Below are positions 1 through 64,000 of a DNA stretch of 64,000 nucleotides, one piece after another. The stretch covers positions 806,001-870,000 of the forward strand of contig NZ_CP108458.1 of assembly GCF_036242395.1 (NCBI RefSeq). Reading direction: 5' to 3'. The number at the start of each line of letters is the position of its first letter. The stretch's first letter is position 1. The notes beneath the pieces were generated by a model. The model made no database searches, was not told the DNA's origin, and was given only the letters and a program-made list of their open reading frames with translations. Source of the stretch: Kitasatospora sp. NBC_01266. GTDB taxonomy: Bacteria > Actinomycetota > Actinomycetes > Streptomycetales > Streptomycetaceae. The translations under genes were made by a program, and so were the position numbers.

Positions 1-516
1 CTCGTCCTGGACCGGGACCTGCCCACCACCTCGGGCGACGAGGTCTGCCGCCGGCTCGCGGGCCGCGCCGACGCGCCGATGATCCTGATGCTCACCGCCC
101 TGTCCGGCACCGGCGACCGCATCGACGGCCTCACCCTGGGCGCCGACGACTACCTCGGCAAGCCCTTCTCGTTCGCCGAACTCACCCTGCGGATCCAGGC
201 GCTGGGCCGCCGGCGCCGCTCGCACACCGCCCTGCTCAGCCACGGCGACCTGACCATGGACACCCTGCGCCGCACCGTCCACCGGGCCGGTCGCCCGATC
301 ACCCTGACCGCCAAGGAGTTCACCGTCCTCCAGGTCCTGCTGGCCGCCGACGGCGCCGTCCTCAGCCAGGAGCAGCTCCTCGACCGCGCCTGGGACGAAC
401 ACGCCGACCCCTTCACCAACACGGTGCGCGTCACCGTCAACCGCCTGCGCCGCAAGCTCGGCCCGCCGGAGCTGGTGGAGACCCTGGTCGGCGCCGGCTA
501 CCGGATCACCCCATGA
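1..516 (+). CDS. OmpR/PhoB-family response regulator (5' end outside the window)
   Basis: DNA-binding half of a two-component system. The reading frame is open from base 1, so the gene starts before the window. The visible part begins inside the receiver domain: LVLDRDLP contains the likely phospho-acceptor Asp (codon 4), and LGKPFSFAEL carries the conserved receiver Lys. After a short linker comes a winged-helix Trans_Reg_C domain ending in VRVTVNRLRRKLG and GAGYRI, both typical of the family. The stop codon overlaps the start of the downstream kinase (ATGA), so the two are translationally coupled and almost certainly cognate. The signal sensed cannot be read from this sequence. Confidence 0.95.
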   Translation, partial: LVLDRDLPTTSGDEVCRRLAGRADAPMILMLTALSGTGDRIDGLTLGADDYLGKPFSFAELTLRIQALGRRRRSHTALLSHGDLTMDTLRRTVHRAGRPITLTAKEFTVLQVLLAADGAVLSQEQLLDRAWDEHADPFTNTVRVTVNRLRRKLGPPELVETLVGAGYRITP

Positions 517-1703
517 CCACGCCGAAGCGACACCTGCTCCCCGAGTGGCTCCGCCACCCGCCGCTCACCATCCGCACCCGCCTGACCCTCACCTTCGCCG
601 CGCTGTTCACGGTGGGCGGCACCGTCCTGCTCTTCGCCCTCACCGCCGCCTTCTACCGGGCGATCTTCCAGCCGCTGCCGCGACGCCTGGTCCCCAGCCA
701 ACTCGACCCCGACCACGACCACATCGTCGGCCTGAGCGACCAGATCCGCGACGCCGCCGCCTCCCACCTGCTGCGCGACGCCGTCCTGCTGCTGCTCCTG
801 GTGGTCACCGTCTCCGCCCTGCTGGGCTGGTGGATCGCCGGCCGGATGCTGCGGCCCATCGCCGCCGTCACGGCGGCGGCCCGCCGCGCCACCGACGCCA
901 CCTTGCACGAACGCCTGAACCTGTCCGGGCCGCCCGACGAACTCAAGGAACTCGGCGACACCTTCGACGAGATGCTCGAACGCCTCGACACCGCCTTCGC
1001 CGCCCAACGGCGCTTCGTCGCCAACGCCAGCCACGAACTGCGCACCCCCCTCGCCGTGACCCGCACCGCCGTCGAGGTCACCCTCGCCAAACCCGCCCCC
1101 ACCGACAGCCAGTGGCGCACCATGGCCCAGGACGTCGCCCACTCCACCGAGAAGGCGCAGCGCCTGATCGAGGCCCTGCTGGTGTTGGCCCGCTCCGAAC
1201 AGCGCGTCACCGACCTCGAGGACGACGACCTCGCCGACATCACCGCCGAGGCCCTCGACCGCGTCACCACCCGGGCCCGCGCCCACGGCCTGCGCCTGGT
1301 CACCGACCTGGCCCCCGCACCCCTGCGCGGCAACCTCGCGCTGCTGGACATCGCGGTCACCAACCTGCTGGAGAACGCGGTCAAGTACAACACCGACGGC
1401 GGGCTGCTCCAGGTGACCACCCGCCGGCCGGAAGCCGGTGCCTGGGCCGAGTTGACCGTGCTCAACGACGGACCGCCGCTGGCCGCCGGGACGGTGTACC
1501 AGCTCTTCGAGCCGTTCCACCGCGGCGAGCACACCCGCCTCACCGCCACCGCGCCCACCCCCGACGGCGCGGGCCTGGGCCTGTCCATCGTCCGGGCCGT
1601 CACCCAGGCCCACCACGGACGCCTGCGGGCCCTCGCCCGGCCCGAAGGAGGCCTGGCCGTCACCATCCAGCTCCCCGCGGCGGGCCCCGAATCGAGCCAT
1701 TGA
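513..1703 (+). CDS. Sensor histidine kinase
   Basis: Membrane kinase partner of the preceding response regulator, 396 aa. There are two membrane segments (about residues 27-50 and 90-112) flanking a short extracytoplasmic loop of about 40 residues, then a HAMP linker. The HisKA box is NASHELRTPL with phospho-His174, and the HATPase domain shows an N-box (NLLENAVKYN) and a G-box (GAGLGLSIV). The small external loop suggests sensing in or near the membrane rather than by a large ligand domain. The start is the ATG inside the regulator's stop (ATGA). A TGACG-N3-CGTCA palindrome lies just downstream. Confidence 0.95.
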   Translation: MTTPKRHLLPEWLRHPPLTIRTRLTLTFAALFTVGGTVLLFALTAAFYRAIFQPLPRRLVPSQLDPDHDHIVGLSDQIRDAAASHLLRDAVLLLLLVVTVSALLGWWIAGRMLRPIAAVTAAARRATDATLHERLNLSGPPDELKELGDTFDEMLERLDTAFAAQRRFVANASHELRTPLAVTRTAVEVTLAKPAPTDSQWRTMAQDVAHSTEKAQRLIEALLVLARSEQRVTDLEDDDLADITAEALDRVTTRARAHGLRLVTDLAPAPLRGNLALLDIAVTNLLENAVKYNTDGGLLQVTTRRPEAGAWAELTVLNDGPPLAAGTVYQLFEPFHRGEHTRLTATAPTPDGAGLGLSIVRAVTQAHHGRLRALARPEGGLAVTIQLPAAGPESSH

Positions 1704-1712
1704 CAGGGCTGC

Positions 1713-1725
1713 TGACGATGCGTCA
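1713..1725. repeat. TGACG-ATG-CGTCA palindrome after the kinase stop
   Basis: A 13-bp inverted repeat with perfect 5-bp arms begins 9 bp after the kinase stop codon. Similar palindromes lie at or just after stop codons at 40189, 45980 and 60661, with a TGACA/TGTCA variant at 10787. The position suggests a 3'-end or transcript-processing role rather than an operator, but this is inference. Confidence 0.6.
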
Positions 1726-1827
1726 GAACGCGCCCCCTGGTGCACCGCTCATCCCGCGCACCGTCCGCGCGGGCTAGGATCTGTGCGAATCCGACCGCAC
1801 TGCACCATGCCCGCACGGGAGCGACGA

Positions 1828-2217
1828 ATGGACAGTACAGCGCTGGACGTGGCCCTGGTCTTCCGCGACCCGGACGGCCCCGAAGTCGCCGACCGCGACA
1901 TGGAGTTCCTGCTCGACGAGATCCGGCAGCTCGACGTGCTGCGGCTGGCCCACGCGGCCGCGCCCGCACCGCCCCCGGGAACGCGGGCCGCCGACGCCTC
2001 GGTCTTCGGCTCGGTGCTGCTGGGCCTCGCCGGGGCCCCCGCGCTGAAGTCCCTGATCCTGCTGGCGCAGGACTGGCTGGCCCGCCGCAACGGCGGAACG
2101 ATCGACCTCAAGGTCGGCGACGACGAGCTCCACCTGACCTCCGTCTCCCGCGCCGACCAACGGCTGGCCATCGAGGCGTTCGTCGCGCGGGCCGCGCAGC
2201 CGTCCAGCGATGAGTAG
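1828..2217 (+). CDS. EACC1-like effector-associated constant component
   Basis: Small protein of 129 aa. Its N-terminus starts MDSTALDVALVF and includes a DMEFLLDEIRQLDVLRLA segment. A hydrophobic helix (LKSLILLAQDWLARR) follows, then a strand pair around IDLKVGDDELHLTSVS. This pattern matches EACC1 proteins, which in actinobacteria sit beside caspase-like or trypsin-like effectors in predicted NTP-independent or NTP-dependent conflict systems. Family membership is judged from pattern memory, not a search. The ATG at 1828 is chosen because GGGAG lies 9 bp upstream. A TAGGAT hexamer at 1775-1780 could be a -10. The end overlaps the caspase gene by 8 bp, showing coupling. Confidence 0.7.
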   Translation: MDSTALDVALVFRDPDGPEVADRDMEFLLDEIRQLDVLRLAHAAAPAPPPGTRAADASVFGSVLLGLAGAPALKSLILLAQDWLARRNGGTIDLKVGDDELHLTSVSRADQRLAIEAFVARAAQPSSDE

Positions 2218-3775
2218 GCGGGCGCTGATCCTGGTCAACCAGGCGCACGAGGACGCGCGGTTCGCCGAGTTACCCGGCGCCGTGGCCGACGCGGAGCAGC
2301 TCAGTGCGGTGCTGCGGGACCCGGGCATCGGGGCTTTCGAGGTCGCCGTCGTCCTGAACCGGTCGGCGCGCACCTGGCACAAGGAGATCCAGCGGTTCTT
2401 CGCCGAGGCCGAGCGGGACGACATCCTGCTGCTGCACCTGTCGTGCCACGGACGCAAGGACCGGCGCAACCGCCTGCACTTCGTCGCCAGGGACAGCGAG
2501 TTCGACATGCTGGAAGCGACCTCGGTGAGCGCCGAGTTCCTCGCCGACTGCATGGAGCAGAGCCGCAGCCGGTGCACCGTCCTGCTCCTCGACTGCTGCT
2601 ACAGCGGGGCGTTCACCAAGGGCCTGCGCAGCCGCGGCGAGCCGGAGGTGGACCTGGGAGAGACCTTCCAGGGCAGCGGACGCGTCGTCATCACCTCCTC
2701 GACGGCCTTGCAGTACAGCTACGAATCGGAGCTGTCCAGCCGCCGGGCCGACCAGCCCTCCGTGTTCACCGCCGCCGTCGTGGACGGACTGCGCAGCGGG
2801 GACGCGGACTTGGACCAGGACGGCTACGTCAGCGTCGACGATCTCTACCTCTTCATCGCCACCCGGGTGCCGGAGCAGGTCCCCGATCAGACCCCCACGT
2901 TGAGTGTGACCTCCGTCGACGGCCGGATCCGCCTGGCGCGCAACCCCAACGGTGCCCGGACGCACCCGACTGCCGCCCAGGCAGGCGACGGTGAGGAGCA
3001 GCGCCGCCGGCTGGCGGCGGCGGAGCAGCGGGCCGAGGAGTTGCGCGGCGAGGCCCTCGGGCTGCAGGCGCAGGCCGACGAACTGGCCGAGCAGGTCCGT
3101 GCCAAGGAGCGCGAGGTCGCCCGGCACCGGACGCTGCGGGCCCGGGCATTGGAGGTGCTGGCCCCGATCGCGACCTGGCTGGTGACGGTGACCGCGTCCG
3201 CCGCCGGGCTCTGGACGGCCTCCCTGTGGGCGGTCGGCTTCGTGCTGCCCGGGTCGGCCGGGCAACGGGTGCTGGCACTGCTGCTGTGCGGGACGGTTCA
3301 GACGGTCGGCACGATGGTGTCGACCCTGCCCGCCGTGCTGCTGGCGGTGTTCGGGTTCGGCTGGGTCTGGGCCAGGATCGCGGACGCGGAACTCCTGGAC
3401 GGGTACAACCCGGTGCGGGTACGGGTCGCGGCGGTGGCCGGGCTGGTCCTCGCCGGCGCCCTCGCGCTGGCCGCGGTCGTGGCCGCGGTCAGCCAACTGC
3501 CCACCCTGGTGCTGCGGCTGGGCGCCTGGCTGGCCCGCGCGGCCGGCCTGCGGGTCGTCGCCCCCACCGGCTGGGACGGCTTCCTCACGGCACTCTCCCC
3601 GTTGGCGGCGGTGATGTTCTGCACGTTCCTGCTCGGCCTCGTCATCCCGGCCCGCACGGACATCGGGGAGAACGACCCCACGCTGATCAGCGGCACCCGG
3701 CAGGGCCGGCGCTGGGCGCTGGGCCCGTTCTTCCGCGAGGACTACGTCTCGATGACCTGGCACCAGGACGACTAG
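2210..3775 (+). CDS. Caspase-family (peptidase C14) protein with coiled coil and membrane domain
   Basis: 521-aa protein. An N-terminal caspase-like domain (about 1-240) carries the catalytic pair: His80 in LSCHGRKD and Cys130 in LLLDCCYSGAF. A charged coiled coil (about 250-305, rich in E/R/A heptads) leads to four or five hydrophobic segments (about 314-500), so the protease domain is probably tethered to the membrane. A helical DxDxDG stretch (DADLDQDGYVSVDDLY) resembles a dockerin or EF-hand-like loop. It overlaps the EACC1-like gene, its likely partner. By analogy with related families it may cleave a target upon infection or stress, but neither target nor trigger is visible here. Confidence 0.88.
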   Translation: MSRRALILVNQAHEDARFAELPGAVADAEQLSAVLRDPGIGAFEVAVVLNRSARTWHKEIQRFFAEAERDDILLLHLSCHGRKDRRNRLHFVARDSEFDMLEATSVSAEFLADCMEQSRSRCTVLLLDCCYSGAFTKGLRSRGEPEVDLGETFQGSGRVVITSSTALQYSYESELSSRRADQPSVFTAAVVDGLRSGDADLDQDGYVSVDDLYLFIATRVPEQVPDQTPTLSVTSVDGRIRLARNPNGARTHPTAAQAGDGEEQRRRLAAAEQRAEELRGEALGLQAQADELAEQVRAKEREVARHRTLRARALEVLAPIATWLVTVTASAAGLWTASLWAVGFVLPGSAGQRVLALLLCGTVQTVGTMVSTLPAVLLAVFGFGWVWARIADAELLDGYNPVRVRVAAVAGLVLAGALALAAVVAAVSQLPTLVLRLGAWLARAAGLRVVAPTGWDGFLTALSPLAAVMFCTFLLGLVIPARTDIGENDPTLISGTRQGRRWALGPFFREDYVSMTWHQDD

Positions 3776-3969
3776 GGCCGCACCCGGTTCCATGGTGGGC
3801 TCGGCCGCATCCGGCCGGCCGGGCACGAAGCCAATTACCGCAACCAACAGCCGGAACCGCAGCTCACAGCCACGACCCGGAGTCCCCGAAAACCCACAGC
3901 GGTTCAAATCGGGCAATCGGGATAACGATGCATCAATCTCACACGTGGTCAGACGCCACTGCTGAACTC

Positions 3970-3998
3970 TTGCCGCGCACATGGCACGTTGCTAGATT
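3970..3998 (+). promoter_or_regulatory. Predicted sigma70-type promoter for the P450 cluster
   Basis: TTGCCG at 3970-3975 and TAGATT at 3993-3998 are separated by exactly 17 bp, in an AT-richer stretch. This is a good match to vegetative streptomycete promoters (TTGAC-N17-TAnnnT). It points toward the P450 gene about 330 bp downstream. Confidence 0.55.
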
Positions 3999-4170
3999 CA
4001 TTGTACGTAATCCGCACGAACTACAGGTAGCCGAAGCCGGGTCAGGCATCCGGTTGGCCGGCCTGTCTTTCAACGTTCAGTGCCGTCCGTAGATTCCGCG
4101 TCCCTTCCGCGCTCTCTCGTTGCGCTCACCTCGTTGCGCTCGCCTCGTTCCGTGCGCCGCGCTCACGCGT

Positions 4171-4270
4171 TCTCGTCCTGCGCGTTCCGTTCCGCGTTTG
4201 CGTTCCACGCGTATCCGTTCCACGCGTATCCGTTCCGCGTGTTGTTCCGCGCGTTCGGTTCCGCGCGTCC
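4171..4270. repeat. TTCCGCG / CGTATCCGTTCCACG simple repeats
   Basis: Imperfect tandem copies of CGTTCC plus ACGCG/GCG units, including a perfect 15-bp direct duplication (CCGTTCCACGCGTAT twice) near 4207-4237. The tract lies in the presumed 5' leader of the P450 gene. No function is evident. Confidence 0.6.
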
Positions 4271-4335
4271 AGGGAATCCCGTACGTTCCGGCGAACTCCG
4301 CATGCCTACCGGAAACAGCGACCCATAGGGGCACG

Positions 4336-5496
4336 ATGACCGTGGCGCCACACTACGACCCGCTCGACCCGGCCATGCTGGAAGACCCTTACCAACACTA
4401 CGCCGACCTGCGGGAGAACCACCCGATCTTCTGGCACGAGGGCATGAAGTCCTGGGTGGTGACCCGCTATCAGGACTGCCGTGACGTGCTGCGCAACAAC
4501 GAGCTCTTCGCTCGCGACCGGCGCCGGGTGGGCGAGGAGATTCCGGAGTTCCGGCAGAGCCTGCAGACCCTGGATCCACCGTCGCAGGCACCACTGCGCA
4601 GCCTGATCATGAACGCGTTCCGGGCGCAGGACCTCGACGCGGTGGGCCGCCGCGCCCGGGGGCGGATCCAGCAGTTGTTCAAGGATCTTGCCGAGCGGGA
4701 TTCCTTCGACTGGATGAGTGAGGTCGCGGCGCCGGTGGCGCTGTCGATCACGGCGGACCTGCTCGGTGTTCCGGAGCCGGATCCGGGCTACTACGCCGAG
4801 ATTTCCGAGGGAATCGCGCAGCGGATGGACGCGGGCCTGAAGCCGGCGAACATCGAACAGGGCGACCGGGCCCGCAACCAGCTCAACGCCCTCGCGGAGG
4901 AATGGTTCGCGGGTGAGGACCGCCCCGGGGTCCTGAAGGACATCAAGGACCGTGCCGCCGAGGCCCGGATGCCGATGCACTACATCAGCAACAGCACCGG
5001 CATGATGTTCAACGCGAGCTACGGGACGGTCTTCGCGACCGCCGGCAACGCGGTGCTGACGCTGCTCCAACACCCGTGGGCGCTGGAACGGCTGCGTGAC
5101 GAGCGGCTGCTCGGCACCGGCGTCGACGAGCTGGTCCGGTACGACGGCCCCGCCCAGGGGACCAGCCGGGTCGCGACCCGCACCACCGAGATCCAAGGGA
5201 CCACCATCGAGCCCGGCCAGATCGTGCTGACGCTGCTGGCCGCGGCCAATCGGGACCCCCGCGAGTTCCCGCGTCCGGACGAACTCGTCCTGGACCGCAC
5301 GCCCAACCGCCACCTGGGGTTCGGCTGGGGAACCCACGCCTGTGTGGGGGCCATGTTCGGCCGGGTTGCCGTTCGCGAGCTCATCGTCTGCCTGCTGGCC
5401 GCTCCGCAGCGGCTGCGGTTGGCGGGTGAGCCGACGCGTCGCCCGACGGCGACGGTGCGCAGCCCGGGCCTGTTCCCGGTCACCTTCGACCGGTGA
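4336..5496 (+). CDS. Cytochrome P450, probable peptide cross-linking enzyme (biarylitide-type)
   Basis: Soluble bacterial P450 of 386 aa. The heme loop FGWGTHACVG places the thiolate at Cys336, and the K-helix ExxR is Glu265-Arg268. The I-helix is unusual: NASYGT (226-231) stands where most P450s have an AGxE/DT motif, so the acid of the acid-alcohol pair is replaced by Gly. A 5-codon minigene for MSYDH starts 37 bp after the stop. In known biarylitide clusters a P450 joins the Tyr and His side chains of pentapeptides such as MRYYH, and I infer the same role here on Y3 and H5. The start at ATG 4336 gives normal family length. A fusion to the upstream open frame would only add low-complexity sequence. 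Confidence 0.88.
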   Translation: MTVAPHYDPLDPAMLEDPYQHYADLRENHPIFWHEGMKSWVVTRYQDCRDVLRNNELFARDRRRVGEEIPEFRQSLQTLDPPSQAPLRSLIMNAFRAQDLDAVGRRARGRIQQLFKDLAERDSFDWMSEVAAPVALSITADLLGVPEPDPGYYAEISEGIAQRMDAGLKPANIEQGDRARNQLNALAEEWFAGEDRPGVLKDIKDRAAEARMPMHYISNSTGMMFNASYGTVFATAGNAVLTLLQHPWALERLRDERLLGTGVDELVRYDGPAQGTSRVATRTTEIQGTTIEPGQIVLTLLAAANRDPREFPRPDELVLDRTPNRHLGFGWGTHACVGAMFGRVAVRELIVCLLAAPQRLRLAGEPTRRPTATVRSPGLFPVTFDR

Positions 5497-5533
5497 ACGA
5501 CAGCCCGACCAGCCCGGAGAGGAGGGGTGCGCC

Positions 5534-5551
5534 ATGAGCTACGACCACTGA
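5534..5551 (+). CDS. Pentapeptide minigene MSYDH, putative RiPP precursor
   Basis: An 18-bp ORF, ATG through TGA, encodes Met-Ser-Tyr-Asp-His. It is preceded by a strong purine-rich ribosome-binding site (GGAGAGGAGG, with the core GGAGG at 5521-5525 and 8 nt of spacing), and it follows the P450 stop by 37 bp. The M-x-Y-x-H layout equals that of biarylitide precursors (MRYYH, MRYLH), where a P450 forms a Tyr-His biaryl bond and the first two residues are removed. The expected core is therefore the tripeptide Y-D-H. A 13-bp-stem hairpin starts 22 bp after the stop. Five codons can arise by chance, but the ribosome-binding site, the position and the adjacent P450 together are persuasive. Confidence 0.78.
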   Translation: MSYDH

Positions 5552-5573
5552 ACCCGTGCCTGAGAAGGGCGGG

Positions 5574-5604
5574 GACCGGGCACGGCCCGGCGCCGTGCCC
5601 GGTC
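5574..5604 (+). terminator. GC-rich hairpin after the pentapeptide minigene
   Basis: A perfect 13-bp inverted repeat (left arm 5574-5586, right arm 5592-5604) with a 5-nt loop, no U-tract. It lies between the minigene and the amidinotransferase, so it may act as a partial terminator or RNA stabiliser. Either would make the P450/precursor RNA more abundant than the downstream tailoring genes. Confidence 0.6.
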
Positions 5605-5667
5605 ACTGTTCCCCGGTCCCCGGTCCCCGCTAGACATCTGTTTCGCACTCGCACGAAAGGCTGGTCC

Positions 5668-6813
5668 ATGCAGCTGAACAGCCATGACGAGTGGTCGCCG
5701 CTGAAGGAGATCATCGTCGGGTCCGCCGCGAACTACACCTCGCACGACCGCGAGCTCTCCTTCGACCTGTTCTTCCACGAGAACCTCTTCCGCTCGGACT
5801 GGGCCTACCCGCGGCTTCGGCAGGGGCACACGGAGTCGCTCGGGGAGCGCTCATGGCGGATCAAGCAGCAGTACGTGGAGGAGCTGAACGAGGATGTCGA
5901 GGGCCTGGCCAGGACCCTCGCCGGGCTCGGCGTCACCGTGCACCGGCCGCTCCCGCTGCCGCCGGACGCCGCACCGATCGCCGGCTTCGGCTGGAGCGCT
6001 GCCCCGGTACCCCCGCTGAACCTGCGGGACAACACGCTGATCCTCGGTGACGAGATCGTCGAGACCCCGCCGGCCATCCGCTCGCGCTACCTGGAGACCC
6101 GGTTGCTGGCCCCGGTCTTCACCCGGTACTTCGAACTCGGCGCGAAGTGGACCACGATGCCGCGGCCGATCCTCACCGACGCCTCCTTCGACCTGTCCTA
6201 CGCGCGGGACACCGAGACCACGCTCGGCGGCCCCACCGAACCGATCGCGGACCCGCGGTCCTCCCCGTACGACGTCGGCTTCGAGATGATGCTCGACGGC
6301 GCCCAGTGCCTACGCCTCGGCCGCGACCTGATCGTCAACATCGCCAACGCCAACCACGCCGCCGCCTGCGACTGGCTGGAGCGGCACCTGCGCGGCACCT
6401 ACCGGGTCCACCGGGTCCACCGGATGAGCGACAACCACATCGACAGCATGCTGCTGGCGTTGCGCCCGGGGACGTTCCTGGCCCGCCACGAGGGCATCCG
6501 GGACCTGCTGCCCGCGCCGTTCAACACCTGGAAGGTGATCGTCCCGCCGCGGCCGAGCGAGACGCACTTCCCGGTCTACGACGACGGCGACCTGATCCTG
6601 ACGACGCCCTACATCGACCTCAACGTGCTGTCGGTCAGCCCGTCCGAGGTGCTGGTGAACGAGGACTGCGTGGAGCTGATCAAGACGCTGGAGCACGAGG
6701 GCTTCACGGTGATTCCGGTGCGGCACCGCCACCGCCGCCTGTTCGGCGGCGGATTCCACTGCTTCACGCTCGACACGGTGCGCGAGAGCACCCTCGAGGA
6801 CTACTCCGCCTGA
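5668..6813 (+). CDS. Glycine/inosamine amidinotransferase-family enzyme
   Basis: Transfers the amidino group of arginine to an amine, making a guanidino compound, by way of a covalent amidino-Cys intermediate. The 381-aa length is normal. The catalytic set is intact: Asp210 in MMLDGAQC, His257 in SDNHIDSMLL and Cys365 in GGGFHCFTLD, matching the Asp/His/Cys triad of vertebrate AGAT and bacterial StrB1-type enzymes. The start is ATG 5668, with GAAAGG upstream. The acceptor is unknown. With a PGM1-like ligase next door, a guanidino amino acid that caps the peptide, or direct guanidination of the peptide amine, are both reasonable inferences. Confidence 0.9.
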   Translation: MQLNSHDEWSPLKEIIVGSAANYTSHDRELSFDLFFHENLFRSDWAYPRLRQGHTESLGERSWRIKQQYVEELNEDVEGLARTLAGLGVTVHRPLPLPPDAAPIAGFGWSAAPVPPLNLRDNTLILGDEIVETPPAIRSRYLETRLLAPVFTRYFELGAKWTTMPRPILTDASFDLSYARDTETTLGGPTEPIADPRSSPYDVGFEMMLDGAQCLRLGRDLIVNIANANHAAACDWLERHLRGTYRVHRVHRMSDNHIDSMLLALRPGTFLARHEGIRDLLPAPFNTWKVIVPPRPSETHFPVYDDGDLILTTPYIDLNVLSVSPSEVLVNEDCVELIKTLEHEGFTVIPVRHRHRRLFGGGFHCFTLDTVRESTLEDYSA

Positions 6814-6865
6814 TGACCACGGCGCCCGAACGGCCGGGAACCGACGAGAAGGGAGGCGATGGCCC

Positions 6866-8191
6866 GTGAAGCTGCTGATCGCGAACGAGGTCGACCCGAT
6901 GCTGTCCTGGGTCGACTGGCGGACCTACTCGCAGCGGCTGCTCTGGTTCGCCAAGGACGGCGACGCGCTGGTCCTGCCGGGCATACCTGACGCCGCCTTC
7001 CTGCGGCACGTCGCCGGCCTCACCGGGGTGGATCCGCGGACGGTCTCGTTCCACGTGCCGCCGGCCGGCCGCTACCTGGGCAAGGTGGTGGACCCGTACA
7101 GCCTGCTCGACGAGAACTTCGTCTCCGGACTGGCGAAGGCACTCGCCGACAAGGCGGACCCGGTCACCGAGATCCTGTCGTGCTGGCCGAGCCCGGTGCT
7201 CCCGCAGCTGGCCGGGCGGTTGGGGCTGCGCCACCTGGTCGCGGGCGCCGACTTCATCGAGCAGGGCGGCGGCGACCTGGCCAACAGCAAGGCCACCTTC
7301 CGGGCGCTGGCGGCCGCGGCGAACGTTCCGATCACCCCCGGTGCGGTCTGCCACACGGCGCACGACGCCGAGCAGGCCCTGCCCCGGCTGCTGCGCGGCA
7401 CCGGCGTGGTCCTGGTGAAGCAGTCGCACAACGGCGCCGGTGCGGGCAACCAGCTGGTGGTGCGCGATGATTCGCACGCCACCGGTCATGTCGGGGCGAA
7501 GTTGCTGCACCGGCTCGAGCCGGGCCCCGAGGCGATCCGCGACTATCTCGCCGAGCACTGGGACTGGGCCTCCCAGGGCGGCCACTACCCCGTGGTCATC
7601 GAGGAGTTCAAGCCGGCCTCGCGCACCGTCTACCTCGAGTTCGTCGCCGACGACGCCGGGGTCAGGCACACCGCCACCGGTGAACTCGACTACCAGGAGC
7701 GCCGGTTGGTGCGTGAGTCGACACCGGCGCACGGCCTGTCGGTCCGGCTGCGCGCCGGGCTGCTCACCGCGGCCGCCCAACTGGCCGAGCAGTACCGGGC
7801 GATGGGCTACCGCGGCTACATGAGTGCCGACGCGATCGTCGACGGCGCGGGGGGCTTCGTCTTCACCGAGATGAACGCCCGGGTGACCGGCTCACTGCAC
7901 ATCTACGGGCCCATCGCGGGCGAGGTGGTCCGGGCCGACCAGGCGCCGCAGCGGACCGTCAGCCAGCACCGCACACCGGCCGGGTGGCAGCCGATGGCGC
8001 TGGAGGAGTTCCTCGCGGCGGCCGAGGAGGCCGGCTGCGGATACGACCCTGCTTGGCGGCGCGGCGTCCTGGTCGCCATGCCGCCGATGCCCGGAGTGCG
8101 CGGCGGCTTCGACTTCTGCGTCGTGCACGGCTCGAGCACGGAGGAGCAGGACATCCTCCGCGCACTCGACACCCGCCTGCGGGCCGAATGA
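6866..8191 (+). CDS. ATP-grasp peptide ligase, PGM1-like (pre-ATP-grasp type)
   Basis: 441 aa with a GTG start supported by GGGAGG about 9 bp upstream. An N-terminal pre-ATP-grasp region (about 1-120, MKLLIANEVDPMLSW) precedes an ATP-grasp core: the lysine strand GVVLVKQSHNGAGAGN and the metal-binding segment FTEMNARVTGS. Size and layout recall PGM1, the pheganomycin ligase, which couples a guanidino-acid starter to the amino end of a ribosomal peptide. Recognition is from memory of the family, so the subfamily is less certain than the fold. The stop overlaps the exporter start (ATGA). The likely role is joining a guanidino acid to the cross-linked peptide. Confidence 0.8.
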   Translation: MKLLIANEVDPMLSWVDWRTYSQRLLWFAKDGDALVLPGIPDAAFLRHVAGLTGVDPRTVSFHVPPAGRYLGKVVDPYSLLDENFVSGLAKALADKADPVTEILSCWPSPVLPQLAGRLGLRHLVAGADFIEQGGGDLANSKATFRALAAAANVPITPGAVCHTAHDAEQALPRLLRGTGVVLVKQSHNGAGAGNQLVVRDDSHATGHVGAKLLHRLEPGPEAIRDYLAEHWDWASQGGHYPVVIEEFKPASRTVYLEFVADDAGVRHTATGELDYQERRLVRESTPAHGLSVRLRAGLLTAAAQLAEQYRAMGYRGYMSADAIVDGAGGFVFTEMNARVTGSLHIYGPIAGEVVRADQAPQRTVSQHRTPAGWQPMALEEFLAAAEEAGCGYDPAWRRGVLVAMPPMPGVRGGFDFCVVHGSSTEEQDILRALDTRLRAE

Positions 8192-9444
8192 CCGGGCGTG
8201 CCGCACTCGGCCTGAGTCCGCTGCGCGAGTCACCGGACTTCCGGCGTCTGTGGGTGGGCCAGGGACTGTCCCAGATCGGGGGGCAGCTGACGGTCTTCGC
8301 CGTCGCACTCCAGATGTACCGGCTGACCGGCAGTTCGGCCGCAGTCGGGGGGCTCGGCCTGGCGGTCGCCGTGCCGAACATCCTCTTCGCCGTGCTCGGC
8401 GGCAGTCTGGGCGACGCGGTCGACCGGCGCCGACTCGTGCTGGTCACGAGCTCCCTGCAGGCCGGGGTGTCCGCGCTGTTCGCCGCCCAGGCCCTGGCCG
8501 GCCTGCGCTCACCCGCGGTGCTGTACGCGCTGGTGGTGGTCCAGTCGCTGGTCGGCAGCGTGAACGCACCGGCCCGGCGCACCTTCATGGCCCGGCTGCT
8601 GCCCCGGGAACGGCTGGCGGCGGGTGCCGCGCTCAACACCCTGGCGCTGCAACTGGCCGCGGTGCTCGGACCGGCCTGCGCCGGGCTGATCGTCGCGCTC
8701 TGGGGTCTGCGCGCCTGCTACGCGCTGGACGCGATCAGCTTCGGCGCCGCCCTCTACGGCGTCGCACGGCTGCCGGCCATGCCACCGGCACCCGGTGCGC
8801 CGCGGCCCGGCCCGGCCGCCATCGGCGAGGCGTTCGGCTTCGTCCGGCACCGGAGCGAGGTGGCGGGCGCCTTCCTGACGGATCTGTCGATCGGGCTGGT
8901 CGCCTCGCCGACGGCGCTGCTGCCGGCGCTCGACGCCGAGCGGTTCGGCGGCCGGACAGGGGTGCTCGGGCTGCTGACCGCGGCCGGGGCGGTCGGGGGC
9001 GTGCTCGGCTCGGCCTCTTCGGGCCTGGCCGGGCGGGTGCAACGGCCGGGCCGGGGCGCGCTGGTCGGCTGCGCGGTGTACGGCCTGGCGGTGGCCGGGC
9101 TGGGCCTCGCACACTCGCTCTGGCTGGCGCTTGTGCTGCTCGCGCTCGCGGGCGCCGCCGACACCGCCGCGGTGGTCTTCCACTCGACGGTGGTCCAACT
9201 GGTGACGCCGGACCAGCTCCGGGGCCGGATCAGCGCGCTGGAGTACGTGGTCGGAATGGGAGGCTCCCAGCTGGGGCGGTTCCGCGCCGGCGCGATCGGG
9301 ACGCTCACCGGCACCACGGCCGCGATCACGGGCGGCGGCCTGGCCGCGGTCGGCGCAGCCGCGCTGGTGGGGGCGGCACTGCCGGCCTTCACCCGGTACC
9401 GCGTGAACGGCCCGGCCGACGCCCGTCCGGCGCCGGTCGGTTGA
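8188..9444 (+). CDS. MFS transporter, probable product exporter
   Basis: 418-aa integral membrane protein with about 12 helices. It starts in the ATGA overlap with the ATP-grasp gene. The N-terminus SPDFRRLWVGQGLSQIGGQ is typical of the MFS_3 / enterobactin exporter-like group. A conserved intracellular loop (GGSLGDAVDRRRLVL) matches MFS motif A, and TPDQLRGRISALEYVVGMGGSQLG matches the family's C-terminal half. Its position inside the biosynthetic operon suggests export of the finished compound and self-protection. Confidence 0.9.
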   Translation: MTGRAALGLSPLRESPDFRRLWVGQGLSQIGGQLTVFAVALQMYRLTGSSAAVGGLGLAVAVPNILFAVLGGSLGDAVDRRRLVLVTSSLQAGVSALFAAQALAGLRSPAVLYALVVVQSLVGSVNAPARRTFMARLLPRERLAAGAALNTLALQLAAVLGPACAGLIVALWGLRACYALDAISFGAALYGVARLPAMPPAPGAPRPGPAAIGEAFGFVRHRSEVAGAFLTDLSIGLVASPTALLPALDAERFGGRTGVLGLLTAAGAVGGVLGSASSGLAGRVQRPGRGALVGCAVYGLAVAGLGLAHSLWLALVLLALAGAADTAAVVFHSTVVQLVTPDQLRGRISALEYVVGMGGSQLGRFRAGAIGTLTGTTAAITGGGLAAVGAAALVGAALPAFTRYRVNGPADARPAPVG

Positions 9445-9527
9445 CATCTGGTCGGCAGCGGTCGGTCGACGTGTGGTCGGCAGCGGTCAGTCGACGTGTG
9501 GTCGGTCGATGTGTGGTCGGCGGTCGG
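9445..9527 (+). repeat. Degenerate tandem repeat GTCGACGTGTGGTCGGCAGCG
   Basis: The gap between the MFS and second ATP-grasp genes holds three near-copies of TCGACGTGTGGTCGG (one with TCGATG), with spacer GTCGGCAGCGGTC repeated. Unit spacing is about 25 then 16 bp. The ribosome-binding site GGAAGGAAAG follows. It could be a protein-binding site or a slippage product; I see no further evidence for either. Confidence 0.6.
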
Positions 9528-9544
9528 GAACAGGAAGGAAAGCC

Positions 9545-10777
9545 ATGCACGTGGTGCTGATCGGGGCCCGACCGGAGGCGGCGCGCGCCCTGCTGGACGG
9601 CGGCCACCGGGTGACCCTGCTCTACGAGGGCACCGAGCACGCCCGACTCCCGGCGCTGCGGGCCCGGCTCGCACACGCCTGCGCGGTCGACTCGTACCTG
9701 GTGGTCGAGTCGCTCTGGTCGGCCCTGCACCATGTCGGGGCGCTGGCGGACGGCGTGGACGCGGTGGTCTCGGTGCAGGAGCACGGCATGGTGCCGGCGG
9801 CCCTGCTCGGCCGGCTGCTCGGCGCCCGGGCGCTCGCCCCGGAACTGGCCCTGCGCTGCCGGGACAAGGCGCTGCAGAAGGCGGCCTGGCGGGCGGCCGG
9901 AGTGCCCACTGCGGACTGGCTGGTCCTGCCCGACGCGGGTGCCGAGGCGGAGCCGGTCAGCCGAACCGTGGCCCGGGCCGGGGTGACCGCGCCCTATGTG
10001 GTGAAGCCGACCGCCGGCGCGGCCACCATCGGTGTCGCCGCGGCGGCGGACGGGCCGGCCCTGGACCGACTGGCCGCGGAGCTGATCGCCGACTCCCAGA
10101 CCCGCCGCCGGCTGCTGGTGGAGAGCCGGGTCCCGGGCGACGAGTGGCACGCCGACGGGCTGGTCCGCGACGGGGCGCTCGAGGCACTGCTGGTCTCCCG
10201 CTACCGCACACCGCTGATCGAGACCAAGCAGGGGCACCCGAGCAGCACCGTCTCGCTGCTGCCGCGCCGGCACCCCGAGGTTTACCGGGAGGTCGCCGAC
10301 CTGACCCGGCGCGCGCTCGCCGCGCTGGGGCACGGCGACGGTGTCTTCCACTTCGAATTCTTCGGCGCACCAGGCGCGTTCACGGCCGGCGAGCTGGCCG
10401 CCCGGCCCGGTGGGCATTACATCGGGGCGCTGGTACAGCGGGTCCTCGGAGTGGACATCTGGGCCGCCGCCGCCCGTATCCTGCTGGGTGAACCGGTGCC
10501 GGTGGCGGCGGGGGCCGGGCAGCGGGTCGTCGGGTTCACGGACATCCCGACCGTGGCGGGGCGGCCCAACCGGCTGACCCGCGAGGAGGTCGAAAGCATC
10601 CCGGGGGTCGTGGAGTTGGAGATCAAGATCCCCCCGGGGGAGGTGATGCCCGACATGAGCGCCAACTCCGGGATCCGGATCGGAACGGCGCTGGTCGAGG
10701 CGGCAACCGAGCAGGACTGCCTCGCGGCTCTCGACCAGGTGACAGAAACCGCCCTGAAGGCCAACCAGGCACCCTGA
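9545..10777 (+). CDS. Second ATP-grasp ligase
   Basis: 410-aa carboxylate-amine ligase-like protein. The start at ATG 9545 has AAGGAAAG just upstream; the longer open frame runs through repeats and is not used. The N-terminal Rossmann-like part begins MHVVLIGARPEAARALL. The ATP-grasp core shows VVKPTAGAATIGVA and the metal-ligand segment FHFEFFGAPGAFTAGELAAR followed by PGG, as in biotin-carboxylase/DdaF-type ligases. It resembles dipeptide-forming or amidating ligases and probably adds an amino acid to the peptide or its cap. Two different ligases imply at least two new amide bonds. The substrate is unknown. Confidence 0.85.
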   Translation: MHVVLIGARPEAARALLDGGHRVTLLYEGTEHARLPALRARLAHACAVDSYLVVESLWSALHHVGALADGVDAVVSVQEHGMVPAALLGRLLGARALAPELALRCRDKALQKAAWRAAGVPTADWLVLPDAGAEAEPVSRTVARAGVTAPYVVKPTAGAATIGVAAAADGPALDRLAAELIADSQTRRRLLVESRVPGDEWHADGLVRDGALEALLVSRYRTPLIETKQGHPSSTVSLLPRRHPEVYREVADLTRRALAALGHGDGVFHFEFFGAPGAFTAGELAARPGGHYIGALVQRVLGVDIWAAAARILLGEPVPVAAGAGQRVVGFTDIPTVAGRPNRLTREEVESIPGVVELEIKIPPGEVMPDMSANSGIRIGTALVEAATEQDCLAALDQVTETALKANQAP

Positions 10778-10786
10778 AACCTGATC

Positions 10787-10799
10787 TGACATCCTGTCA
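10787..10799. repeat. TGACA-TCC-TGTCA palindrome
   Basis: Perfect 5-bp arms, 9 bp after the second ATP-grasp stop. It is a variant of the TGACG-N3-CGTCA elements elsewhere in the window and shares their position just after a stop codon. Confidence 0.5.
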
Positions 10800-10873
10800 C
10801 ATCACACGCAGCTCCTCCCGAGCGCCGACCGTCGGCCACACCCGCTCCGACCAGCGAAAGGGGACCCGGTCCC

Positions 10874-11878
10874 ATGGAGTACCAGTCCGTCGAACGCGCA
10901 CCCGAGGATTTCCAGCAGCCGGTTTCCCCGAACCTGATCGAGGCGATGTGCCGCCGGGCGTTCGGCGACGACGTGACCGTGCTCTCGGCGGTCGAACTCG
11001 GTGGCGGCATGTACAACACCACCTACCGGGTCGACCTGGAGCAGCACGGGCCGTTCATCCTGCGGATCGCACCGGAGCAGGCCCGGCAGTACCGCAGCGA
11101 GCGCGGGCTGATGCGCAACGAGCACGCGAGCGTGCCCTACCTCGCGCCGATCGCGGCACTGATGCCGCGCACCGTCGCCGCCGACTTCACCCATGACCTC
11201 GTCGACCGGGACTACCTGTTCCAGACCGAGCTGCCCGGCCTACCCGCACCCGAGGGACTGGCCGGCTACCCGCGGCCCCGGTGGCGTTCGTTCTTCGCGC
11301 AGTTGGGGACCATCGCGAGGGCGATCCACAGCGTGCGCGGACCGCGCTTCGGCCCGGTCGCCGGCCCCGGCTTCGGCTCCTGGAGCGAGGCCGTGCTGGC
11401 CGGATTCGAGGAGGCCGCGGCCGACCTCGGCGATGCCGGACTGGACGCCAAGGACGTGCTGGAAGTCGCCGCCCTCGCGGACCGCGACCGCGCGGTGTTC
11501 GACGAGATCGCCGAACCCCGACTGCTGCACGGAGACCTCTGGACGATCAACCTGATGGTCTCGCCGGACGCGCCGGAACCCACCATCACCGGGGTCTTCG
11601 ACGGCGACCGCACCAGCTTCGGTGACCCGGAGGCCGACTGGGTGATCTTCATGGCCACCCGGCGCCCCGGCACCGAGCGGGACTCCTTCTGGGAGACCTG
11701 GGGGCCGCTCGGGGACAGCGCGCAGGCGCGCCGCCGCCGCCTCTTCTACCAGGCCCGCCACACCGCGGCGATCCGCCTGGAGGCCCATCGCCTGAACCAG
11801 CCGGACGACGCCGCCACCACCTACGAGGACATGCGTCGGCTGCTGGCCGAGCTGGGAGCCCAGGGGCTCGAACCCTGA
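10874..11878 (+). CDS. Aminoglycoside phosphotransferase-fold (APH) kinase
   Basis: 334 aa. The kinase-like catalytic loop is LLHGDLWTINLM with base Asp221 and Asn226; the metal-binding loop is VFDGDRTSFGDPEAD with Asp243. These match the APH/choline kinase family. The N-terminal segment with GGGMYNTTYRVD resembles the nucleotide loop. The ribosome-binding site GAAAGGGGA precedes ATG 10874. It is separated from the ligases by 96 bp and is probably in the same transcript. It may phosphorylate the product, as self-resistance or as activation of an intermediate. Nothing in the sequence distinguishes these. Confidence 0.82.
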   Translation: MEYQSVERAPEDFQQPVSPNLIEAMCRRAFGDDVTVLSAVELGGGMYNTTYRVDLEQHGPFILRIAPEQARQYRSERGLMRNEHASVPYLAPIAALMPRTVAADFTHDLVDRDYLFQTELPGLPAPEGLAGYPRPRWRSFFAQLGTIARAIHSVRGPRFGPVAGPGFGSWSEAVLAGFEEAAADLGDAGLDAKDVLEVAALADRDRAVFDEIAEPRLLHGDLWTINLMVSPDAPEPTITGVFDGDRTSFGDPEADWVIFMATRRPGTERDSFWETWGPLGDSAQARRRRLFYQARHTAAIRLEAHRLNQPDDAATTYEDMRRLLAELGAQGLEP

Positions 11879-11900
11879 ACCTACGACTTCCGCTCGGGTG

Positions 11901-11918
11901 GCCGGCGCTGGCGCCGGC
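11901..11918. terminator. GC-rich dyad between convergent genes
   Basis: GCCGGCGC-TG-GCGCCGGC lies in the 75-bp gap between the convergent APH and M55 genes; opened at the centre it gives a 6-bp stem with a 6-nt loop. No T-tract. It is a plausible bidirectional terminator. Confidence 0.35.
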
Positions 11919-11953
11919 GCCCCGGCACGCGCCACGCGGTGTGTCGCCTCGGG

Positions 11954-12793
11954 TCACTCGGCGATCGCCCGGGTGAGCACCACCACGGCGACGAAACCGC
12001 GGTACAGGCGGACCGGGTCGGTGTCGGTGAGGTGCACGGTCAGGTCGTCGTCGCGCACCGCACCGTTGATCCAGGTCGCCATCTCGGCCAGATCGGCATT
12101 GCGGAACCGGACGGTGAGGGTGGCGGGGAGCTCGATCGCGGGGAGGTTGATCGCGGGGACCGCGGCGTCCGCCAGCCGCTCGACCGCCGCCCGGGCGGCC
12201 TCCCGGATCACCTCGCGGGCCTGCGCCGGGTGCATGCTGTCGGCGGCGAAGCGCGACACCGAACTCTTCACCACGGCGGCCCGGATGCCGGGGCAGAACG
12301 GCTCGATCTCCGCCACGGTGGTCCGGTCCCCGGTGATCAGCACCACCGGCACCCCGTGCCCGAGGGCGACCAGCGCGTTGATGCCGCTCTCCCCCACGGG
12401 TACGCCGTTCAGCCGGACCTCGGCGATCGCCTTCGGGTTGTAGGTGTGCGACAGCGTCGAGGGCGCACCGGACATCGACCCGTGGTAGGAGACGAAGAAG
12501 ACGGCGTCGAACGAGGCGTCGAGGCCCTGCATCATGTACAGCGGCTTGTGACGGCCCGACAGATACCGTGCCAGCCCGGCGAGTTCGTCCGGACGGAGGT
12601 TGGCCATCGCCCCGTGCGAGTCGTTGACCAGGAACTCGCACGCGCCTCCGGCCATCGCGCCCTCGATCGCGGCGTTCACCTCGGCTTGGAGGAGGCCGCG
12701 GAAGTAGTCGTACTGGGCGCCCGAGGATCGGCACTGGTCCCAGTCGACCACCCCTGCGGTGCCCTCCATGTCGGACGAGATGAAGATCTTCAA
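11954..12793 (-). CDS. M55-family D-aminopeptidase-like metallopeptidase (DppA-like)
   Basis: 279 aa. The zinc-binding residues of DppA are all recognisable at equivalent positions: Asp8 and Glu10 in SSDMEGTAGV, His60 in NDSHGAM, His104 in SYHGSMSG and Glu135 in PVGESG. Family members remove N-terminal D-amino acids or act on small peptides. The N-terminal sequence starts with no signal peptide, so it is cytoplasmic. Convergent to the biosynthetic operon, it may trim the Met-Ser leader or inactivate an off-path peptide, but membership in the cluster is inferred from position only. The methyltransferase gene lies upstream on the same strand. Confidence 0.88.
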   Translation of the reverse strand: MKIFISSDMEGTAGVVDWDQCRSSGAQYDYFRGLLQAEVNAAIEGAMAGGACEFLVNDSHGAMANLRPDELAGLARYLSGRHKPLYMMQGLDASFDAVFFVSYHGSMSGAPSTLSHTYNPKAIAEVRLNGVPVGESGINALVALGHGVPVVLITGDRTTVAEIEPFCPGIRAAVVKSSVSRFAADSMHPAQAREVIREAARAAVERLADAAVPAINLPAIELPATLTVRFRNADLAEMATWINGAVRDDDLTVHLTDTDPVRLYRGFVAVVVLTRAIAE

Positions 12794-12840
12794 CGGGTGC
12801 CCCTCCTATGCGGGGTGCGGACCGGCGGAGTTGGGAATGC

Positions 12841-13680
12841 TCAGCGCTGGCCGGCGAAGACGCCCCAGCGGAGCCGACCGTCGCGGCATGCGTCGATCCA
12901 CCGCGCCAGGTTGTCGTCGAGCTGGTCCAGATAGGCGGGACTGATCACCCGGACCAGGTCCTCCCGGTGCTGGGCGGTCTCCTCGGCGAGCCGCAGGTAG
13001 TGGGTGAGAAGGTGGCCGGTGAGATCCTCGAACTCCGCTGATGCCAGGCCGAGTCGGGCCAGCTGCTCGTGGTAGAAGCCCGGCGTGGCGAGGGCCTCGA
13101 TACCCAGTCGCGCGATGACCGGGCGCAGGGTCTCGGGCGGGCAGTCGTCGGCTGCCATCACGTCGGTGAAGAGCAGCCGGCCGTCGGGCTTGAGGACGCG
13201 GGCGGCCTCGGTGAGTACCGTCGCCCGATCTCCGCTGTGGCACAGGGCTTCCTGGGACCACACGACGTCGAAGGTGCCGTCGGGACAGGGGATCTGCTGG
13301 AAGGATCCGGTGACGACGTCGATGAGCCCGGCGAGCCCGCGCTCGGCATTGGTCTCGCGGTGGCGCTGGTTCTGCCGCTCGCTGATGTTCAGCGCGACGA
13401 CCTGGCAGCCGAACCGGTCGGCCAGATAGCGGGCCGCGCCACCGTAACCGGATCCCAGATCCAGCACCGTGCCACCAGCGCCGAGCCGGCCCGAGGCCTT
13501 GGCCGCGAGGTGCGCCACGGTCCGCCGGGAGGCGGTCGCGATCGATTCGCGCGGGTCGGCGTAGATCCCGGTGTGGATGTCCTCGCCGCCCCACACCGCG
13601 GCGTAGAAACCATCGACATCGCTGGTCTCGTAGTAGCGGCGCGTCGCTTCAGCGGTGCTCGCCGGGGTTTCGCGGGTCAC
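12841..13680 (-). CDS. Class I SAM methyltransferase, sarcosine/dimethylglycine-type
   Basis: 279 aa. It uses a GTG start with GGAGG about 10 bp upstream. The N-terminus YYETSDVDGFYAAVWGGED followed by IHTGIY is characteristic of glycine/sarcosine/dimethylglycine N-methyltransferases. SAM motif I is VLDLGSGYGGAARYLA, and motif-IV-like WSQEALCHSG follows. The family methylates small amines, so an N-methylated peptide or guanidino acid is a sensible but unproven product. It lies 47 bp upstream of the M55 gene on the same strand, and they are probably co-transcribed. Confidence 0.88.
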   Translation of the reverse strand: MTRETPASTAEATRRYYETSDVDGFYAAVWGGEDIHTGIYADPRESIATASRRTVAHLAAKASGRLGAGGTVLDLGSGYGGAARYLADRFGCQVVALNISERQNQRHRETNAERGLAGLIDVVTGSFQQIPCPDGTFDVVWSQEALCHSGDRATVLTEAARVLKPDGRLLFTDVMAADDCPPETLRPVIARLGIEALATPGFYHEQLARLGLASAEFEDLTGHLLTHYLRLAEETAQHREDLVRVISPAYLDQLDDNLARWIDACRDGRLRWGVFAGQR

Positions 13681-13863
13681 GGCAGCCGTCCTCCGTCGGT
13701 GATGCGGTTCCGGGTCCCCTTGATCGCGGCGTCCGCTGGTCCTGGGAAGCCGGAGGGGCCGAGGATCACCCTAGAGCGGATCGTGTCAAAGTGCGTGAAT
13801 CCACACGCACTTGACTGGATGTCGCGCTCGGCTCGGGTCCGTTCCGCACGGGCTCGTCGACCG

Positions 13864-15207
13864 TCAGGCCAGCCCACCGATCCCGAAGGGGACGAAGAAG
13901 AACGTCTTGCTGGGATACGGACCGCTCCCACCCATGAGGGGCACGGGAGTCGCCACAACCTCGGCGTCCTGGGGCATCGGAAAGCAGAAGGAGGTGTTCT
14001 TCGCGACTGACAGCGTGTAACTCCCCGCGGACCGCCGGACGGTGAATTGAAAGCCGTAATTTCCTTCAGCATCCCCGAAGATCATTCCATCGCTGGCGAA
14101 CCTCATCGTCCTCGCCACGTTCAGCGGAACAACAAGCTGATGGACCGCATTCCCACCCATGACCTTCGCTGATCCCCTCACGTCGAGCCCTCCCTTGACG
14201 ACAGCGCTGCCCTCAACCTCAAGGCCATCGTGCGCGATCGTTTTGCCATGGACCTCAAGGGGACCCTTGGAGAGGCTGGTGCCGACGATGATTCCCTTTC
14301 CACTGGCCTGCAAGACGTCGAGTGCGTGAACGGCGCCACTGACCACGAGCTTGTCGCGCACGTGCAGGTTCTGCGCCGTCGCGCTCCCATCGACCGTGAG
14401 GTCGTCATGGGCATGGGCCTTGCCGTAGACGTTGAGATGGCCGACTTCGAGGTCGGGCTTGTCGACGGTGACGGCGGTGGTGAGGGTGTGGATGAAGCTC
14501 GCGTCTTCGGCCGAGGTGGCCTGGAGCATGAAGCCGGTGGTGTTGTGCAGTTTGGGTGAGGTCCACTTGGGTTCGGTATTGACATCCGGGTCGGACTGAT
14601 CGTCCCAGTACATGACGCAGGTGCCGTTCTGGATCTCCCAGGTGAGCGTGACGGGGTCGCCGTTCGCCACCATGATCCTGCTCGGGCGCAGATTGCGGAA
14701 CAAGAAGCCGGGTGGCGCCTTGTCGACCGTGATCCGGACCGGATCCTTCGGCGTGAAGTTGCCGTTGGTGGGTGAGGTCTCCTCGATGACCTCGATCACC
14801 GGCTTGCCGACCACCTTGTTGATCGGAATCTGCGAGATGACCAGGGTCACCGCCCACTGCCCCGTGAACTGCGGCGCCCGACCCGGGGTGAAGGTGAAGA
14901 CCCGCTTGTTCCCCTCCGCGACGGCGGTCGCGCTCCAACCGTTGCCCTGCTCCGGCAGTGTGCCGCCAGTGACGGACTGCTTGATGTCGTCGTTGTTGAC
15001 GGTGGTCAACTCCGCCGCACCGGCACCGATCGGGATCTTCACGATGATCTTCTTGCAGTACGCGGCCGTCGTCATGGTCCGGCCCACCGTGATGTCGAGC
15101 CGGCCGGTGACCGGATCCTTGTCGGTACTCGCGTTCAACGGATCCGTCGGACTCGTCGCGAGCGAGTAGCTGAGCAGCGCATCGGCGGAAGTGGCGTGGA
15201 TGGCCAT
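13864..15207 (-). CDS. Tandem paralog 1: Ig-like/stalk/tip protein with the longest stalk
   Basis: 447 aa, unrecognised family. The N-terminal ~250 residues, starting MAIHATSADALLSYSLATSP, are about the same in four more genes upstream. A segment with VTLTWEIQNGTCVMYWDD and later NTTGFMLQATS looks like an Ig-like sandwich. Residues ~246-340 form regular short repeats of the L-x-V-x-G type (LEVHGK, LEVEGS, LDVRGS), which fit a beta-helical stalk. The last ~100 residues form a tip domain with SDGMIFG and FFFVPFG, close to paralog 5. No signal peptide is seen. The start has AAGGA upstream, and the same leader sequence precedes paralogs 2 and 4. It is the last gene of the block. Confidence 0.75.
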   Translation of the reverse strand: MAIHATSADALLSYSLATSPTDPLNASTDKDPVTGRLDITVGRTMTTAAYCKKIIVKIPIGAGAAELTTVNNDDIKQSVTGGTLPEQGNGWSATAVAEGNKRVFTFTPGRAPQFTGQWAVTLVISQIPINKVVGKPVIEVIEETSPTNGNFTPKDPVRITVDKAPPGFLFRNLRPSRIMVANGDPVTLTWEIQNGTCVMYWDDQSDPDVNTEPKWTSPKLHNTTGFMLQATSAEDASFIHTLTTAVTVDKPDLEVGHLNVYGKAHAHDDLTVDGSATAQNLHVRDKLVVSGAVHALDVLQASGKGIIVGTSLSKGPLEVHGKTIAHDGLEVEGSAVVKGGLDVRGSAKVMGGNAVHQLVVPLNVARTMRFASDGMIFGDAEGNYGFQFTVRRSAGSYTLSVAKNTSFCFPMPQDAEVVATPVPLMGGSGPYPSKTFFFVPFGIGGLA

Positions 15208-15258
15208 GCTGTCGTCCTTGTCCGGAGGTTCAGGAGCCTGGGGCGGGGCCGAGCTTCG

Positions 15259-16407
15259 TCATGCCGGGTCCGGCAGACGACCACCTCCGAACGCGTGCCA
15301 GACGAGGTTCTGGGCATGAGCGGTCTGCCTCGTCCACCTGAGACTCACCACCTCGCCGCTGAGTACGGGAATGGAGACATACCGCCAATTCTGAGCGCTC
15401 GTTCCCGGAGGACTGTCCAGGTCGTAGGAGGCTCCGCCGACCTGGATGGCAAGAGCACCCGACAGGACCCTGACCACGAGAATCCCGTCACTGTTCGCCG
15501 TGGTATTGGCCCACTGATTCAGCGGGGAACTGAAATTGATCACTTGCCTGGTCATGAGGTTCGATACGCCTTCGACAGCCAGCCCGCGGTGCACGGCGAG
15601 GCCGTCATGGGCCTCGGCCTCGCCATAGACGTTGAGGTGGCCGACTTCCAGGTCGGGTTTGGCGACGGTCACGGCAGTGGTGAGGGTGTGGACGAAGGTG
15701 GCGTCCTCGGCCGAAGTGGCCTGGAGCATGAAGCCGGTGGTGTTGTGCAGCTTGGGCGAAACCCACCTGGGTTCGGAGTTGACGTTCGGGTCGGACTTGT
15801 CGTCCCAGTACAGGACGCAGGTGCCGTTCTGGATCTCCCAGGTGAGGGTGACCTTCTCGCCGTTCTCCACCATGATCTTGCTGGGGCTCAGGTTGCGGAA
15901 CAGGAAGCCGGGCGGCGCCTTGTCGACCGTGATCCGGACCGGATCCTTCGGCGTGAAGCTACCGTTGGTGGGCGAAGTCTCCTCAATGACCTCAATCACC
16001 GGCTTGCCGACCACCTTGTTGATCGGAATCTGCGAGATGACCAGGGTCACCGCCCACTGCCCGGTGAACTGCGGCGCCCGACCTGGCGTGAAGGTGAAGA
16101 CCCGCTTGTTGCCCTCCGCCGTGGCGGTCGCGGTCCAACCACCGCCCTGCTCAGGCGCGGTACCACCGATGACCGACTGCTTGATGTTCTCGTCGTTGAC
16201 CGTGGTCAACTCCGCCGCACCGGCACCGATCGGGATCTTCACGACGATCTTCTTGCAGTACGCGGCCGTGGTCATGTTCCGGCCCACCGTGATATCGAGC
16301 CGGCCCGTGACCGGATCCTTGTCCGTACTCGCGTTCAACGGATCCGTCGGACTCGTCGCGAGCGAGTAACTGAGCAGCGCATCGGCGGAAGTGGCGAGGA
16401 TGGCCAT
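15259..16407 (-). CDS. Tandem paralog 2: constant N-terminus, distinct tip
   Basis: 382 aa. The N-terminal ~250 residues (MAILATSADALLSYSLATSP) are nearly identical to those of paralogs 1 and 4. The stalk is short (HLNVYGEAEAHDGLAVHRG). The C-terminal ~120 residues differ from paralogs 1, 3 and 5. They keep a TNSDGIL-like turn and end LVWHAFGGGRLPDPA, a last-strand pattern shared with paralog 4 (DWYGFGGERLPMP). This suggests the tips share one fold but differ in surface. The upstream 77 bp retain the scar of the 1,332-aa gene's end. Confidence 0.75.
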   Translation of the reverse strand: MAILATSADALLSYSLATSPTDPLNASTDKDPVTGRLDITVGRNMTTAAYCKKIVVKIPIGAGAAELTTVNDENIKQSVIGGTAPEQGGGWTATATAEGNKRVFTFTPGRAPQFTGQWAVTLVISQIPINKVVGKPVIEVIEETSPTNGSFTPKDPVRITVDKAPPGFLFRNLSPSKIMVENGEKVTLTWEIQNGTCVLYWDDKSDPNVNSEPRWVSPKLHNTTGFMLQATSAEDATFVHTLTTAVTVAKPDLEVGHLNVYGEAEAHDGLAVHRGLAVEGVSNLMTRQVINFSSPLNQWANTTANSDGILVVRVLSGALAIQVGGASYDLDSPPGTSAQNWRYVSIPVLSGEVVSLRWTRQTAHAQNLVWHAFGGGRLPDPA

Positions 16408-16484
16408 GCTGTCGTCCTTGTCCGAGGGTCAGATGCGTGGAGTGAACGGAGTTGGAGGTCGGTGCGGCAGAACACCCGCAGGAC

Positions 16485-17612
16485 TCACCACGGAACGATT
16501 CCCAGGAACTCCAGCTCGCCGTCGCCGAAGGAGCACCAGGACAGCGTGGCCTCGATATCCTGCCAATAATACTGGAGGAAGTGCATGCACTCCCCCTGCT
16601 GCAGCGGGACGGAGAGGGTCTTCTCCTCATCCCCGGAGCCCACGTCGGCGCTGAACCTGGCGATCAGGTCGTGATGGTCGCTACCCTCGGCTCGAATCCG
16701 CAGGTCGATGTTCCTGGCATCGGGACCGGTTCGCCTGAAGGTCACCGCCACGATGCCGTCGGTGGTCGCCCGCCAGTCACTGCTGTCCGCCATCGCGACC
16801 GGCGGGTGGCGGCGCAGGATCCTCGCCTTCCCGTAGACGGTGAGGTCGCCGATCTCGAGATCGGGCTTGTCCACGGTGACGGCGGTGGTGAGGGTGTGGA
16901 TGAAGCTGGCGTCCTCGGCCGAGACGGCTTGCAGCATGAACGCGGTGGTGTTGTGCAGCGCGGGCGAGGTCCACCTGGGTTCCTTGCTGACGTCCGCGCC
17001 GGGCTGGTCGTCCCAGTACATGGTGCAACGGGCGTTCTGGACCTCCCAGGTGAGGGTGACGGGATCACCGTTCGGCACCATGATCTTGCTCGGACGCAGA
17101 TTGCGGAACAGGAAGCCGGGCGGGGCCTTGTCGACAATGATCGTGGTGGTCTTCGCAGTGAAGTTGCCGTTGGTGGGCGAGCTTTCCTCGATGACCTCGA
17201 TGACCGGCTTGCCGACCACCTTGTTGATCGGGATCTGCGAGATGACCAGGGTCACCGCCCACTGCCCGGTGAACTGCGGCGCCCGGCCCGGGGTGAAGGT
17301 GAAGACCCGCTTGTTGCCCTCCGCCGTGGCGGTCGCGGTCCAACCGTTGCCCTGATCCGGCGCGGTGCCACCAGTGACCGACTGCTTGATGTCGTCGGTG
17401 TTGACGGTGGTCAACTCCGCGGCGCCGGCGCCGATCGGGATCTTGACCGTGATCTTCCGACAGTACGCGGCCGCGGTCACATCCCGGCCGACCGTGATGT
17501 TGAGCCGCCCGATGACGGGGTCCTTGTCGGTGCTCGCGTTCAGCGGGTCCGTCGGGCTGGTGGCGAGGGCGTAGCTGAGCAGTCCGTCGGCGGAACGGGT
17601 GTAGACGGTCAC
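16485..17612 (-). CDS. Tandem paralog 3: constant N-terminus, distinct tip
   Basis: 375 aa with a GTG start and AGGAGA upstream. The N-terminus begins MTVYTRSADGLLSYALATSP and has Lys-Thr-Thr-Thr in place of the Pro-Val-Arg loop, placing it in a subgroup with paralog 5. The stalk is almost absent (LTVYGKARILRR). The tip is unlike the others, with an acidic segment (ADVGSGDEEKTLSVPLQQGE), but it retains the TTDGI turn and an ending in SFGDGELEFLGIVPW. Unknown function. Confidence 0.75.
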   Translation of the reverse strand: MTVYTRSADGLLSYALATSPTDPLNASTDKDPVIGRLNITVGRDVTAAAYCRKITVKIPIGAGAAELTTVNTDDIKQSVTGGTAPDQGNGWTATATAEGNKRVFTFTPGRAPQFTGQWAVTLVISQIPINKVVGKPVIEVIEESSPTNGNFTAKTTTIIVDKAPPGFLFRNLRPSKIMVPNGDPVTLTWEVQNARCTMYWDDQPGADVSKEPRWTSPALHNTTAFMLQAVSAEDASFIHTLTTAVTVDKPDLEIGDLTVYGKARILRRHPPVAMADSSDWRATTDGIVAVTFRRTGPDARNIDLRIRAEGSDHHDLIARFSADVGSGDEEKTLSVPLQQGECMHFLQYYWQDIEATLSWCSFGDGELEFLGIVPW

Positions 17613-17717
17613 GCGGTTCTCCTGGCCTCGAGCTTCAGCTGTGTTGGGGAGCGGTCGAGTTGGAAGTGGTCGGCGCGGGCGGTGGCTATCTGGTTCACAT
17701 CTGAACCAAGCCGCTCA

Positions 17718-18815
17718 TCAGGGCATCGGCAGGCGTTCTCCCCCAAAGCCGTACCAGTCGACGAATGCACCCCCTACCGCACCGATCCATTTCAGCTCCA
17801 CCCTCCCTCCCTTGAGGATCGGGAACGTTCGGGGGTTGGTGTCTTCCGGAATGACGTAAGTGCGCCCGCCGCCGCCGGGTTTGTAGACAGACAGCTCCAG
17901 ACGCCCTGAGTTGACCTTGACCTCGAGGAGCCCGTCAGTAGGCGCAGTAGCCGCCTTGGGCCACTGGTCAGTTGGTGCGGACAGACCGTGCCAGCCCAAT
18001 GCGGAGGCTGTCCCCCGGTGGGTCACGTCGCCGCGAATGTCGAGGTTGCGAACTTCGAGGTCCGGCATGTTGACCATGACGGCGGTGGTGAGGGTGTGGA
18101 CGAAGCTGGCGTCCTCGGCCGAAGTCGCCTGGAGCATAAAGCCGGTGGTGTTGTGCAACTTGGGCGAGACCCACCTGGGTTCCTTGTTGACGTCCGGGTC
18201 GGACTGGTCGTCCCAGTACAGGACGCAGGTACCGTTCTGGATCTCCCAGGTGAGGGTGACCTCCTCGCCGTTCTCCACCATGATCTTGCTCGGGCGCAGG
18301 TTCCGGAACAGGAAGCCGGGCGGCGCCTTGTCCACCGTGATCCGGACCGGATCCTTCGAGGTGAAGTTGCCGTTGGTCGGCGAGGTCTCCTCGATGACCT
18401 CGATCACCGGCTTGCCGACCACCTTGTTGATCGGAATCTGCGAGATGACCAGGGTCACCGCCCACTGCCCGGTGAACTGCGGCGCCCGACCCGGGGTGAA
18501 GGTGAAGACCCGCTTGTTCCCCTCCGCCATGGCGGTCGCGGTCCAACCACCGCCCTGCTCCGGCGCGGTACCACCGATGACCGACTGCTTGATGTTCTCG
18601 TCGTTGACCGTGGTCAACTCCGCCGCACCGGCACCGATCGGGATCTTCACGACGATCTTCCGACAGTACGCGGCCGTCGTCATGTTCCGGCCCACCGTGA
18701 TATCGAGCCGGCCGGTGACCGGATCCTTGTCCGTACTCGCGTTCAACGGATCCGTCGGACTCGTCGCGAGCGAGTAACTGAGCAACGCATCGGCGGAGGT
18801 CGCGTGGATGGCCAT
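17718..18815 (-). CDS. Tandem paralog 4: constant N-terminus, distinct tip
   Basis: 365 aa from ATG 18815, chosen because AAGGA lies just upstream and the paralogs begin at the same residue. The frame is open further upstream to 18953, and that extra stretch encodes a remnant of the 1,332-aa protein's C-terminus, so an N-terminally extended form is possible. The tip (from about TASALGWHGLSAPTDQW) is closest to that of paralog 2, ending DWYGFGGERLPMP. Confidence 0.75.
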   Translation of the reverse strand: MAIHATSADALLSYSLATSPTDPLNASTDKDPVTGRLDITVGRNMTTAAYCRKIVVKIPIGAGAAELTTVNDENIKQSVIGGTAPEQGGGWTATAMAEGNKRVFTFTPGRAPQFTGQWAVTLVISQIPINKVVGKPVIEVIEETSPTNGNFTSKDPVRITVDKAPPGFLFRNLRPSKIMVENGEEVTLTWEIQNGTCVLYWDDQSDPDVNKEPRWVSPKLHNTTGFMLQATSAEDASFVHTLTTAVMVNMPDLEVRNLDIRGDVTHRGTASALGWHGLSAPTDQWPKAATAPTDGLLEVKVNSGRLELSVYKPGGGGRTYVIPEDTNPRTFPILKGGRVELKWIGAVGGAFVDWYGFGGERLPMP

Positions 18816-19010
18816 GCTGTCGTCCTTGTCCGGAGGTTCAATCGCCTGGAGCGGGGCGAAGTTGGAGGTAGCCGGCACGGGCGCTGGGGACCGGGTCGTC
18901 CGGTGGGCGGCCCTGTCCACCTGGAGGACGGGCAGTTCACCCCAGTTGGGCACCGGGCCAGCAGCTATGTGGGGCTCGACCGAGGTCCAGTCACCGTGCC
19001 AGGCGGCGGA
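18816..19010 (-). pseudogene. Duplicated 3' fragment of the 1,332-aa gene
   Basis: Read on the minus strand, this stretch encodes AWHGDWTSVEPHIAAGPVPN and then WGELPVLQVDRAAH. It aligns residue by residue with the last ~60 codons of the 20210-24208 gene (AWHGDWTWAEPYVTAGPVPD, WGELPILQADSADH). The original stop codon is out of frame here, leaving the fragment in frame with paralog 4. It is a clear recombination footprint of tandem duplication. Confidence 0.85.
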
Positions 19011-19098
19011 TCAAGGCAGGGTGAGATAACCGCGCAGTCACGCCTACCGACAGGTGCGGAGATGCGCCGCACGTCGACCGCAGCCGCATGCATCCCGG

Positions 19099-20187
19099 TC
19101 AAATTGGCCCACCGAATCCGAACGGAACAAAGAAGAACGTGCTACTGGGGTACGGCCCACTTCCACCCATGGGTGACGTTTTCACGACAACATCTGCATC
19201 CTGAGGCACCGGAAAGCAGAAATATTCACCCTTTCCGAAGTTCAGCGTGTAGCTTCCCGCCGAACGTCGGACCGCGAACTCCAACTCGTGCCCCTTGTTG
19301 CTATTCCCGAAGATCATTCCATCCGTACTGAACTGCATGGTCTTCGGCTCTTTCATCGTAACCGTGAGACTGTGCACGACGCCTCCCGCCATGATTTTCG
19401 CAATTCCTCCAATTTCGAGGTTGCGAATTTCGAGGTCGGGCTTGTCCACGGTGACGGCGGTGGTGAGGGTGTGGATGAAGCTGGCGTCCTCGGCCGAGAC
19501 GGCTTGCAGCATGAACGCGGTGGTGTTGTGCAGCGCGGGCGAGGTCCACCTGGGTTCCTTGCTGACGTCCGCGCCGGGCTGGTCGTCCCAGTACATGGTG
19601 CAACGGGCGTTCTGGACCTCCCAGGTGAGGGTGACGGGATCACCGTTCGGCACCATGATCTTGCTCGGACGCAGGTTACGGAACAGGAACCCGGGCGGGG
19701 CCTTGTCCACCACGATCGTGGTGGTCTTCGCGGTGAAGTTGCCGTTGGTGGGCGAGCTTTCCTCGATGACCTCGATGACCGGCTTGCCGACCACCTTGTT
19801 GATCGGGATCTGCGAGATGACCAGGGTCACCGCCCACTGCCCGGTGAACTGCGGCGCCCGGCCCGGGGTGAAGGTGAAGACCCGCTTGTTGCCCTCCGCC
19901 GTGGCGGTCGCGGTCCAACCGTTGCCCTGATCCGGCGCGGTGCCACCAGTGACCGACTGCTTGATGTCGTCGGTGTTGACGGTGGTCAACTCCGCGGCGC
20001 CGGCGCCGATCGGGATCTTGACCGTGATCTTCCGACAGTACGCGGCCGCGGTCACATCCCGGCCGACCGTGATGTTGAGCCGCCCGACGACGGGGTCCTT
20101 GTCGGTGCTCGCGTTCAGCGGGTCCGTCGGGCTGGTGACGAGGGCGTAGCTGAGCAGTCCGTCGGCGGAACGGGTGTAGACGGTCAC
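19099..20187 (-). CDS. Tandem paralog 5: constant N-terminus, tip like paralog 1
   Basis: 362 aa, GTG start with AAGGAGG. It lies 22 bp after the 1,332-aa gene and is thus the copy in the ancestral position. The N-terminal ~250 residues are nearly identical to paralog 3. The short stalk (IRNLEIGGIAKIMAGG) leads to a tip related to paralog 1: DGMIFGNSNKG, RRSAGSYTLNFG and GGSGPYPSSTFFFVPFG. Sharing a tip with a copy that has a different N-terminal subtype shows that the ends have been shuffled. Confidence 0.75.
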   Translation of the reverse strand: MTVYTRSADGLLSYALVTSPTDPLNASTDKDPVVGRLNITVGRDVTAAAYCRKITVKIPIGAGAAELTTVNTDDIKQSVTGGTAPDQGNGWTATATAEGNKRVFTFTPGRAPQFTGQWAVTLVISQIPINKVVGKPVIEVIEESSPTNGNFTAKTTTIVVDKAPPGFLFRNLRPSKIMVPNGDPVTLTWEVQNARCTMYWDDQPGADVSKEPRWTSPALHNTTAFMLQAVSAEDASFIHTLTTAVTVDKPDLEIRNLEIGGIAKIMAGGVVHSLTVTMKEPKTMQFSTDGMIFGNSNKGHELEFAVRRSAGSYTLNFGKGEYFCFPVPQDADVVVKTSPMGGSGPYPSSTFFFVPFGFGGPI

Positions 20188-20209
20188 GAGGTCCTCCTTT
20201 TCCGAGGGT

Positions 20210-23200
20210 TCAGGCGCCCGGCGCCGGGCGGAGCTGGAGGTACCCGGCCCGCGCGGTCGGGATCGGGTCGTCGGGGTGGTCGGCGCTGTCGGCCTGGAGG
20301 ATCGGCAGCTCGCCCCAGTCCGGCACCGGGCCGGCGGTGACGTACGGCTCCGCCCAGGTCCAGTCGCCGTGCCAGGCGGCGGGGCGGGGCATCACCAGGC
20401 CGCTGCCGGGCGCGTCGGTGCTGACGGCGAAGGAGCGGATGGCCACCGGGGCGGCCAGGGCGCCGGTGAAGCGCAGCCGCAGATAGCGGGTGGAGACCGC
20501 CGCGTCGTGGTGGATCTCCGCACCCGCCGGGTAGTCGCCGAGCGGGGCCCAGGAGCCATCGGCGGCGGTATCGGAGTACTCCAGGACGCTCGCCGGCGTG
20601 GTGTTCCGGCCGGTGAGGTCGCCGGGGTAGAGGTCGACGCGGTCGACGCGGCGCGGTTCGCCGAGGTCGACCAGCACCCAACTGCCCGCGCTGACCTGCT
20701 CGGTGCTGAGCCAGTAGGTGCTGACGTCGCCGTCCAGCAGGTTGGCGAGCGGGAAGCCGTCGGCGGCGCCGAGCGGGGAGGTGACTTCCTGTTCGCCGGC
20801 CCGGGTGGGGGCGAGCAGCGGGTCGAGGCGGAACGAGACGCGGATCCGGGCCAGCGCCTGGTGGACCAGGTCGGCGTCCAGGCCGAGGGCGGCGACGGGC
20901 AGGATGCCGGTGGTCGCGTGCACGGCGGTGTGCGGGTCGGCGAGCAGGGTGAGCTGATGGGTGACCAACTCGTCGCCGGGGCGGGCGGGCAGGGCGAGGT
21001 CGTGGCCGTGCCCGATGGGCCGCACGTAGTCGCTGCCGCCGGGCGCGGGGGCGACCGCGTTGATCTGGGTGTAGTCGGTGACGCCGCCGGGCCCGGTGCT
21101 GCTGGCGTAGTAGCCGATCAGCCCGTCGGTGAGGCGCTCGGGGTCGCCGAGCTTGATCGGCCACTCGTAGCCGGGGTAGTAGTCCTCGGGGGGCGGCTTG
21201 AGGGCGTCCCAGCCGGAGCTGGTCAGTGGCGGGCCCTGGAGTTCGATGCCGAGTTCGGCGCGGATCAGGGCGACAGGACGTCCGGCGAGGCGGGCCGGGG
21301 TGCGGTCCTCCTGGACGCTGGGGTCGGTGATGGTGTCCAGGGTGGTGTCGATGGTGTCCCTCAGGCGCTCGAAGGCGGCGGGCAGCTGACGCTCGGTCAG
21401 TTCGAGGATCAGGCCGGCCAGTTCCGGGAACACCTCGACGAAGTCGGCCGGCCCGGCGTAGGGAGCGTGCGGCAGCGGGTTGAAGGCGGTGCGGGTGCCG
21501 TCGCCGACCACCCGCAGCTCGCCGAGCGGCGCGCCGTCGGGGGCGTAGACCAGCAGGGTCTCGTCGAGGTGGTTGAGCAGCAACCAGCCCACCACCGGGG
21601 TCTCGGCGGCGATGGCCGGGTCCGGGGCGGCGGCGGTGTAGCGGGCGCCGTCCCGCGAGCGGACCGGTGCGAAGCGCATCCGGGTGTCCTGCAGCAGGCG
21701 GGGCGGGAGTTGGAAGAACCGGTCGGCTGCCGCGACGCCCTCGAAGAGCGGCTTGTCGGGCTTCACGCTGTCGGCGTGGGCGGTCGGGAGCTTCAGGTAG
21801 TTCTGCTGCTGGAGGTTGGTGGCGTCGCAGGCGCGGCCGAAGCGGTCGATGATCCGCAGGTCGCGGAAGTAGAACTGGCCGGCCCGCACCGGCTGGAAGC
21901 GGTCCGGGGGCGTCGTGCCGAAGGCGCCGGCGGCGGGGACGGACTGCGGGTCGCCGAACCGCCAGCCCTCGTCCGGTGCCGGCAACATGCGGGCGGCGCC
22001 GTCCTGTTGCAGCAGCCAGTCGTTGAAGCCGTCCAGGGTCTGGGAGAGCAGGTCGAGCTTCTCGTAGTCCTCGCGCAGGGCGCGCAGGCCGACGGTCTCC
22101 GACTCGGGATAGCTGTCCAGGTAGCGCTCGATCTGGCGGCGCAGCACGTAGGAGACGGTGGGGGCGAGGTAGCAGCGGCTGGCGAAGGTCAGCCAGCGCA
22201 TCTGGTCGTCGCCGGTGGAGTCCTCGCCGCTGCGCTGGGCGCCGGTGCCGTTCCAGTGGTAGTCGGTGCCCTTGTCGGTGGTCTTGAAGGTCCAGTGGTC
22301 GGTGTTGTCGCTGTGGTACGGGGTGGGGCAGTAGTGCAGCTCCCACTGCAGGTACATCGGGGCCCACGGCTGCTGCCAGATCGCCGTGTACTCGGCCAGG
22401 GTGCCGCGCAGCTTGCCCGCGGGGTCGGCGAGCGCGGCAGCGAGGGCGTTGGTGGTGCCCGAGGTCGTGCGGTACGCCTGGTCGAGCAGGTCGCACTCGG
22501 CGAGCAGCGCCGCGCAGGCGGGCGGTAGGTTCCGCAGGTCGGGCACGAGTGGGGTGGTGGGCACCTCAACCGGCGTGCCGTTGATGACGATCGAGGTGAG
22601 CAGTCCCGTCGCGATACGGCAGGGCAGCGGATCGTCCTCGTCGCGGCTGAGCGGTTCGCTGGCGCCGGTGCCTTCGATGACGACGACGGGGTCGGCGGGG
22701 CGGTAGAACGGCTCGCGGGCGAGGCGCCTGAGTTCCAGGGTCGAGGGCAGGCCGCGCTTGCGGGCCTCCTCGTCGATGGCGGCCTGCTGCAGTTCGGGGG
22801 TGAGGCCGTGCGGGAGGCCGGCCAGCAGGGCGGTGGTCTGGGCGAGCAGGGTCTGAGCCTGGGCGGCGAGGCTGCCGGTGGTGCCCGGGGCGAGCTGGGT
22901 GGTGGCGGCGGCATCGAAGCCCGGCGGGTGCTCGCCGGGCTGGCCGAGCAGCCACCACAGCGTCCACAGGCGCGACTGGGCGTCGCGCAGCAGGGGGGCG
23001 AGGGTGTCGTAGCGGGCCTGGGCCTCGTTGAGTTCGGCCAACCAGGCGGGCACCGGTGGCAGGTCGACGGGCTCGTCGCTGGGCCGGGCGACGATCTCCC
23101 AGACGTGGCCGCCGTCGCTGCCGGAGAACCAGGCCCGGCGGGTGGCCTCGTCCAGGTCGGTCTCGCCCTCGACGGTGCCGTAGGTGTCGATGGTGCCCCC

Positions 23201-24208
23201 GAACAGGGCGCTGACCAGGTCGCCGGTGCGCGGGTTGGTCTGCCGGGTCACCAGGGCCGCTGCGGCGTCCGCGGTGCTGTGGCCGATGGCGACGGTCTGG
23301 TGCAGGGGCTGCGGGCGGGCGTCCGGTTGGGGGTAGAAGTTGAGCTGCCGCCAGGGGATGCCGAGGCTGTGCCCGGCGTACAGGGTGCGCTGCGGGTCGG
23401 GCGCGCCGGCGGGCGCGGCCCAGCCCAGGGCGGCGAGGATCTCGCGCACGCCGCTGACGCCCTCGGGCAGCAGGCCGGGGATCTCGGCGGCCTTGGCGAG
23501 GATGTCCGAGGCGGGGTCGGAGTACCAGCCGATCACCTGGTAGCTGAGCTCGGTGTCCGGCGGGTAGAGGTTGACCTCGTCGGGGTCGTCCTCGTGCTTG
23601 ATGTCCTGCAGGGTGTCGTGGAACAGGAAGACGTCCTTGTGGTAGATCGCGAAGGCGGCGAAGGCCGGCAGGCCGGGCCCGACCGCGGTCAGGAACAGCT
23701 TGCGGGGCGCGCCCTCGGGTTCGGTCCACGGAGCGTCGGTGAGCTTGTGGTGGCGGCCGATCCAGTCGGTGTGCGGATCGGTCTCGCCGCCGCCGGGGCT
23801 GCGGGTGGTGGCGAAGCGGGTGGTGCCGTAGCCGAGGCTGCCCGCGTAGTCGCTCTCCTCCAGGTAGTCGGAGTGCACCACCCAGCCGGTGGCCTTGCGC
23901 ACGCCCAGCGGGGAGCGGTGGTAGCGCACGACGAGCCAGCGGTTGGGCACCAGCGGGAAGGTGGTCTCGCCGGTGGCCGGGTCGTAGTGGCCGCGGGCGA
24001 GCGCCTCGGGCAGCTCCCACTGCACGTGCAGGCCGTCGTCGTCCGGGCTGACCCCCTGGTCGCTCTGCCCGGGGCCGGGTTCGGCGATGCCGTTCTCCTC
24101 GATCATCGCGTCGAAGTTCGGGTACCAGCGGGTGAACAGGTCGCCGGCCCTGACCTTGTCGTTGACTTGGAGGGTGCGCACGCGCACCGGCACGATCAGA
24201 TCACTCAT
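20210..24208 (-). CDS. 1,332-aa protein of unknown function with C-terminal F5/8C-like domain
   Basis: Very large protein with AAGGAG before ATG 24208. Most of its length is not recognised. Tryptophan-rich stretches such as PWAPMYLQWELHYCPTPYHS suggest a beta-rich extracellular or structural protein. Near the C-terminus (about 1150-1270) is a discoidin/F5/8C-like pattern: LANLLDGDVSTYWLS, SWVLVDLGEPRRVDRVDLYP, RYLRLRFTG. Such domains bind carbohydrates or surfaces. No signal peptide or membrane helix is seen. It is co-directional with the 731-aa gene (12 bp apart) and the paralogs, and probably forms one complex with them. Confidence 0.7.
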   Translation of the reverse strand: MSDLIVPVRVRTLQVNDKVRAGDLFTRWYPNFDAMIEENGIAEPGPGQSDQGVSPDDDGLHVQWELPEALARGHYDPATGETTFPLVPNRWLVVRYHRSPLGVRKATGWVVHSDYLEESDYAGSLGYGTTRFATTRSPGGGETDPHTDWIGRHHKLTDAPWTEPEGAPRKLFLTAVGPGLPAFAAFAIYHKDVFLFHDTLQDIKHEDDPDEVNLYPPDTELSYQVIGWYSDPASDILAKAAEIPGLLPEGVSGVREILAALGWAAPAGAPDPQRTLYAGHSLGIPWRQLNFYPQPDARPQPLHQTVAIGHSTADAAAALVTRQTNPRTGDLVSALFGGTIDTYGTVEGETDLDEATRRAWFSGSDGGHVWEIVARPSDEPVDLPPVPAWLAELNEAQARYDTLAPLLRDAQSRLWTLWWLLGQPGEHPPGFDAAATTQLAPGTTGSLAAQAQTLLAQTTALLAGLPHGLTPELQQAAIDEEARKRGLPSTLELRRLAREPFYRPADPVVVIEGTGASEPLSRDEDDPLPCRIATGLLTSIVINGTPVEVPTTPLVPDLRNLPPACAALLAECDLLDQAYRTTSGTTNALAAALADPAGKLRGTLAEYTAIWQQPWAPMYLQWELHYCPTPYHSDNTDHWTFKTTDKGTDYHWNGTGAQRSGEDSTGDDQMRWLTFASRCYLAPTVSYVLRRQIERYLDSYPESETVGLRALREDYEKLDLLSQTLDGFNDWLLQQDGAARMLPAPDEGWRFGDPQSVPAAGAFGTTPPDRFQPVRAGQFYFRDLRIIDRFGRACDATNLQQQNYLKLPTAHADSVKPDKPLFEGVAAADRFFQLPPRLLQDTRMRFAPVRSRDGARYTAAAPDPAIAAETPVVGWLLLNHLDETLLVYAPDGAPLGELRVVGDGTRTAFNPLPHAPYAGPADFVEVFPELAGLILELTERQLPAAFERLRDTIDTTLDTITDPSVQEDRTPARLAGRPVALIRAELGIELQGPPLTSSGWDALKPPPEDYYPGYEWPIKLGDPERLTDGLIGYYASSTGPGGVTDYTQINAVAPAPGGSDYVRPIGHGHDLALPARPGDELVTHQLTLLADPHTAVHATTGILPVAALGLDADLVHQALARIRVSFRLDPLLAPTRAGEQEVTSPLGAADGFPLANLLDGDVSTYWLSTEQVSAGSWVLVDLGEPRRVDRVDLYPGDLTGRNTTPASVLEYSDTAADGSWAPLGDYPAGAEIHHDAAVSTRYLRLRFTGALAAPVAIRSFAVSTDAPGSGLVMPRPAAWHGDWTWAEPYVTAGPVPDWGELPILQADSADHPDDPIPTARAGYLQLRPAPGA

Positions 24209-24220
24209 CGGGTGGGCTCC

Positions 24221-26416
24221 TTACGGCCGGGGCAGCAGCAGTTGTTCGAGCGGGGCGTTGACCAGTTGGACCGCGAACTCGCTGGGCCGCAGCGTCTGCT
24301 TGCCCAGCGCCCGGGCGAGCGCGGGGACCAGGCCGTCGGTGCCGAGCAGGTTCAGCACGTCCTCGCTCCCCCGGCGCAGGAAGCGGTCGAAGACGCTCGT
24401 CCCGTCGTCGGGGAAGTCGCGGCCCAGCGAGGCGCCGAGCGCCGGGGTGGTGTCGGGGGTGAGCTGGCGCAGTCCGAGCACGCCCTCGTCGTCGATGCCG
24501 AAGTGGATCCCCTGGCCGGGCTCCCGGATGGTCAGCGAGTCCGGCAGCTCGGCGAAGAGGATCAGCAGCGTGTCGGGGGCGAGGTGGGCGCGGCGCAGCT
24601 CGGCCAGGTCGCGCGTACCCTGGCGGGCGATGAGGATCATGTCGGGCCAGGCGGGCACGAGTTGGGAGCGCAGCAGGAGTCCGGCCTTGGGCCGGGCACC
24701 GGTGCTGCGGGCGGTGGTGGCCGCGCGCAGGGTGTCGTTGAGGCGCTGGTCCATGGAGCTGTGGATGCCGACGCCGGCGGCGCCGTCGATGAGCGCGTCG
24801 ACCCATTGCTCGTCGATCGCGAAGACCCGCAGCGACTCGTCGGGGAGCATGTCGGGGTGCGGGACGAGGTAGTGGAAGGGCACACCGCGCAGCAGTCCGA
24901 GGCGGTCCAGCCAGTTGGGCATGGAAGCGGTGCGCGCGTCGGCGGTGGCCCGCAGCGCGCTGCGGGCGGCGGCCGTGGACAGGGTGGCGCGGGCCTCGGC
25001 GCGGGTGAGCGTGATGCGCGGTGCGCGGCGTGGCACGTCGAGCGGGTCGACGGGCGGTGCGGCGAGCGCCTCGGCCAGCGGGGTTTCGGCGAGGGTGCGC
25101 AGCCAGTCCAGGCCGCGGCGCGGCACCGGGTCGCCGGCCTGGGCGGCGCGGGCGGAGCGGGCCGGGTCGCCGGCCAGTTTCATCATGGCTGCGGCCTGGT
25201 TGGCCAGTTCGCGTCGCGCGCGGGTGACCTCGGCGGCGTAGTCGGGGTCCGCGAGGCCGATCGCCCGGCCCAGCGTCCAGGCGGCGGCGTAGCTGACGTC
25301 GAAGAGACCGTGGTCCTCCTCGTAGATGAGCAGGTGGTCGGCGGTGGTGTGGTCGCCGGGGGTGGCGGGCACCTCCGGGGCGGTGACGGGGGTGCAGGGG
25401 CCGCGGTACCAGGCGTAGCCGAGTTCGCCGGAGAGCACGCGGTGCGGGACGGGGACGTAGCCGAGCTTCAACCGCTCCTTGACGTAGGTGTCCTCGGGGT
25501 CGGAGCCGCTCGTCGGCTGGGGCTCCAGGCGCAGGGTGAGCCGCTCGGGGTCGGTGCTGTTGCCGGGCGCGACCAGGTTCTTCAGCAGTCCGGCCGCGTC
25601 GAAGTGGGCGTGCTCGTCGCTGGTGAACGACCAGGTCCACAGCGTGCACAGGCGCAGTTGCGTCTTGTCGCCGGGAATGGTGCCGGCCAGCGGCTTGTCG
25701 TGGCCCTCCAGCGAGACCAGGTGCACGGTGTAGGCGCCGCCGACGCACGGGAAGCGGTTGGCGGTCAGCACCGCGTAGTCGCCCTCGGTCAGGACCTCGC
25801 CCTCGAAGCGGCGTTGGGCCTTCTCGACCTTGCGGACGTGGGCGAGGTAGGACAGCTCGTCCTCGGTGGGGATCAGTTGCCGGAAGAGCGCGACGGGGAC
25901 GTCGATGGTGCGGCAGGTGCTCGCCTCGATCTCCTCGGCCTGGGGGCCGATGGCGGGGGGCAGCACGCCGCTCTCGGTGGGCCTCTTGAGTTGGGCGACG
26001 GTGCGGGAGGTGGCGAGCCCCATCGCGTCGGGGTCCTCGGGCAGTTCGCCCTCGCGGAAGACCATCAGGGCCAGCCAGGGCGCGCGGGCCTCGACCCGGG
26101 ACCACTTCGGCTCGCGCTCCCACGGCAGGATGGAGCGGTTGAGGGTGATGTGCGGCAGGACGAGGGAGTAGTCGCCGGAGCCACCGGGGGCCGGGAAGAC
26201 GGCGTGCACGGAGGAGGGGTCCAGCACGTACTGGACCGCCCGGACCTCGAACTCCTCACTGGTGGTGGGGAGTTTGTCCGGCGAGTTGGCCGGGCCGTCG
26301 ATCTCGCCGGTGGCGTCCTTGAGGACGTGGCGCACGTCGACGCGGTAGGTGCCGGCGGTGATGGCGGGCAGCAGGTGGTCGTGGAAGGTGATGTCCAGCT
26401 CGGGCAGGCTCGGCAC
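24221..26416 (-). CDS. 731-aa protein of unknown function
   Basis: GTG start at 26416 with GAGGGGA 7 bp upstream; upstream in-frame sequence would overlap the preceding gene and is not used. No domain is recognised. Visible landmarks are DVPVALFRQLIPTEDELSYL, an ASMPNWLDRLGLLRGVPFHY segment and a helical region (about 410-520) rich in Ala and Arg. There is no signal peptide or membrane segment. It lies between the two giant genes, 38 bp after one and 12 bp before the other, so it is very likely part of the same assembly. Confidence 0.7.
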   Translation of the reverse strand: MPSLPELDITFHDHLLPAITAGTYRVDVRHVLKDATGEIDGPANSPDKLPTTSEEFEVRAVQYVLDPSSVHAVFPAPGGSGDYSLVLPHITLNRSILPWEREPKWSRVEARAPWLALMVFREGELPEDPDAMGLATSRTVAQLKRPTESGVLPPAIGPQAEEIEASTCRTIDVPVALFRQLIPTEDELSYLAHVRKVEKAQRRFEGEVLTEGDYAVLTANRFPCVGGAYTVHLVSLEGHDKPLAGTIPGDKTQLRLCTLWTWSFTSDEHAHFDAAGLLKNLVAPGNSTDPERLTLRLEPQPTSGSDPEDTYVKERLKLGYVPVPHRVLSGELGYAWYRGPCTPVTAPEVPATPGDHTTADHLLIYEEDHGLFDVSYAAAWTLGRAIGLADPDYAAEVTRARRELANQAAAMMKLAGDPARSARAAQAGDPVPRRGLDWLRTLAETPLAEALAAPPVDPLDVPRRAPRITLTRAEARATLSTAAARSALRATADARTASMPNWLDRLGLLRGVPFHYLVPHPDMLPDESLRVFAIDEQWVDALIDGAAGVGIHSSMDQRLNDTLRAATTARSTGARPKAGLLLRSQLVPAWPDMILIARQGTRDLAELRRAHLAPDTLLILFAELPDSLTIREPGQGIHFGIDDEGVLGLRQLTPDTTPALGASLGRDFPDDGTSVFDRFLRRGSEDVLNLLGTDGLVPALARALGKQTLRPSEFAVQLVNAPLEQLLLPRP

Positions 26417-26454
26417 GTGGATCCCCTCGGACGGTGGCCGGCGGTGGCGGGTGG

Positions 26455-29400
26455 TCAGTTGGCCGCGGTGAGCAGCGGCGATCGGACGAGGGTGTCGGCG
26501 GCGATCGTGGCGTACTTCGCGCGGGGGCCGTTGGCGCCGGGCGCCACGCCGAGGCGGGCCATCGCGGCGTAGGCGGCGTCGCGCCTGAGCTGCTTGACGC
26601 CGATCGTGCGCGCGATGGTGCCGATGCTTCCCGAAGCGGTGGCGGGGGCGGGGCCGGCGGTCTGGCCGGGCCGACCGGTCAACTTGCTGTCCGGGTTCAC
26701 CTTCTCCACGCCCAGGGCCTGGGAGGTGATCGGGCCGGTCTTGGCGTCGGGGTCGAGCACGGGCCCCGGGACCTCGAAGCGCAGCCCGCTGAGCCGCTTG
26801 GTGAGCAGGGTGTCCTCGTCCAGCGCGTCGCCGGGCTTGTTCAGCGGCGCGCCCCACAGGGCGCTGGCCACGTCCTTGCGGAGCACGGTGATGGTCCAGT
26901 TCACCGGAGTGAACGGCTGGCTCCCGTTGTTGCGCCAGAGGGTGACGCGGTGCTCGGAGGTCACCCCGGTCCGGCGCATCGGCCGGATCGCGATGGCAGG
27001 ATCCGCCGTCCCCTTGAGCGCGTCGTTGAGGTAGACGTGGGTGGCCGGCAGCGCGGACTCGGTGGTGAAGACGAAGCCGTCGCCGGAGACCAGCACCGCC
27101 GCCTCGATGGCGCGGCGGGCCGCGAGTTCACCCGCGTCCACGTCCGCCAGCAGGCCCTGCTCCGGCGTGATGGCCAGCGGCGCGGGCAACTGCGCGCGGA
27201 CCTCCGACCAGTTGGCGACCGGCGGTTGGTCGCGCTTGGAGCCGATGTCGAAGCTGAAGGAGATGAACCAGACCTTCACGGTGACCCGGCCGCCGAACGG
27301 CGGCGTCCACAGCGCCAGGTTGATGCCGACCGAGATCGAGACCCGGACCTTGACGAACCACACCTTGATGGTGAACGCCACGCCGATGCTGATCCCCAGC
27401 GCCATCTCCAGGTAGAACGGGTTCCACTGGATCAGCACGTCCAGATACGCGGTGAACCACGCGGACAGCAGACCGGAGGTGTAGGTCGCGGCGAGCCGAC
27501 CGCCGATCATGAACGCGCCGGGGGTGAGCGCGGTGTAGCCCTCCGCCTTCACCATGATCTTGCTGTCCGGCGACCAGGTGAAGCCCAGCCGGGCCGGCCT
27601 CGGGTAGTGCGGGTGGCGCTCGGGCAGGTTCTTCTCGAACGTGGGGTGGTAGCCGCCCACGCTGAGCACGAAGTCCCCGGCGTTCGTCCCGGCGGTCCAC
27701 ACGTACACCGCGATCCCGCCGGTCAGCCGGCAGGCCGGGTCGAAGATGAACGAGCCCGCGCCGACCGCCACGTCCAGCGACAGCAGGCCCTGGGACTGCT
27801 GGTAGGCGAGCTTGAGGTCCAGGTCCAGGCGCGCGTGCACCTTCTTTCCCGGGGCCGCGTTGCGCGGGAACGTGATGGAGGTGCGGCCCAGCAGCATGAC
27901 GTTCAGCTCGCGGCCGAACTCCACCAGCGCCAGCGCCTTGGTGTCGATGAACTTGAACGTGGTGAACTGGACGCCGATCGCGCCCCAGTACTGGCCGTCC
28001 GCCGGGCGTACCCAGTCCGTCAGCGCGTCCAGGATCTCCTTGGGGGTGGCCTCCGGGCGACCGTCCAGCCGGGCGATCAGCGGGAAGACGGGCAGTTCCT
28101 CGATCTTCGGCACCCGCACCGAGCTGTTGACGCCGAAGCCTCCCGACAGCCCGGTGACGGTGAAGGCCGGCGGCCCGAACAGCGCGACCCCGCCCTTGGC
28201 CGCCGCCTCGCCGAACAGGAACACCGACGCCCAACCGCCGGTGCTGCGGGCGTAGCTGCCGGCCGCCTGCATCGCGAAGAACCCGGCCTCCACCGCCACC
28301 AGGCCAGCGATGTAGATCTCGTAGGCCGGGTCCTGACGCACCTCCAGCACGCCGGTCACCTTCAGCGGCGGCACCGCGATCCGCACCCCCGCCCCGGCCA
28401 GCACCGGCGTGACGGTGAAGTCCTGGTCCACCGCCAGGCCCAGGCCGATCATGTCCAGCGCCACCGGTCCGAGCGTGAGAGTCGCGTCGAAGGCGACGAA
28501 CAGCCGACCCTTCGCGTAGCCCAGGCTCACCCGGCGGATCCGCACCGGCCCGAAGACCTGATCCAGCTCCTGGGCTGAATCGCTACGCTGCCGCCCCGCA
28601 ACAGCGGCGCGTTCGCGTCCCAGCACGACCGCGCCCTCGGACGCGTCCAGCGGCGCCGGGTCATCGATCCAGCCCTGCGGCAGAGCAGCGGCCCCGGTGC
28701 TGTTCGGCCTCCAGACCAGTGGCGCCAGCGCTTGGCCGCCCATCGTCAGCGACCCCCAGATGAGCAGGCCGCCTTGCAGCGCCTCGTCCAACAGGACGGG
28801 CAGCAGTCCCTGTGCGGCCCCGGGCAAGCCCGCGACCACGGCGTTCAGCGCCCGGACCTGGCCGACCGGCCAGGCGCGATCCGCGTAGCAGAACTGCACT
28901 CCCGTCACGACCACATCGCGATCCGCAGGGATGCTCTCGCCCACCAGAGGCAGATCGGATGCCCGGGCCCCCACCGCCCCTCGGACCGCCACCAGCCGAG
29001 CGACCGCCGACCCGGTGCCCTCGGGCACCGACGCCACCACCACCCCCACCCGGCCGACGACCGCCGACACCACCAGCGACCCCGCGGCGGTCCCCACGGG
29101 AAGGCGATAGGCGAACGACGCCGAGCTCAACGATGGAACGAAGGGTTCCAGGTCCGCGGGGACATCGATTCCGACGGCGGCGGCCAGCTGCGCCAGCGTC
29201 AGATCCTGGCCGTTGCTCTCCAGCGAAGCGCTCAGTTCCCAGGCCCCTGAGCCTGTCTTGGCGATCGCGCCACTGAACCACAGCCGGGTGTCCGTGCCTT
29301 CGACAGCGGCGGTGAATCCGGCATCCGCGGACAGCGAGAACGTCGAGGCCCCGCCGCCGGCCGGGGTCGAATGCCGGAAGCAGACGAGCAGGTCCATCAC

Positions 29401-30429
29401 CGTGTCGCCGAGGCGGACTTCGGTGGCTGCGGTGAACTCCCATTCCTCCGGGCCGCCGGGGATCGTCAGCACCTCGATCGTCAGGTACTGCAGGTCGAAA
29501 CTCCGCAGGCCCTCCGGGATTCCACCCGCCACGCCCCAGTTCTCGCCGAACCAATCGAGGAGGTCAGCCATCCGAACGGTTTCCGCGGTCACCCCGCGAA
29601 GCACGTAGCCGCTCTCATCGGACCAGGTGTCCAGATCCAGCCGGATGCCACCGATGACGACGAAATCAACCCCCTGTGGCATGCCCAGTGCCGGTGCGCT
29701 GGCCGGCGGCTCCGCCACCGCGACGGACAGGGCTCCAGCGGGCCGGACGTAGTACTTGGCGCCGTCCTTCGCCCAGTCGGCGGCTTTCAGCGGCCATACC
29801 CGGTCCGGGGTGAAAGCCTCGATGAGGCCTTTGATGCCCGCCACGCCGTCGCGTTCCATCCCCGCGCCCTTTGGCTTCTTGCTGAACCGGTCCAGCCTGG
29901 CGAAGGCCTCAGTCCGTTTGGTGAGCGTCTCCTGGCCGATGATCCGTGCGCTGCCGCTTTCGGCCTTCGGGCCCGGATCGTCGGTCCGGTTCTGGTTGTC
30001 CGGGCCGACGAAGAGGTTTCCCGGAATCCAGGTGAGGATGCTGTGGATGTCGTCCAGACCGTCCAGCGTGATGCCGTCAGAGCCATAGCTGGAATCCGGG
30101 TCCTTGAACGTAGCCACGAACTCCCTGATGCGAGGGAAGTTGAGCTTCTCCTGGTCCGTGTAGTCCAGGGTCTCGAGCTTCCCGACCACCGTGTCGGCGA
30201 ACTCCTCCAGTCCGCCCCTGAGAGCGGACCCCTTGACGTTGTACCCGTTCTCGATGGCCGCGTTCCATGCTTTGACGAGCGTTTCGAACGGGATCACGTG
30301 ATGGCGCGCCAGCTTGATCCCCCCGGCCGGCTGCAACTGGTCAAGGTCGTCCGGATTGCGGTTGACCAGCGGATCCGCGAACGGATAGCCACCGCGCCCT
30401 TTGAGCAACAGCTTCATACGCTCGGCCAC
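26455..30429 (-). CDS. DUF6603-like giant protein with HNH-like N-terminal motif
   Basis: 1,324 aa, first gene of the block. The N-terminal ~180 residues contain ARHHVIPFETLVKAWN and later LTWIPGNLFVGPDNQNRTDD. The HHxIP and P-G-N-L elements recall HNH/AHH nuclease folds, but the last metal-binding His is not apparent, so activity is uncertain. The central and C-terminal parts (about 300-1130) are long amphipathic beta-strand repeats (VALDMIGLGLAVDQDFTVTP, FTVTGLSGGFGVNSSVRVP) as in proteins annotated DUF6603. A Trp/Phe/Val-rich stretch (FTIKVWFVKVRVSISVGINL) could contact membrane. The promoter side faces the encapsulin gene. Confidence 0.7.
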   Translation of the reverse strand: MAERMKLLLKGRGGYPFADPLVNRNPDDLDQLQPAGGIKLARHHVIPFETLVKAWNAAIENGYNVKGSALRGGLEEFADTVVGKLETLDYTDQEKLNFPRIREFVATFKDPDSSYGSDGITLDGLDDIHSILTWIPGNLFVGPDNQNRTDDPGPKAESGSARIIGQETLTKRTEAFARLDRFSKKPKGAGMERDGVAGIKGLIEAFTPDRVWPLKAADWAKDGAKYYVRPAGALSVAVAEPPASAPALGMPQGVDFVVIGGIRLDLDTWSDESGYVLRGVTAETVRMADLLDWFGENWGVAGGIPEGLRSFDLQYLTIEVLTIPGGPEEWEFTAATEVRLGDTVMDLLVCFRHSTPAGGGASTFSLSADAGFTAAVEGTDTRLWFSGAIAKTGSGAWELSASLESNGQDLTLAQLAAAVGIDVPADLEPFVPSLSSASFAYRLPVGTAAGSLVVSAVVGRVGVVVASVPEGTGSAVARLVAVRGAVGARASDLPLVGESIPADRDVVVTGVQFCYADRAWPVGQVRALNAVVAGLPGAAQGLLPVLLDEALQGGLLIWGSLTMGGQALAPLVWRPNSTGAAALPQGWIDDPAPLDASEGAVVLGRERAAVAGRQRSDSAQELDQVFGPVRIRRVSLGYAKGRLFVAFDATLTLGPVALDMIGLGLAVDQDFTVTPVLAGAGVRIAVPPLKVTGVLEVRQDPAYEIYIAGLVAVEAGFFAMQAAGSYARSTGGWASVFLFGEAAAKGGVALFGPPAFTVTGLSGGFGVNSSVRVPKIEELPVFPLIARLDGRPEATPKEILDALTDWVRPADGQYWGAIGVQFTTFKFIDTKALALVEFGRELNVMLLGRTSITFPRNAAPGKKVHARLDLDLKLAYQQSQGLLSLDVAVGAGSFIFDPACRLTGGIAVYVWTAGTNAGDFVLSVGGYHPTFEKNLPERHPHYPRPARLGFTWSPDSKIMVKAEGYTALTPGAFMIGGRLAATYTSGLLSAWFTAYLDVLIQWNPFYLEMALGISIGVAFTIKVWFVKVRVSISVGINLALWTPPFGGRVTVKVWFISFSFDIGSKRDQPPVANWSEVRAQLPAPLAITPEQGLLADVDAGELAARRAIEAAVLVSGDGFVFTTESALPATHVYLNDALKGTADPAIAIRPMRRTGVTSEHRVTLWRNNGSQPFTPVNWTITVLRKDVASALWGAPLNKPGDALDEDTLLTKRLSGLRFEVPGPVLDPDAKTGPITSQALGVEKVNPDSKLTGRPGQTAGPAPATASGSIGTIARTIGVKQLRRDAAYAAMARLGVAPGANGPRAKYATIAADTLVRSPLLTAAN

Positions 30430-31093
30430 TGTCTACCTCCTCGACTTGTGCGACAGGTCCTTGTGTGACCCGGGAAGGATCGGCTCGCCGGCCTGCTCCT
30501 GGGTCCGGCGAAGCACCGTCACCGTCAGCGATCCGACAGCCGGCGTCGGCCTCAACAGCTCGTACAGCTAGGGAAGTTCAAGCAGATCCCACGAAGTCGA
30601 TCAGCACCGCCCGGCCCACCACGGCGAGTTGGTCCCGCGCCAGGACCACGCAGTGGGCATACGCCACCGTCATGGGCCCCGTCGCCCGACCGGAATCGAT
30701 GACATCACACTTGGTGATCGTTTGACGCCACACGGCCACATTTCGCCGTTCGTGTGGCCGAATTCGACACTTCTCGGCCCGAGAAGTCGATGCACTCCCG
30801 CTTCGACCAGCCGGGCTCGTCTTCCCGGCCGATCAGGGCCAATCGGGACTGATCCCAAGATAATCTTTCGAACACATCACCCCTGCTTATGGCTCAATTA
30901 ACCCGTTCGAGTGAGTTTCACGGCGGGCCCACCAGCGCTGCCCAGCGGGCCCGCCCGACCCAATCGAACATGCCTGGATCAACGGCAACACGGCCGCAAC
31001 AATCGTCCCGGCGAGCATCCGGGGATCACATCTCCGTTCCTCGCCAAGCACTTTGACGCTCCATCAGCTCAAGTCGACGACAAGGGGCCGACC
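30430..31093. other. 664-bp divergent intergenic region, DUF6603 block / encapsulin
   Basis: Lower GC than its surroundings, especially 30690-30930. It carries two adjacent palindromes (30733-30760 and 30769-30787) and a GATAAT hexamer near 30860 that might be a -10 for the encapsulin operon, without a clear -35. No convincing ORF. Promoters for both flanking operons must lie here. Confidence 0.6.
30733..30787. promoter_or_regulatory. Two adjacent inverted repeats, candidate operator
   Basis: First element: CGGCCACA (30733-30740) and TGTGGCCG (30753-30760), an 8-bp stem with a 12-nt loop. Second: ACTTCTCGG-C-CCGAGAAGT (30769-30787), a 19-bp palindrome with perfect 9-bp arms. They sit midway between two divergent operons. 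A transcription-factor site is likelier for the second. Confidence 0.45.
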
Positions 31094-32503
31094 GTGACCA
31101 CCGAGACCGCTCAGCAGAACCAGCAGAGCCTCAGTACCTCCGCCGCCAGGAACCTCGCCACCACCACCAAGACCGCGCCGCAGATGCTCGGGATCACCCC
31201 GCGCTACCTGCTGCGCGCGCTGCCCTGGGTGGACCTGGAGGCCGGCGTCTACCGGGTCAACCGCCGCCGGGGGTTCATCCTCGGCGACGGGCTGATCAGC
31301 ACCTACGCCGACGGCAGCGGTGCCACCCGGGTGATCGCCGAGGACCTTCGCGAGATCGCCTTCCTCAGCGAGCTGGAGAGTCCGGTGCTCAGCGCGCTGG
31401 CCGGCGGCTTCACGCAGCGCGAGGTCGGGGCCGGCGAGGTCATCGTCGACGCCGACGCGCCGGCCGGGCAGCTGCACATCATCGCGCTCGGCCGCGCCGA
31501 GAAGCGCGCCACCGGCCAGTACGGCGAGGACGCGCTGCTCGCGGTGCTCGGCGACGGGGACTTCTTCGACGTCGCCGCCTGGGTCCGCGGCGAGGCGCTG
31601 GCGTACCAGGTCAAGGCGTCCACGCCGTGTACCGTGCTCTCCCTCGACCGCCGGACGCTGACCGAACTGGCCGACCGGGAGCCCGCGTTGCGCGCCAAGC
31701 TGGACGCGTACGCCGCCGACGGCCAGGGCCCGGCCGACCGCGAGCACCCGATCGACCTGACCTCCGGCCACAGCGGCGAGCCGGTGCTGCCGCAGACCTT
31801 CGTGGACTACGAGGAGAACCCCCGCGAGTACGAACTGAGCATCGCGCAGACCGTGTTGAAGGTGCACACCCGGGTCTCCGACATCTACAACTCCTCGATC
31901 GACCAGGTCCAGGCGCAGCTGCGGCTGACCACCGAGGCGCTGCGCGAGCGCCAGGAGTGGGAGATGCTCAACAACTCCGAGTACGGGCTGCTCAACAACG
32001 TCACCCCCGGCCAGCGGGTGCGCACCCGAAAGGGCGCGCCGACGCCGGACGACATGGACGAACTGCTCGCCCGGGTCTGGAAGCAGCCCGCGTTCTTCCT
32101 CGCCCACCCCCGGGCGATCGCCGCCTTCGGGCGCGAGTGCACCCGGCGCGGGGTGCCGCCGCAGATCGTGGAGCTCTTCGGCAGCCCGTTCCTGACCTGG
32201 CGCGGGGTGCCGCTGCTGCCGAGCGACAAGCTGGACCTCAAGGGCTCGTCCGAGTCGGCCCCCGGGACCACCAACATCCTGCTGATGCGGGTCGGCGAGG
32301 CCGATCAGGGCGTGGTGGGCCTGCGTCCGGCGAAGGTCCCCGACGAGGTCGAGCCGGGGCTGGCCGTGCGCGCGATGGGTGTCGACCACCAGGCCATCAC
32401 CTCCTACCTGGTGACCAGCTACTTCTCGACCGCCGCGCTGGTGGACGACGCCATCGCGGTCCTCCAGAACGTCGAGGTGTCGAACTACTATGACTACTCC
32501 TGA
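31094..32503 (+). CDS. Family 2B encapsulin nanocompartment shell protein
   Basis: 469-aa HK97-fold shell protein that self-assembles into a protein cage. A GTG start at 31094 with AAGGGG upstream gives the normal family length. The N-terminal arm (about 1-60) is followed by an inserted cyclic-nucleotide-binding-like domain (about 95-215: GDGDFFDVAAWVRGEALAY, CTVLSLDRRTLTEL), which defines family 2B. The HK97 fold resumes (ETVLKVHTRVSDIYNSSID-like region, VTPGQRVRTRKG) to the end SNYYDYS. It overlaps the cysteine desulfurase gene by 14 bp, so shell and probable cargo are made together. cNMP-like ligand control of the shell is proposed for this family, not shown here. Confidence 0.93.
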   Translation: MTTETAQQNQQSLSTSAARNLATTTKTAPQMLGITPRYLLRALPWVDLEAGVYRVNRRRGFILGDGLISTYADGSGATRVIAEDLREIAFLSELESPVLSALAGGFTQREVGAGEVIVDADAPAGQLHIIALGRAEKRATGQYGEDALLAVLGDGDFFDVAAWVRGEALAYQVKASTPCTVLSLDRRTLTELADREPALRAKLDAYAADGQGPADREHPIDLTSGHSGEPVLPQTFVDYEENPREYELSIAQTVLKVHTRVSDIYNSSIDQVQAQLRLTTEALRERQEWEMLNNSEYGLLNNVTPGQRVRTRKGAPTPDDMDELLARVWKQPAFFLAHPRAIAAFGRECTRRGVPPQIVELFGSPFLTWRGVPLLPSDKLDLKGSSESAPGTTNILLMRVGEADQGVVGLRPAKVPDEVEPGLAVRAMGVDHQAITSYLVTSYFSTAALVDDAIAVLQNVEVSNYYDYS

Positions 32504-33992
32504 CGGACTCGGGCACACCGTGCGGGTGGGCCAACTCGCAGCCCCACCAGTCGAGTCGGCTGCCGGAGCCGCAGCACCGAGAGCCGTGCCGGGTGCCGCG
32601 CCGAGTACCGCACCGACGGCCGGGGCGAGCGGTCTCGGCGGAGTTCCGCAGCCGCCCTCCTCGCCCGTCCCCGCGGCGCTCGCCCACGCGGCCGCCGGCC
32701 CCCGCTACTGGCTGGCGCAACAGCCGGTCGAGGCACCCGCGGTGGCCGCGCCCACCACACCCCCGTCGACGCCGCCGAGCGGTTTCAACGTCGAGGCCGT
32801 CCGGCGGGACTTCCCGCAGCTGCACCGGGAGGTGAACGGCCGTCCGCTGGTCTGGCTGGACAACGGGGCCACCACGCTCAAGCCCCGCCAGGTGGTCGAG
32901 GCGGTCGCCGAGCACTACTCGATGGGCACCTCCAACGTCCACCGCGGTGCGCACAGCCTGGCCAAGCAGGCCACCCAGGTGTACGAGGAGGGCCGCCAGG
33001 CGGCGGCCGACCTGCTCGGCACCCAGGACCAGGGCGAGATCGTCTTCGTCCGGGGGACGACCGAGGCCGTCAACCTGGTGGCGCAGAGCTGGGGTCGCGC
33101 CAACCTGGGCGTGGGCGACGAGATCCTGGTCTCGGCGGCCGAACACCACTCCAACCTGGTGCCCTGGCAGCTGATCGCCGCCGAGCGCCGGGCCAGGATC
33201 CGGCCGATCCCGCTGCTGCCCGACGGACAGCTCGACCAGGACGCGTACCGGGACCTGCTCGGCTCCCGGACCAAGCTGGTGGCGCTGACCCACGCCTCCA
33301 ACGTGCTGGGCACCGTCCCGCCGGTGGCCGAGATGACCGCGCTCGCCCACCGGTACGGCGCCAAGGTGCTGATCGACGGCGCCCAGGCGGTGAGCCACTT
33401 CCCGGTGGACGTCACCGCGTTGGACGCCGACTTCTACGCCTTCTCGGGGCACAAGATCTTCGCGCCGACCGGCATCGGCGTGCTCTTCGGCAAGCGCGAG
33501 CTGCTGGAGGCCATGCCGCCGTGGCAGGGCGGCGGCAACATGATCGACTCGGTGAGCTTCACGGAGACCACCTACGCCCCCATCCCGCACCGCCTCGAAG
33601 CGGGTACCGGCCACATCGCCGGGGTCGCCGGACTCCGGGCGGCCCTGCACTACCTCGCCGGGCTGGACCGGGCCGCCGCCACCGCCTACGAGGAACAGCT
33701 CACCAACTACGCGATGGCCGCCCTGGCCACCGTCCCCGGCCTGCGGCTGATCGGCCAGGCGCCGGGGAAGATCGGGGCGCTGACCTTCCTGGTCGCCGGA
33801 ACCGACCCGATCGCCCTGGCCGGAGCACTCGACCAGCAGGGCATCGCGGTGCGGGCCGGCCACCACTGCGCACAGCCGGCGCTGGCCTCCTTCGGCCTGC
33901 AGAGCGCGGTCCGGGCCTCGCTGGCGCTGTACAACACCGTGCAGGACGTGGACGCCCTGGTCGCCGCCCTGCACGAGCTTCAGTCCCAGTAG
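32490..33992 (+). CDS. SufS-type cysteine desulfurase with disordered N-terminal extension (encapsulin cargo)
   Basis: 500-aa PLP enzyme that removes sulfur from cysteine as an enzyme-bound persulfide. The enzyme core starts near residue 98 (FNVEAVRRDFPQL). PLP Lys322 is in FSGHKIFAPTG, and the persulfide Cys460 is in AGHHCAQP. The first ~97 residues are Ala/Pro-rich and disordered, with short motifs such as GLGHTVRVGQL and PRYWLAQQP. In family 2 encapsulin systems such extensions direct cargo into the shell. The start inside the shell gene supports a fixed pair. The role is likely storage or controlled release of sulfur. Confidence 0.93.
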   Translation: MTTPDGLGHTVRVGQLAAPPVESAAGAAAPRAVPGAAPSTAPTAGASGLGGVPQPPSSPVPAALAHAAAGPRYWLAQQPVEAPAVAAPTTPPSTPPSGFNVEAVRRDFPQLHREVNGRPLVWLDNGATTLKPRQVVEAVAEHYSMGTSNVHRGAHSLAKQATQVYEEGRQAAADLLGTQDQGEIVFVRGTTEAVNLVAQSWGRANLGVGDEILVSAAEHHSNLVPWQLIAAERRARIRPIPLLPDGQLDQDAYRDLLGSRTKLVALTHASNVLGTVPPVAEMTALAHRYGAKVLIDGAQAVSHFPVDVTALDADFYAFSGHKIFAPTGIGVLFGKRELLEAMPPWQGGGNMIDSVSFTETTYAPIPHRLEAGTGHIAGVAGLRAALHYLAGLDRAAATAYEEQLTNYAMAALATVPGLRLIGQAPGKIGALTFLVAGTDPIALAGALDQQGIAVRAGHHCAQPALASFGLQSAVRASLALYNTVQDVDALVAALHELQSQ

Positions 33993-34050
33993 GCGGAAGT
34001 CACACGGGAGTTGGCGCTTTGACCCCGACCCCGACCCTGACCCGTCGCCT

Positions 34051-34088
34051 CGGCGCCCGCTCCGCCCCCTCGGGCCGAGCGGGCGCCG
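34051..34088. terminator. Bidirectional hairpin terminator
   Basis: CGGCGCCCGCT (34051-34061) pairs with AGCGGGCGCCG (34078-34088), an 11-bp perfect stem with a 16-nt loop. It lies between the convergent desulfurase and GNAT genes. Confidence 0.6.
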
Positions 34089-34114
34089 TGCCGCAGACGA
34101 GGGTGCAAAGCGGC

Positions 34115-34813
34115 TCAGGCGTCCGGGAGTTGGACGCTGAGCTGGATCCCCAGTTCACGGTAGCCGAGTTGCTCGGCGACCCGGCGGGAGGCGGGCACCC
34201 GGGCGCGCCACTGCGGCAGCAGGCCGGCGGCGAGCGCGTGGGCGGTAGCCGCCGTTGCGGTGCTGCGGGCCAGGCCCTTGGCGCGGTGGCCGGGATCGGT
34301 CAGCACGCACAGGTGGGCGGCGGCGCCCGGCCAGACGCGGTAGCCGGTGGCGGCGATCACCTGGCCGTCGCCGTCCAGCACGGTGAAGGCGGGCGAGGTG
34401 ATCCGGTCCAGGCCGCACTCGGCGGCGTCCTCCTCGCTCACCCGGGCCAGCAGCTGCCGGACCGCCGGATGGTCGGCCGTCAACTCGGCTACCTCGGCGC
34501 CGTGCTGCGGGCGGAGATCGCCCGGTGCCAGATAGGCGAGCGTGGCCGGACCGAGGGTCCGGGTCGCCCGCAGGGCCCCGCCGAGCTCGCTCGGGTCGGC
34601 GTCGGCGAGCGCGGTACGGACCAGGTCGGCCGCCGCCTCGGTGGGCGCGGTGACCAGTGCGTCGCCGCCGAGCACCACCACGCCCACCCAACCAGGCGGA
34701 CAGAGACCGGAGTCGGGCGACACCAGCACGGCGGGAAGGGTCGTGTCGGCGGGCGCCTCGGCCAGGCCCAGCCAGAGGCGCTGAGCCCGCCGCAGAAGAT
34801 GATCAGTGGTCAC
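34115..34813 (-). CDS. GNAT-family N-acetyltransferase
   Basis: 232 aa from GTG 34813, which has AGGAT upstream; a longer frame exists but is unsupported. The C-terminal ~100 residues have the GNAT acetyl-CoA loop pattern: LCVLTDPGHRAKGLARSTAT, then a final GYRELGIQL strand. The N-terminal half is a degenerate GNAT-like region. It is convergent with the encapsulin/desulfurase pair, so a link to sulfur metabolism is only suggested by position. The substrate is unknown. Confidence 0.75.
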   Translation of the reverse strand: MTTDHLLRRAQRLWLGLAEAPADTTLPAVLVSPDSGLCPPGWVGVVVLGGDALVTAPTEAAADLVRTALADADPSELGGALRATRTLGPATLAYLAPGDLRPQHGAEVAELTADHPAVRQLLARVSEEDAAECGLDRITSPAFTVLDGDGQVIAATGYRVWPGAAAHLCVLTDPGHRAKGLARSTATAATAHALAAGLLPQWRARVPASRRVAEQLGYRELGIQLSVQLPDA

Positions 34814-35113
34814 CCGGGCATCCTGACACGGGCCACTGCGGCGACGCCCCCGGATTTCCCCCGCGCCAACCCCTCCGCCACCGGCCGGCGGCAGCGTGTC
34901 GACTCCATCATGCCTGCTCAGCGCCCGTGGCGGTAGGACCAGGAGCACTCCGTTCCGCCCTTGTCCCCGCACCGCCGCGAACCGCAGACTCGACGTCATC
35001 CACTTCCCCGACCCACGTGTCGGCGCCTGTCACCGGGCTCCGCCACGGACGTCGTGCTGACCCGCCACCGGCGGGCGGTGAACCCGGGCAGTGGGGGAAC
35101 AGAGGGGGCGACG
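34814..35113. other. 300-bp intergenic stretch
   Basis: No ORF with a ribosome-binding site and no strong palindrome seen. It must hold the divergent promoters of the GNAT gene and the 104-aa gene. Confidence 0.5.
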
Positions 35114-35428
35114 ATGCATCAGGAACTCGTGCTGCGGGCGAGGATGAAGCTGCTCAGCACCGATCGGCGCGTGCTGCGCGGGCCCGACGCGCTGTGGGTG
35201 TACCGGGTGCTGACCCAGGTCAACCCGGCGGCCCACGGCTCGAAGCTCGCCCACGTACTGGTGGAGGCCAGCCGCTCGCACCGGCTGCACCAACTGCCGG
35301 ACGCGCGACTGGCGCTGCTGGAGGAGGCGGTGGCGGTGGCCCGTGCGCTGGATGCGGCCAATCCCTTCCGCGCGAAGGTGCTGGCCAAGGCGCTGGAGGC
35401 CCGGCAGCGGGAACTGAGCGCGTCGTAG
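35114..35428 (+). CDS. Small helical protein of unknown function
   Basis: 104 aa. GGGGG lies upstream of ATG 35114. The sequence is mostly predicted helix, with LLSTDRRVLRGPDALWVYRV and a repeat-like LLEEAVAVARALDAANPFRA that recalls a TPR hairpin. No known domain is recognised, and no signal peptide. Coding-like GC bias and a proper ribosome-binding site make it likely to be real. Confidence 0.6.
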   Translation: MHQELVLRARMKLLSTDRRVLRGPDALWVYRVLTQVNPAAHGSKLAHVLVEASRSHRLHQLPDARLALLEEAVAVARALDAANPFRAKVLAKALEARQRELSAS

Positions 35429-35806
35429 CGGGGCCAACCCCGGCGGGCCGTACCCAGGTTCGTGATCATCGGGGGGTGCAGGTCCGGTGCGGGTCAGGAC
35501 CACGGCCGGCACGTCCCACGGCCGGCCCGTCACAGGGCTACGTCAAGGACGCGTACGGCTCTGCCTACCTGTCGGCGAACCTGCAGGGCGAGGTGCAGCA
35601 GACCAGCCCACGCGAGTGACGCGGTGCGGCCAGGTCAGGGGACGGTTACGTAGTTCTACCGATGCCCCCGCGCGCGATCTCCGGGAGCATTGCCGTACGG
35701 CGTCGAAGCGGGTTCCACTCAAGCGCTCCGCCGGAACTGACGTGCCATCAACCGGTGTCCGGCCATCGCCGACCCCTGACAGATTGAACGCGGAGAAACG
35801 CAACGC
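35429..35806. other. 378-bp intergenic stretch before the DUF1266 gene
   Basis: Open frames here lack ribosome-binding sites and appear to be chance. A GGTTACGTAGTTCTACC dyad-like element at about 35642 could be a regulator site. The last 60 bp are moderately AT-richer, consistent with a promoter. Confidence 0.4.
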
Positions 35807-36580
35807 ATGGGTATTTTCGGCTCGCTCAAGGGCCTTTTCACGTTCGACTACAACATCCTGGCCGACGCACCGGCGCTGACCACCGAGCAGGAACGCGGCC
35901 TCGCGCTCGGTGCGGTGTACGCGTCCGAGGGCGATCTGCCGATCAACGCCCTGACGATGGAGGCCGACGCCAAGACCGCCGCCAAGGTGCTGCGGGGCCC
36001 GTGGGGCGTGGTGGACACGGAGTCCGCCCGGGAGACCTACCGCTACCTGATCAGCACCGGGCACCGGGGCATCTACCAGGTGGTGCGTCCGTACCTGGAG
36101 GAGCTCGGGAGCGCGAAGAAGCGCGGCGAGTACGTCGCCATCCAGCGGCGCGGGGCGCAGGAGCTGCCCGAGGTGGCGCTCCGGCACGGGCTCGCCGCCG
36201 ATGACGTGGTGCGCCACTTCGGCGGCTACGCCAACACCATCTACGAGGTGAAGCGCAACCTTCCCGAGCAGTACCCGACGTCGATCGCCGCTTGGGACGC
36301 GGCCCGCGTGGTCCACGTCAGCCGGCTCTTCCTGGACGCCGGTTTCATCCAGCCGGACGAGGCCTGGGCGGCGATCGCGCAGGCGGTGCAGCTCGCGCGC
36401 GCCGAGCACACGTCCTGGACGGAGTTCAACGGTGGCTTCGTCTTCGGGCGCGCGTTCTGGCAGATGGGCATGAGAGGAGCGGACGCGGAGAAGATCTCCC
36501 GGGATGTCTCGACGTTCCAGTTCAACGCCGAGCGCCTGCTCACCCGCGAGGACAGCCCCTGGACCCGGCTCGCCTGGTAG
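35807..36580 (+). CDS. DUF1266-family protein
   Basis: 257 aa, cytoplasmic, with a short amphipathic N-terminus (MGIFGSLKGLF). The DUF1266 signature lies in the second half: AAWDAARVVHVSRLFLDAGF, then IQPDEAWAAIAQAVQLARAE and FNGGFVFGRAFW. The family occurs widely in bacteria, often near secretion or conflict loci, without an assigned reaction. The start at ATG 35807 follows GGAGAAACG. It is convergent with the LAL regulator. Confidence 0.8.
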   Translation: MGIFGSLKGLFTFDYNILADAPALTTEQERGLALGAVYASEGDLPINALTMEADAKTAAKVLRGPWGVVDTESARETYRYLISTGHRGIYQVVRPYLEELGSAKKRGEYVAIQRRGAQELPEVALRHGLAADDVVRHFGGYANTIYEVKRNLPEQYPTSIAAWDAARVVHVSRLFLDAGFIQPDEAWAAIAQAVQLARAEHTSWTEFNGGFVFGRAFWQMGMRGADAEKISRDVSTFQFNAERLLTREDSPWTRLAW

Positions 36581-36610
36581 GTAGCCGCCCGTCGTGCCCG
36601 GTGCGCGCTG

Positions 36611-39478
36611 TCACGGTGGGTCGGGGGTCGCACCGAGCACGGCGTGGGTGAGGCTCGTCCGGTTGGGCACGCCGAGTTTGCGATAGATCCGGCCCAGGTG
36701 GCTGTCGATGGTGCGCACGCTGAGCACCAGGGTGCCGGCGATCTCGCCGCTGGTCATCCCGGTACTGGCCAGCACGGCGATCTCCCGTTCCCGCGCGGTG
36801 AGCACGGCCAGCGCGCCGCCGGATCCCGGGGTCCTGGTCCCGGCGGAGTGCGGGGCGAGCCGACCGCGCTGCTGGGCGACTTCGTCGGCCAGTCGGGCCG
36901 AACCGCACTGGTGGGCCAGCAGCGCCGCCCGGTCCAGCCGATCGGCCACCTGATCGGCGGATCCCGCGTCCAGGGCGAGCGCGGCTGCCATGACCAGGGT
37001 CCGGCCGACCTCGATGCGCTCACCGCCGGCGGCGAAGTGCGCGATCGCCTGCTGCGCGCTGTCCAGGGCCCACTCGGTCTCCCCCCGCATGGCGTGGGCC
37101 CGCATGCGCGCGCGCAGCGCGAAGCCCAGTCGGCTCGCGGAGGGGAGCTGTTCGACACAGCTCTGCGCGAGCCGCGCCCAGTGCTCGACCGAGGCCAGGT
37201 CGCCCTCGGCCAGGGCCACCTGCGCCAAGGTGTCGCAGAACCGGGGTCGGCGCCAACTGGTGAGCCGGGGCAGGTCGGTGCCACCCGCCGCGTCCAGCAG
37301 CAGCCAGCCGGCGCGCGTCGAATCTCCGGTGAGCAGGACGAGGCCGGCGACGAGGCAGCGCACGCCGACGGCCCACCCGGGTGTCTCTCCGTCGGCGATC
37401 GCCGCGGCCTGATCGGCCAGTGCGAGGGCCTCCTGCTGGTCGTCCGCGCTGTTCAGCCAGAGCAGCGACTCGGACCGGAACGTCGCCAGGCCGGCCCGGG
37501 TCGCGGGGTTGCCGGCGCGCTCGACGAGCGGGGTGGTCTCGTCGAGGGTCGCCCGTGCGCCGCGCAGGTTCCCCGCACGCAGCTGAGTGTTGGCCAGACT
37601 CATCAGCATCATGGGCCGGGCATACGTCTGCCCGGTGCGCCGGGCCAGCGCCGCACCGCGGTCGAGATGCCGCTCGGAGTCGGCCAACCGCCCCAACATC
37701 CCTTCGGTCATGCCAAGTTGGTACACGGCCTCCAGGTTGGTCAGCAGCGTGGCGTCCGAAGTGGCGTCGACGAGTTCGGCCGACCTGGCCACTGTCGTCA
37801 GGGCGGTGGCCAGGTCGGCGGTGAACAGGTGGGCGAGGGATGCCTGGGCCAGGGCGTTGGCCTCACCCACTCGGTCATGGTGCCCGCGGGCGATCGCCGC
37901 GCCCGTCTCGGCATCCTGGAGGGAGGCTGCGAAGTCCTGGAGGTCGTAGCTGTAGTCGGCGAGTTCGGCGTGCAGGGCGGCGGCCGTCGCGGAGTCCTGG
38001 TCGGCCAGAGCCGCGAGCCCGGCGCGTGCGATGGCTCCGGCTTCGGTGAAGCGACCGAGCCGTCGTTCGACCCGGCTGGCGTCGGCCAGCGCGGTCGGGG
38101 CACTGCTCCGGTGCGGCGGCCGGCCTGGTCCGGCGGTCCGCATGGCATCGAGCAGCGCGCGGCTCTCCGGCGCGTCTCCGGTCAGCAGCCGGGCCTGGGC
38201 GAGCAGGACGCGCGCCTCGTGCCAGTGCGGCTCGCCCTCGTCGAGCAGCGACAACGCGGCCTGCAGGTACTCGGTCGCGGCGGCGGGCGAGCTGTGCAGC
38301 GAGTCGCGGGCGGCGGCGATCAGGGTCGTCAGGTGCTCCGGCCGGCTCGGGTCGGCGGCCCGCACGATGTGGTGAGCGCGCCGGGCGATGGGCGCGGCCC
38401 GCTCCGCCAGCGCGCGTTCGGCGCTGCGGTGCAGGGCGAGCCGGCGGCTGGGTCCGAGCCGCCGGTAGACGACCTCGCCGACCGCGCGGTGACGCAGCAT
38501 CAGCTGTGGCGCGGGGTCGGTCGGCCGGACCAGGTCGAGGCGGGAGAGGGCGTCCAAGGCCCGCATGGCCGCGGCCAGCTCCAGACCGGCGACCGCGGCG
38601 AGCAGCTCCGGCTGGCACGGCTCATCGAGCACCGCCGCGGCCTGGACCACGGCGAGCGCGCGGTGATCCAGGTCGGCCAACTCGCCGAGGATGGCCAGGG
38701 CGGCGTCGGCGCTCGGCTCGCCCTTGGCGCCAAGGACCTTGAGGTACTGCGGATTGCCCAGGCACGCGCGGTGGACCTGCTCCGCATCCCGGTGGTCGCC
38801 GAGCAGTTCGAGGGCCTGGTCGCGGGAGAGCGCTCCCAGGTGCCGCACCTCGAGCCGGCCCGTGGACGCGGCGCGGGAGAGCACGGCGGCCAGCGCGGGC
38901 GAGAGCTGGCGCTGCCGGTAGGCCAGCAGGCAGAGCACCGGGCCGGTGGCGGCCGTGCGGAGCAACTGCTCCACGCCCGGTATCCGGTCGGCCGCCAGCT
39001 GATGCAGGTCGTCCATGGCAACCAGCGTGGTCGTACCCCGCGCCACCAGCTCGTGCAGATCGCAGCAGCCGTCCGTCGACGCACGGACGTCGTGGGGCGT
39101 GGGGGCGAGCGCCTGCTGACCGTGTGCCGCGAGCACCCGGACGCCGGCAGCCCGGGCGTGGGCGGTCGCTGCCAGCATCAGCGTGCTCTTGCCGATGCCC
39201 GGCTCCCCGACCAGCGCGATCGCCCGTCCCCGACCCGGTGCCAGCTCACCCGGTGCCAGCTCACCCAGTGCTGCCCGCAGGTGCTCGACCTCGGCCTCCC
39301 GACCGACCAGCGCGGGAGCCCCGGCGGCCGACGTACCAGGCAGTGGTGCCACCTCGCGGACCGCAGCGAGCGCACAGGTATGCGTCCCCGCGCGGCCGAC
39401 CGGGAGACCGTCCGTCCGACCCGCCCGCGCCGGTGAAACCTCGGGCAGCGCGGCGTGACCCCACAGATCGTCAGACAT
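36611..39478 (-). CDS. LuxR-family AAA transcriptional regulator (LAL type)
   Basis: 955 aa from ATG 39478, no clear ribosome-binding site. An N-terminal AAA/NACHT-like ATPase has Walker A GEPGIGKSTLML (Lys97) and a Walker-B-like TLVAMDDLHQL. A long helical TPR-like midsection (about 400-850) follows, and a C-terminal LuxR HTH: LTAREREIAVLASTGMTSGE, VRTIDSHLGRIYRKLGV. Such LALs often control antibiotic or carbon genes in streptomycetes. The neighbouring DUF1266 and membrane-protein genes give no direct target. The last 60 bp before the stop are normal for the family. Confidence 0.92.
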   Translation of the reverse strand: MSDDLWGHAALPEVSPARAGRTDGLPVGRAGTHTCALAAVREVAPLPGTSAAGAPALVGREAEVEHLRAALGELAPGELAPGRGRAIALVGEPGIGKSTLMLAATAHARAAGVRVLAAHGQQALAPTPHDVRASTDGCCDLHELVARGTTTLVAMDDLHQLAADRIPGVEQLLRTAATGPVLCLLAYRQRQLSPALAAVLSRAASTGRLEVRHLGALSRDQALELLGDHRDAEQVHRACLGNPQYLKVLGAKGEPSADAALAILGELADLDHRALAVVQAAAVLDEPCQPELLAAVAGLELAAAMRALDALSRLDLVRPTDPAPQLMLRHRAVGEVVYRRLGPSRRLALHRSAERALAERAAPIARRAHHIVRAADPSRPEHLTTLIAAARDSLHSSPAAATEYLQAALSLLDEGEPHWHEARVLLAQARLLTGDAPESRALLDAMRTAGPGRPPHRSSAPTALADASRVERRLGRFTEAGAIARAGLAALADQDSATAAALHAELADYSYDLQDFAASLQDAETGAAIARGHHDRVGEANALAQASLAHLFTADLATALTTVARSAELVDATSDATLLTNLEAVYQLGMTEGMLGRLADSERHLDRGAALARRTGQTYARPMMLMSLANTQLRAGNLRGARATLDETTPLVERAGNPATRAGLATFRSESLLWLNSADDQQEALALADQAAAIADGETPGWAVGVRCLVAGLVLLTGDSTRAGWLLLDAAGGTDLPRLTSWRRPRFCDTLAQVALAEGDLASVEHWARLAQSCVEQLPSASRLGFALRARMRAHAMRGETEWALDSAQQAIAHFAAGGERIEVGRTLVMAAALALDAGSADQVADRLDRAALLAHQCGSARLADEVAQQRGRLAPHSAGTRTPGSGGALAVLTAREREIAVLASTGMTSGEIAGTLVLSVRTIDSHLGRIYRKLGVPNRTSLTHAVLGATPDPP

Positions 39479-39636
39479 GAACGGCACAGTAGTCGTCGCG
39501 ACCGACGCCCCCGTCTGGCGGCCCGCACCGTGCGATTCCGCCCTGCCTGGTTCGAGCAGCCGCAGAGAGCTCCGGAGCCGGCCCTCGGCACGCGTGGCGC
39601 ACCGGGCGCGGCGCTGCGCGCCGGTACGGTGAGCCG

Positions 39637-40158
39637 ATGAGGTATCTCGTGCCGTGGCTGCGCAAACCCCGCCACGGCGGCCCCGGTTCTCCCCGCACCG
39701 ACTACGCGGGAGCCGTCTACGGCTCGCTGCTGGCCGCCTCCGTGATCGCCGCGTCGAGTGCGGGCGGCAAGTTCCCCCGCTTCGAGACCGTCGTGCTGCT
39801 GCTGGTCACCGGGCTGGTCTTCTGGGTCGCCCACGTCTATGCGCGCCTGGCGGGTGAGCGGTCGGTCGGCCGCCTCGTCCAGTGGTCCGAGGTGCGCCTC
39901 GTCGGACGAAGCGAGTGGTCGATCGTCGAAGCGGCCGTGCTCCCGGCGGCCGTGGTGGCCCTCAGCCCGCTGGTGAGGTTGAGCCTCACCGCCACCGGCT
40001 GGCTCGCCCTGATGGTCGCCGTGGCCCAGCAGGTCAGCTGGGCCTACCTCGGTGCCCTGCATGCCAGTGGGTCGCGTCGCGAGGCGGTCATCGAGGCTGC
40101 GGTCAACCTGGTGCTCGGGCTGGTCATCGTGGCGGCCAAGGCCGCGCTGGGCCACTGA
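39637..40158 (+). CDS. Small integral membrane protein
   Basis: 173 aa with about five hydrophobic segments (near residues 23-40, 50-70, 96-115, 120-142 and 152-170) and a basic N-terminus. The family is not recognised. It is divergent from the LAL regulator with a 158-bp gap and may be controlled by it. A TGACG-N3-CGTCA palindrome lies 30 bp after the stop. Confidence 0.75.
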   Translation: MRYLVPWLRKPRHGGPGSPRTDYAGAVYGSLLAASVIAASSAGGKFPRFETVVLLLVTGLVFWVAHVYARLAGERSVGRLVQWSEVRLVGRSEWSIVEAAVLPAAVVALSPLVRLSLTATGWLALMVAVAQQVSWAYLGALHASGSRREAVIEAAVNLVLGLVIVAAKAALGH

Positions 40159-40188
40159 GCGGACTCCCGGCGCACGCCAGAACCATTT

Positions 40189-40201
40189 TGACGTACCGTC
40201 A
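40189..40201. repeat. TGACG-TAC-CGTCA palindrome
   Basis: Perfect 5-bp arms in the gap between convergent genes, preceded by a T-run (CATTTTGACG). One of four TGACG-N3-CGTCA copies in the window. Confidence 0.6.
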
Positions 40202-40279
40202 GAGATCCTGCCCCGGCAGCCTGTCGGCGGTCAGCGGGTTCCGCCGCGCTCCGCAACCGGGCGCGGCGGACCGCCGGCC

Positions 40280-41917
40280 TCACTCGGCCGAGTACACCAA
40301 CGCGCCGCCCGTATAGGTCCGCAGGACCCGGGCCGCGCAGATCTCCCCGGCCGGCGCGGCGAAGACGTCGCGGTCGAGCACCACCAGGTCCGCCAGGCCG
40401 CCGGCTCGCAGGCTGCCGGCCTCGTCCACTCCGTTGACGTGGGCCGAGCCCGCCGTGTACGCGGCGATGGCGCTGGCCAGGTCGAGGCGCTGCTCGGGCA
40501 GGAAGACCCGGCCGTCGGTGGCCCCGGGCTCCATCCGGTTGACCGCGACGTGCAGGCCGGCGATCGGGTCGGGGCTGCTGACGGGCCAGTCGCTGCCGGC
40601 CGCGAGCGTGGCCCCGGTGCGCAGCAGGGAGCCGAACGGGTACTGCCAGGCGGCACGTTCGGGACCGAGGAAGGGGATGGTCAGCTCGTCCATCTGCGGC
40701 TCGTGGGCGGCCCACAGCGGCTGGATGTTGGCGATCGCACCGAGTTGCGCGAAGCGTGGCACGTCGTCGGGGTGGACCACTTGGAGGTGGGCGAGATGGT
40801 GCCGGGTCGCGCGCCGGCCGTTGGCGGTCCGCGCGGCCTCGACCGCGTCCAGCGCTTCGCGCACCGCGCGGTCGCCCAGCGCGTGGAAGTGCACCTGGAA
40901 GTCGAGCCCGTCCAGCTCGGTGACGTGGGACCGCAGTGCCACCGGATCGACGAAGCTCAGGCCGGAGTTGGCGGTGGCGCAGCCGCAGGCGTCCAGGTAC
41001 GGGCTGCCCAGGGCAGCGGTGAAGTTCTCCGCGATGCCGTCCTGCATGATCTTGACCGAGCCCGCCCGGAAGCGGCCGTGGCGCAGCGCCGCCCGCCGGG
41101 CCACCAGCTCCGGGATCTGCTCCGCGCCCCGGTCGCGGTCCCACCAGAGGGCGCCGTTGACCCTCGCGGTGAGGGAGCCGTCCCGGGCCGCGGCGAGGTA
41201 GGCGTCCGAGGGGTCGGGCTGGCCGTTGAACTCGCCGAGCAGGGCGTCCTGCCAGCCGGTGATGCCGAGCGAGTGCAGCAGCGCCTGGGCGCGGAGCAGC
41301 CCGGCCAGCCGTTCGGCCGCGCTGGTCGGCGGGACGAGCCGGGCGACCAGGCCGGTGGCGCCCTCCTGGAGGACGCCGCTGGGCGTGCCGTCCGGCTCCC
41401 GCTCGATCCGGCCGTCGGCCGGGTCCGGGCTCTGCCGGGTGAGACCGGCCAGTTCGAGCGCGCGGGTGTTGGCCCAGGCACCGTGGTGGTCGCGGTTCAG
41501 CAGGTAGACCGGGCGGTCCGGGACCACGGAGTCCAGCAGTTGCCGGGTCGGCAGGCCGCCGTCGAAACTCTCCATCGACCAGCCGCCGCCGGTGATCCAG
41601 GCCCGCTCGGGGTGCCGGTCGGCGAACTCGCGGACCCGCCGCAGGTATTCGTCGACCCCGGTGGTACCGGTGAGGTCGCACTGGGCGAGCTCGACGCCGC
41701 CGTAGACGGCGTGGATGTGCGAGTCCTGGAAGCCCGACAGCAGCAACTTACCGCGAAGGTCGATCACTTCGGTCTTCGGGCCGATCAACTCCCGTACCTC
41801 GTCGTGGCCGACGGCGGTGATCCGCTCCCCGGTCACGGCGAGGCTGCTCGCCCGGGTTCGGGCGCAGTCGCCGGTGTGGACCGGGCCACCGGTGAATACC
41901 AGGTCGGCTTGGTGCAT
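40280..41917 (-). CDS. YtcJ-like amidohydrolase
   Basis: 545 aa from ATG 41917; upstream in-frame codons are Thr/Ala/Val repeats overlapping the permease end and are excluded. Motifs of the amidohydrolase-3 group: metal-binding SHIHAVYGG in the N-terminal barrel, VHFHALGDRAVREALD in the middle and SDWPVSSPDPIAG near the C-terminus. Such enzymes hydrolyse amide or cyclic amide bonds of small molecules. Next to an amino-acid permease and an FAD-dependent amine/amino acid oxidase it may belong to the same catabolic unit. Its 5' gap shows no copy of the TetR-like operator. Confidence 0.88.
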   Translation of the reverse strand: MHQADLVFTGGPVHTGDCARTRASSLAVTGERITAVGHDEVRELIGPKTEVIDLRGKLLLSGFQDSHIHAVYGGVELAQCDLTGTTGVDEYLRRVREFADRHPERAWITGGGWSMESFDGGLPTRQLLDSVVPDRPVYLLNRDHHGAWANTRALELAGLTRQSPDPADGRIEREPDGTPSGVLQEGATGLVARLVPPTSAAERLAGLLRAQALLHSLGITGWQDALLGEFNGQPDPSDAYLAAARDGSLTARVNGALWWDRDRGAEQIPELVARRAALRHGRFRAGSVKIMQDGIAENFTAALGSPYLDACGCATANSGLSFVDPVALRSHVTELDGLDFQVHFHALGDRAVREALDAVEAARTANGRRATRHHLAHLQVVHPDDVPRFAQLGAIANIQPLWAAHEPQMDELTIPFLGPERAAWQYPFGSLLRTGATLAAGSDWPVSSPDPIAGLHVAVNRMEPGATDGRVFLPEQRLDLASAIAAYTAGSAHVNGVDEAGSLRAGGLADLVVLDRDVFAAPAGEICAARVLRTYTGGALVYSAE

Positions 41918-42005
41918 GGACGGGCTCCAACTGTGGTCGGCGGTCTTCAGCGGGACCGCGATGGGAGGGGGTGGCGCGGCGAGCGGACAGGACCGCGAAG
42001 CGCCG

Positions 42006-43724
42006 TCAGGTACGAGCCGAACTGCCGGTGCCCGCGCCGGCACCGACCGCCAGGCCGTCGCCTGCCTGGTCACCGGCAACGCTACCGACAGCGTTGCCGA
42101 AACCACTGCCGACACCGCCGCCGACACCGCCGCCGACACCGCTGTCGGCACCGCTGTCGGCACCGCTGTCGGCACCGCCCGCGCCGAACCCGGCGGTGAA
42201 GTACGGCGAGCGGCGGTACCAGCGGGCCCAGGCGGCGGCCAGCACTCCGGAGCCGATCATCAGCACCGGGACCAGCAGTTCGAACCAGCCGTTGTCCGCC
42301 GAGAGTTCGAAGTGGTCGGCAGAGTCGTAGAAGCTCCAGACGAGGTATCCGCCGACGGCGAGCAGGGTGACCGCGCCGAGCAGCGGGGCGACGACCGCCC
42401 GCAGCGCCTCGAGCGACGCGGTGCGCAGCAGCGACCGGAAGCGGACGGCGGCGGCAATCGCGGTCAGCGCGTAGTAGAGGGCGACGACGATACCGATCGC
42501 GTTGACCGTCGCGGAGATCAGCGAGCTGACGGTGGGGATGACCAGTGACAGCAGCGCGAGGACGACGGCCAGCGCCGTGACCAGCAGGGTGCCCGCGGCG
42601 GGGGTGTGGTGGCGGGGGTGCAGGCGCGTCCAGACGGGCCCGAGGGTGCCGTCGCGGCCCATCGCGAACATGCCGCGCGCGGTGGGCACCACGGAGGCCT
42701 GCAGCGAGGCCGCGGCCGAGAAGGTCAGGGCGACCAACGGCAGTGCGGCGAGCGGCTGGTGGGCGAGCCGGTTGCCGAAGTACGTCAGGCCCTGCGCCCC
42801 GTTGCCGACCAACTCGTCGACGGGGAGAACGCGTTGGAAGGCGGTGCTGGCGAGGACGAAGAGCAGCATCATCACCGTGAGGGCGATGAAGCCGCCGCGG
42901 GAGGCGTCGCGCGGGTCGCGGACCTCCTCGCCCACGCTGAAGACCGACTCGAAGCCCCAGTAGCAGAAGACCGCGAGCACCATGCCCTGGCAGAGGGCGT
43001 GCCACGAGGGGATGGCGAGCGGATCGAACCAGTCGAGCGAGAAGGGCTGGTCGCCGGCGAACAGGCCGTATCCGCAGAAGCCGAGCAGCACGGCGTACTC
43101 GAAGATCAGCAGGTACTTCTGCAGCCGGGCGGCGAGGTCGAGCCCGCGCACCGCGACCAGCGCCGAGGCGATCAGCACGACCATGCCGATGGCGGTGCAC
43201 TGCAGCGTGGAGTCCGGACTCAGGGTCAGGCCCGCGACCCGGTGCACGGTGGCCGCGCCCAGCAACTGGACCACCGCCGAGCCGGTCACCGTGGTGGTGT
43301 AGGCCATGAACACGACCGTGCCGAGGATGTTGACCCAGCCGACCATGAAGCCCAGCCACGGGTTGAGGGCCGCGCCCACCCAGCGGTAGCTGCTGCCGGC
43401 GTCGGGCTCGACCCGGTTGAGCCGCCCGTATCCGCCCGCGATGGCGAGCACGGGCAGGAAGGCCAGCAGCATGATCGCCGGCAGGTGCAGGCCGACGACG
43501 CCCGCCATCAGACCGAGTCCGATGCCGATACTGCTGGTGGCCGCCGTGCTCGAGGCGGCGAGCGCCACCGCGCCACCGACGCCTAGCGACCTGGGCAGCG
43601 CGGGCCGGGTGGTCCCGGCGCGGACTCTCGGGCCGGGGCCCTCGCCGTGGAGCGTCTCTGCCAACGGGTCACCGCCGTCTTCGTGGGGGTCGGCCAAGGG
43701 GGGGGTTGGCCGGTGGCTGGCCAT
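42006..43724 (-). CDS. APC-family amino acid/polyamine permease
   Basis: About 572 aa from ATG 43724. A start at 43763 would leave only 11 bp to the divergent TetR gene and would cover its operator, so it is less likely. Twelve hydrophobic segments; the N-terminal consensus SSTAATSSIGIGLG and PDAGSSYRWVGAALNPWLGF match the APC superfamily. The C-terminal ~55 residues are low-complexity GADSGADSG and GVGGGVGGG, probably a flexible cytoplasmic tail created by repeat expansion. Likely substrate is an amino acid or polyamine, judging by the FAD oxidoreductase nearby. Confidence 0.9.
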   Translation of the reverse strand: MASHRPTPPLADPHEDGGDPLAETLHGEGPGPRVRAGTTRPALPRSLGVGGAVALAASSTAATSSIGIGLGLMAGVVGLHLPAIMLLAFLPVLAIAGGYGRLNRVEPDAGSSYRWVGAALNPWLGFMVGWVNILGTVVFMAYTTTVTGSAVVQLLGAATVHRVAGLTLSPDSTLQCTAIGMVVLIASALVAVRGLDLAARLQKYLLIFEYAVLLGFCGYGLFAGDQPFSLDWFDPLAIPSWHALCQGMVLAVFCYWGFESVFSVGEEVRDPRDASRGGFIALTVMMLLFVLASTAFQRVLPVDELVGNGAQGLTYFGNRLAHQPLAALPLVALTFSAAASLQASVVPTARGMFAMGRDGTLGPVWTRLHPRHHTPAAGTLLVTALAVVLALLSLVIPTVSSLISATVNAIGIVVALYYALTAIAAAVRFRSLLRTASLEALRAVVAPLLGAVTLLAVGGYLVWSFYDSADHFELSADNGWFELLVPVLMIGSGVLAAAWARWYRRSPYFTAGFGAGGADSGADSGADSGVGGGVGGGVGSGFGNAVGSVAGDQAGDGLAVGAGAGTGSSART

Positions 43725-43746
43725 GCAACCCGCAAGCTCTTCACAC

Positions 43747-43761
43747 GTCAATGCTGTTGTC
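43747..43761. promoter_or_regulatory. TetR-type operator copy 1 (GTCAA-N5-TTGTC)
   Basis: Imperfect 15-bp inverted repeat GTCAATGCTGTTGTC between the divergent APC and TetR genes. Its reverse complement matches the element at 44498-44512 in 20 of 22 positions counting flanks (CTTATG...CATTGACG). Confidence 0.65.
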
Positions 43762-43774
43762 ATAAGGTCCCCCC

Positions 43775-44491
43775 ATGGCCGAGCGAGTGATCCCCGAGCC
43801 GCAGCGGCGGCGCAGAAGGCCGACCAAGCAGGGCACGGTCCTGTCCGAACAGGTCATCGTCGACACCGCGCTGCGGCTGGTCGGCCTGCACGGCGCGCAG
43901 GCGCTCACGGTGCGGCGGCTGGGCGCCGCGCTCGGCGCCGACCCGAGTGCGGTCTACCGGTACTTCCACAGCACCGACGACCTGCTGCTGGCCATCGCCG
44001 ACGAGCTGATCGGCCAGGCCCAGCACGGCTGGCAGCCCACCGGCGACTGGCGGGCCGACCTTCGCGACATCGGCCTGCGCATCCACGCCGCCTACCAGGC
44101 GCACCCGCAGGCGGCCATGCTGGCCGCCCACCGGACCAGCGGACGCGACAACGAGACCCGGGCCGTCGAGACGATCCTGGGCGTGCTGCGGTCGGCCGGC
44201 TTCCCCGACCTGGAGGCGGTGCGGGCCTACCACGCCCTGGTGGACCAGGGCCTCGCCTTCGCGGCCCTCGACGCGGCCGTGCTGGCCCTGCCGGCGCCCG
44301 CCCTGGCGGCCGACCAGGACGTCTGGCGGGCCCGCTACGCCCGCCTGGACCCGGCCGACCACCCCAACATCGCCGCCACCGCCACCCTGCTGGCCGCCGA
44401 CATGCGGCTGAGCGGCTACCCGTTCGCGCTGGACCTGCTGCTCGACGCGATCGCCGCCCGGCTGCCCGACCGGGGGCGGCCCCCGGCGTGA
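43775..44491 (+). CDS. TetR-family transcriptional regulator
   Basis: 238 aa. N-terminal HTH: ALTVRRLGAALGADPSAVYR, then YFHSTDDLLLAIADELI. The long C-terminal ligand domain is TetR_C-like. It lies divergent from the permease and just upstream of the FAD oxidoreductase, and both control regions carry the same 15-bp repeat, so it very probably represses all three genes including its own. The ligand is presumably the imported amine or amino acid. Confidence 0.92.
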   Translation: MAERVIPEPQRRRRRPTKQGTVLSEQVIVDTALRLVGLHGAQALTVRRLGAALGADPSAVYRYFHSTDDLLLAIADELIGQAQHGWQPTGDWRADLRDIGLRIHAAYQAHPQAAMLAAHRTSGRDNETRAVETILGVLRSAGFPDLEAVRAYHALVDQGLAFAALDAAVLALPAPALAADQDVWRARYARLDPADHPNIAATATLLAADMRLSGYPFALDLLLDAIAARLPDRGRPPA

Positions 44492-44497
44492 GCTTAT

Positions 44498-44512
44498 GTC
44501 AACACCATTGAC
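44498..44512. promoter_or_regulatory. TetR-type operator copy 2 (GTCAA-N5-TTGAC)
   Basis: Perfect inverted repeat GTCAACACCATTGAC in the 93-bp gap between the TetR gene and the FAD oxidoreductase gene. Matches copy 1 upstream of the TetR gene. Confidence 0.7.
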
Positions 44513-44584
44513 GTTGGCCCGTGCACGGCGGTCTGATGACGCCATCCGGAGGCCAGCCCCTCCTTGCACCGTAGGAGTCCCGTC

Positions 44585-45982
44585 ATGGTTGATCCCGTCC
44601 GCTCGCTCCAGGACGCCAAGCCGCTCGCCTTCTGGCAGGACGACCCGGGCCGGCCGCAGGCGACCCCGGCCCTGGTGGCGAGCACCCGCTGCGACCTCCT
44701 GGTGGTCGGCGGCGGCTACAGCGGCCTGTGGACGGCCCTGGTCGCCAAGGAGCGCGACCCCTCGCTGGACGTCCTGCTGATCGAGGCGCAGGAGATCGGT
44801 TGGGCCGCCTCCGGTCGCAACGGCGGCTTCTGCGAGGCCAGCCTCACGCACGGCCTCGGCAACGGCTACCAGCGCTGGCCCCGCGAACTCGCCCGGCTGG
44901 AGCGGCTCGGCGCGCAGAACCTGCGGGCCATCGAGGACACCATCCGGCGCCACGGCATCGACTGCGACTGGGAGCGCACCGGCTCGCTGACCGTGGCGAC
45001 CGAGCGCCACCAGGTCGACGAGCTGCACGAGTTCGCCGCCCTCGCCGGCCGCTTCGGCAGTGCACCGACCGTGCTGGACGCGGACGCGACGCGCGCCGAG
45101 ATCGACTCCCCGACCTTCCTGGGCGGCATCTGGGACAAGGACGGCGTCGCCATGGTCAACCCGGCACGCCTGGCCTGGGGCCTCAAGCGGGCCTGCCTGG
45201 ACCTCGGCGTGCGCATCCACGAGCACACCAGGGCCACCGCCCTCGCCGGGTCCGGCGCCGGGATCGCGGTGCGGACCCCGTACGGACAGGTCCGCGCCGG
45301 GCGCGTCGCGCTCGCCACCAACGCGTTCCCCTCGCTGCTGCGGCGCCACCGCCTGTACACCGTCCCGGTGTACGACTACGCCTTGATGACCGAGCCGCTG
45401 ACGGACCGGCAACTGGCCTCGGTCGGCTGGCGCAACCGCCAGGGCTTCGCCGACAGCGCCAACCACTTCCACTACGTGCGGCTCTCCGCCGACAACCGGA
45501 TCCTGTGGGGCGGCTACGACGCCGTCTACCACTACGGCGCGCGGGTACGCGCCGAGCACGACCAGCGACCGCAGACCTTCGCGACGCTGGCCCGGCACTT
45601 CTTCACGACCTTCCCCCAGCTGGCGGACGTGCGCTTCAGCCACGCCTGGGGCGGCGCGATCGACACCTGCACCCGGTTCAGCGCCTTCTTCGACCTCGCG
45701 CACGGCGGCCGGGTCGCCTACGCCGCCGGCTACACCGGCCTGGGCGTGGGTGCGAGCCGCTTCGGCGCCGAGGTGATGCTCGACCTGCTGGCCGGACAGC
45801 GCACCGAGCGCACCGAGTTGGAGATGGTCCGGCGCAAACCGCTCCCCTTCCCACCGGAGCCGATCCGCGCCGCGGGCATCGGGCTGACCCAGTGGTCCCT
45901 CACCCGCGCCGACCAGCGGGCCGGCCGGCGAAACCTCTGGCTGCGCACCCTCGACCGGCTCGGCCTCGGCTTCGAGAGCTGA
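44585..45982 (+). CDS. FAD-dependent amine/amino-acid oxidoreductase (DAO family)
   Basis: 465 aa from ATG 44585, preceded by TAGGAG. The FAD-binding dinucleotide fold is CDLLVVGGGYSGLWTALVAK, with a second element WAASGRNGGF typical of gamma-glutamylputrescine oxidase (PuuB)-like enzymes. The C-terminal GYTGLGVGASRFGAEV completes FAD binding. The family oxidises amines or N-alkyl amino acids. Linked by a shared operator to the APC permease, so an uptake and oxidation pathway is likely. The stop codon is embedded in a TGACG-ATC-CGTCA palindrome. Confidence 0.92.
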   Translation: MVDPVRSLQDAKPLAFWQDDPGRPQATPALVASTRCDLLVVGGGYSGLWTALVAKERDPSLDVLLIEAQEIGWAASGRNGGFCEASLTHGLGNGYQRWPRELARLERLGAQNLRAIEDTIRRHGIDCDWERTGSLTVATERHQVDELHEFAALAGRFGSAPTVLDADATRAEIDSPTFLGGIWDKDGVAMVNPARLAWGLKRACLDLGVRIHEHTRATALAGSGAGIAVRTPYGQVRAGRVALATNAFPSLLRRHRLYTVPVYDYALMTEPLTDRQLASVGWRNRQGFADSANHFHYVRLSADNRILWGGYDAVYHYGARVRAEHDQRPQTFATLARHFFTTFPQLADVRFSHAWGGAIDTCTRFSAFFDLAHGGRVAYAAGYTGLGVGASRFGAEVMLDLLAGQRTERTELEMVRRKPLPFPPEPIRAAGIGLTQWSLTRADQRAGRRNLWLRTLDRLGLGFES

Positions 45983-45992
45983 CGATCCGTCA
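45980..45992. repeat. TGACG-ATC-CGTCA palindrome overlapping a stop codon
   Basis: The first three bases are the TGA stop of the FAD oxidoreductase. The reverse complement of this 13-mer is identical to the element at 60661-60673, which overlaps another stop codon. Confidence 0.65.
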
Positions 45993-46050
45993 TTTCGACC
46001 TGGAGAGAGGGGACCAGAGCCCGGAGCCGGGCGACGCCGGCACGTGCGGG

Positions 46051-46557
46051 TCAGCCGTCCGCACCCCCCGCCGCCCGCGCGAGGCGGGCCAGCGTGGTGC
46101 GCATGCCGGCGCGGTTGACCTCGATCCGGCGGTCGGCGCCGGTGCCGGCGAAGAGCAGGCCCAGCAGGTGGGCGAGGCGGGCACCCCGGCCGGTGCGCAG
46201 GTCCTGCCAGGACTCGGTGACCCTGGTTCCGTGCCCCTCCGGCTCGAAGCGGTAGCGCCAGCGGGCGATCGGCAGGCCGAAGACACCCACGTCGAAGGCG
46301 AATTCGGCGGCCTCCCGCACCGCGATCACCCGGCCCGTGGTGAACCACACGAACGCGCCACGCCGGTTGAGGCCGACGAACCGCGAGCCCGGACGGACCG
46401 GCCGCCCGGCCACCCAGACCCGGCGGCACTCCGGACTCCAGCGGCCCATCGTGCGCAGGTCGGCCACCAGCGCGTACACGGTCGCCGGGGCGGCGTCCAC
46501 CAGAATGCTCTCGGTCAGGCTCAACCGGCGTGCTGTCGAAGGATCCTGATCAGACAT
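46051..46557 (-). CDS. SRPBCC-family (polyketide cyclase/START-like) protein
   Basis: 168 aa. The beta-alpha-beta grip fold pattern is visible: LTESILVDAAPATVYALVAD, RTMGRWSPECRRVW, then the basic GRPVRPGSRFVGLN. These proteins bind hydrophobic ligands or act as cyclases/dehydratases. There is no pathway context other than the gamma-carbonic anhydrase gene just upstream, 3 bp away on the same strand, so co-transcription is likely. Function unknown. Confidence 0.85.
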   Translation of the reverse strand: MSDQDPSTARRLSLTESILVDAAPATVYALVADLRTMGRWSPECRRVWVAGRPVRPGSRFVGLNRRGAFVWFTTGRVIAVREAAEFAFDVGVFGLPIARWRYRFEPEGHGTRVTESWQDLRTGRGARLAHLLGLLFAGTGADRRIEVNRAGMRTTLARLARAAGGADG

Positions 46558-46560
46558 CAG

Positions 46561-47142
46561 TCACGGCCGCGCGACAGGATTCACGGCCGCGGTCTCAGCC
46601 CCAGGCGCAGCGGGTCCGGCAGCCGGGATCGCGGCGTGCGCCTCGGCCAGCAGCAGGTAGCCCGCCGCGTTCGCCTTGATGCCGGCCGCCTCCTCCTCGG
46701 TGAGCGGGCGCCGGACCTTGGCGGGCACGCCCGCCACCAGCGAACCGGGCGGCACCACGGTGCCCTGGGTCACCACCGCCCCGGCCGCGACCAGCGAACC
46801 CCGGCCGATCCGGGCGCCGTTGAGCACCCGAGCGCCCATGCCGACCAGCACGTCGTCCTCGACCAGGCAGCCGTGCAGAACCGCGTTGTGACCCACCGTG
46901 ACCCGCTCACCGATGACCAGGGGGAAGCCCGGATCGGAGTGCAGCGTGCAGTTGTCCTGGATGTTGGAGTCCGCCCCGACCGCGATCGTCTCGGCGTCAC
47001 CGCGCAGCACGGCCTGGTACCAGACGCTCGCCCCGGCACCCAGCCGCACCGCGCCCACCACCACGGCCGTCGGCGCGACGAAGGCCGCCGGGTCCACCTG
47101 CGGCTCGCGCCCTCCCACACCAGCGATCAGCGCCTCGGCCAT
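46561..47142 (-). CDS. Gamma-class carbonic anhydrase family protein
   Basis: 193 aa left-handed beta-helix protein. Hexapeptide-like repeats run through the whole length. Zinc-ligand histidines are present: NCTLHSD, then VGHNAVLHG. The family includes active carbonic anhydrases and PaaY/YrdA-like enzymes. The 30-residue C-terminal helix is Ala-rich. ATG start is normal for the family. Confidence 0.9.
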   Translation of the reverse strand: MAEALIAGVGGREPQVDPAAFVAPTAVVVGAVRLGAGASVWYQAVLRGDAETIAVGADSNIQDNCTLHSDPGFPLVIGERVTVGHNAVLHGCLVEDDVLVGMGARVLNGARIGRGSLVAAGAVVTQGTVVPPGSLVAGVPAKVRRPLTEEEAAGIKANAAGYLLLAEAHAAIPAAGPAAPGAETAAVNPVARP

Positions 47143-47302
47143 GGCTCACTGCTCCCTCTTCGCTCGTCCAGCATGGGCCTCACCCTACCGAGCGGTAGCT
47201 GGCCACGACCGGCGGAGGGTGGAGAGGGGTGGAGAAGCATCGTGCGGGAACTCCACCTACGGGTCCAGGACACCGCCCGCAGCCCGCTCCTAGCGTCTGA
47301 TC

Positions 47303-47563
47303 ATGCATCAGAACGACTCCCGGCCAGGGAAACCGGGGAAGCCAGCGGAGCCAGGGAAGCCACGGCAGACGCTGCGCGCCTTCGGGCACCGCGCGTCCAT
47401 GGCGAGCATCGACGGTGCCGGGCACGGCGTCGACTTCTCCGACCCACGGGTCACCGCCCCGCTCACCGCCTTCCTACGGGTGCCGAACCACGTGTCGAAC
47501 CAGGCGCCGAACCAGGCGCCGAACCAGGCGCCGAGCGGCGGTACGGACCCGGCGAAGCGCTGA
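47303..47563 (+). CDS. Possible small leaderless protein with PNQA repeats
   Basis: 86 aa, Pro/Lys/Arg-rich, with NQAPNQAPNQAP near the end. There is no ribosome-binding site, but TAGCGT ends 7 bp before the ATG, which would suit a leaderless transcript. No homology is recognised. Equally likely to be non-coding; the frame's GC bias is moderate. Confidence 0.3.
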   Translation: MHQNDSRPGKPGKPAEPGKPRQTLRAFGHRASMASIDGAGHGVDFSDPRVTAPLTAFLRVPNHVSNQAPNQAPNQAPSGGTDPAKR

Positions 47564-47618
47564 CCGGAACGCTGCCGCTGCCCGCACAGGTCATGGGCAG
47601 CGAGCCGCGGGCCCGACC

Positions 47619-48686
47619 TCAGCGCGCCCGCAGCTCGCGGTAGACCGCCCAGGCCACCGACACCAGCGGCACCGCGACCACGGCGCCGACCACGCCCGCG
47701 ACCAGCACGCCGGTGGCCACCGAGAGCCCGACCACCACCGGATGGATCCGCACCGCCCAGCTGAAAACCAGCGGTTGCAGCACATGCCCCTCGATCTGGC
47801 CGATCACCACGATCAGGACCAGCAGGATCACCGCGCTCAGCGGACCCCGGGTGGCCAGCGCGACCACCGAGGCGACGGCCAGCGCGATCGGCGAGCCGAC
47901 CAGCGGCACGAAGGTGGCGAGGAACTCCAGCAGTATCAGCGGCACCACCAGCGGCACCCGCAGGACGGCCAGCGCGATGCCGACCAGCACCGCGTTGCTG
48001 GCCGACACGATCACGATGCCCCGGGTGTACCCGGCGAAGGTACGCCAGGCCGCCCGCCCGCCCCGGTCGAAGCGCGAGCGCGCCCGGGCGGGCAGCAGCG
48101 CGGCGGCCCACTGCCACATCCGGTCACCGGAGTAGATGAAGAAGACCGCGCAGAACAGCGCCAGCGCGCCGCCCGTGATCGCCTCCACCACCCGGCCCGC
48201 ACTGTTCACCGCCGTGCTGATCAGGGCCGAGCGGTGCGCCGAGAGGTAGCTGCCGACCTTGCTGCGCAGCCCGGAGACGGCACCGGACCGCAGGTGCAGC
48301 GGCGGGCCCTGCAGCCACCGTTCGATCCGGTTGAGGCCGCCGCGCACCTCGCCGCGCAGCTGGTTCATGTCGGTCGCCACCAGTTCACCGACCAGCGCGA
48401 GCAGCCCGGCCACCAGCAGCACCGCCGCCACCACGGTGACCGCCACCGCCGCGGAGCGTGGCATCACCTTGCCGAGGACGTCGACCACCGGCCGCAGCAC
48501 CGAGGTGACGACCAGCCCGACGAAGACGGCGACCGCGACCAGCTGCAGGCGCTCCACCACCACGAACACCGCGTAGCCGGCCACCCCGACCAGCAGCAGC
48601 CGCCAGGCATAACCGGCCGCCAGCACCAGCCCGGGGGCCACGGTGCCGGGCCGGTGGTTCCGGTCGGCCCGGCGCCGGAGCGTCAT
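47619..48686 (-). CDS. AI-2E family transporter
   Basis: 355 aa from ATG 48686; a GTG at 48722 would add 12 residues and cannot be excluded. About eight membrane segments. The C-terminal signature is LLEFLATFVPLVGSPIALAV, with IGQIEGHVLQPLVFSWAVRI and HPVVVGLSVATG. Members export small molecules or act as Na+/H+ antiporters; the AI-2 name is historical. The N-terminal Arg-rich tail is cytoplasmic. Confidence 0.9.
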   Translation of the reverse strand: MTLRRRADRNHRPGTVAPGLVLAAGYAWRLLLVGVAGYAVFVVVERLQLVAVAVFVGLVVTSVLRPVVDVLGKVMPRSAAVAVTVVAAVLLVAGLLALVGELVATDMNQLRGEVRGGLNRIERWLQGPPLHLRSGAVSGLRSKVGSYLSAHRSALISTAVNSAGRVVEAITGGALALFCAVFFIYSGDRMWQWAAALLPARARSRFDRGGRAAWRTFAGYTRGIVIVSASNAVLVGIALAVLRVPLVVPLILLEFLATFVPLVGSPIALAVASVVALATRGPLSAVILLVLIVVIGQIEGHVLQPLVFSWAVRIHPVVVGLSVATGVLVAGVVGAVVAVPLVSVAWAVYRELRAR

Positions 48687-48722
48687 GGCCGGACGACCAG
48701 CGGGCCGCCGGACCCGCACCAC

Positions 48723-49751
<1,029 letters not shown>

Positions 49752-49769
49752 GCCACGCCAGGCGGCCGG

Positions 49770-50657
49770 CTACTCCGTCCCGCGTGGCCGGTCCGCCGAG
49801 GCCGCCGGGGAGTTCCCCTCGCGCGCCGCTCCCGGCCTCGCGCCGAAGGCGGGTCGGCCGGTGAGCAGCCGCTGGACGGCGAAGCCGGCCGCGATGGTGA
49901 GCAGCCCGGCCACCGCGTCGGCCTCGAAGTGGTTGGCGGTGGAGAGGATCACCACGCAGGTCGCCACCGGGTAGAGCGCCGCCAGCACGCGCACGGCGCG
50001 GGGCTTGGCGAGCCGGTAGAGGACGACGGCGCACCAGGTGGACCAGGCGATGTGCACCGAGGGCATCGCGGCGTACTGGTTGGAGGCGTCGGCGACCGGA
50101 CCGGAGGCCCAGGAGCCCCAGGTGTGGTGGACGACGACGGTGTCGATGAAGCCGTCGCCGGTCAGGAAGCGCGGCGGGGCGAGGGCGAACGCGTAGAAGC
50201 CGACCAGCGCACCGGCCGTGGCGGTGTAGAGGGCGGTGCGGGCGGCCCGGTAGTGGTCGGGGCGGCGCAGGTGCAGCCAGAGCAGCGTGCCGATGACCAT
50301 GACGAAGTGCAGCGTGGCGTAGTAGTAGTTCATCCCGACGATGAGCCAGGTGACGTGGTTGGCCGCGTGGTTGAGGCTCAGTTCGAAGCTCAGGTGCAGG
50401 TGCCGTTCCAGATCCAGCAGTTCCTGGGCCCGGTGCAGCGCGGCGGCGCGGTGGTCGGGAACGGCGTTGCGGCTGACCGTGTAGAGCGCGTAACCGATGG
50501 CGGTGAGCAGCAGTTCGGCCCACCAGGCGGGGCGGCCCTGGCGTATCAGGCGGGCGGGCAGCAGGGCGAAGCGGCCACCCGCCGCCGTGCCGGTGGGGCT
50601 CTCGCCGCCCGCCTGCGGTGGGGTGCCTACGGGCGGCGGGGTGGTGGTGGGGTTCAC
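49770..50657 (-). CDS. PAP2-superfamily membrane phosphatase
   Basis: 295 aa from GTG 50657. The Pro/Gly-rich N-tail is cytoplasmic; about six membrane helices follow. PAP2/Aur1-like motifs are present: QYAAMPSVHIAWSTW and later STANHFEADAVAG, carrying the catalytic His pair. The enzyme probably hydrolyses or transfers phosphate groups on lipids. The C-terminus is a disordered basic/acidic tail. The stop faces the Rpf gene 18 bp away, so the two share a terminator region. Confidence 0.88.
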   Translation of the reverse strand: MNPTTTPPPVGTPPQAGGESPTGTAAGGRFALLPARLIRQGRPAWWAELLLTAIGYALYTVSRNAVPDHRAAALHRAQELLDLERHLHLSFELSLNHAANHVTWLIVGMNYYYATLHFVMVIGTLLWLHLRRPDHYRAARTALYTATAGALVGFYAFALAPPRFLTGDGFIDTVVVHHTWGSWASGPVADASNQYAAMPSVHIAWSTWCAVVLYRLAKPRAVRVLAALYPVATCVVILSTANHFEADAVAGLLTIAAGFAVQRLLTGRPAFGARPGAAREGNSPAASADRPRGTE

Positions 50658-50770
50658 GCCTGGTCCTCGTACTCGTCCTCGGTGGCGCCGGGTGCGGCCG
50701 GGCGCGGCGGTGGCCCCGCCCCGCGAGGGCACCCACAGTACATCGGATACCGATTAGCTCTGTCACCGCA

Positions 50771-52171
50771 CTATCGGCGGCGGGCAGCACCCGCCCGCAG
50801 GGCACCCACCGACCGGTGCAGCAGGGAGAGCGCCAGGCCGGCGGCGAGGGCGTACTGCAGCGGAAGCTGGGTGGTCGCCAGCAGGGTGAGCAGCATGATC
50901 GCCGTGTCCGGCGGACCGCTGCGCCAGGTCGCCAGCACCGCCGGCAGGCGGCCGTAGATCAGCTTGACGCCGACGATGATCAGCAGCGCGCCGATCACCG
51001 GCAGCGGGATCCGCGCCACCGCGCCGCCGAGCGTGCTCACCAGCGCCGCCAGCACCAGGCCGGAGACCACCCCCGCCCAGCGGCCGCGCGCCCCGGCCGC
51101 CACCGCCACGCCGGTGCGCGACAGCGAGCCGCCGACCGGCAGCGCGTGGCAGAACGCGCCCACCAGGTTGGCCACGGCCTGCGCGAGCACGTCGTCGCCC
51201 CACCTCCGCCGCCCGCCGGCGCCCGGAGCGGCGCCCGGAGTGACAGCCGGAGCGGCGCCCGGGGTAGCGCCCGGGATGCCGGCCGCCTGGGCGAGCGCCA
51301 CCAGGGCGACCGCGCAGGCCCCCGGCGCCAGGCGGGCCAGCGCGCCCCAGGCCGGCCGGGAGAGCACCGGCAGCCCGGCCGGGATCGCCCCGAGGGCGCC
51401 GGCCAGCGGCACCCGCAGTCCGCAGACCGCCACTCCCGCGCTGACCGTCACCAGGGCGATCAGCACCGCCAGCGCACCGGTGCGCCGCCCGGCGTGCGCC
51501 AGCACCCAGACCGCCGCCGTGGCGGCGGCGACCGCCGCGATCACCGGCGTCCACGACCCGGCGTGCGCTGCCCAGGAGACGATCCGCAGCAGGCGGTTGC
51601 CCTGGTGCGCCCGGTAGCCGGTGGCGTCCTCCAGGGCTCCCGCGATGATCTGCACCGCGATGCCCACCGAGAAGCCGGCCATCGCCCCCGGCGAGACCAG
51701 GCGCAGCAGCACGTCCAGGCGCAGCACGGCGAACCCGGCCATCGCCAGCGCGACCAGCAGCGTCAGCGCGGCCACGTTGCCGGGCACCGCCGGGTCCAGG
51801 TGGGCCTGCTGGAAGGCGGCGCGCGAGGTCAGCGCGATGGCGCTGGTCAAGGTGGTGACCATCAGCGCGGTGCGGGCGAAGAGCGAACCCAGCACGGCCG
51901 GCAGCATCCCGGCGGACAGGCCGGTCACCGGGTCGAAGCCGGCGATCGCGGCGTACGCCATGCCCTCCGGGACGCTGAACAGCGCGGTGATCAGCCCCGC
52001 CGACACCTCCGCGAGCGCGACCCGCTCCCAGTCCCGAGCCCCCGCGCGGGGTGCCGGTGCGGTCGGCCCCGCCTGCACGGGCAGCGCGGGCGGGGCCTGC
52101 GGCCGGTCCGGGCCGACCGGACCGGCCGGACCGGCCGGACCTGCGGCCGGTGTCGCGCTCGCCTGTTCCAC
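50771..52171 (-). CDS. SulP-family inorganic anion transporter
   Basis: 466 aa, GTG start with GGAGGG. Ten to twelve helices. The SulP signature is LITALFSVPEGMAYAAIAGF with DPVTGLSAGML. The long Ala/Pro/Gly N-tail and the insertion GATPGAAPAVTPGAAPGAGG near residue 310 are low-complexity expansions. There is no C-terminal STAS domain, so it ends just after the membrane region. Probably imports sulfate or bicarbonate. Confidence 0.92.
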   Translation of the reverse strand: MEQASATPAAGPAGPAGPVGPDRPQAPPALPVQAGPTAPAPRAGARDWERVALAEVSAGLITALFSVPEGMAYAAIAGFDPVTGLSAGMLPAVLGSLFARTALMVTTLTSAIALTSRAAFQQAHLDPAVPGNVAALTLLVALAMAGFAVLRLDVLLRLVSPGAMAGFSVGIAVQIIAGALEDATGYRAHQGNRLLRIVSWAAHAGSWTPVIAAVAAATAAVWVLAHAGRRTGALAVLIALVTVSAGVAVCGLRVPLAGALGAIPAGLPVLSRPAWGALARLAPGACAVALVALAQAAGIPGATPGAAPAVTPGAAPGAGGRRRWGDDVLAQAVANLVGAFCHALPVGGSLSRTGVAVAAGARGRWAGVVSGLVLAALVSTLGGAVARIPLPVIGALLIIVGVKLIYGRLPAVLATWRSGPPDTAIMLLTLLATTQLPLQYALAAGLALSLLHRSVGALRAGAARRR

Positions 52172-52506
52172 GTCGCCCTCCTACCGAATGCCGGATGCCG
52201 GATATGGCCGGTTTCGGAGGGTTCAGCCTGCGGGAGCGGTACCGGCGCGGCGGGTGCGCAGCGCCGCGAGGTCTACCCTTCGAGTGAGTGCGGCGCATTC
52301 CCGGCGTGTCGGCCCGCGCCATCGCGTAGCGGCGACCGCCGAGTTGACGGCCGGCCGGCCCGCCACCCGGGGGTGAGCCGGTTCGCCGGCACCGCTGAGC
52401 GCACCGGGCCCGCCGGCTGGCTAGGATCGTCCGCAGGGCGCGGCACCCGAGGTGGTCCTCGCCCGGCAGTCGACGATCGGTCACGTGAGCTCGCTGGGGG
52501 CCGGGG
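52172..52506. other. 335-bp intergenic stretch before the AfsR-type gene
   Basis: Contains CCGGATGCCGGATATGGCCGG near 52190 and a TAGGAT hexamer at 52422-52427 that may be the -10 of the AfsR-type regulator; no good -35 accompanies it. No ORF with a ribosome-binding site. Confidence 0.45.
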
Positions 52507-55500
52507 ATGGACGCAGCACCGCAGGTACGGTTCGGCATACTCGGACCGCTGTCGGCCAGTTGTGCCGGGCAGCCCGTCGATCCGCTCCCCGGCCGGCAGC
52601 GGACGCTGCTCGCGGCCCTGCTGGTGCGGCCGAACCGGGTCCTGCCCGCCGACAGCCTGGCCGAGGCCGTGTGGGACGGCCGTCCGCCGGCCGGCGCGGC
52701 GACCACCCTGCGCAGCTACGTGATGCGCCTGCGACGTTCGCTCGGGCCGCAGTTGGGGGCGCGGGTGCTGGCGCGGACGCCGGGGTACCTGGTCGAGATC
52801 CTGGAGGACGCCGAACTGGACGCCCTGCGGTTCGCCGCCCTGCGGCGCAGCGCGGAGGCCGCCGCCGCACGCGGGGAGTTGGCAGCCGCCGCCGAGGAGT
52901 TGAAGGCCGCGCTGGGGCTGTGGCGGGGCACGGCGCTGGAGGACGTGTCCTGCCGGCAGCTGGTGGACGAGGAGGTCCCGGGTCTGACCGAGGGCTGGGT
53001 CAGCGCGCACGAGCGCCTGGCCGACCTCGAGTTGCGGACCGGGCAGCACCACGAGGTGATCCGGCGCATTCCCCGCCTCCAGCTGGAGCATCCCTACCGG
53101 GAGCAGCTCTCCTGCCTGCTGATGCGCGCCCAGCTCGCCGCGGGCCGACGCGCCGAGGCGCTGGCGGAGTTCAGCCGGCTGCGGCGCGCGCTGGTCGACG
53201 GGCTCGGGATCGAGCCCGGTCCCGACTGCCGGGCGTTGCAGGCGGCCGCACTGGACGGGGACGCCGGCGCGGGCACAGGCCCCGGCGCGCGCGGGCAGGA
53301 CGGGGAACCCGGCGAAGCCGCCGCGGCCACGGAGCAGCCGCAGCGGTCGGCGGCCTCGCGGCCGGTGCCGTGCCAGCTGCCCGCCGACACCCGTGCCTTC
53401 ACCGGCCGTTGCGCGGAACTCGACCAGTTGGTCGCCCTCGCCGACCGGGCACCGGGTGGCACCGGCACGGAGACCGTGGTGATCTCCGCGATCGACGGGA
53501 TGGGTGGCGTCGGCAAGTCCGCGCTGGCGATCCACGCCGCCCATCGGGTGCGCGGGAGCTTCCCCGACGGCCAGCTCTTCATCGACCTGCGCGGCCACGC
53601 CGCCGGGACGGCGCCGCTCAGCGCGGCGGACGCGCTGGACTGGTTCCTGCGCTCGCTCGGCGTCCCGCCGCAGCTGATCCCGCAGGACCTGGACGAGCGC
53701 GCCGCGTTCTACCGCGACCGGCTGGCCGGCACCAGGACGCTGATCCTGCTGGACAACGCCGCGAGCACCGCCCAGGTCCGCCCGCTGCTGCCCGGCGACC
53801 CCGGCTGCCTGGTGCTGGTCACCAGCCGCAAGCACCTCACCGGCCTGGACGACGCGTACTCCGTCACGCTGGACACCCTGTCCGGTCCCGAGGCCGTCGC
53901 GCTGCTGCGCAACGTCGCCGGGCCCGGCCGGATCAGCGCGGACGACCCCGCGGTGCACGACGCCGTCGAGCTGTGCGGCTACCTGCCGCTGGCCATCCGG
54001 ATCGTCGCGGCGCGGGTGCGCCACCGACGCGCGCTGCCCGTCCAGGGGGTGGTCGCGCAACTGCAGGACGAGAGCCTGCGCCTCGACTCGCTCCGGGACG
54101 AGGACCGCAACCTGGCAGCCGTCTTCGAGACTTCGTACAGTGCGCTGACCGCGGCCGAGCAGGGGCTGTTCCGACTCCTCGGGCTGATCCCGGGACCCGA
54201 TTTCGACGCCCATGCCGCCGCCAGCCTCGGCGCCACCGACTTCCGCGGCGCCGAACGGCTGCTCGAATCCCTGCTGGACCACAACCTGCTCACCCAGCAC
54301 ACGCCGGAGCGCTACCGCTTCCACGACCTGATCCGGCTCTACGCCCGAACCCTCACCGTCCAGGACAGCGGCCTCGCGCTGGAGCGGCTGCTCGGCCACT
54401 ACCTGCGTACCGCCCGGGCCGCCGACCGCCGCCTCGCCCGGTTCCACCGCCCCGGCCCGGCCGCCGTCGACGCCGACGCGGTCACGGCCGGGGCCGGCCT
54501 GGCGGACCGCGCGAGTGCGCTGGACTGGCTGCGCGGCGAGCAGGACAACCTGCTGGCCTGCGTCGAGCACGCCCGAGCCCACGGCCGTCCGGACACCGCG
54601 AACGCCCTGACCGGTGCGCTGGCCACCTTCCTGCACCTGGACGGCCGCTGGCAGGAGAGCGTCGCACTCCACGAGGCCGTCATCGCCAGTGCCGGTGACC
54701 TGAACGACCCGCTCGCCGAGGCCAACTCGCTCTGCGACATCGGGCGCATCAGCTACGTACGCGGTGACTTCCCGGCGGCGACGGCGACGCACGAGCGGGC
54801 CCTGGAGATCTTCCGGCGGGTCGGCAACCGGCTGGGCGAGGCGAACGCGCTGCTCGAGCTGGGCCGGGTGCGCGGCCTGGCGGCCGACTTCGCGGCGGCG
54901 GCCGAGCTGTTCGACCAGGCCCTGGCCGGCTACCGAAGCCTCGGCGACCGTCTCGGTGAGGCGAACACCATCCACGAACTCGGCTGCCGGGCGGTCCTGC
55001 TCGGCGACTACACGTCGGCCACGACGCTGCTGAAGCAGGCCCAGGCGATCCACCAGGACATCGACGACCCCGTCGGCCAGGCGCACGTGCTCGTCAACCT
55101 GGGCCGGGCGAGCCACTCCACCGGTGACTCGGCCGCGGCGGTCGCCCTGATGAGAAGCGCTGCGACGATGTACCAGGAGCTGGGGATCCGCCAGGGCGAG
55201 GCCAACGCGCTCAAGGACCTGGGCACCGTGCTGCAGGCGACCGGCGACCTGCAGGGCGCGTGCGCGCTGAAGGAGAGCGCCCTGGCGATCTACCAGAGCC
55301 TCGGCAACCGCCACGGGACGGCCTCCGTCACCGGAGAGCTGGGCGAGATCCGGCATGCGGCCGGCGACCACACCAGGGCGGCCGAGCTGCTGGCGCACTC
55401 CCTGACGCTCCACCGGGAGCTCGGCGACCGCCAGGGTTCGGCCAACACCCTGCACCCGCTGGCCCAGGTGCGCCACGCGCTCGGCCAGTACGCGGCGGCC

Positions 55501-55839
55501 GGCGCGCTGCTGGACCAGTGCCTGGCCGAGTACCGGGAGCTGGGCAACCGCCAGGGCCAGACCGATGTGCTCACCAGCATGGGCGATCTGGCCGCCGACC
55601 TCACCGGTCCGGCGGAGGCCCTGGCCCTGTATCGGCAGGCGGTCGCCCTGGCGCGCCAGATCGGCAGCCCGGCTGCCGAGGCACGAGCCCTGGACGGCTC
55701 CGCGCGCTGCCACGAGCGGCTGGGCGAGCATGACCGCGCCCTCGACACCCTGCGGCAGGCGGTGGCCGTCTACCGGCGGATCGGCTCCGCCCGGCTGGCG
55801 GCGGCAACCGCCCGGCTCGACGCCCTGGCAGGCCGCTGA
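52507..55839 (+). CDS. AfsR/SARP-family regulator with NB-ARC and TPR domains
   Basis: 1,110 aa. An N-terminal OmpR-like winged helix (about 8-95) and BTAD domain (about 100-245) make a SARP. An Ala/Pro linker precedes an NB-ARC NTPase with Walker A IDGMGGVGKSALAIH and Walker-B-like LILLDNAAS. From about 700 to 1,100, eight or more TPR repeats are visible with the recurring G-x-x-x-G-x-A-N-x-L spacing (LGEANALLELGRV, QGSANTLHPLAQV). AfsR-type proteins activate secondary metabolism. No adjacent AfsS or biosynthetic gene is seen, so its target is open. Confidence 0.95.
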   Translation: MDAAPQVRFGILGPLSASCAGQPVDPLPGRQRTLLAALLVRPNRVLPADSLAEAVWDGRPPAGAATTLRSYVMRLRRSLGPQLGARVLARTPGYLVEILEDAELDALRFAALRRSAEAAAARGELAAAAEELKAALGLWRGTALEDVSCRQLVDEEVPGLTEGWVSAHERLADLELRTGQHHEVIRRIPRLQLEHPYREQLSCLLMRAQLAAGRRAEALAEFSRLRRALVDGLGIEPGPDCRALQAAALDGDAGAGTGPGARGQDGEPGEAAAATEQPQRSAASRPVPCQLPADTRAFTGRCAELDQLVALADRAPGGTGTETVVISAIDGMGGVGKSALAIHAAHRVRGSFPDGQLFIDLRGHAAGTAPLSAADALDWFLRSLGVPPQLIPQDLDERAAFYRDRLAGTRTLILLDNAASTAQVRPLLPGDPGCLVLVTSRKHLTGLDDAYSVTLDTLSGPEAVALLRNVAGPGRISADDPAVHDAVELCGYLPLAIRIVAARVRHRRALPVQGVVAQLQDESLRLDSLRDEDRNLAAVFETSYSALTAAEQGLFRLLGLIPGPDFDAHAAASLGATDFRGAERLLESLLDHNLLTQHTPERYRFHDLIRLYARTLTVQDSGLALERLLGHYLRTARAADRRLARFHRPGPAAVDADAVTAGAGLADRASALDWLRGEQDNLLACVEHARAHGRPDTANALTGALATFLHLDGRWQESVALHEAVIASAGDLNDPLAEANSLCDIGRISYVRGDFPAATATHERALEIFRRVGNRLGEANALLELGRVRGLAADFAAAAELFDQALAGYRSLGDRLGEANTIHELGCRAVLLGDYTSATTLLKQAQAIHQDIDDPVGQAHVLVNLGRASHSTGDSAAAVALMRSAATMYQELGIRQGEANALKDLGTVLQATGDLQGACALKESALAIYQSLGNRHGTASVTGELGEIRHAAGDHTRAAELLAHSLTLHRELGDRQGSANTLHPLAQVRHALGQYAAAGALLDQCLAEYRELGNRQGQTDVLTSMGDLAADLTGPAEALALYRQAVALARQIGSPAAEARALDGSARCHERLGEHDRALDTLRQAVAVYRRIGSARLAAATARLDALAGR

Positions 55840-55845
55840 CCCGAG

Positions 55846-55929
55846 CTATCCCACCGGGACGGAGCAGAAGCTCGACGAGGTGGGGGTGCCGACGACAAGG
55901 GCGGTCGAGCTGGCGAGCAGGCGGTGCAC
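55846..55929 (-). CDS. Candidate 27-aa small ORF downstream of L32
   Basis: GTG start with a strong AAGGAG site 7 bp upstream. Product: 27 aa, N-terminus MHRLLASSTALVV, C-terminus GTPTSSSFCSVPVG. It follows the L32 gene on the same strand and could be the last gene of that operon. The C-terminal Ser/Thr/Cys cluster is reminiscent of modified-peptide cores, but no maturation enzyme lies nearby. May be a chance ORF. Confidence 0.35.
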   Translation of the reverse strand: MHRLLASSTALVVGTPTSSSFCSVPVG

Positions 55930-55991
55930 GGTGGTTCTCCTTCGGTGGCGTTGCTGAATCCGAAGTCAGCATCTCCACCCGCCGTGGCAGT

Positions 55992-56045
55992 TGCGTGGCA
56001 CCGGCGTGGCACCGTCACCAGGCACCGCACCGCACCGCACCGCAC
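55992..56045. repeat. GCACC simple repeats downstream of L32
   Basis: Repeats of GCACCGCACC/GGCACCG between the small ORF and the L32 stop; no function inferred. It could fold in the transcript. Confidence 0.5.
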
Positions 56046-56046
56046 G

Positions 56047-56208
56047 CTAGCCGAGCAGCCCGCGCTGGTACGCCTTGACCAGGTTGCGCGGCACCAGCAA
56101 CTCCCTCCCCTGGACGGTGATCGGGACCAACTGCGGGGCGCTCGCCTTCCACTGGGCGCGCCGGTGGCGGGTGTTGCTGCGGGACATCTTGCGCTTGGGG
56201 ACGGCCAT
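56047..56208 (-). CDS. rpmF: Ribosomal protein L32, zinc-independent form
   Basis: 53 aa, too short for usual ORF cutoffs. [20 protein letters not shown] is the unmistakable L32 start. The usual pair of CxxC zinc knuckles is absent; there is no cysteine at all. This marks the C-minus paralog that replaces the zinc-binding protein when zinc is scarce. It lies in a string with CobW-like, S14 and L28 genes, all apparently under one Zur-type promoter. Confidence 0.95.
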
Positions 56209-56235
56209 GTCGGTTCTCCGGTAACGGTGTCGGGA

Positions 56236-56271
56236 TCAGCGGGCGGTGGTGGCGTACGGCAGCAGGGCCAT
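56236..56271 (-). CDS. 11-codon minigene between CobW-like and L32 genes
   Basis: ATG to TGA encodes MALLPYATTAR, with AAGGAG 10 bp upstream. It lies 26 bp from the CobW-like stop and 27 bp before L32. It could couple translation of L32 or be a degenerate gene end. No peptide family is recognised. Confidence 0.35.
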   Translation of the reverse strand: MALLPYATTAR

Positions 56272-56297
56272 GGCAGCGGGTCTCCTTCGTGAGCGGG

Positions 56298-57503
56298 TCA
56301 GGACGGGGCGTCGAGCAGGTCGGCGAACGCGTCGGGCAGCGCTTTCCAGCCCGGCTCGCCGGCCACCAGTTCGGCATCGGTGAGCAGGCAGGAGTCGAGC
56401 AGTTGGACGATGCCGTCGGCGTCCAGCCCTTCGGCGGTGAAGCTCAGTTGCTGGACCCGGTCGCCGTGCAGCGGGTGCCAGTCGAGCGCGGCGGCGGCCC
56501 GGCGGGTGGGCGGGTAGAGGTCCCAGGCGGCGTCCGGCAGCGCGACCAGCCAGGGGCCGCACTCCTCCACCGCGAGGTTGGCCCCGGCGGCGTCCCAGGC
56601 GAGCATCAGGTCGGGGCGGTTGGCCAGCCAGAACCGGCCCCGGCTGCGCTGGGCGGCGGGGACCAGCTGTTCCAGCGCCTCGTGCAGCCGGGTCGGGTGC
56701 AGCGGACGGCGGCGCTCCCAGACCACGGTGGCCACGCCCGCCTCGTCCTGCTCCTGTGGCAGCAGCGCGAGCGCGGGGTTCACCCGGTCCCGCGCGCCGA
56801 CCACCTCGAAGCCGCCGAGCGCGGCCCGCAGCAGCTCGCCGGTGCCGAGCCGCACCACCCGGGCGGTGGAGTGCAGTTGGTGGAGCATCGCGAGGCCCGC
56901 GCGCCGTTCGGGGGCGTCGGCCACCCGGTCGGCGCGGGGCACGGCCAGCACGGTGGCGTACTCGATCTGGTGGGCGAGCGCCTCCGCGCGGGTGCGGCAG
57001 TCCTCGGCGCAGGTGTGCAGGGCGTGCTCGACCAGCTCGTCCGGCACGGACAGCTCGCCGATCAGCCGCAGCGGGTCCACCGTGGCGACCACACCGGCGA
57101 GTTCGACCGCATCGTGCATGCAGCGGCCGGCCACCTCGCCGCCCGCGATCAGCTCCACGATCGGGTGCGGGTCGCTGCCGCCCCACAACTCGACCACCGC
57201 CAGGCCGTACTGGCCGGCCTCGGCGATCCGCAGCAGTTCGGGCAGCAGGTCCTCGCGTACGGCGCAGCAGGGGCAGTCGTTGGTCAGCGGGACCCTGGTC
57301 GGTGCGAACTCGCCCTTGGCGTCGCGGATCCGGCGGTGCACCACACCGGCGGACGCGTCCCGCAGGTCGTGCTGGAGCACCACCGCGTCGACGCAGCCCG
57401 CCAGCAGTTCACGCACCGCCTGGCGGCGTTCGGCCTCGTGCAGCCCCGCGACGACCACCACGGGAAGCCTCAACTCTTCGGGCACGGCGTCTCCTTCGGT
57501 CAC
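56298..57503 (-). CDS. CobW/COG0523-family protein lacking the P-loop
   Basis: 401 aa. COG0523 proteins are metallochaperone GTPases. The CxCC metal motif is intact ([19 protein letters not shown]), and the C-terminal CobW_C half is recognisable ([19 protein letters not shown]). The usual N-terminal GxxGxGKTT Walker A is replaced by [16 protein letters not shown], so GTP hydrolysis is doubtful. It overlaps the S14 gene by 4 bp. Context with zinc-free ribosomal proteins points to a zinc-allocation role. Confidence 0.88.
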
Positions 57504-57805
57504 CAGCTGGACTTACGGACACCGGGCAGCTGGCCGGCGTGGGCGAGGGTGCGCAGGTTGATCCGGGAGAGGCCGAAGGCGCGCTGGTAGCCGCGCGGGC
57601 GGCCGTCGACGGCGTCCCGGTTGCGCAGCCGGGTCGCGCTGGCGTCCCTGGGCTGGCGGCCCAACTCCCGCTGCGCGGCTTCCCGCTCGGCCGGCGTGCT
57701 GGTCGGCCGGGCGATGATCCGCTTCAACTCGGCGCGGCGCTCGGCGTACCGGGCGACGACCAGGCGGCGGGCCTCGTTCTTGGCGATCTTGCTCTGCTTG
57801 GCCAT
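57500..57805 (-). CDS. rpsN: Ribosomal protein S14, zinc-independent form
   Basis: 101 aa, the long cysteine-free type. Key segment [20 protein letters not shown] and the C-terminal [11 protein letters not shown] are diagnostic. The zinc-binding S14 type is about 61 aa with two CxxC. It overlaps both neighbours (start at the L28 stop, stop inside the CobW-like start), so the three are translated as a unit. Confidence 0.96.
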
Positions 57806-58041
57806 CAGATCTTCTCCCCGCGGGCGCGGATCCGGGCGACGGCGGCCTCGACGCCGATCAGGTCGACGGTCTTGAGCCCCTTGGCGCTGAGCGTGAGCCG
57901 CACGTACCGGCCCTCGCTCGGCAGCCAGTAGCGCTTGCGCTGGATGTTCGGGTCGAAGCGGCGCCGGGTGCGGCGGTGGGAGTGGGAGATGGTGTTGCCG
58001 AAACCGGGCTTACGGCCGGTCAGTTGGCAGTGGGCGGACAT
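57805..58041 (-). CDS. rpmB: Ribosomal protein L28, zinc-independent form
   Basis: 78 aa: [20 protein letters not shown], then [13 protein letters not shown]. Only one cysteine, no CxxC pair, so C-minus. First gene of the minus-strand zinc-sparing operon; its promoter lies in the 146-bp gap shared with L33, which contains the Zur-like element. Confidence 0.96.
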
Positions 58042-58128
58042 GGCGGACTCCGGTGGGCGCGGGCGCGGCAGGGCAGCGCGGCAGGGTGGGCGGGCGCACG
58101 GCCCGTCCTGACGGGGTTAACAGTACCT

Positions 58129-58152
58129 CAGATGAAAACGACTTCCATTTCG
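58129..58152. promoter_or_regulatory. Zur-box-like operator in the L28/L33 divergent promoter
   Basis: Sequence type CAGATGAAAACGA-CTT-CCATTTCG, followed by TATAGT (58154-58159) as -10 for L33; TACTGT read on the other strand (58122-58127) could be the -10 for L28. The box covers spacer and -35 positions of both promoters. It matches the 60573 element in 20 of 24 bases and resembles the TGAAAAT-type Zur consensus of streptomycetes. Zur binding is inferred. Confidence 0.75.
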
Positions 58153-58187
58153 GTATAGTGACGTCCCTCAACCCCTGGAGGTGCCCC

Positions 58188-58352
58188 ATGGCCCGCAACG
58201 AACTGCGCCCGATCATCAAGCTCCGGTCCACCGCCGGCACCGGCTACACCTACGTGACCCGCAAGAACCGCCGCAACGATCCGGACCGCCTGGTGCTGCG
58301 CAAGTACGACCCGATGGTCCGGCGACACGTCGATTTCCGCGAAGAGCGCTGA
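58188..58352 (+). CDS. rpmG: Ribosomal protein L33, zinc-independent form
   Basis: 54 aa, [20 protein letters not shown] and [15 protein letters not shown], no cysteine (zinc form has two CxxC). GGAGG lies 7 bp before ATG. It starts the plus-strand half of the zinc-sparing island and is followed by L31. Confidence 0.96.
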
Positions 58353-58382
58353 ACACCCGCCACCGACACAGGAGTTACCGCC

Positions 58383-58625
58383 ATGAAGTCCGGCATCCAC
58401 CCCGAGTACCGCCCCGTCGTCTTCCGCGACAAGGCCGGCGGTCTGGCCTTCCTCACCAGGTCGACGGCCACCAGCAGCAAGACCATCGACTGGGAGGACG
58501 GCCGCAGCTACCCCGTGATCGACGTCGAGATCTCCTCGGCCAGCCACCCCTTCTACACCGGCACCGCGCGGGTGCTGGACACCGCCGGGCGGGTCGAGCT
58601 CTTCCGGCGGCGCTACGGCAGCTGA
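58383..58625 (+). CDS. rpmE2: Ribosomal protein L31 type B (zinc-independent)
   Basis: 80 aa, [20 protein letters not shown], with [15 protein letters not shown] and the C-terminal [19 protein letters not shown]. No cysteine. AGGAG upstream. 30 bp after L33, so co-transcribed. Type B L31 replaces the zinc-carrying type A under zinc starvation. Confidence 0.96.
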
Positions 58626-58659
58626 TCCGGCGTCAGCCGGCGACGGGGCCGGCCACCGC

Positions 58660-58974
58660 TCACGCCTCGGCGGCGTGCCGGATGGCGTCCAGCACGATGT
58701 GCGCCACGTGCTCGTCGGTGAGCGAGTACTCGATCTCGCGGGACCTGCGGTTGGCCGTGACGATCCGCGCGGCGCGCAGCAGCCGCAGGTGCTGGGAGAC
58801 CAGCGGTTGGCTCACCCCGAGGGCGTCGACCAGCTCATGGACCCGCCGGTGGCCGCCGGCCAGCTCGCGCACGATGCCGAGCCGGACCGGCGCGGCCAGG
58901 GCGCGCAGCAGCTCGCTGGCGGCCTGGAGATCGGCCGGCAGCTGGCGAGAGGCTGGATCCATTGCCATATGCAT
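58660..58974 (-). CDS. ArsR/SmtB-family metalloregulator
   Basis: 104 aa. Winged-helix core: ALAAPVRLGIVRELAGGHRR, VHELVDALGVSQPLVSQHLR, LLRAARIVTANRRSREIEYS. The C-terminal helix has His residues (DEHVAHIVLDAIRHAAEA), which suits a zinc site (alpha5-type), so a zinc-sensing repressor fits the neighbourhood. Start at ATG 58974 or the Met at 58965. It overlaps an imperfect AATACC-t-GGTAAT palindrome at its own 5' end, suggesting autorepression. Confidence 0.88.
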   Translation of the reverse strand: MHMAMDPASRQLPADLQAASELLRALAAPVRLGIVRELAGGHRRVHELVDALGVSQPLVSQHLRLLRAARIVTANRRSREIEYSLTDEHVAHIVLDAIRHAAEA

Positions 58975-58982
58975 ACCTTAAT

Positions 58983-58995
58983 ACCTGGTAATGGA
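58983..58995. promoter_or_regulatory. Candidate ArsR operator
   Basis: AATACC-T-GGTAAT is an imperfect dyad 8 bp upstream of the ArsR start, in an AT-rich pocket that includes CCATATGCATACC. Placement suits autoregulation. Confidence 0.4.
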
Positions 58996-59028
58996 TGTCA
59001 ATCCCGCCCGCGCCACGGACCAGGGACC

Positions 59029-59071
59029 GCAGACCGCAGACCGCAGACCGCAGACCGCAGACCACGGACCG
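59029..59071. repeat. 7-bp tandem repeat (CGCAGAC)
   Basis: Five perfect head-to-tail copies of CGCAGAC plus one imperfect copy (CACGGAC) between the ArsR and His-rich genes. Slippage-prone; no function suggested. Confidence 0.75.
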
Positions 59072-59145
59072 CTCCCCCGAACAGGCCGAGGGCGGGCCAG
59101 GGATCACCCCGGCCCGCCCTCGGGCACGCGCAGACGCGGCAGACC

Positions 59146-59448
59146 TCAGTGGTCGTCCCAGTGCCCCTGGTGGCTCGCGTGCCGGTGCCCGTCGTGCACG
59201 TAGTCGACGTGGTCCTCGTGCGGCACGGCCACGTGGCCGCAGTCCGCACCGTGCTGGTGCGCGTGGTCCTGGTGGACGGCGTGCTCGCCCTCGGCGCACT
59301 CGTCGACATGGTCGCCGTGCACCCGGTGCAGGTGGTTGTCGTGCGCGTAGTCGACGTGGTCGCCGTGCGGGATCGCGACATGCCCGCAGCCCTCCCCGTG
59401 GACGTGCGGGTGCTCGGCGTGGGTGCGGTGCAGCGTTGCGGCAGACAT
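59146..59448 (-). CDS. Histidine-rich metal-binding protein with internal duplication
   Basis: 100 aa, about a quarter His plus many Asp/Glu. Two tandem copies of a ~35-residue unit are visible: GCGHVAIPHGDHVDYAHDNH (first) and DCGHVAVPHEDHVDYVHDGH (second). It is cytoplasmic with no signal. The composition and neighbours (ArsR-type regulator, zinc-free ribosomal proteins) suggest a zinc buffer or storage protein. Its 5' region holds GCATATAACGATGTGTGCAT, which may be an ArsR-type site. Confidence 0.9.
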   Translation of the reverse strand: MSAATLHRTHAEHPHVHGEGCGHVAIPHGDHVDYAHDNHLHRVHGDHVDECAEGEHAVHQDHAHQHGADCGHVAVPHEDHVDYVHDGHRHASHQGHWDDH

Positions 59449-59720
59449 CGAAGGACCCTCTCGCGTATGGCGCCGGGTCGGACGTACGCAGGTGCGCCCG
59501 CCACCGGCCTGGCAGTTCGGCGCATCCGCTCAGTGAATCTGCTCAGCGAATCCACTGAATCCGTTCGATGCGTCTAGAAGTCAGCATATAACGATGTGTG
59601 CATGTATTGAGCGCGCGCCATGCCGTGCCCCGCCGCCGCGGTCCGGTCGATGTCCCCCACGGCCATCGACCGGACCACCCTCCGATGACGCCCCCACAGC
59701 GCCACCGGAACCCGCACGGC
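59449..59720. other. 272-bp region upstream of the His-rich gene
   Basis: Contains AT-rich CATATAACGATGTGTGCATG (59584-59603), a promoter/operator candidate for the His-rich gene, and repeats of GAATCC/GAATCT around 59534-59565. No ORF is called here. Confidence 0.5.
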
Positions 59721-60509
59721 TCAGCGCACGGCGACCAGCACGCAGCTGTTCCCGTACTGCCACACCGGCCCGACATGGCGGAATCCGGCCTCGCGCAGCA
59801 GCTGTTCGTGCTGGGCCGCCGACAGGCCGTTGCCGTCGCCGGCCGCCGGGGCGGGCCGCAGCTCGCGCGCGCTGAGCAGGTCGGCGAACGCGGGATTGCG
59901 GCCCGCCTCGGCCCACCAGGTCGTCCAGTCCTCCGCTTCGTCCACGCCGTGCCGCCCGGCATGGCGCCGGCCGACCAGCTCGGCCAGCCCCGCCAGCACC
60001 GGATCCTCCGGGACCAGGTGGTCGCCGTTGACCAGCACCCCGCCGGGGCGCAGCACGCCCGCCAGGTCCCGGTAGATCTCCCGCAGCCGCTCCGGCCGCG
60101 GGTAGTGCAGGGCCGTGCTGGACACCGCCGCGTCCAACGGCCGCTCCAGCCCGAGGGCTTCGATCCAGCCCGGCCGGCCGATCAGCACCTCGACGAAGCG
60201 GACCGCCTCCGCGTGCTGGGCGCGGCCCAGTTCCAGCAGCAGCGGATCGACGTCCGCCGCGATGATCCGCGCCCGGGGCAGCCGGGCGGCCAACCGGGCG
60301 GAGAGCGAGCCGGGCCCGCTGCCCAGGTCGACCAGCAGCGGGCACTGCTGCCCGTCGGTCACCCGCTCGACCACGTCGGCGATCACGGTGAACCGCTCCT
60401 CGCGGTCCACCGCGTACCGCTCCTGCTGGCGCTCCCAGCGCTCCACCCAGTCGATGGACCAGGCCGGTGGATGCGGATCGGCGGACGGCGGCCAGGCGCT
60501 CTCGGGCAT
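59721..60509 (-). CDS. Class I SAM-dependent methyltransferase under a Zur-box-like element
   Basis: 262 aa. SAM motif I is LLVDLGSGPGSLSARLAARL; ADVDPLLLELG and SSTALHYPRPERLREIYRDL follow, typical of UbiE/methyltransferase-12 folds. The C-terminal 100 residues give no specific subfamily. It follows a 24-bp element 20/24 identical to the ribosomal-gene Zur-like box, with TAGGGT (60564-60569) as a plausible -10. The PLP enzymes upstream have their own transcript, so this gene is independently controlled. Substrate unknown. Confidence 0.85.
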   Translation of the reverse strand: MPESAWPPSADPHPPAWSIDWVERWERQQERYAVDREERFTVIADVVERVTDGQQCPLLVDLGSGPGSLSARLAARLPRARIIAADVDPLLLELGRAQHAEAVRFVEVLIGRPGWIEALGLERPLDAAVSSTALHYPRPERLREIYRDLAGVLRPGGVLVNGDHLVPEDPVLAGLAELVGRRHAGRHGVDEAEDWTTWWAEAGRNPAFADLLSARELRPAPAAGDGNGLSAAQHEQLLREAGFRHVGPVWQYGNSCVLVAVR

Positions 60510-60572
60510 CGCGGGCGGACTCCTCTCCCCTGCGTCTCTCCGCTGCGGCCAGCGGCACGGCCCACCCTACCC

Positions 60573-60596
60573 CAGATGGAAACGAAAACCATTTCG
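60573..60596. promoter_or_regulatory. Zur-box-like operator upstream of the methyltransferase
   Basis: Sequence type CAGATGGAAACGA-AAA-CCATTTCG, 20 of 24 bases identical to the element between L28 and L33. Placed on the -35/spacer of the predicted methyltransferase promoter (TAGGGT at 60564-60569, minus strand). Confidence 0.72.
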
Positions 60597-60638
60597 CTAA
60601 CCAGTTCGGACGGCCCGCCCGGCCAGACCGTCCCGGCG

Positions 60639-60673
60639 GATCTGACAGATCTGACAGATCTGACGGATCGTCA
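60639..60673. repeat. ATCTGACAG tandem repeat ending in TGACG-GAT-CGTCA
   Basis: Three copies of a 9-bp unit GATCTGACA end in the palindrome TGACGGATCGTCA (60661-60673), whose last three bases are the stop codon of the minus-strand desulfurase-like gene. Confidence 0.65.
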
Positions 60674-61855
60674 CATCGTCTCCAGGACGGCGAGCAGCCG
60701 GTCGACCTCCGCCACGGTGTTGTAGGCGTGCAGGCTCACCCGCACCGAGCTGTCCCGCTCGCCGGCCCGGCCCTGGCAGTGGCCGTCGGAGCGCACCATG
60801 AACCCGTGGCTGGCCAGGATGAAGCCCAGGTCGTTGGAGCCGATCTCGCGGTGCCGGAAGGTCACGATCCCGGCCCGCTGCTGGAGGGTGGAGTCGGCGG
60901 CCAGACTGGGCTGACAGCCGAGGATCCGGTAGCCGTCCAGCCGGCGCAGCGTGTCGGTGAGGCGGGCGGCCAGCGCGACCGTCCACTGCTCGATCCGCGC
61001 CGGCCCGGCCGCCGCCAGCCAGTCCAGCGCCGCCGCGAGGCTCGCGATGCCGCTGGTGTTGGGCGTCCCCGTCCAGCCGCCGGGCGTGAACCGCGGGCCG
61101 CGCAGGTTGCGCGCCCACAGCGCCCCGGTGCCGGGCAGGGCCATCGCCTTGTGCCCGGAGAAGACCACGAAGTCGACGTCCAGCGCGCCGACGTCCACCG
61201 GCAGGTGCCCGACGCTCTGCGCGGCGTCCAGGCAGATCGGCACCGACGGGCCGACGGCCGCGCGGATCCGGTGCACGTTCATGTTCCCGCCGTAGACGTG
61301 GTGCACCTGGGTGGCTGCCACGAACGCGGTCCGCTCGCCGACCAGTTCGGCCAGCGCCACCGGATCGTAGTCCTGCGAGCCGCTCTGGTACGGCAGTTCA
61401 CGCACCACGATGCGCACACCCTGCCGTGCCAGCAGTTCCTGGGCCTCCAACCAGGGCAGTAGGTTCGCCTGGTGGTCGGCGAACGGCACGATGATCTCGT
61501 CCCCGTCGCCCAGCTGACCGGGCAGCCAGTCCCGCGCCACCGCGCGCAGGCCTTCGGTGGCGCCGCTGACGAAGTGCACGCCGGAGCGCCCGGGGTCCGG
61601 ATCCCCGAGGAAGTCGGCGACCCGCTGCCTGGTCCGCTCGACCAGCGCGGTGGTGGCGTTGGCCCAGGGGTAACTGCCGCGCCCGGCATTGGCGTTGCCT
61701 GTGGTCAGATAGGCGTGCACGGCGTCGAGCACGGCCTGCGGCTTCTGCGAGGTCGCCGCGCTGTCCAGGTAGGCCTGCTCCGGGTTGGCCACGATGATCG
61801 GGAACTGGGCCCGTATCCCGCGCTGCCAGTGCGCGAGTTCGTCGAGCACGGTCAT
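60671..61855 (-). CDS. Cysteine-desulfurase-like class V aminotransferase
   Basis: 394 aa. PLP Lys in FSGHKAMALPGTG; the Cys in RSDGHCQGRAG occupies the persulfide position of SufS-type desulfurases. It lacks the long N-terminal extension of the encapsulated enzyme at 32490. It follows the cysteine synthase-rhodanese gene by 12 bp, so sulfur handling by the pair is likely: desulfurase to rhodanese transfer is an attractive inference. Its stop lies in a TGACGGATCGTCA palindrome. Confidence 0.88.
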   Translation of the reverse strand: MTVLDELAHWQRGIRAQFPIIVANPEQAYLDSAATSQKPQAVLDAVHAYLTTGNANAGRGSYPWANATTALVERTRQRVADFLGDPDPGRSGVHFVSGATEGLRAVARDWLPGQLGDGDEIIVPFADHQANLLPWLEAQELLARQGVRIVVRELPYQSGSQDYDPVALAELVGERTAFVAATQVHHVYGGNMNVHRIRAAVGPSVPICLDAAQSVGHLPVDVGALDVDFVVFSGHKAMALPGTGALWARNLRGPRFTPGGWTGTPNTSGIASLAAALDWLAAAGPARIEQWTVALAARLTDTLRRLDGYRILGCQPSLAADSTLQQRAGIVTFRHREIGSNDLGFILASHGFMVRSDGHCQGRAGERDSSVRVSLHAYNTVAEVDRLLAVLETM

Positions 61856-61867
61856 CGCGCCCGCGCC

Positions 61868-63187
61868 TCAGTCCCGCACCAGCGGCGCGCCGGCGTCGCG
61901 CCAGCCGATGATGCCGCCGGCCAGGCTGCGCACGTCGGGGTGGCCCATCCGGGTCAGCAGGGCCGCGTACCGCACCGACTTCTCCCCGACCGGGCAGGCC
62001 AGCAGCACCGGCCGCTTCTTGCCGAACGGCAGCCCGCCGTGCAGCAGTTCCTCGAACAGCTCGTCCACGATGTTGATCGAGTCCTCGATGTGCAGCGCCG
62101 CGTAGGCGAACGGGCCGCGCAGGTCGACCACCAGCGGGTGGTCCTCGGCGATCCACTTCCGGGCCGCCTCCACGTCGAGGGAGCTGACCGCGGCCAGCTC
62201 GTCCTCGGTCAGGGTGGCCGGCGAGTTGCGCCGCGGCGGCTGGTTCAGCAGCTCCGGCCGGCGCTTGCGGATGTAGCTCAGGTAGCTCTCGACCCGGTCG
62301 CAGACGATGAACACCGCCGTTCTGCGCTCGGTCAACTCCTCGTCCACCGCGCGCAGATGGCGCACGGCGCCGTGGTACGCGCCGCCGCCGGTGGGGCCGG
62401 CCAGCAGGCCGCAGCGGCGCACCAGGGTCAGCAGGCCGTCGATGGCCTGGTCGGAGGTCACCGTCTGGATGCTGTCGTAGGTGGCGGGGTCGAACAGGCC
62501 GACCTCGTGGACCTCGTCGATGGTGCGGATGCCCGGGATGAAGTCCGACTTGTCGGCGACCAGCCCCACCACCTCGATCGCGGGGTTCTCGGCCCGCAGC
62601 GCCCGCGCCACCCCGGTGGAGGAACCGGCCGTGCCGACGCAGGCGATGAAGTAGTCGGGGGCCCGGCCGTCCAGGTCGCGCAGGATCTCCGGGCCGGTGC
62701 CGGTCAGGTGCGCCTCGGTGTTGAGCGGGCTGAAGTACTGGTCGGTGTGCAGATAGCCGGTCGGCGCCTCGGAGAGCATCCGGTGGATCCTGGTCAGCGG
62801 GTCGTCGACGTCGCCGGGGTCCAGGCACTCGCTCTGGCCCGGCAGTTCCTCGATCTGCGCGCCGAGCAGCAGGAGCAGTTCCTTGATCTCCGGGACCTTC
62901 ATCCGGTTCGTCACGCTCTTGAACGCCAGCCCGTGCATCCCGGCGATCACGGCCAGGGCCTTCGCGGTGTTGCCGCTCGACAGCTCCACGATCGCGTCGC
63001 CACGCTCGACGGCGGTGGCCAGCCCCGGGCGGGTCATGCTCCACGCGGCCCGGTCCTTGACCGATCCGAACGGGTTGAGCATCTCCAGCTTGGCGTACAG
63101 GTCGATGTTCCGCAGACCGTGCACGGCCGGGTCGATCCGCACCAGCGGGGTGTCGCCGATCACGTCGGTGATGCTGTCATACCTCAC
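61868..63187 (-). CDS. Cysteine synthase-like PLP enzyme fused to a rhodanese domain
   Basis: 439 aa, GTG start (GTGA overlap with the upstream gene), GGGAG upstream. N-terminal ~320 residues: fold-type II PLP enzyme with PLP Lys in LNPFGSVKDRAAWSM and SSGNTAKALAVIAG, resembling SbnA, which makes a 2,3-diaminopropionate precursor from O-phosphoserine. The C-terminal ~110 residues are a rhodanese with active Cys in LLACPVGEKSVRY and GGIIGWRDAGAPL. Such fusions join cysteine/Dap chemistry to sulfur transfer. Third gene of a PLP operon. Confidence 0.86.
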   Translation of the reverse strand: MRYDSITDVIGDTPLVRIDPAVHGLRNIDLYAKLEMLNPFGSVKDRAAWSMTRPGLATAVERGDAIVELSSGNTAKALAVIAGMHGLAFKSVTNRMKVPEIKELLLLLGAQIEELPGQSECLDPGDVDDPLTRIHRMLSEAPTGYLHTDQYFSPLNTEAHLTGTGPEILRDLDGRAPDYFIACVGTAGSSTGVARALRAENPAIEVVGLVADKSDFIPGIRTIDEVHEVGLFDPATYDSIQTVTSDQAIDGLLTLVRRCGLLAGPTGGGAYHGAVRHLRAVDEELTERRTAVFIVCDRVESYLSYIRKRRPELLNQPPRRNSPATLTEDELAAVSSLDVEAARKWIAEDHPLVVDLRGPFAYAALHIEDSINIVDELFEELLHGGLPFGKKRPVLLACPVGEKSVRYAALLTRMGHPDVRSLAGGIIGWRDAGAPLVRD

Positions 63188-64000
63188 TGCGCTTCTCCCG
63201 AACATGAGTTGGGCCAGTACTCGCGGTCCAGCCGCCAGCGCCAGGAGCCGTCCTGCTGGTACACCGCGACCTTGCGGGCCGTCGGCTGGTACAGGGCGTG
63301 GTGGGCCCTGAAGTCCATGGCGTAGCCGGCGGTGTTGGCGAAGGCCAGCAGGTCCCCCGGGGCGGGCAGGGCGGGTAGCTGGACCAGCCGCCGGGTGATC
63401 AGGTCGGCCTCCAGGCAGAGGTTGCCGGTCAGGTACACCCCGACCGGCTCGCCCCGCGCCGGGCCGGCGCCGGCGCGCGGCAGCAGGACCGGATCCAGCA
63501 GCACCCCGTGCTCCTCCAGGCTGACGTCGCCCGCGTTCAGCTCCAGCCGCACCAGCCGTTCTCCACCGGGGAGTTGCCGCACCTCCAGCACCTTGGCCAG
63601 GGTGACGCCGCACTGGTCGACCAGCGCTCGGCCCGGCTCGACGTGCAGGTCGTAGAGGTTCTCCAGGAGCAGCGTGGCCAGCGGGCGGCCCAGCGTCGGC
63701 GCCGGGGTGCGGAGCAGCTCGTCCAGGTAGTCCGCCGCGGCGACGGGGCGGTGCGCGGGATAGAGGCCCAGCGCTCCGCGCAGGGTGCCCGCCTCGGCGC
63801 GCAGCCCGTAGCCGTGCCCCTGCCAGGTGATCGCGGGCCGCCGGCCGAGCACCGCACCGCCCAGTTCGCTCGTCCACTGCTCCCACTGCGCGGCGTGGGC
63901 CAGGTAGTTGACGCCGAAGCCGCCGCCGATGTCGATGGCGCGCGGGCTCAGTCCGCGACGCCGGCACTCGTCCATGACCAGCAGGCAGGCGTCCAGCGCC
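63184..64000 (-). CDS. PLP-dependent decarboxylase-like protein (Y4yA-like), truncated at the window edge
   Basis: Only the C-terminal ~272 residues are in the window; the frame is open to base 64000. Alanine-racemase-like/ornithine-decarboxylase-type fold: AIDIGGGFGVNYLAHA (PLP phosphate loop) and GRALVDQCGVTL, then the C-terminal beta domain with VYLTGNLCLEADLITRR, where the Cys matches the decarboxylase active site. It overlaps the next gene by 4 bp. It may decarboxylate an amino-acid conjugate such as a Dap-containing intermediate, or be a Y4yA-type enzyme. The operon promoter lies beyond the window. Confidence 0.85.
   Translation of the reverse strand, partial: ALDACLLVMDECRRRGLSPRAIDIGGGFGVNYLAHAAQWEQWTSELGGAVLGRRPAITWQGHGYGLRAEAGTLRGALGLYPAHRPVAAADYLDELLRTPAPTLGRPLATLLLENLYDLHVEPGRALVDQCGVTLAKVLEVRQLPGGERLVRLELNAGDVSLEEHGVLLDPVLLPRAGAGPARGEPVGVYLTGNLCLEADLITRRLVQLPALPAPGDLLAFANTAGYAMDFRAHHALYQPTARKVAVYQQDGSWRWRLDREYWPNSCSGEAQ

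Follow-up and report, generated by a model that had tools for sequence, protein, structure and literature searches.

The closest described systems are the biarylitides, ribosomal peptides made from an 18-bp gene for M-x-Y-x-H/Y next to a P450 of the biarylitide clade. In those carrying YYH or YFH (Planomonospora) or YLH (P450Blt), and in myxarylin, the precursor has five residues with a Y-x-H pattern and the neighbouring P450s are related. One I-helix position of these enzymes is His in C-N cross-linkers and Val or Leu in C-C cross-linkers, and the myxarylin P450 is inactivated by His226Val (PMC12951456). Regarding precursor position 4, Glu is not accepted by the P450 AchB (PMC13417212); Asp is accepted in vitro by the myxarylin P450, so that Asp4 as such is no obstacle to cross-linking. 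A survey of July 2026 counted 277 biarylitide clusters, 47 of them with Asp4 and a homologue of the Pgm1 ligase, which it termed hybrids of biarylitide and pheganomycin machinery; it states the biological function of biarylitides as unknown (PMC13417212). The same article describes the sav cluster of Saccharothrix variisporea, with the precursor MRYVH, the amidinotransferase savT and the Asp-hydroxylase savH, whose heterologous expression gave the cross-linked tripeptide only, with no further modification despite the amidinotransferase (PMC13417212). In pheganomycin biosynthesis, an amidinotransferase goes with PGM1, which couples a small core peptide with a guanidino acid (PMC8939145). Finally, RufO of the rufomycin pathway is a related P450 acting on a pentapeptide, its nitrating geometry being ascribed to Asp169 of its His-5 network (PMC12186263).

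The locus considered here is found in Kitasatospora sp. NBC_01266, in a window of 64,000 nucleotides, the whole stretch of DNA that was analysed. Its features are as follows.

4336..5496, + strand: biarylitide-type cytochrome P450, predicted cross-linking enzyme, 386 aa (PF00067, PDB matches, tree, residue mapping)
5516..5525, + strand: ribosome-binding site GGAGAGGAGG, 8 nt before the minigene ATG (sequence)
5534..5551, + strand: pentapeptide minigene, MSYDH-stop, 18 bp, predicted precursor (sequence, rarity, conservation)
5574..5604, + strand: perfect hairpin, stem of 13 bp, loop of 5 nt, without a T-run, between the minigene and the amidinotransferase gene
5668..6813, + strand: amidinotransferase, 381 aa, related to StrB and AGAT (PDB 1bwd, 2.9e-42; 1jdw, 5.5e-41)
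6866..8191, + strand: PGM1-like ATP-grasp peptide ligase, 441 aa, GTG start (PDB 3wvq, PGM1, 6.2e-68; PF18604)
8188..9444, + strand: predicted MFS exporter (PF05977/PF07690)
9545..10777, + strand: second ATP-grasp enzyme, L-amino-acid-ligase-like (PDB 4wd3, 6.1e-20; PF18603 just below the cut-off)
10874..11878, + strand: APH-family phosphotransferase (PF01636, 3.6e-19)

Around this operon, imperfect tandem repeats (ACGCGTATCCGTTCC-like) occupy positions 4164-4268, directly 5′ of the P450 gene, and possibly belong to a promoter region. A caspase-domain protein (PF00656) is encoded farther upstream of the P450 (2210-3775, + strand). On the − strand, positions 13864-20187 hold five adjoining ORFs of 362-447 aa, grouped as one family; an N-terminus with ATSADALLSYSLATSPTDPLNASTDKDP is common to those at 13864-15207 and 15259-16407.

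The minigene, first described in a sequence-only reading of this DNA, is real. It starts 37 bases after the P450 stop and reads ATG, AGC, TAC, GAC, CAC and TGA (ATGAGCTACGACCACTGA), behind GGAGAGGAGG and the 8-nt spacer GGTGCGCC. The pattern ATGNNNTAYNNNCAYTGA occurs a single time in the genome of 8,569,703 bases (8.57 Mb, both strands) and its reversed version 0 times. Among 70 genomes of the same genus, ATGNNNTAYGAYCAYTGA has 3 matches, in three genomes (reversed control, 0), all of them within 2.5 kb of one amidinotransferase family. This confirms that the MSYDH minigene is not a chance pattern. In the nearest relative, locus L112, whose P450 is 78% identical, the 18 bases of the minigene are the same, and the remaining intergenic region aligns only with many gaps. 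The hairpin reported after the minigene is likewise present. As an intrinsic terminator it was rejected, the segment 3776-5700 containing 0 terminator-like sites and the hairpin having no T-run; the folding of the whole stretch 5497-5670 is not significantly better than that of shuffled sequences (z -1.24; 22 of 200 as good).

Conservation was assessed by scanning a 44-sequence P450 alignment against genome contigs; from 108 related places, the best 80 were retained and loci from genomes of the same genus added; identity of at least 38% defined the related P450 loci (n=54), beside a distant set (n=57). A fixed rule searched both strands up to 1.5 kb from the P450 and required an ATG start, Tyr, His or Trp at positions 3 and 5, and a ribosome-binding site whose best six-base match was at least 5/6. 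By this rule a minigene accompanies 45 of the 54 related P450s, MxYDH being encoded in 33 of the 45, versus 0 of the 57 distant ones, for some of which the available flank was shorter than 1.5 kb. When L137, obtained via the minigene pattern, and L138, obtained via the amidinotransferase, are set aside, 44 of 52 loci have a minigene. Shuffled flanks, in which base composition and not dinucleotides was kept, gave 0.07 of 54 loci. Thus, the test named in the sequence-only reading, whether homologous P450 loci keep the minigene, comes out in its favour.

Five of the nine loci missed by the fixed rule have a candidate under looser rules: MMYNH and MIYNH in L037 and L038, lying 8.7 and 10.1 kb away from the start of the P450, MTYDH at -1722 in L039, VFYDH with a GTG start in L068, and MSYDY at about 5 kb in L138. 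All five stand outside the 45/54, yet are counted in the amidinotransferase survey described below, and the first four also among the 39 MxY[DN]H-paired P450s. Another missed locus, L080, has a shortened P450 and was omitted from the tree. In the last three (L049, L063 and L114; 3 of 54 related loci), no minigene was found, looser rules included.

Of the 33 MxYDH genes, 24 encode Ser as the second residue; the others have Phe, Thr, Gly, Ile or Arg there. Ser2 is written with three codons, TAT is used in two genes, GAT in one and a TAA stop in three. The minigene lies 3′ of the P450 in the window, L112, L032, L033, L034, L042, L046 and L047 and upstream in most other loci; it is antisense, about 0.9 kb upstream of the P450, in L035 and L036 and, by the looser criteria, kilobases away in some. 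That the peptide motif stays while its place shifts argues for a peptide free to diffuse and against an element acting in cis. Several variants were encountered. L113 has two MSYNH copies upstream of the P450, Asn-4 variants like those of L037 and L038. The MSYDY of L138 (7576, + strand), a Tyr-Asp-Tyr variant with a purine-rich ribosome-binding site, neighbours genes for a PGM1-like ligase, an amidinotransferase, a kinase and a carbamoyltransferase. The Lysinibacillus loci L040 and L041 carry three and four MQWNY copies upstream, matching the copy-number variation reported in PMC13417212.

The P450 bears the heme motif FGWGTHACVG. Its nearest named relative is from a Kitasatospora (80%), and its ten best PDB matches by sequence search include RufO (8spp, 9duj) and P450Blt (8u2m; structure names from PMC12186263). 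In a tree of 60 sequences, which samples 6 of the 57 distant P450s and from which the RufO, P450Blt and SlyP sequences are absent, the window P450 pairs with that of L112 (96/90), within a branch of 18 (100/99) and a larger one of 51 (98/95). Of these 51 P450s, 48 go with a minigene, MRYAY loci included, and for 3 none was found. The myxarylin-type pair, which includes locus L072 (Pyxidicoccus strain CA032A, named in PMC8708641), falls outside, joined by two Amycolatopsis outgroup sequences on a long branch. The placement of the window P450 among minigene-bearing loci agrees with the second check of the sequence-only reading, which would have failed had the enzyme clustered away from biarylitide P450s. 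The assignment of the enzyme to the biarylitide type, as well as the Y-x-H residue pattern, is therefore upheld, and with the 18-bp M-x-Y-x-H gene and a neighbouring P450 of the biarylitide clade, the biarylitide type of the locus is well supported. Two P450s close to that of the window in the tree (L049, L063) are without a DPP motif and without a detected minigene; their function has perhaps changed. Together with L114, these loci count against the proposal made below.

The P450 is predicted to form a bond between Tyr3 and His5 of MSYDH. The nature of this bond is less easily anticipated. Asn226 occupies the I-helix position of P450Blt His234 and RufO His235, where the described YYH/YFH, YLH and myxarylin enzymes have His or Val/Leu, and the His and Glu which position His5 in P450Blt and RufO correspond to Asn226 and Gly230. 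Considering these two residues and the His-to-Val precedent of myxarylin, cross-linking by the window P450 is not assured. The P450s paired with MxY[DN]H, the window and the looser minigenes included, have Asn (13) or Gln (26) at this switch position (n=39). The residue is Leu with MRYAY (5/5), His with MNYLH or MRYLH (3/3), Thr with MQWNY (2/2), Met with MSYDY and Asn with MDYSH; the loci where no minigene was found have Ile, Ile and Gln. Asn and Gln track two branches of the tree, and thus reflect few events, not 39. As they also appear in the distant set (Asn in 7, Gln in 1 of 57), an amide in this column alone is not diagnostic. Because of Asn/Gln at the switch, the bond type is not transferable from characterised members.

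The sequence-only reading had overlooked four enzymes encoded downstream, namely the amidinotransferase, the PGM1-like ligase, the second ATP-grasp enzyme and the kinase, whose presence makes a bare cross-linked YDH unlikely as the end product. The ligase, the amidinotransferase and the kinase, as well as Asp4, set the operon apart from the YYH/YFH, YLH and myxarylin loci. The view of that reading that Asp4 defines a new core does not hold: Asp4 precursors with a Pgm1 ligase already occur in the 47 clusters of PMC13417212, and the window locus, with Asp4 and a Pgm1 ligase homologue, belongs to that known group. It shares with it the Asp4 motif, the P450 and the Pgm1-type ligase, and differs in that no homologue of the Asp-hydroxylase was found in its genome and its minigene comes after the P450. 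With pheganomycin it shares a PGM1-like ligase beside an amidinotransferase and a ribosomal peptide, the joining of a guanidino acid being suggested by the gene pair; unlike in that system, the precursor is a pentapeptide accompanied by a P450, and no annotated gene of the operon suggests the pheganomycin phenylglycine. In the amidinotransferase the cysteine of GGGFHC aligns and is present, although Pfam and NCBIfam gave no match at 1e-3; for the phosphotransferase, the PDB gave none at 1e-3.

On these grounds, it may be proposed, with moderate confidence, that the operon is built on the MSYDH minigene, with a predicted Tyr3-His5 join by the P450, and that the amidinotransferase and the PGM1-like ligase cap Tyr-Asp-His with a guanidino acid. 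In such a pathway, the 18-bp gene would be translated, as its ribosome-binding site and conservation suggest, the P450 would cross-link residues 3 and 5, by a bond that Asn226 does not fix, and a general protease would take off Met-Ser. The amidinotransferase would make a guanidino acid from an amino acid, to be coupled to the peptide N-terminus by the PGM1-like ligase, as PGM1 does in pheganomycin. The second ATP-grasp enzyme may add a further residue, the kinase may phosphorylate the product or an intermediate, perhaps as a means of self-protection, and export would fall to the MFS protein. A bolder version, which we regard as rather unlikely, would assign the cross-linking of Tyr-Asp-His to a P450 of a third mechanistic type, marked by the Asn/Gln switch and making a bond unlike C-N or C-C, before capping with a guanidino acid.

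The distribution of the gene pair was followed with a codon-usage script of our own, which misses genes in the relatives. The amidinotransferase and the ligase recur in 30 of 52 compared loci, at 68-86% and, in nearly all, 42-48% identity to those of the window (L112 ligase, 68%). Five MxYDH loci (L032, L033, L034, L035, L036) have neither in the stretch examined, and L047 has the ligase only. A survey covered 45 loci, picked by P450 or amidinotransferase similarity and therefore not random, with 46 amidinotransferase genes in all; there, every M/V-x-Y-[DN]-[HY]-stop within a locus was taken as a minigene, ribosome-binding site not required. A PGM1-like ligase lies within 9.5 kb of the amidinotransferase in 32/32 cases with a minigene and in 10/14 without. 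The pairs without a minigene are 60-68% (amidinotransferase) and 35-38% (ligase) identical to those of the window, a contrast which might fit a shared building block delivered to differing acceptors. The argument is weak, the ligase being also just 38-48% identical in most minigene clusters. One further pair was seen in the same genome (L136, 8885-13041; C1:7398893), with an AMP-binding/carrier protein between the two genes and no minigene found; it perhaps represents another guanidino-peptide cluster.

The minigene-linked amidinotransferases, including that of the window, group in a single branch (SH-aLRT 100, quick tree), which could equally well reflect an enzyme that has specialised in the peptide as its own substrate. 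The amidinotransferase would then act on the N-terminal Tyr of the cross-linked tripeptide, and the PGM1-like ligase would join the C-terminal or Asp4 carboxylate to another amine. Of the 55 P450s compared, that of the window among them, 39 are paired with a precursor whose residue 4 is Asp or Asn, which could mean that this side chain is used, and a gene family resembling Asp/Asn-hydroxylases (one member identified by Pfam) is found in 25 of 53 surveyed loci. We nevertheless consider this order of events unlikely, because PGM1 joins a guanidino acid to a peptide (PMC8939145) and related amidinotransferase-ligase pairs also occur where no minigene was found. Capping with a guanidino acid has its own difficulty in the sav result, which, by analogy, would count against it at the window locus. 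The sav cluster also combines a biarylitide P450 with an amidinotransferase; unlike the window, it has Val4 and a hydroxylase, and no ligase is named for it in the text of PMC13417212. As for hydroxylation of Asp4 in the present organism, it was rejected: no hydroxylase-like homologue was found in the genome or in genome G019, and the same search does detect that of G067. A Pfam search of the genome for the hydroxylase gave no match, and its controls gave none either. Members of the APH-family kinase family were found in 27 of the 53 surveyed loci.

With RufO among the nearest solved structures and two nitric-oxide-synthase-like genes in the genome, it could be imagined that the P450 nitrates Tyr3, the peptide being a disposable scaffold on which an unusual amino acid is made. 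This is very improbable. Neither gene is in the cluster, their distances along the contig being about 3.7 and 6.4 Mb, and RufO Asp169 and Val240 are replaced in the window P450 by Ala161 and Thr231 (Val and Ser in P450Blt). RufO Glu239 is missing as well, but it is present in P450Blt, so that this loss does not separate RufO from P450Blt. Lastly, the strong hairpin and the adjoining amidinotransferase gene might recall an upstream ORF or attenuator acting in cis on that gene, an idea hardly credible in the face of relatives' motifs lying before the P450, on the opposite strand or, by looser criteria, kilobases off, of codons that vary while residues are kept, and of a hairpin sequence which, from the alignment by eye, is not common to L112.

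Three details go beyond the text of PMC13417212: the single branch of minigene-linked amidinotransferases, a type of cassette lacking the hydroxylase, and Asn or Gln at the switch position. We found no product reported for any Asp-4 cluster, a point against the proposed pathway, and none is named in the text of that article, nor does YDH appear in its main text; among the whole words MSYDH, YDH, MxYDH and biarylitide, no two were found together in any paper of the open-licence literature. For the Asp-4/Pgm1 group, the window locus offers a compact operon in which to look for a product. Precursor genes of such small size slip past gene finders. Asn226 is a single residue at which the determinant of the cross-link type could be probed. 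If a third type of P450 and capping with a guanidino acid were indeed combined here, they would amount to a hybrid of biarylitide and pheganomycin chemistry starting from the smallest known kind of gene.
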